20,350 nt of DNA from a virus. Below, in pieces: positions 1 to 20,350 of this stretch. Below the pieces are notes generated by a model. It made no database searches. It was not told where the DNA came from and was given only the letters and a program-made list of their open reading frames with translations. Location: IMG/VR virus record IMGVR_UViG_3300044859_001695, positions 1-20,350 of that record. One strand, 5' to 3'. How positions within the stretch are numbered: the stretch's first letter is position 1; each line of letters begins with the position of its first letter. The position numbers and the translations under genes are program-made.

Positions 1-1153
1 ATAAAAATTCTTTATTTGCTGTTATTACTGGAACAGGAATTAGATATCCTAATATAGACTTATACCATTCTGTGTTACTATAATCAGTGCCTGATCTTAT
101 TGTTACTTTATTATTCACAGTTATAGCACTGTCGTAAGCCAAAGTTACAGTATAATCATCGCCAACTGGAGTTAAAGTAATTTGCCAAATACCATATCTT
201 TGATTTAATGGAACTGTAGTAACACCTTCAGTCCAATCACTATCGGAAGCTGAGTAAGTGCCAAAAATAATATATTTAGAGTCTAGATTAATAGATTGAC
301 CATCTATACCGCCAAAATTTGTAACAATATCTGATAGTAATTGATTTTGTATTTGAGCATAAGTTTGAGTAATAACAAAATCTACGATGCCTGCTGATGG
401 CATGGAAATAAATGAATCTTGTGCTGTTTTAGTAGGGACACTAAAAACTACTGTTCCAGAATCTGTACCGTTATTGGTAACACCCAAAATTTGTCTACTG
501 CTTAAATTATTATTATCAGCCTGCGTGCCTGTCAGGCCTGGATCAGTTTGTATATAAAATCCGTGTCCGGTTTGATTGACATTAAATCTATAAGTACCGC
601 CTCTTGCCAAAACCAAATCAGGATTACTTAAAGTACCATATCCAAAAATATTATAGGTATTGTTTGAAGTTTGATAATTTACAGTATATGTGGTTTCTAA
701 CTCAGCAGTGCCAGCAGTGACATTAACAACATCTGGACCTTGTTGTAACCAATAGTATTGGCTAAAGTTTACAAATGCATCAAGATTAATTTTTGGGTCG
801 AACGAATAGTATTCACTTGACCATAAGTTGTTTTGATTAGCTACATTAGCACCAAGATAGGACAAATTTTGTAATGTTTCAGGATAGGTACTGGCAAACT
901 CAACATTGTTAGTAGTTTGATTTCTATAAATTACACTAGGCTCAAGTTGATAATCTGCTCTAGATAAAGTTGGCTCTTTTACATAAGTATCAACACCGTT
1001 AAATCCAGGTGCAAATTTACGACCTATGTAACCATTAACAACTTTTAAGTTAGCATTAGTTGTTAATTGATCTAGTGTTGCATTTAAAAACTTCTTATTA
1101 GTAGAAGTTTGAAATACTGCTGGTAAAAGTTTATTAGTTTTAGTAGTAGGCAT
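1..1153 (-). CDS. Large virion structural protein after gp6, 3' part missing (contains cupredoxin-like domain)
   Basis: The gene starts at ATG 1153-1151, seven bases after the gp6 stop, with a purine-rich AAGAGA before the start. It stays open to the left edge, giving 384 visible residues. The start reads MPTTKTNKLLPAVF. From memory, marine T4-like phages carry large structural proteins with this kind of N-terminus beside gp6, in the place of gp7. Residues about 172-262 look like a cupredoxin-type beta sandwich: LVLARGGTYRFNVNQTGHGF, then GVTNNGTDSGTVVFSVP. The usual Cys-His-Met copper ligands at the end of such a domain are not seen, so copper binding is unlikely. Most probably it is a baseplate-wedge or tail-periphery protein co-transcribed with gp6. 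The gp7 equivalence is positional inference only. Confidence 0.7.
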   Translation of the reverse strand, partial: MPTTKTNKLLPAVFQTSTNKKFLNATLDQLTTNANLKVVNGYIGRKFAPGFNGVDTYVKEPTLSRADYQLEPSVIYRNQTTNNVEFASTYPETLQNLSYLGANVANQNNLWSSEYYSFDPKINLDAFVNFSQYYWLQQGPDVVNVTAGTAELETTYTVNYQTSNNTYNIFGYGTLSNPDLVLARGGTYRFNVNQTGHGFYIQTDPGLTGTQADNNNLSSRQILGVTNNGTDSGTVVFSVPTKTAQDSFISMPSAGIVDFVITQTYAQIQNQLLSDIVTNFGGIDGQSINLDSKYIIFGTYSASDSDWTEGVTTVPLNQRYGIWQITLTPVGDDYTVTLAYDSAITVNNKVTIRSGTDYSNTEWYKSILGYLIPVPVITANKEFL

Positions 1154-1159
1154 AATCTC

Positions 1160-4100
1160 TTAAATCACTATTGTATTTACCGCCGTATTTTGTAAGTTCA
1201 ACTGAGCCGCAGTAATTGAGGTAATTACTTCTACATTTTCAACAGTTGCACAACTTAGTAAAATTTCATCTGGCTGTGCAGTAATTTGTTGTAAAGATCC
1301 ATAAACTTGATTAGCACTTGATGGTACAATAATAATACTACTAACATTAGGAGCTAATCCTTGTTGAATATAAGTGGCTAATTCAGTGAAATAAAATGTT
1401 TCTCCAAACTCCCAATTTTCACTACTAAAAAATGTATTAATTAATGCTACTGTTTGACTTCTAATTTCAGTGTCACTAATTGTAATATTTGAATTTTTTA
1501 CTATTTTAAAAATTGCTCTTAGTTCAGGACTAGCTTTATTTCCAAATAAAAGTTTAAATCTAGCTGGGCTGTATATCAACGAATCACTTACTGCTTTATA
1601 ATCTTCTAATGTGTTTAATTCATTAGATAGTTGCTGACTAGTTGGCAAATCGGGTTCTGTTAAAGTATTTGTACTGTCTAATGCCCAGGCCCTGTAAGTT
1701 TCATCGTAACTTTTACTTAAAACATAAAGATCAATTATATTGTTGGGACTTGGGTCTATTCTTCTATTGCCAGGACTGTTATGTTTATATTGGAAATATA
1801 AACTTTGTCTACCTGTTCTTGCAATAAAATCAGTTGATTCCACTAAGGTTAAAACACTGTTTACTAAAGTATTAATATAAAATTTCTGTTCTGTTGTTGT
1901 GTAAAAAACTTGCCCTACTACATAATCATTTAAGTATGGCAAAATTGCAACTTTAGTTGCATATGATATGTTAACTAATTCATTATCATATGGGCTATAT
2001 GTTATAAATGAATTATATCCATATGTTTTTTGATAAAATACAAGTTTATAGGGGTCTGCTTCTGTATTGGGCTGTACAATGTAATCAAATATGTCTGGAT
2101 TGTCTGGCACACCATCGTCATTTTGGTCACTATAAGTGATTAATACTCGTGTAGGATCTACATATCCATCTGTTTCTTTAATTTGATCATACACATACCA
2201 TAGATAATCTTCTTGCAAAGGCAATTCAGTATCTGGATTTCCATTTACTTTTAAAACATTTATACTGTCATTTACAGTTAGTCCTGTTACAGGGTCATAA
2301 GTTTTTACTCTATTGTCATAATAGAATCTTGTTTGACTTACACTATTGAAGATATAATCTAACCCTCTTACTACCACCGTATAAATGGGACCGTTTGCAG
2401 TTAATTTTACTAACCAACTATTATCCAATTGTTGTTGTGCAGTAGATCCCTGATAAGTTAAGCTAAATGTATTAGCATCTGGATTTAGATTTTGTTCTGT
2501 AATAACTGCCCAAGATCTATTATATTGATCATATCTTATACCAAATTCATTATATGTACTAATAAGTGTTATTAAGGTTTGTATGAAAGAATTAGTAAAT
2601 GTATTACTAAATGCAGGTATAACCACTGTGGCTTGAGCACCAGTTGGTATATTTTCACTTAGAGTAACTGCGCCCTGTCCATTATCTAATACACCTGCAG
2701 ACCCGTTGCCTATTAAAGTTACAATAGCTACATACAATTTATCTTTACCATTAGGAGGTATAATTTGATTAGTGGGCAAATCAACTATTTCATTTTTTGC
2801 ATTAAAATATTTTCCTGAACCTGGACTAAAAACAACAATTGAACTTGGGTTCATATAATAATTATTACCAGATGATCCTTGTCCGATTGGTTGTATGAAT
2901 GAATTAGCATTTTCGAAGTAACCAGTGCTAGACCCTGATCCAACAGTTACTTTTTTCCAAAATAAATCTGTTAATCCAAATCTAGTAAAATTATAACCAG
3001 CATCTTCATTACTACCATAATAAAAATGTAATAATTTTTGACCTCTTATTAATGGAAGAATTTGATTTCTAATTACTTTATTAATATCGGCGCTGGTGTT
3101 CCAGCTAAAAGTAAAACTAGTGTTATTAGATTGTTTATATAATACTCCGTCTTCAGCAAAAATATTTGTGCTACTATATCTACCTGAATTGTCTGCAACA
3201 TCTAAATATCTACTAATACCACTACTGGATCTATTCACTGCCTTTACTTTACTGATACTGCTAAATTGAGTGTAGGGGAATATATTATAATCCTCTGCAC
3301 TAATCATCCTATTTTGAGTATAATACTGTTGTGGTGCTTTTAGTTTAATATCTGTTAAACTTTCTCTTGCTCTTGCATTGGTAACAGAGTATTTTAAACT
3401 ACAAACAAAAGTAATAGTTTCAATACGACCATTTTTACTGAGATAGGGCACAGTAATGTTTATATTTTGTAAATTGTCTGGAGTAATTGTATAACTTAAT
3501 CCAGAACTTTGTCTATAATAAACTCTAAAGTTACCTTTAGGAATAGCAGCAAATGTTCCATCACCAAACACTAAACTAATTTGATCATTGGCTCTACTTG
3601 AAACTTGAAAACTATTTTTTGCAGCATTATTATTAAAGATAATATTATTACCTACCACACTGGGAATTTTACTCCATTCGCTAGTGGGTTGACCAAGATT
3701 ACTTAATTGATATAACCAAACATCTGTATTGTTTACATTGTTATAATTAACATTTACTACATTGTTGGGAATACTTTCTGTAATGCTAAAATCAAAACTG
3801 GACATTGTTCCTTGTTTGAAATAAAAGAAAAACCCAGTTGCATTACTGCCATTTCCTAAATTGTCATTTTGATAAAGTATATTTAAAGGTTTTGCAAGAT
3901 TAGGACTAACTTCATATATGTATTCCTGATCCACAGTTGTACCGCTCACAACTTCGAAATCTAAGGTTGCGCCTTGTACTTGTGTGTTAAATTTATAGAT
4001 AGGAACTGCATTTGATGGAATATTCAAATTATATTCATCAGTTTTAATACCAGACAAATCTGCACTATTAGCGGGTTTTCCTACCTGTTGATTGGTGGGC

Positions 4101-4591
4101 AAGGACGCATTCAATATAGTTACAAATTGTTCATACCAATTTGGATTTGTAGTATCATTCCAATTAATAATAATGTTATTAAGGTTTATGCCATTACTAT
4201 CAGTTAATGACTCTGTAGTTTGTATGCTATCAACTTTAATTAATCCGCTAGCTGCTATATTTCTTTTTGGGATGTAGCTAACTAAACTAGCTAATTTTAG
4301 TACACTATCTCTACGCTCAGCAGTATCAATAAAGTTTTCTCTAGCATTTAAATCTGTTCTAAATGCCAGATTTTGTCCTAAAAAGGCAATTAAATCAATT
4401 AATGCAATGTACTCACTGCTTTCTATAAAATCATTAAAATCTTCTGGATAGTATAGCTTTAAATAATCAATCATTGCTTTACGCAATGTTTGAAAATCAT
4501 AGCTTTGAAAGTCTGCATTCTGAAAACTTTCGTATATTTTAGTCCAATCTTGATTAACTAAAAGGTTGTTTTGTCTAGTTGTAATTGCCAT
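1160..4591 (-). CDS. gp6: Baseplate wedge subunit gp6
   Basis: This is the T4 gp6-type wedge protein. In T4 it dimerises and links neighbouring wedges into the inner baseplate ring. The N-terminus is highly characteristic: a LRKAMIDYLKLYYPEDFNDF stretch, then SSEYIALIDLIAFLGQNLAFR and the NARENFIDTAERRDSVLKLA helix region (about residues 35-105). The C-terminal part has the conserved FKLLFGNKASPELRAIFKI and GETFYFTELATYIQ blocks. At 1143 residues it is far longer than T4 gp6 (about 660); the extra length is in the beta-rich middle. GGTGA lies just upstream of the ATG as a Shine-Dalgarno site. A late-promoter-like AATAAATA lies 17 bases before the start, in the 53-base gap after gp25. The next gene follows after only six bases. 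Confidence 0.93.
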   Translation of the reverse strand: MAITTRQNNLLVNQDWTKIYESFQNADFQSYDFQTLRKAMIDYLKLYYPEDFNDFIESSEYIALIDLIAFLGQNLAFRTDLNARENFIDTAERRDSVLKLASLVSYIPKRNIAASGLIKVDSIQTTESLTDSNGINLNNIIINWNDTTNPNWYEQFVTILNASLPTNQQVGKPANSADLSGIKTDEYNLNIPSNAVPIYKFNTQVQGATLDFEVVSGTTVDQEYIYEVSPNLAKPLNILYQNDNLGNGSNATGFFFYFKQGTMSSFDFSITESIPNNVVNVNYNNVNNTDVWLYQLSNLGQPTSEWSKIPSVVGNNIIFNNNAAKNSFQVSSRANDQISLVFGDGTFAAIPKGNFRVYYRQSSGLSYTITPDNLQNINITVPYLSKNGRIETITFVCSLKYSVTNARARESLTDIKLKAPQQYYTQNRMISAEDYNIFPYTQFSSISKVKAVNRSSSGISRYLDVADNSGRYSSTNIFAEDGVLYKQSNNTSFTFSWNTSADINKVIRNQILPLIRGQKLLHFYYGSNEDAGYNFTRFGLTDLFWKKVTVGSGSSTGYFENANSFIQPIGQGSSGNNYYMNPSSIVVFSPGSGKYFNAKNEIVDLPTNQIIPPNGKDKLYVAIVTLIGNGSAGVLDNGQGAVTLSENIPTGAQATVVIPAFSNTFTNSFIQTLITLISTYNEFGIRYDQYNRSWAVITEQNLNPDANTFSLTYQGSTAQQQLDNSWLVKLTANGPIYTVVVRGLDYIFNSVSQTRFYYDNRVKTYDPVTGLTVNDSINVLKVNGNPDTELPLQEDYLWYVYDQIKETDGYVDPTRVLITYSDQNDDGVPDNPDIFDYIVQPNTEADPYKLVFYQKTYGYNSFITYSPYDNELVNISYATKVAILPYLNDYVVGQVFYTTTEQKFYINTLVNSVLTLVESTDFIARTGRQSLYFQYKHNSPGNRRIDPSPNNIIDLYVLSKSYDETYRAWALDSTNTLTEPDLPTSQQLSNELNTLEDYKAVSDSLIYSPARFKLLFGNKASPELRAIFKIVKNSNITISDTEIRSQTVALINTFFSSENWEFGETFYFTELATYIQQGLAPNVSSIIIVPSSANQVYGSLQQITAQPDEILLSCATVENVEVITSITAAQLNLQNTAVNTIVI

Positions 4592-4608
4592 TAAATCACC
4601 GTTTTACA

Positions 4609-4616
4609 TATTTATT
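4609..4616 (-). promoter_or_regulatory. Late-promoter-like octamer for gp6
   Basis: On the minus strand this reads AATAAATA, one mismatch from the T4 late promoter TATAAATA that gp55-bound RNA polymerase recognises. It lies in the short gp25-gp6 gap, 17 bases before the gp6 ATG, and leaves room for the GGTGA ribosome binding site. In AT-rich DNA such an octamer is weak evidence alone. Support comes from its position and from similar octamers before other late genes here. Confidence 0.45.
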
Positions 4617-4644
4617 TTTGTAATAATATACAATGTTAATTGGG

Positions 4645-5019
4645 TCAATTAACATTTAAACTATTTGTTGTATTATTAAAATCTAGTGTTAAGACAGCAG
4701 TTTGATCTGTACTTATATACAAAAGGGATAGTTCGATCTGTATACCTCTATCATAAGTAGTAACTACAATATCTGTAGCTGCAACTCTAGGATCATTTGC
4801 TATAATATTTTGCACATCTTGTACAATTAAAGTTTTATTATCTTCAGTTAAAGGTTCAAAAATCATATCCCAAATTATTGTGCCAAATTCAGGATTCATC
4901 AACTTCTCGCCTTTTCTAATATTAAAATGATTTTGAATATCGGTCTTAACTAGTTCAAAATCAGTGATTCTGAAATTTTTAGTTTTGTTAATACTGCTAA
5001 AACCTTTATAAGTTGCCAT
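4645..5019 (-). CDS. gp25: Baseplate wedge subunit gp25
   Basis: This small wedge protein belongs to the gp25/GpW-gp25 family found in contractile phage tails and type VI secretion baseplates (TssE). It binds the gp6 dimer core and helps nucleate the sheath. The 124 residues match the usual size. The signature RKGEKLMNPEFGTIIWDMIF followed by EPL (residues about 35-57) is intact; the E-P pair is the family's hallmark. An exact TATAAATA late-promoter octamer lies seven bases upstream and overlaps the stop of the gp5 gene, so gp25 may head its own late transcript. It is followed by gp6. Confidence 0.95.
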   Translation of the reverse strand: MATYKGFSSINKTKNFRITDFELVKTDIQNHFNIRKGEKLMNPEFGTIIWDMIFEPLTEDNKTLIVQDVQNIIANDPRVAATDIVVTTYDRGIQIELSLLYISTDQTAVLTLDFNNTTNSLNVN

Positions 5020-5026
5020 AATTTAA

Positions 5027-5034
5027 TATTTATA
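5027..5034 (-). promoter_or_regulatory. T4-type late promoter octamer TATAAATA for gp25
   Basis: The minus strand carries an exact TATAAATA, the T4 late promoter consensus. It overlaps the gp5 stop codon and ends seven bases before the gp25 ATG. With T4 geometry, where transcription starts about six bases after the octamer, the mRNA would have almost no leader. Exact match and position support it; the start site is not proven. Confidence 0.6.
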
Positions 5035-7243
5035 CTGGATTTCTAGTAGCATTACTAGCAGTGATAATTTCCGTCTGTGTTTGACTAAACCTACCTAATT
5101 GGAAATAACTGGATAAAGTTGTGCCATTTGAGTCTCTAGCATCTAAGCCACCTTTAGCCCATTTATTAACACCATCTGGTCCACCCAAATGAGCAGCAGC
5201 TAAGAATCCTGACACAACTTCTGGGCTAGAATTATCGTTAACTAAACCTAAGTCTTTTAATCTGTTATAATTTTTTGCAGTATAATTCTGCATTGCTTGT
5301 TCTTGGATTTGTGGGCTATCTAAAAATTCTTGTAGATTGGCAGGCTTTCCAGGTCCACCTATCCAGTTGTTAGGATTATTTAATGCTTCTTGGGTTTGTG
5401 GCGTACCAGGTTTGACCAGTTCTAGTCCTTGTAAAGCAGCTGAACCTAATTGATATTTTCCTTGATATCCATTATTGTTTTTATCGCTTACTGCATAGTT
5501 GCCTGTACTTTCTGAATAGCCTATTTGTGCCATATAAGCCTGTGTTTGATCTTTAGTTAAATTTCCTATATTTTCACTTGGCGTTGGTTGTGAAACAAAA
5601 CTGGACACTGGAGCCTTTTTAGCTTGATTAATTGGTTGTCTAATTGCATTTGCAACTCCAGGCAATTGTGCACTAATAGATGATAGATCACTGGCATTAC
5701 CAGTTAACGAAGATAAATTTACTAATCCCTGTTGATTGGCTGCATTACTTACATTATTAATTCTAGACCCTATTCCAGTTCTATCGTATGGTTCATGTGT
5801 AGGTATTTTGTAATTAATGGAAATTAAACTTGCCGTGGGTTCTTGAGTCCATAAATCTACAAAAGGCAAATTATTTGGGGTAAACTTGGCAGTATCAGTT
5901 GATACTGGAAATCTAACACCTTTTACATCTTTTAATTGGTATTTTCTAATTGACGCAGGTGGTCTTATGTTAGCACCACTGCCACCACTATTAAGATATA
6001 TTGCAGAACCAGCAATATTAATCAAACTTGATGAGTTAATTGAAACTCTGCCCGATCCTGATAAATTTGCTGATCTGCCTTGCAAGTTAAGATAATTTGA
6101 ATATATATTAGCATTATTAGTAGCATTTACTTTGAAAAATGCAGTTTGCAGATTAATGTCTTGATCGGCATTCATATTAATCTGTGTAGCGTTAAAGTTT
6201 ATTTTACCATCAGCATGAAATAACATATTTCCTTCTGTTCTTACTGCAAAATCGCCTTGATTATAAATTAGTAAATCTCCAGAGTTTGTTAGTTCTATCC
6301 AATTTTTACCACTTGCAGTAGAGATGTACATAAATCCATCAGTATCGTTCATAATAATTTGATGACCTGCACTACTTCGCAACCTAATTAAATTATTTTT
6401 ACCTGTAAAATCTCCATCGTCCATTACAAAAGAATGACCACCGATTCTTGCTTTAACTTTAAATGTTTCCGCATAAGTTTCATTTATATTTCTGGTTTTT
6501 ACACCTGCTAATATTGTAGGATCTTTACCTGGGTCATTTACAGGCCTACCCGGTGTTATAAATCCATATACAGTAGACAAAGGATCACGCTGACTGCTGG
6601 AAGTAGTAATTCCACGATCAGGATCAGCATCTAATCCTTGGTTCCATAATTGTGTTATTCGAGGGAGATGCAATGGTCTCTTATCTGTACTATACCAATC
6701 TTTTGTAAAATTATTTGGGTTTTCCTCGTTTATTTCACCAACTGGATAATTTTGATTAATGGAAATTAGTTGTTGTAATTCAGGAGGTATACTTTCTTCC
6801 ATTAATAATTTGCCGCTTATTGCACCTATATCTGGAACCATATTTCTGCTTAATTTATTAGAAACACAGGCAAACCAATAGCCGTATTGTCTTTGTCCTG
6901 CTGAAAAACAACATAAAATTTCACTTTCTAAATCAGGCATAGGTACAGACATACCATAACTTTGTCCTGTAATAGTAAATAATCCTGGGTCTTTAGTTTG
7001 TTCTCCTACAGTACTACCTAAAAATGGGCTTGCATAGGTTACTTGTGGTAAACTGAAAGGTTTTGTTGGATCATAAGTGCTAAATCCAGGTATGTATACA
7101 TATAATCTTCCACTTCTAAATTCAGTATCTATTGCTTTTACTACTCCAACATAAATGCCATAAGCAGTAGATATAGGTATATCTGACTGGGTTATATCTA
7201 TAAAATCTACTTGTTGTCGTTTAAAATAATTTTGATTTGCCAT
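5030..7243 (-). CDS. gp5: Baseplate hub/central spike protein gp5 with C-terminal lysozyme-like domain
   Basis: This is the central spike at the tip of the tail tube, which pierces the outer membrane and cuts peptidoglycan. Residues about 28-130 form the OB-fold domain (GRLYVYIPGF, then GQRQYGYWFACVSN). About 267-420 are short beta-strand repeats (GHSFVMDDGD, GDLLIYNQGDFAVRTEGNM, INFNATQINMNADQDINL), the needle-like triple beta-helix. About 563-722 resemble a lysozyme/transglycosylase-type domain: Glu578 in IGYSESTGNY is the candidate catalytic acid, followed by GYQGKYQLGSAAL and AAAHLGGPDGVNKW. In T4 gp5 the lysozyme lies between the OB fold and the helix; here it follows the helix after a Ser/Asn/Gln-rich linker. 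The gene begins six bases after the stop of the 910-residue hub candidate. No strong Shine-Dalgarno site is seen. Confidence 0.9.
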   Translation of the reverse strand: MANQNYFKRQQVDFIDITQSDIPISTAYGIYVGVVKAIDTEFRSGRLYVYIPGFSTYDPTKPFSLPQVTYASPFLGSTVGEQTKDPGLFTITGQSYGMSVPMPDLESEILCCFSAGQRQYGYWFACVSNKLSRNMVPDIGAISGKLLMEESIPPELQQLISINQNYPVGEINEENPNNFTKDWYSTDKRPLHLPRITQLWNQGLDADPDRGITTSSSQRDPLSTVYGFITPGRPVNDPGKDPTILAGVKTRNINETYAETFKVKARIGGHSFVMDDGDFTGKNNLIRLRSSAGHQIIMNDTDGFMYISTASGKNWIELTNSGDLLIYNQGDFAVRTEGNMLFHADGKINFNATQINMNADQDINLQTAFFKVNATNNANIYSNYLNLQGRSANLSGSGRVSINSSSLINIAGSAIYLNSGGSGANIRPPASIRKYQLKDVKGVRFPVSTDTAKFTPNNLPFVDLWTQEPTASLISINYKIPTHEPYDRTGIGSRINNVSNAANQQGLVNLSSLTGNASDLSSISAQLPGVANAIRQPINQAKKAPVSSFVSQPTPSENIGNLTKDQTQAYMAQIGYSESTGNYAVSDKNNNGYQGKYQLGSAALQGLELVKPGTPQTQEALNNPNNWIGGPGKPANLQEFLDSPQIQEQAMQNYTAKNYNRLKDLGLVNDNSSPEVVSGFLAAAHLGGPDGVNKWAKGGLDARDSNGTTLSSYFQLGRFSQTQTEIITASNATRNPV

Positions 7244-7249
7244 TTATAT

Positions 7250-9982
7250 TTAGAATCCCGCTAATCCGCTTTCACTAATAAAACTAAATGAGGAGTCACT
7301 TAGGCTAGCGCCCAACTCAGCTGCCTCAAAGGAACCAAGCAATGCTTGATCAGGAACATTAAAGGCATCCTGAATAGCTTTTGCCGCACTATCTATTCCT
7401 TTACCTATTACATTGCTTACCGCTCTTGTTGCTACCGAAACGCCTATTTGAGTTAACATAGCAGGTATTGCTGCTGCGGCTTGTAATCCACCTATCACAC
7501 CATTTAAACTAGCCACTGCACTTGATGCATTATTCACAACTGATTGTTGACCATATAATATGCCTGCAGTTCTTCCCAATGCCCCTGCTGTACTTCTAAT
7601 AGGAACATTTAATAAATTTGATGGTCTATTATTGTTAACATTTCTAGCTAAACTTAACGCTTTTTCTAATTGATCTCTATTACTTTGTAGTTGGTCGTCT
7701 GCCTTTTTTAATTGTGCTAAACTTTGTATAGGTGATCTTACAATATCTAGAACCTGTTCAAATTTTCCTCTACTAAACACATTTTCAATAGTTATAATTT
7801 TATAAATGCCACTGAAAGCATTATAGGTAAATATGCCGCCATAAGGGTCTCGATTAGGAATTGCAACTCCAAAGGTGTCATCATAGTCAACTGGACTGTT
7901 TATGTTTAGTTGAATGGTTAAGTTGCCCGTATCCATCCATAAACTACCACCGTTATTATTAATTCTTATGTCATTTTTTTGGAAAAAAAAGCTATTATAG
8001 AAAATATCATCTTGTTTTATAAAATCAGGATCACCTAATATTTTAAGTTTAACATTTATCATGTCCCCACGACTATCTAAGTTAATAGAATGTAAAACAC
8101 TGGCTGCTAACTCTTGTTGATTTAATGTTTTGCTACTGCCTGAAGTGCCCTGATATTGCGTTTGACCTGAATGCAAGTGAATGGTATATTGCTGAGTAGG
8201 ATCTATGGGATAACTATTCCTTTGACTAAATAAACTATCTATCTGTCTTCCTATATCTTCTGGCTCCAGTTCTGGCTCCAGTTCATGAGCAGTATTTTCT
8301 TGCTTTCTATTAACAGGTAAAGACAAATTATATAATAGATTAAAATCTACGCTTAAATCAATTACTTCAGTATTTTTACCTGTAAAGATATAATCATATT
8401 TTTTTACTTGCGCAGTAGGCAATCCATTTGCTACATAAGGATGACTAGCCCCATATATATTATATGGAAACACATAATAAATTGTTTTAGTGCCAAATGT
8501 TTTCCTAAATGTATCATATTGCTTCAATTCTACTCTAGGCACAATTTTATACCATTTAAGAGGGGTGTCTCTATTAATATCACCATATGGTGATATTTGA
8601 TCTGTAAAATAACTACTATTCCTTACAACAAATTCAATTAGTTTATCAATAATAGTACCAGCTGGTACAGTAATATACACACCATCAAATTTAATTGTTT
8701 GATTACCTTGCCCAGCTTGCGCAAGAATAATATTTTTTGCTTTTAAAAATTGGTCTGCTACTGCTTGGGTAATACTTGCATTTTTAGTAATTTCCTTTTT
8801 TCCAATTTCTGGGTCGAATCTAATCTCAATTTCATCTGTCACAAAAGGTATTTTGTCTTTAAGCATTTCTTGCTGAAACTGATTAAATGCAGCACAAAAC
8901 CCATTTACATTTACACCAGCTTTAACAAAATTCTCATATTCTTCAATTCTAGTATCTAATTGTCCACCTACTAAATCTATATCGTTAGGGCTTAAACTTT
9001 GTCTGTCTTGTCTTAATTTGCGAAGTGTAAGCTCTCTTTCTCTTGCATTTGAAATAGAAGTTGCTGTTTCTGTCGTCTTATTATTATTAAAAAATTCCTC
9101 TACAGTAGTAGCTGGTATATTGAAATTAGCTGGTGTTACATTATTAATTCTACTCAATGCTTTATGACTATAAGGCACAAAATCTATTGTATACATTGTT
9201 CCTTTATTAGTTACTTTAGTTTTAATACCAGTCATACAAATTGGAAAAAGCTTTTTTAACCCATCTAATCTTACTGGATTTTGTTCTGCTGCTGTTGATC
9301 CTTCAGTATTGCCATGCATACCAAAAAAATCTATTTGTATCATATATGGATTAAAAATATAATTAGTGCCTGGATTAACATTTAATACAGTTTGAATTAA
9401 TCGATTAATAAATGTAAATCCATTTGGTTCAATAATTTGCATTGACCCTTCTACTACATTTGTACCTCGACTTGCTTGTGTTGGACTAATTACTGTTCTT
9501 AATTTAACTTCTTCAAAAAAGAAATTCTCTTGCCAAAAAGGATGCCGTTGTGGCTGAACTATAGTGGTTCCAGTCTCTATGTCGGAAATTTGATTATTAA
9601 GACCAAGTCTTCCACCGCTGACTACTAAAACATTTTCAGGAACATAATTAAATGCATCATTTGAATTATTAGCATTTGACCCTATTAATCTGTTATAAGT
9701 TTGTACACTAAGCATATGCAAACTTATATTATAGGTATAACTTGCATATTGATTTAGTAGATTATCTTGTGGTTTAATTTCAGGATTAGGATTTATTTTT
9801 GTTTGATCTACAATTAAACTTGTATAAGGCCTTGGGTTAGCATCAGTTGCTTTTCCTGGTTCTTCGTTTATAAAAGTTGCTCTTCCAGAAATTACTGGTT
9901 CAGGCAGTGGAATAGTAAAAATCGGGTCTATTCTAGGAACCCCATCTAATCCTGTTACACTATATTTGTCTAAATCTGACAT
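7250..9982 (-). CDS. Large baseplate hub protein candidate (gp27 position)
   Basis: I do not recognise this 910-residue protein by name. It sits between gp53 and gp5, the place where contractile-tail operons usually encode the hub protein that carries the spike (T4 gp27). Residues about 715-750 read GGIFTYNAFSGIYKIITIEN, then SRGKFEQVLDIVR. This resembles the closing beta-barrel strands of gp27/gpD-type hub proteins, where a Y-x-V...F-x-x-G-x-F-x-x-x-L pattern is common. The N-terminal part (about 70-250) is beta-rich and includes YASYTYNISLHML and a hydrophobic NPYMIQIDFFGMHG. The tail end (about 790-890) is Ala/Gly/Ser-rich and likely helical. A perfect 12-base tandem duplication encodes LEPELEPE near residue 570. 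Its ATG directly follows the gp53 TAA. The hub role is inference from context and one weak motif. Confidence 0.62.
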   Translation of the reverse strand: MSDLDKYSVTGLDGVPRIDPIFTIPLPEPVISGRATFINEEPGKATDANPRPYTSLIVDQTKINPNPEIKPQDNLLNQYASYTYNISLHMLSVQTYNRLIGSNANNSNDAFNYVPENVLVVSGGRLGLNNQISDIETGTTIVQPQRHPFWQENFFFEEVKLRTVISPTQASRGTNVVEGSMQIIEPNGFTFINRLIQTVLNVNPGTNYIFNPYMIQIDFFGMHGNTEGSTAAEQNPVRLDGLKKLFPICMTGIKTKVTNKGTMYTIDFVPYSHKALSRINNVTPANFNIPATTVEEFFNNNKTTETATSISNARERELTLRKLRQDRQSLSPNDIDLVGGQLDTRIEEYENFVKAGVNVNGFCAAFNQFQQEMLKDKIPFVTDEIEIRFDPEIGKKEITKNASITQAVADQFLKAKNIILAQAGQGNQTIKFDGVYITVPAGTIIDKLIEFVVRNSSYFTDQISPYGDINRDTPLKWYKIVPRVELKQYDTFRKTFGTKTIYYVFPYNIYGASHPYVANGLPTAQVKKYDYIFTGKNTEVIDLSVDFNLLYNLSLPVNRKQENTAHELEPELEPEDIGRQIDSLFSQRNSYPIDPTQQYTIHLHSGQTQYQGTSGSSKTLNQQELAASVLHSINLDSRGDMINVKLKILGDPDFIKQDDIFYNSFFFQKNDIRINNNGGSLWMDTGNLTIQLNINSPVDYDDTFGVAIPNRDPYGGIFTYNAFSGIYKIITIENVFSRGKFEQVLDIVRSPIQSLAQLKKADDQLQSNRDQLEKALSLARNVNNNRPSNLLNVPIRSTAGALGRTAGILYGQQSVVNNASSAVASLNGVIGGLQAAAAIPAMLTQIGVSVATRAVSNVIGKGIDSAAKAIQDAFNVPDQALLGSFEAAELGASLSDSSFSFISESGLAGF
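8259..8282. repeat. Perfect 12-bp tandem duplication inside the hub candidate gene
   Basis: The 12-mer TCTGGCTCCAGT occurs twice in tandem, in frame, and encodes LEPE-LEPE on the minus strand. It looks like a replication-slippage product in an acidic, proline-containing linker. Confidence 0.85.
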
Positions 9983-10282
9983 TTAACCCAAAGCCTGTAC
10001 AATTGTAGTTTGTTTAGGAATATAAATTGTTGTGCCTGGTTTCATATCAAACACCGGGTCTTTTATTATGTTTGGATTTCTTAAAGCAAATACCCACCAT
10101 AAATTAGCATCACCATATAAATCAAATGCTAATAAATCGGGCCTATTTTCGTAATTGTTATTTATAGTTAAAGTAATGTCATCTACTTGGGGAGGAATAT
10201 TAGGTATAGATGCAATATCAAGATAATTGCCAAACATACTTGTACTAACATAAGGACTATATTTGCCATAAGTGACTGCCAT
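9983..10282 (-). CDS. gp53: Baseplate wedge subunit gp53
   Basis: This short wedge protein, in T4, bridges neighbouring wedges at the inner baseplate. The family signature is clear: NRPDLLAFDLYGDANLWWVF, then ALRNPNIIKDPVFDMKPGTT and IYIP (residues about 46-90), which includes the LysM-like C-terminal part. At 99 residues it is about half of T4 gp53 (196) and keeps mainly the conserved core. The ATG lies one base after the stop of the gp48-like gene, and the TAA directly abuts the ATG of the next gene. Such tight packing suggests translational coupling in the baseplate operon. Confidence 0.9.
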   Translation of the reverse strand: MAVTYGKYSPYVSTSMFGNYLDIASIPNIPPQVDDITLTINNNYENRPDLLAFDLYGDANLWWVFALRNPNIIKDPVFDMKPGTTIYIPKQTTIVQALG

Positions 10283-10283
10283 A

Positions 10284-11177
10284 TTAGATAAATCCTCCAG
10301 TCAATGCTCCAGTACCTTTTACTTGGCTTACAAATTGTCCTCTTGCAAAACTTTGTAAACTAAAGTTTTGTACAACATTAGTTCTGCTGTATACAGGCTG
10401 TAAATTAACATTTATTTGACTTGCTACTGGTAATCTAATTGTAGGAATACTGGTTAAATTTATTGCATTACCAGCTACAGACCCATTTTGTACACCAATT
10501 GGTACTTCTAAATAATCACTATCTGCAGGCATGGTATGTGTAAATTGAGTTACAACACAACTAACATTTGGAAAATATGCTGTACCATATCCGTTTAAAA
10601 ATACAAGTGGGGGAGGAGCCCCTGCCAATGGATCTCTACCATAAAACATTTTAGTCACACTGCGAAAAAAATGTATGACTGCTAACAAGTATTGTCCCTC
10701 GTCCCAATTCTGTACAGTAAAATCTGCATTGATATTAATAGATTGAACTTCACTACCCTCATAAAAATGACTTGCATAATTACTATGGGTTAAAAGTGTT
10801 GGGTTATATCTTGCAGTATGTGTTACTTGAATTTGCGGAGTATATGGAAAAATAACTCCCGAAGTAGCTTGCAATTTATTTAATAGTAAATTGCTAGGAT
10901 CGCTATAAAAATATTTTGCTAGGCTTGGCTGTAAGCTAATTCTAATTCGCCAATCGTTTTCTGCTTTAATAACACCGCCGAATTTTGATTGCCATCGTGC
11001 ATTATTTGGAGAAACTCCCCCCATATTAGCATTAGCAGATACTCCCCCTGGCAGTACTCCTCCCGGCAATCTACCACTAGTAATGTTTTGAGCAGTGGCT
11101 CCTCCATTATAGCCGGTCTGACTTGATCCATTACTTAATGAGGCATCACTGTTTGTTGCATTACTAATATTTGGCAT
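10284..11177 (-). CDS. Tail-tube/baseplate junction protein (gp48/gp54-like role)
   Basis: The 297-residue protein is first in the leftward baseplate operon. The N-terminal 55 residues are Asn/Ser/Gly-rich and probably disordered, with a tandem LPGGVLPGGV. The ordered part (about 60-250) has KAENDWRIRISLQPSLAKYF, YEGSEVQSININADFTVQNW, a helix GQYLLAVIHFFRSVTKMFYG, and YFPNVSCVVTQFTHTMPADS before DYLEVPIG. Beta strands around one long helix, with a membrane-free hydrophobic profile, are what tail-tube-fold proteins show. T4 gp48 and gp54 have this fold and start tube polymerisation on the hub. The assignment rests on this look plus the position before gp53 and gp5; I see no decisive motif. An AATAAATA octamer lies seven bases upstream of the ATG. 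Confidence 0.6.
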   Translation of the reverse strand: MPNISNATNSDASLSNGSSQTGYNGGATAQNITSGRLPGGVLPGGVSANANMGGVSPNNARWQSKFGGVIKAENDWRIRISLQPSLAKYFYSDPSNLLLNKLQATSGVIFPYTPQIQVTHTARYNPTLLTHSNYASHFYEGSEVQSININADFTVQNWDEGQYLLAVIHFFRSVTKMFYGRDPLAGAPPPLVFLNGYGTAYFPNVSCVVTQFTHTMPADSDYLEVPIGVQNGSVAGNAINLTSIPTIRLPVASQINVNLQPVYSRTNVVQNFSLQSFARGQFVSQVKGTGALTGGFI

Positions 11178-11184
11178 AATATAG

Positions 11185-11192
11185 TATTTATT
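11185..11192 (-). promoter_or_regulatory. Late-promoter-like octamer of the baseplate operon
   Basis: The minus strand reads AATAAATA, one mismatch from the T4 late consensus. It ends seven bases before the first ATG of the leftward operon, the same spacing as the exact octamer before gp25. It would be the main late promoter for the baseplate genes, giving an mRNA with nearly no leader. Position is the main support. Confidence 0.45.
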
Positions 11193-11217
11193 ACTTCATA
11201 ATAGTAGTTGTTTATTG

Positions 11218-11246
11218 TTGACATTATGATTTTTCTATGTTATAAG
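11218..11246 (+). promoter_or_regulatory. Sigma70-type promoter upstream of gp55
   Basis: TTGACA at 11218-11223 is an exact -35 box. After a 17-base spacer comes TATAAG at 11241-11246, five of six matches to the -10 consensus. Transcription would start near 11253, leaving a leader of about 65 bases before gp55. This is the strongest host-type promoter seen in the window. It fits the need to make the late sigma factor with unmodified host polymerase. A late-like AATAAATA lies further downstream at 11281-11288 on the same strand. Confidence 0.75.
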
Positions 11247-11280
11247 TAGTTGTAATATAAAAATTTTATTAGTATTAAAA

Positions 11281-11288
11281 AATAAATA
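11281..11288 (+). promoter_or_regulatory. Late-promoter-like octamer before gp55
   Basis: AATAAATA on the plus strand lies 31 bases before the gp55 ATG and downstream of the sigma70-type promoter. If used, gp55 would reinforce its own expression late. It sits within an A/T-only run, so chance is a real alternative. Confidence 0.3.
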
Positions 11289-11319
11289 TTTTTTAGTACC
11301 TTCACAATCAAGGATACAG

Positions 11320-12168
11320 ATGAAAGTAAATTATCTAAATAATAAAGACATTTTAAAAGAGATACATAAAAGCAAATCAACATATTGTAGTTTTATACGA
11401 CCTGAATATAGTGATTATGATATGATTCTAGATTCAGTAAAAAAGATAAACAAGAAAAACATAGCTCAAGCAAGAAAAAACAGAGCAGACAGACTAAGCA
11501 GACTAGCATTTGAAGCAGCTCAAGAAAAGTCTACAGAAAAATTAAAACTAGAACAATTTGAAATCAAACACACAAAAGTACCCATTACTGATATAGTTTT
11601 TAGAATAATGACTTGGGAACACATACCAGTAGATGAATCTAAATCTAAAAAGTCATTTAATGACGACAATGAAGAAATTGTTACAGAGTATGATGATTCA
11701 GTACCCAGTGTAACCAAATATGTAAAGGTAAATTTCCCACCATTTTTTCATTATACAGTGGATGAGAATAGTGAACCATGTTTAGTTGGTAAAAGCCATT
11801 GGGTCGGTGATGTTCATAGTGGACATTTTAGTAAAGAGCATGGAAAAATGACAAATAAACTTGCCATTATGTTCATGAAACTATGCGAACGATATGCTAC
11901 TCGCAGCAATTGGAGAGGATATACATATAATGACGAAATGAAAAGTCAGGCTTTATTGCAATTAAGTCAAATCGGTTTACAGTTTGACGAGTCCAAAAGC
12001 TCTAATCCTTTTGCTTATTATACTGCAGCTATTACCAATTCATTTACAAGAGTATTGAATATTGAAAAGCGTAATCAGAATTTGCGTGATGACATTCTAG
12101 AACTTAATAATTTAAATCCTAGTTATACACGGCAAAATTCAAATACTGGATCATATTACGAAGAATGA
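11320..12168 (+). CDS. gp55: Late transcription sigma factor gp55
   Basis: gp55 is the small phage sigma factor that binds host RNA polymerase and recognises the late octamer TATAAATA, with stimulation by the sliding clamp. The conserved core lies in residues about 176-262: MTNKLAIMFMKLCERYATRS, NWRGYTYNDEMKSQALLQLS, then GLQFDESKSSNPFAYYTAAI and TNSFTRVLNIEKRNQNLRDD. This is the sigma region-2-like part, which binds the polymerase beta' coiled coil and opens the -10 element. The protein has 282 residues against 185 in T4; the extra length is a Lys/Arg/Glu-rich N-terminal region whose KSHWVGDVHSG box leads into the core. AGGA at 11311-11314 is well spaced before the ATG. It is the first gene of the plus-strand operon and is divergent from the baseplate genes it would activate. 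Confidence 0.93.
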   Translation: MKVNYLNNKDILKEIHKSKSTYCSFIRPEYSDYDMILDSVKKINKKNIAQARKNRADRLSRLAFEAAQEKSTEKLKLEQFEIKHTKVPITDIVFRIMTWEHIPVDESKSKKSFNDDNEEIVTEYDDSVPSVTKYVKVNFPPFFHYTVDENSEPCLVGKSHWVGDVHSGHFSKEHGKMTNKLAIMFMKLCERYATRSNWRGYTYNDEMKSQALLQLSQIGLQFDESKSSNPFAYYTAAITNSFTRVLNIEKRNQNLRDDILELNNLNPSYTRQNSNTGSYYEE

Positions 12169-12193
12169 TTTTAAAAAAATATTTGAATTTGTA

Positions 12194-12222
12194 TAGACTT
12201 TTGTTGTATAAATTGTTATAAT
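12194..12222 (+). promoter_or_regulatory. Sigma70-like promoter immediately upstream of gp47
   Basis: TATAAT at 12217-12222 is an exact -10 box. Seventeen bases upstream is TAGACT (12194-12199), four of six matches to TTGACA. A start seven bases after the -10 box would fall on the A of the gp47 ATG, so this transcript would be leaderless. An alternative is TTGAAT (12183-12188) with TATAAA (12207-12212), an 18-base spacer. No Shine-Dalgarno site is visible before gp47. Confidence 0.5.
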
Positions 12223-12228
12223 TCCCAC

Positions 12229-13245
12229 ATGGCAAATCTATTTAAACGAGCATTGGTTCTAACTGATGTGCATTTTGGTTTAAAAAGCAATAGTGTGGTT
12301 CATAATGAAGACTGTAAAGACTTTATTAATTGGGCCATATCTATTGCTAAACAGTATAATTGTGAAACATGTTTATGTCTTGGTGATTGGCACAATAATC
12401 GTGCCAGCATCAATATACTAACATTAAATTATAGTTTAAATGCGTTAGAAGCACTAAACGATAACTTTTCACAAGTATTCTTTATTCCTGGCAATCATGA
12501 TCTTTATTATCGTGATAAACGAGACATTCAAAGTGTACAATGGGCTCGACATTTACCAAATTTGCAATTATGTAACGATTGGTTTACAGAAGGCGATGTT
12601 GTAATTGCCCCATGGTTAATTGGAGATGATCATAAAAAAATTCCCAAACTGAAGGGCAAATATATGTTTGGACACTTTGAACTACCACATTTTTATATGA
12701 ATGCTATGGTACAAATGCCAGACCACGGTGAACTAAAAAGAGAACATTTTAATAATATTAATCATGTATTCACCGGACATTTTCATAAAAGACAAGAGCA
12801 TAAGAATATCACTTATATTGGTAACTGTTTTCCACACAACTATGCTGATGCTGGTGATGATGCTCGTGGTGTAATGATTTTGGAATGGGATAAATCCCCC
12901 GAATATCACGCCTGGCCTGATCAACCCACTTATAGAGTTTATAATTTAAGTTCTATTTTAGAAAATTCAGATCAATTACTTAAACCCAAAATGCATGTCA
13001 GAGTGAATTTGGATATTAATATTAGTTATGAAGAAGCGAATTTTATTAAAGAAACATTTATAGATTCGCATAAATTAAGAGAAATAACACTTATGCCTAA
13101 TAAAAATCCAGATTTAGAAAAATATGAAATACAAGGCAATGTAGAATTTGAAAGTGTAGATCAAATTGTAACCAATCAATTAACTGCAATTAGTAGTGAA
13201 CATTACGATAGTAAATTATTGTTAGACATTTATAGGAATCTATAA
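12229..13245 (+). CDS. gp47: Recombination endonuclease subunit gp47 (Mre11/SbcD-like)
   Basis: This is the nuclease subunit of the gp46/gp47 complex, which resects double-strand ends to start recombination-dependent replication. All metallophosphoesterase motifs are present: Asp13-x-His15 in LTDVHFG, GDWHNN at 52-57, GNHD at 88-91, GHFELPH at 148-154 and GHFHKR at 183-188. These residues bind the two metal ions. The 338 residues match T4 gp47 (339). The C-terminal third would form the capping and gp46-binding region. The stop is one base before the gp46 ATG, as expected for two subunits made in equal amounts. No Shine-Dalgarno site is seen, and a promoter-like TATAAT lies seven bases upstream. 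Confidence 0.95.
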   Translation: MANLFKRALVLTDVHFGLKSNSVVHNEDCKDFINWAISIAKQYNCETCLCLGDWHNNRASINILTLNYSLNALEALNDNFSQVFFIPGNHDLYYRDKRDIQSVQWARHLPNLQLCNDWFTEGDVVIAPWLIGDDHKKIPKLKGKYMFGHFELPHFYMNAMVQMPDHGELKREHFNNINHVFTGHFHKRQEHKNITYIGNCFPHNYADAGDDARGVMILEWDKSPEYHAWPDQPTYRVYNLSSILENSDQLLKPKMHVRVNLDINISYEEANFIKETFIDSHKLREITLMPNKNPDLEKYEIQGNVEFESVDQIVTNQLTAISSEHYDSKLLLDIYRNL

Positions 13246-13246
13246 A

Positions 13247-15019
13247 ATGCTAAAAATTAAAAATCTTAGCATTAAGAATTTTATGAGTATAGGCAATGCC
13301 ACTCAAGGTGTTGACTTTGACCGTGAGTCTCTTACTTTAGTATTAGGAGAAAATCTAGATCTAGGTGGCGATGATTCTGGCAGCAGAAACGGTACAGGCA
13401 AAACAACTATTGTAAATGCACTAAGTTATGCCTTCTTTGGTGAAGCATTGACCAGTATTAAAAAAGACAACTTGATTAATAAAACTAATGGCAAAAACAT
13501 GTTAGTTTGTGTTGAGTTTGAAGTTCAAGGCCAATCTTATAAAATAGAACGAGGACGCAAGCCCAATATTCTTAAATTTTATATTAATAATCAAGAGCAA
13601 GATAGTAAAGACGATAACAGTCAGGGTGATAGTAGAGAAACCCAACATGATATTGAAAAATTGTTAGGGTTATCACATGATATGTTCAAACATATTATTG
13701 CGTTAAACACTTACACTGAGCCATTTTTATCATTAAAATCACAAGATCAAAGAATTATTATTGAACAATTATTGGGAATTACATTACTAAGTGAAAAGTC
13801 AGAAAGCCTAAAAGAACAAAATCGCATTACTAAAGAAGCTATTACTACAGAAGAATATAAAATTAAAAGTATTATAGATAGTAATGAACGCATTAAAGAA
13901 CAAATAAAAAGTTTAGAAAAACGACAAACTCTTTGGTTAAAAAAACACGCTGAGGAAATTGAAACTTTAACTTTGGCTTATAACAATTTAGCTAAATTGG
14001 ACATTGAAAAAGAACTAGAAGCACATAAAGCTAAACAAAAGTATAAGGATAAACTTAAAAATATTGAAGACAATCAATCTGCCATTAAAACTTTAACCAA
14101 AGAGCTGGATAGGGAAAAATTAAACTTCAAGACTTTAACTACTGATATCATCAGTTTAGAAAATCATAAATGCCCAAGCTGTGAGCAAAAGTTTCATAGT
14201 AAAAAACAAGAAACAGCATTAGTTAGTAAACAACAACAATTGACAAATTCCAAAAGTATAATTGTTGAGCTTGAGGCAAATCTAGTAGATTTAGAGCTAG
14301 CTAGACAAAAATTAGGTATGGCTGGAAAAGAACCTACAACATTTTACGAATCCGAATCTGATGCAGTTACTCATAGAAGCAGTATGTCTAATTTGTTAGA
14401 TCAAATTAAAGCAAAAGAGCAAGAACAAGATCCCTATGAAGAACAGATTAAGGAAATGCGTGAAACTGCATTGATTGAAATTAGGTACGATACTATTAAT
14501 GAGTTAACTACAATTAAAGAGCATCAGGAGTTTTTATTAAAACTATTAACAAACAAAGATAGTTTTATTCGTAAAAAGATTATTGACCAGAACTTAAACT
14601 ATCTAAATGCTAGATTGCAGAACTATTTGGATAGGATTGGTTTACCACATGTAGTAAAGTTCCAAAATGACCTTACTGTAAATATTGAAGAATTGGGCAG
14701 AGAGTTAGATTTTGGAAATTTAAGCAGGGGAGAGCGTAATAGGCTAGTATTAAGTTTAAGTTTTGCGTTCAGAGATGTTTGGGAAAGTTTATATACACCG
14801 ATCAATTTATTGTTCATTGATGAAATGATCGATAGTGGTATGGATAGTGCAGGTGTAGAGAACAGTTTAGCAATTTTAAAGAAAATGAGTAGGGAAATGC
14901 AAAAAAGCATATGGTTAGTAAGTCATAAAGACGAACTAGCAGGGCGGGTGGGCAATATTCTTACTGTTATTAAGGAAAATGGCTTTACTAGGTATAGTTC
15001 AGACATAGAAATAAGATAA
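13247..15019 (+). CDS. gp46: Recombination endonuclease subunit gp46 (Rad50/SbcC-like ATPase)
   Basis: This is the SMC-type ATPase partner of gp47; ATP binding and hydrolysis control DNA end binding and resection. The Walker A region is GSRNGTGKTT at about 45-54. The zinc hook is CPSC at 309-312, midway between long Glu/Lys/Leu-rich coiled coils (about 180-300 and 320-460). The ABC signature is LSRGER at 492-497. Walker B is LLFIDE with Asp525-Glu526, followed by SHKDE, the switch histidine. The length of 590 is close to T4 gp46 (560). The start is directly coupled to gp47. All motifs look intact. Confidence 0.95.
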   Translation: MLKIKNLSIKNFMSIGNATQGVDFDRESLTLVLGENLDLGGDDSGSRNGTGKTTIVNALSYAFFGEALTSIKKDNLINKTNGKNMLVCVEFEVQGQSYKIERGRKPNILKFYINNQEQDSKDDNSQGDSRETQHDIEKLLGLSHDMFKHIIALNTYTEPFLSLKSQDQRIIIEQLLGITLLSEKSESLKEQNRITKEAITTEEYKIKSIIDSNERIKEQIKSLEKRQTLWLKKHAEEIETLTLAYNNLAKLDIEKELEAHKAKQKYKDKLKNIEDNQSAIKTLTKELDREKLNFKTLTTDIISLENHKCPSCEQKFHSKKQETALVSKQQQLTNSKSIIVELEANLVDLELARQKLGMAGKEPTTFYESESDAVTHRSSMSNLLDQIKAKEQEQDPYEEQIKEMRETALIEIRYDTINELTTIKEHQEFLLKLLTNKDSFIRKKIIDQNLNYLNARLQNYLDRIGLPHVVKFQNDLTVNIEELGRELDFGNLSRGERNRLVLSLSFAFRDVWESLYTPINLLFIDEMIDSGMDSAGVENSLAILKKMSREMQKSIWLVSHKDELAGRVGNILTVIKENGFTRYSSDIEIR

Positions 15020-15022
15020 TTT

Positions 15023-15038
15023 TAATAAAGTTTTATTA
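15023..15038. repeat. Short inverted repeat between gp46 and the nuclease gene
   Basis: TAATAAA, two bases, then TTTATTA form a perfect inverted repeat just after the gp46 stop. It is all A/T, so the hairpin would be weak and no T tract follows. It might be a protein-binding site or chance. Confidence 0.3.
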
Positions 15039-15053
15039 GACATAAATTAACAT

Positions 15054-15566
15054 ATGACAAGTCCACAAAAAGCCAAGGGCGGCAGTTTCGAGCGAGAGAT
15101 AGCACAAATGTTATCTACTACATTTGGTGAATCTTTTATTCGAGCGCCCAGCAGTGGGGCATATGTGGGCGGGTCAAACAAGGTACGAAAAGAAATATTA
15201 CATCAAGGTCAAATCAGGGCATTTAAGGGTGACATAGTTCCAGGGGAAAGTTTCAGCAAAATGAATGCAGAATGCAAAAGTTATGCAGATTTTCCCTTTC
15301 ACCAACTATTTACAGGCACAGTTAAGGTTTTAGACACATGGATCGATCAATGTATGGAAGTAGCTGATCAAGGTGATTTCAACATTTTATTCATGAAGTT
15401 TAATCGTAAAGGCACATATACAGCAATTCAAATCAGACACCAAGTCAATTTAAATTTAGGCTCACATATAATATACAATAGTAAAAATCATGGCACTTGG
15501 GCATTTTTAGATCTTAATTTTTTCATTAATAATAATCAAGAACAATTTAGGCTTCTTTGTAAGTAA
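15054..15566 (+). CDS. PD-(D/E)XK nuclease, Holliday-junction-resolvase-like
   Basis: The 170-residue protein fits the PD-(D/E)XK nuclease fold. It has an N-terminal acidic helix KGGSFEREIAQML (Glu13), then FKGDI with Asp60 and NAECKSY with Glu73-Cys-Lys75. D...E-x-K with a 12-residue gap is the metal-binding catalytic pattern. An N-terminal GSxFERE helix followed by GDI and ECK is seen in archaeal Hjc and RecU-type resolvases and related phage enzymes. It lies 34 bases after gp46. A likely role is cutting recombination or replication junctions before packaging, the job T4 gives to endonuclease VII (gp49), which is not seen here. Another PD-(D/E)XK endonuclease role remains possible. No clear Shine-Dalgarno site is seen. 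Confidence 0.72.
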   Translation: MTSPQKAKGGSFEREIAQMLSTTFGESFIRAPSSGAYVGGSNKVRKEILHQGQIRAFKGDIVPGESFSKMNAECKSYADFPFHQLFTGTVKVLDTWIDQCMEVADQGDFNILFMKFNRKGTYTAIQIRHQVNLNLGSHIIYNSKNHGTWAFLDLNFFINNNQEQFRLLCK

Positions 15567-15569
15567 ATA

Positions 15570-15905
15570 GGCGCTGTTTGGTCGAGGTTGCTCGACTCCC
15601 ATTGAGATTGCCGAGGTAAGGCTCGTTGCCATCAGAACTTGGGTGCCAAAGGTCATGGCTAACTTAAGGCTTAAATGATCGAGGCTCTGTGAAAAAGATA
15701 CAACCTCAACTCATAGGATCTGGTCTAACCACAGATCACTAGGGTACCGTTGATAGATGCGAATGCTGTTTAAGGGGGTACAGGTCAACCGCCTCCGTTC
15801 TGTATTCAATACAGTGAAAGACTTTGGTAGATGGTGGTGCAACTCGGATGAAGCACAACTCTTTTCGCCCGGCGGACGGGCGAATTGTGGCAGATTAATC
15901 TGGAT
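15570..15905 (+). ncRNA. Candidate structured noncoding RNA of unknown class
   Basis: This stretch is visibly richer in G and C than its surroundings (about half G+C in 15841-15900) and dense in perfect hairpins. They include GTCGAG/CTCGAC (15581-15596); GTTGCCAT paired with ATGGC-T-AAC, enclosing TTGG-GTG-CCAA (about 15625-15662); GAGG/CCTC with inner TGT/ACA (15681-15707); GATCTG/CAGATC (15717-15737); GTACC/GGTAC (15744-15781); CTGTA/TACAG (15800-15814); and TTCGCCCG/CGGGCGAA with loop GCGGA (about 15864-15884), extended by CACAA/TTGTG. Loops read on the plus strand are A-rich (GAAAAAGAT, GTGAAAGAC), which favours this strand as the RNA. It follows the nuclease gene, so it may be transcribed from that operon or from its own promoter. 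I see no hallmarks of tRNA, tmRNA, RNase P, group I or group II introns. Ends are approximate. Confidence 0.6.
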
Positions 15906-15915
15906 GAATCATTAG

Positions 15916-15954
15916 AAAAGAAAAAAAATATAACTTGAACGAAGTGAAAGTTAT
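15916..15954 (-). terminator. Intrinsic terminator of the gp26 operon
   Basis: Read leftward, the minus strand has ATAACTT paired with AAGTTAT (15930-15954), then eight T residues (15921-15928) and four more after one C. This is a standard intrinsic terminator layout, although the stem is A/T-rich. A second perfect hairpin, AGATGTAC-TTC-GTACATCT (15955-15973), lies just before it. It ends the minus-strand transcript that carries gp26 and the 75-residue gene, and shields the RNA candidate from antisense read-through. Confidence 0.75.
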
Positions 15955-15973
15955 AGATGTACGAAGTACATCT
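15955..15973. repeat. Perfect hairpin next to the terminator
   Basis: AGATGTAC, GAA, GTACATCT form an 8-bp stem with a 3-base loop. The ACGAAGT at its centre also occurs in the loop of the adjoining terminator hairpin, 22 bases away, so the two may derive from one repeated element. Confidence 0.7.
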
Positions 15974-15992
15974 CCCTAATAACAATAGTAAT

Positions 15993-16220
15993 TTAAAAGA
16001 ATGGGAGGCCCGATTTATTTGTGGTTTCCATATTACTTTTAATTAATTCCATAATATGTTTTCTATCCATGGGACTAAGATGTACTATTTCACTATATGT
16101 AATCCCACCTCTCATATACCAACACATTTCAATTAAATTTTTATTAATGGCTTTTGAATCTGAATCCATTTCATCTAATAATTCAACAATTTTTTCATTA
16201 CTTAGATTCAAAAGCCTCAT
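15993..16220 (-). CDS. Small tail/baseplate assembly protein with WYMRGG motif
   Basis: The 75-residue protein starts inside the stop of gp26: ATGA shares bases, which implies translational coupling. Residues about 33-50 read CWYMRGGITYSEIVHLSP, then DRKHIMELIKSN and a C-terminal ETTNKSGLPFF. This arrangement (helix, YMRGG turn, DR helix, Thr-x-Lys-x-Gly-x-x-x-F end) resembles small proteins encoded next to hub-assembly genes in marine T4-like phages, as I recall them. It may be a chaperone acting with gp26, perhaps filling the role of T4 gp51. I cannot prove that homology. The overlap with gp26 and the terminator downstream make it a real gene. Confidence 0.7.
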   Translation of the reverse strand: MRLLNLSNEKIVELLDEMDSDSKAINKNLIEMCWYMRGGITYSEIVHLSPMDRKHIMELIKSNMETTNKSGLPFF

Positions 16221-17077
16221 TCGAAAAAATGACTAGTCTCAAAATTTAACTCAGTGGTATATTCTTTTTCACATTCTTCATTTTGACAAATTAATTTAAC
16301 AACTTTTTGTTGTTCTATTTCTTTATTAATAGTTTCTATTCTTTGCTTTACTGTTTCCCATATATTTTTTTCGCAATTTGTAAAAAATTCCTGAATTAAT
16401 GCTTCATTGGTCACCACTTGCTCTGTATTATTAGCATTAATTTTTATGGCACTGACAGCTTTACTTAAATTATCTACAGTTAAAGTTAATAGCCTGTTGA
16501 ATAGTTCAGTAAATTGTTTTGTTTTTTCATCTTCTGAGATTTTTTCATCACCAACTATAGCCAGTAATCTTTGTTGTTCATACAATTTCATACTTAAATT
16601 ATTATAAGTTTTATAGTTTTGTGGTTTTAAATAGAACTCTAGATCATTTATTTTTATGGTAGTATCATAGTCTGGGCATACATTAAATTTGTCAATAATT
16701 GCACTAAGATTAATAGCATGCTCATTTTTGTTTTTACAATGTGGGCAGATGCTAAAAAATTCCATAGAGTTGCCATATGTAGCTTGTCTAATGCTTATTA
16801 AAATTGTATCTAAATCTACCATGGGCATTTCCCATGCATTTTTAATAGAAGGGATACAGCTATGTATTACCTCAACTGTTCCTTGGCCGTTCATTAAAGC
16901 ATCTGGTGTTTTAAATAATATTTCATCTTTTGCAGTCATGGAAAATACGGCTAATTCGTTATTAGGTGGCATTTCCAAACTGCCAGTGGGATAAAACCTA
17001 CCTTTACTGGGTAGTTTTATATAAATTTGTGGCTGTCTAAAGTATTGGCGTAATGGATTTGTTGAACTGTCAGTCAT
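16217..17077 (-). CDS. gp26: Baseplate hub assembly protein gp26-like
   Basis: The 286-residue protein begins with a short disordered stretch, then IYIKLPSKGRFYP and a GQGTVEVIHSCIPSIKNAWE block. CPHC at residues 111-114 and C264/C269 near the C-terminus could form a split zinc site. Its second half has predicted helices, including SMKLYEQQRLLAIVG and a Lys/Glu-rich segment. Marine T4-like phages carry proteins of this kind annotated as hub subunit gp26, which in T4 is needed to assemble the central hub and is about 208 residues. The assignment rests on overall resemblance and on context with the coupled small gene and nearby tail genes. It is divergent from the tape-measure gene across 61 bases. 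Confidence 0.65.
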   Translation of the reverse strand: MTDSSTNPLRQYFRQPQIYIKLPSKGRFYPTGSLEMPPNNELAVFSMTAKDEILFKTPDALMNGQGTVEVIHSCIPSIKNAWEMPMVDLDTILISIRQATYGNSMEFFSICPHCKNKNEHAINLSAIIDKFNVCPDYDTTIKINDLEFYLKPQNYKTYNNLSMKLYEQQRLLAIVGDEKISEDEKTKQFTELFNRLLTLTVDNLSKAVSAIKINANNTEQVVTNEALIQEFFTNCEKNIWETVKQRIETINKEIEQQKVVKLICQNEECEKEYTTELNFETSHFFE

Positions 17078-17089
17078 TATAATTGATCC

Positions 17090-17097
17090 GATAAATA
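17090..17097 (+). promoter_or_regulatory. Late-promoter-like octamer before the tape-measure gene
   Basis: GATAAATA on the plus strand is one mismatch from TATAAATA. It lies in the 61-base divergent gap, 41 bases before the ATG at 17139, so it could drive the tape-measure and portal genes late in infection. No comparable octamer is obvious on the minus strand for gp26. Confidence 0.4.
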
Positions 17098-17138
17098 ATA
17101 TTAGTACTTATCCAAAAAATACTGGACAAATTAGAAAT

Positions 17139-19247
17139 ATGGCAGCAATTGACGACCAAATTCAACAGCTTGCAAACAGTTTACAAATAACTGGCAATGC
17201 ATTTAATGACTTATTAGCTGGACTTGTTCAAGTTAACAATGCCAACCAAGCTGCAGCAAATAGTACTTTAAAAAATGTAAATGCAAGAACAATTGAAAAT
17301 GAGTTATTACAGAAGCGTGAGGAGCGTGAGCAAGCTGTAATAAAAGCAATGACTACCTTCGGTAGTAGTTTAGGTAGATCTATCAGTGGGTTAGGTAGTT
17401 TTAGTTCAGCTTTATATAGCGCAACTACGGTATTTGACACAGCAAGAATTACTTTAGATACATTTAATGACATATTCAAAGCTGTAACTAAAATTGTTGC
17501 AGATAGTATGGGAATTTTTAGATTTTTTTCCGGAGCAGGAGATGTATTAAAAAATATTGCTGATAGTGGTGTTGAGTTAGCTATAAATGCTTTAAAGAAT
17601 AGAATAGAACAAGCAAGAATTATTACTGATACATTTCAAAGTTTATCTAAATCTGGTGCAACTTTTGGTGGATCTATTGCACAGCTAACAGATGCAGCTA
17701 AAGGTGCAGGGATTAATTTGCAAGAATTTGGAAGATTTATAACAGCCAATGTACAAAATTTAGTAGGATATGGGGCTAGTATTAGTCAAAGTGCGAAAAT
17801 TGTTGGGCAATTAACTAGAACAGTGGGAGAGTTGGATCCTGCATTATTGGCAATGAAAGGAAGTTTAGGTGTTTTAGCTGAAAGTACTACAGAATATCTT
17901 GCATTACAGCGAATGATAGGAAGAAACGAACTGAATGATTCTAGATCAACTTCTGAAGCAGTAAGGCAATATATAAGAATGCAAAATGAATTAACAGAAA
18001 TTACAGGTCGCAATGCTGGTGAACAAAGACTGGCAGAACAAAGACGCAGAGAAGTTGCAGCTTATCAGATGGCTATGGACAAATTAGAAAAGGAAGATAG
18101 GATTCGTGCTTCTGGTGTATTTGAAATTTTTGATCAATTTGGGGCTGATTTTTCTGCTGCAATGCAGGAATATTTTGCAAACAATGGACAAATGATAAAT
18201 GCTCAAAATATAACATTTGCTACTAATAATAGAGAACTTTTTGATATGGGTGTTGCTATGTTGGGCACTATAAGACAGCCCACTGAGCAGTTCAAAACAT
18301 CTATTGGAAAAATTGCCCAAGATTTTAGTCCGGCGTTAAGAGCACAACAATCAATGTTAGATCAACAAGGAATGAATATGCTAGCGGCAAGTAAGGTTGG
18401 TGGGCCTGTTGTAGAAATGCAGGGTAGAGTTGCTGCCGCTTTTAATAAATTTATAGTAAATTTTGAAAATTTGGATAAAATTCTTGACAGAGTAAGACAG
18501 GAAGCAGAGGGAGCAGGCAGACCTGGACAAACTGAGAGAACTATAGCAGATTCTATAAAAATACAAAATGAATTAAAAGCAAAATTAGATGACTTGGCAG
18601 TAAAAAATATACAAACTCTGCCTACAATAATTCAAGCTGTGGACAAAATATCTACAAAACTAGTAGAATTTGAATCTGGCATTGCCGATGTTGCAAACGC
18701 AATAATCAGGGGTGATGGGGTAATACCTGCATTAAAGGAATTTAAAAATAAATTAAAAGAAACTATAGAAATTCTTTTTGATGGATCTGGTGGGCAGCGG
18801 CCACCAGCTGCATTACCCCCAACACCGCGTGGTGTTGTAGCTGGTATGTCCGAAGAACAACTTACCGCTAGACTTGCGGAATTACAAGAAAAGATTACTA
18901 CTTTACGCGAAGTAAGAACACAAGAGACTGATCCAGCGCAAGAAGCTGAATTTGGTAGACAACTAATCCAACTCAGAACAGAGATTGCAACAATTAATAG
19001 ACAGAGACAGGCCAATAATCCCCCGGGTCAGCAGGAAGGTGGTATTGCCACTGAGCCAACTATAGTAGGTGAGAATAATCAACCTGAAGCAGTTATCCCA
19101 TTAGCTAGAGGTTCTATACCTTTAAATATTAATTTTGACCCAATGTTAAGGATTCTAGAACAACAAAGAGAGTATTTAGAAGAAATATTAAGTGCAACTG
19201 AAGACAATTCAGATTATTTAGAACGCATTTACCACGCAACTGCCTAA
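17139..19247 (+). CDS. Tail tape-measure-like protein
   Basis: The 702-residue protein is mostly helical and Ala/Gln/Ile-rich. Central stretches such as MGIFRFFSGAGDVLKNIADS and GGSIAQLTDAAKGAGINLQE are typical of tape-measure proteins. A Pro-rich linker (about 550-562) leads to a coiled coil (about 570-627). Then comes GGIATEPTIVGENNQPEAVI followed by PLARG; a G-G-I-x-x-x-P-x-x-x-G-E...E-A-V-I-P-L motif is widespread near tape-measure C-termini. It ends with a helical tail. The protein would fill the tube lumen and set tail length, as gp29 does in T4 (590 residues). At about 1.5 angstrom per residue it predicts a tail near 100 nm. The sequence is not obviously T4 gp29-like, so I call the role rather than the ortholog. 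The portal gene follows after 33 bases. Confidence 0.75.
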   Translation: MAAIDDQIQQLANSLQITGNAFNDLLAGLVQVNNANQAAANSTLKNVNARTIENELLQKREEREQAVIKAMTTFGSSLGRSISGLGSFSSALYSATTVFDTARITLDTFNDIFKAVTKIVADSMGIFRFFSGAGDVLKNIADSGVELAINALKNRIEQARIITDTFQSLSKSGATFGGSIAQLTDAAKGAGINLQEFGRFITANVQNLVGYGASISQSAKIVGQLTRTVGELDPALLAMKGSLGVLAESTTEYLALQRMIGRNELNDSRSTSEAVRQYIRMQNELTEITGRNAGEQRLAEQRRREVAAYQMAMDKLEKEDRIRASGVFEIFDQFGADFSAAMQEYFANNGQMINAQNITFATNNRELFDMGVAMLGTIRQPTEQFKTSIGKIAQDFSPALRAQQSMLDQQGMNMLAASKVGGPVVEMQGRVAAAFNKFIVNFENLDKILDRVRQEAEGAGRPGQTERTIADSIKIQNELKAKLDDLAVKNIQTLPTIIQAVDKISTKLVEFESGIADVANAIIRGDGVIPALKEFKNKLKETIEILFDGSGGQRPPAALPPTPRGVVAGMSEEQLTARLAELQEKITTLREVRTQETDPAQEAEFGRQLIQLRTEIATINRQRQANNPPGQQEGGIATEPTIVGENNQPEAVIPLARGSIPLNINFDPMLRILEQQREYLEEILSATEDNSDYLERIYHATA

Positions 19248-19280
19248 TTAGGTTAAATAAACGATAAAGACAAATATACT

Positions 19281-20350
19281 ATGAGCTGGAAAAAATATTT
19301 TCGTACTGTGAATACAGCAGGCACTTTGAGCCCAGTAAATGGCGGTCAGCCTAATAATATGGGGTTTAAAAATTATCAAAGTAATTTGCCAGAGGTATAC
19401 ACTGGGCATCCAAATCGTATTGAGCGTTATAATCAATATGAACAAATGGACATGGATAGTGAGATTAACGCAGCTTTAGATATTCTATCAGAATTTAGTA
19501 CACAAGCCAGTCAGGAAAATGGTAGTCCATTTCAATTTTTCTGGCGTGAGCAACCTACAGACAATGAAGTTAAGATCATAAAAGAACAATTAACACAGTG
19601 GTGTACACTAAATGAACTTAACGAACGAGTATTTAAAATATTTAGAAATACAATAAAATACGGTGATCAAGTCTTTTTACGAGACCCAGAAACATTTAAA
19701 TTGTATTGGGTCGAAATGAGTAAAGTCACAAAAGTTATTGTAAATGAAGCTGAAGGCAAAAAACCAGAACAATATATTGTAAAAGACATAGGGCCTAATT
19801 TCGAGAACTTAACTGCTACTACTATAAATGCTACAGATATTAGTGTAAATCATCCGCAAGTTGGTGGGCCTAGTGGTGCATATATACAACCTAAAACTCC
19901 GTATAGTGGTGGTTCTAGATTTAGCAATGCACAAAATGAAAGCACAATTAATGCAGAACATGTTGTACATATTAGTCTGACTGAAGGATTAGACTTCAGT
20001 TGGCCTTTTGGTAATAGTGTTTTGGAAAATGTGTTTAAGGTATTCAAACAAAAAGAATTACTTGAAGACGCAATTATAATTTATAGGATACAACGAGCAC
20101 CAGAGCGTAGAATGTTTAAAATAGATGTAGGTAATATGCCCAGTCACATGGCCATGGCATTTGTTGAGCGTGTAAAAAATGAGATCAGTCAACGCCGTAT
20201 ACCTACTCAGACTGGTGGTGGACAAAACATGATGGATGCAACTTATAATCCACTATCCACTAATGAAGATTATTTTTTCCCTATTACTGAAGGTGGTAGA
20301 GGTAGTAGTGTTGAGATTTTACAAGGTGGACAAAATCTAGGTGAAATTAC
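19281..20350 (+). CDS. gp20: Portal vertex protein gp20, 3' part missing
   Basis: The portal is the dodecameric ring at one capsid vertex through which DNA is packaged and to which the neck attaches. The visible 356 residues carry the core family blocks: YNQYEQMDMDSEINAALDIL near residue 50, WREQPTDNEVKII, FKIFRNTIKYGDQVFLRDPE, and from about 267 IIYRIQRAPERRMFKIDVGN followed by MPSHMAM. The right edge falls after EILQGGQNLGEI, a conserved stretch past the middle of the protein; T4 gp20 has 524 residues. The ATG at 19281 follows the tape-measure stop by 33 bases. ATAAAG is the only weak purine stretch before it. Late promoter candidates nearby are poor, so it may be co-transcribed with the tape-measure gene. 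Confidence 0.93.
   Translation, partial: MSWKKYFRTVNTAGTLSPVNGGQPNNMGFKNYQSNLPEVYTGHPNRIERYNQYEQMDMDSEINAALDILSEFSTQASQENGSPFQFFWREQPTDNEVKIIKEQLTQWCTLNELNERVFKIFRNTIKYGDQVFLRDPETFKLYWVEMSKVTKVIVNEAEGKKPEQYIVKDIGPNFENLTATTINATDISVNHPQVGGPSGAYIQPKTPYSGGSRFSNAQNESTINAEHVVHISLTEGLDFSWPFGNSVLENVFKVFKQKELLEDAIIIYRIQRAPERRMFKIDVGNMPSHMAMAFVERVKNEISQRRIPTQTGGGQNMMDATYNPLSTNEDYFFPITEGGRGSSVEILQGGQNLGEI

Follow-up and report, generated by a model that had tools for sequence, protein, structure and literature searches.

Comparative sequence analysis of a structured RNA from T4-like phages that is related to Polynucleobacter-1 and carries two heptamers changing in concert

The RNA motif Polynucleobacter-1 (Rfam RF01718) was listed by Weinberg et al. 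(2010) as a candidate from Burkholderiales, fresh water or estuary, and is mentioned once in the full text of that article (PMC2864571). In phage ICP1, abundant orf-less transcripts have been reported (PMC7567579). Here we analysed a 20,350-base IMG/VR fragment (the window), which belongs to a T4-like myophage by its gene content: it has genes for a gp6-like wedge protein, a late sigma factor, SbcD/SbcC (gp47/gp46), a PDDEXK_15 nuclease and a gp26-like baseplate protein. Judged by its homologs, the RNA encoded behind the nuclease gene is a divergent relative of Polynucleobacter-1, a new variant with another 5′ module.

The stretch 15570–15905 had been picked out in an initial annotation of the window as G+C-rich and free of any convincing gene, and both attributes were upheld. 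Its G+C content is 0.45–0.49 against 0.25–0.35 in most flanking windows, a 52-aa ORF at 15757–15915 found no support, the stop-free runs on its plus strand are shorter than in shuffles, and the majority of the indels among homologs are not multiples of three, which is a noncoding pattern. The start of the stretch could be kept, while its end had to be moved, since the conserved element reaches ~15912 and two more hairpins extend to 15973 (table). These hairpins probably mark where the transcript ends or act as a bidirectional terminator; they lack a U-run, and a pattern search found no terminator-like site there. Just upstream of the RNA, before hairpin P1, short direct repeats of the TAGGCAC type are present in L146 and L183 (three in L183), and where these repeats stand the window has TTTAGGC and ATAGGCGC (15548–15575), a possible promoter or processing signal. 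Further along the window, 17139–19247 encodes a 702-aa protein with no PHROG or Pfam match; Pseudomonas phage PA5oct has a virion structural protein there, before the portal gene.

Table. Coordinates of the RNA, its parts and its neighbouring genes in the window
Feature	Position	Strand	Remarks
PDDEXK_15 phage endonuclease	15054–15566	+	RusA-like in PHROGs; usual upstream neighbour of the RNA
Structured noncoding RNA, class A of the extended Polynucleobacter-1 group	15570–15912 (ends approximate)	+	Based on homologs, covariation and G·U pairs
Hairpin P1, GGTCGAG/CTCGACT	15580–15597	+	Stems of at least 5: own arms 91%, swapped arms 20%; P1 also in class C RNAs
5′ module	15598–15643	+	Helix P2, CCCA (15598–15601)/TGGG (15640–15643), around hairpin P3; P2 with double-sided changes
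Hairpin P4, GAGG/CCTC	15681–15707	+	Inner TGT/ACA; conserved GAAAAAGAT loop
Hairpin P5, GATCTG/CAGATC	15717–15737	+	Loop is the 5′ arm of helix D; pair 15719–15735 at E = 0
Pseudoknot helix A, 5′ strand GTTGAT	15749–15754	+	Double-sided changes
Helix B, GGGGGT/GCCTCC	15774–15796	+	Loop with GTCAAC (15784–15789), the 3′ strand of helix A; universal core GGTACMGNNNNACCGCCTC
Hairpin H, CTGTAT/ATACAG	15800–15814	+	Arm swap, covarying pairs
3′ strands of helix C (with 15768–15771) and helix D (with loop 15724–15730)	15819–15831	+	
Twin heptamer, copy 1, GGATGAA	15846–15852	+	CTC in front
Strong hairpin P8, TTCGCCCG/CGGGCGAA	15864–15884	+	Between both heptamers
Twin heptamer, copy 2, GGATGAA	15902–15908	+	TCT in front
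Two conserved 3′ hairpins, ATAACTT..AAGTTAT and AGATGTAC-GAA-GTACATCT	15930–15973	.	Same pair in classes A, B and C
75-aa ORF (orf75)	15993–16220	−	Convergent neighbour, conserved
T4 gp26-like baseplate protein	16217–17077	−	

Using the nuclease as bait, we fetched 80 viral loci, more than 40 of which keep a noncoding stretch directly behind the nuclease gene. Scanning IMG/VR with the core string of helix B brought in further loci, and the RNA is now represented in at least 374 loci, a number that includes several loci per contig in some cases. At least 289 of them are full length, comprising 156 of class A (the window type; 94 non-redundant) and 133 of class B. Sequence comparison thus indicates that this folded noncoding RNA is common to hundreds of large T4-like freshwater phages. 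Three RNAs and two core consensus strings were run by blastn against 50,697 GenBank phages and gave no real match, the one in pf16 being due to chance. The matches of a pattern scan of bacterial genomes were also chance, nhmmer confirming none, and the intergenic regions of PA5oct, Phosso and Salicola SCTP-2 had no sequence match to the RNA. The collections consist of viral contigs in which hosts are not named; a hint of Betaproteobacteria as hosts comes from the original source of Polynucleobacter-1 and from the 168-kb contig G118, which carries a permuted tmRNA of the betaproteobacterial type (L578:14592–14992; RF01850, 145 bits; tag ANDSVYSLAA). The G118 phage also has a cluster of 27 tRNAs.

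At most loci the RNA is flanked by SbcC and the nuclease on one side and by orf75 and gp26 on the other, and it starts no more than ~30 nt past the nuclease stop codon. This position, together with the absence of a convincing promoter of its own in the window, would suit a cis element, that is, a structured 3′-UTR, a processing signal or a terminator of the nuclease mRNA. We regard such a role as quite improbable. The copies in L017, L018, L047 and L119 lie ~0.7–1 kb from the nuclease or elsewhere, with no canonical neighbour gene found near the RNA of L119; one phage has four dispersed copies; and a pseudoknotted fold of 340 nt would be superfluous for a plain terminator. Moreover, relocated copies may bring a promoter with them, as a perfect sigma-70 sequence (TTGACA-17-TATAAT) lies 50–80 nt upstream of the RNA in L119 and L356, so some copies can be transcribed independently.

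Folding of the single sequence gave minimum free energies with z = −1.0 (plus strand) and −1.5 (minus strand) relative to shuffles and, at z about −1, was dropped as evidence for structure. Despite this chance-level energy, the structure is real by the measure of covariation, which was looked for among the homologs and is present. We assessed it with an approximate analogue of R-scape, in which substitutions inferred by Fitch reconstruction on a FastTree tree are redistributed along the branches, using 60 null alignments. Among the 94 non-redundant class A RNAs, significant covarying pairs fall in P4 (15681–15707 and 15682–15706, E = 0 of 60 null alignments), P5, helix B and helix C (15768–15821, E = 0), and the column pair 15610–15623 of the 5′ module covaries as well. 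Swapping arms between sequences strongly supported P1, hairpin H and the long-range helix D (own arms 7.74, swapped arms 4.85) and supported helix C weakly. Of the seven or more stems counted initially, which by energy are no better than chance, several are real (GGTCGAG/CTCGACT, GAGG/CCTC, TTCGCCCG/CGGGCGAA and CTGTAT/ATACAG). The bulged GTTGCCAT/ATGGC-T-AAC helix was not retained: it is lost in L013, L014 and L036 and competes with the CCCA/TGGG helix, which shows double-sided changes. Nor was the proposed pseudoknot between a GCGG loop and CCGC, as the loop of the P8 hairpin differs in relatives (e.g., GCAAC).

A different pseudoknot, of the H type, is strongly supported by the aligned sequences. 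It joins the two strands of helix A, the second of which lies in the loop of helix B. In a pair count, 98.7% of its pairs were standard, and 35 double-changed cells were found against 8.1 ± 2.2 after shuffling (0/500); when the partner was slid as a control, there were at most 2. Two near-invariant G·U pairs, 15776–15794 (90/94 class A RNAs) and 15779–15791 (93/94), would be C·A on the minus strand, which identifies the plus strand as the RNA. Together with the covariation, these pairs strongly support the plus-strand noncoding RNA originally proposed. No sign was found of a ribozyme-like fold, which had been offered as one option. As far as alignments can show, the product of the locus is a stable, structured RNA of the plus strand, ~340 nt long, in which exchangeable 5′ modules are joined to a 3′ core with a pseudoknot.

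RF01718 was not matched in the window at the gathering threshold or at E ≤ 5, nor across the record at E ≤ 10; membership is set at a covariance-model score of 37 bits, and the window RNA lies below it. GOLLD, ROOL and other large RNAs had no Rfam match in the window, and tmRNA, tRNA, RNase P and group I/II introns had none by Rfam or ARAGORN. No Rfam family matched in the window, but the RNA is not without relatives, for its 3′ half is shared with RNAs that bear RF01718. These class B RNAs occupy the same genomic slot, have RF01718 as their 5′ domain (98–121 bits; matches over all 141 positions, 103–121 bits) and have the same 3′ core and twin heptamers; the class A HMM detects them over the core with E about 1e-13 to 1e-21. 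Two natural hybrids were found. In L195, a 5′ domain of the RF01718 type (97.9 bits) is followed by a hairpin and core that resemble class A; in L182, an A-type core comes after a 5′ stretch, CACTATCCTTAACAGGACG, that resembles class B. Because class B shares both the slot and the 3′ half and two hybrids join the halves, RF01718 covers only a part of a modular phage RNA that is ~330–440 nt long. That the window RNA and Polynucleobacter-1 form one larger phage RNA group is well supported on this comparative basis. Class C RNAs, in the same slot, combine the P1/P2 module of the window and the two 3′ hairpins with a different middle (L023, L041, L043, L044, L049, L056, L059, L061, L063, L074, L075 and L079–L081). 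They have covarying helices of their own and, among the members scanned, no Rfam match, and one identical-letter column pair flanks their hairpin (L061 RNA positions 307 and 365). The hybrids and the sharing seen in class C indicate that the slot holds a mosaic RNA whose 5′ modules and cores have been exchanged. A short curated motif, Polynucleobacter-1, is accordingly one module of a larger RNA in hundreds of T4-like phages.

Other RF01718 matches were of a different kind. The 302-kb contig G012 (L330, L146) has two RNAs in one phage, the second with an RF01718-like 5′ domain (35.5 bits), a different middle, the same 3′ module and the twin motif GCATGAA instead of AGATGAA. We rejected the 35.5-bit match as an intermediate between classes A and B, as it belongs to this second, separate RNA. 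A low-scoring match in the L007 record was due to chance and lies elsewhere in the contig. Across 67 genomes of one bacterial family RF01718 was not matched, and no positive control matched there either.

The 3′ part of the RNA contains a feature absent from the initial annotation, two heptamers that change together. They occur in more than 20 forms (AGATAAT, GGATAAT, AGATGAT, GCATAAT, GTCGGAA, ACGAAAT and others) and are equal to each other in 257 of 276 unique RNAs, or in 264 if only the first six letters are compared. The triplets in front of them, CUC for copy 1 and UCU for copy 2, differ from each other and never vary. On trees built with the motifs removed, ~100 substitutions fall in both copies on the same branch. 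In class A, the two copies underwent 22 + 22 changes at position 0 (21 matched), 17 + 17 at position 4 (14.5 matched) and 13 + 12 at position 6 (11 matched); in class B, there were 18 + 19 at position 0 (17 matched), and those at positions 1, 4 and 6 were matched in full (7/7, 11/11 and 8/8). Changes of the base after the heptamer (+7) were unmatched. The motif finder has a bias, in that it picks the best-agreeing anchored site pair in each RNA; the alignment-based column test is free of site choice and places the column pairs 15846/15902, 15850/15906 and 15852/15908 at E = 0, among its strongest signals, with identical letters rather than base pairs. The heptamer also differs between paralogs of one phage as it does between phages, the scaffold staying the same, and the paralogs obey the identity rule: in the 327-kb phage G115, three copies have CGCAG/CGCAG and one has TGCAG/TGCAG. 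These sequence patterns suggest that both heptamers recognise the same partner. Two 7-nt copies that co-change ~100 times are an unusually clean signal, which any function must explain and which makes the function testable.

The four RNA copies of G115 (L560–L563) are dispersed, each in a noncoding cassette between the inverted repeats ATTATCTTTTAG and CTAAAAGATAAT. Such an arrangement, like the two copies of G012, might point to a mobile RNA element that spreads among phage sites without a function for the phage. This is very improbable, given that in most contigs examined the RNA is single-copy, sits in one conserved slot and is strongly conserved in structure.

Two equal sites flanking a rigid hairpin would suit a dimeric protein, and class C has a similar identical-letter pair around its hairpin; under this reading a single protein of phage or host origin (e.g., a homodimer) would bind at both heptamers as identical sites, with the RNA serving as its scaffold or as a decoy. 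We consider this unlikely, because the heptamer exists in many unrelated versions, has switched repeatedly even among close relatives, at a pace above that usual for protein specificity, and stays equal in its two copies where a degenerate site would allow them to diverge. CsrA-site, anticodon-loop, k-turn, boxB and T-box readings, judged from the motif variants alone, were dropped because most variants break them or because they do not require equal copies. Alternatively, the heptamers could touch each other like with like, in the fold or between the subunits of an oligomer as in GOLLD, ROOL and OLE; homo-oligomers have been described for large ornate RNAs (PMC12286853). Identity covariation of two columns with no third partner is indeed the pattern expected from direct contact. 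Antiparallel self-pairing, however, fails for most heptamer variants, and contact of this kind would need a run of seven like-with-like pairs involving all four bases, for which we know of no precedent, so that it seems rather improbable.

A search for the partner in phage sequence was negative. A third covarying column was found neither inside the RNA nor in its flanks (520 nt upstream, 800 nt downstream), and the RNA and its vicinity also lacked a third, complementary element. In nine phage contigs, neither gene starts nor any orthologous gene had an excess of the heptamer's complement; an apparent intergenic enrichment came largely from the two copies of the RNA itself. By a statistic that ignores phylogeny, the heptamer's own complement is depleted: it occurs 0 times between the heptamers where 5.7 would be expected, and 21 times against an expected 41 in the upstream kilobase (z −4.2). 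Avoidance of this kind would be predicted for accessible seeds, which should tend not to have complements in cis. Copy 1 is enclosed by stems of only modest quality and copy 2 by none. The observations fit best with trans pairing to a single partner that is not a conserved phage gene. We tentatively favour, at somewhat short of an even chance, a trans-acting RNA of the Polynucleobacter-1 group whose two 7-nt seeds pair with the same partner sequence. The folded scaffold would display one copy of the seed on either side of P8, and each copy would base-pair, presumably by Watson–Crick pairing, with the same sequence, probably in a host transcript or a non-orthologous phage transcript. One RNA could in this way bind two partner molecules or sites and act as a sponge or antisense regulator. 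It is also possible, if doubtful, that this is a new kind of phage RNA, in which a duplicated 7-nt guide allows fast re-targeting on a constant scaffold and the copies must match for bivalent pairing. To our knowledge, no such mechanism with matching duplicated guides has been described.

The window RNA shares features with several described systems. The Polynucleobacter-1 model (RF01718) spans just 141 nt of a ~360-nt RNA and includes neither the pseudoknotted core nor the heptamers. GOLLD and ROOL are likewise large, structured and phage-borne RNAs with no assigned function; the window RNA differs from them in having no Rfam match, in being about half their size or less, and in lying in a recombination/baseplate region with no tRNA by ARAGORN. 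The orf-less transcripts of ICP1 are, like it, phage intergenic RNA loci. In PA5oct, a cultivated relative, an unannotated 1.5-kb region with a candidate RNA likewise lies between nuclease and baseplate hub genes, but it has no detectable sequence similarity to the window RNA. Here (L326:5797–6803; NC_071039.1), about 850 nt between resolvase and baseplate hub are annotated with tiny ORFs only, TTGACA-17-TATAAT stands upstream and a strong 3′ hairpin downstream, and the stretch is likely an unannotated noncoding RNA of a cultivated jumbo phage. CsrB and the sRNA sponges resemble the window RNA in that a short, accessible motif recurs on a scaffold. Most heptamer variants, however, are not GGA-type CsrA sites, and here the motif itself differs among phages, the two copies always changing together.
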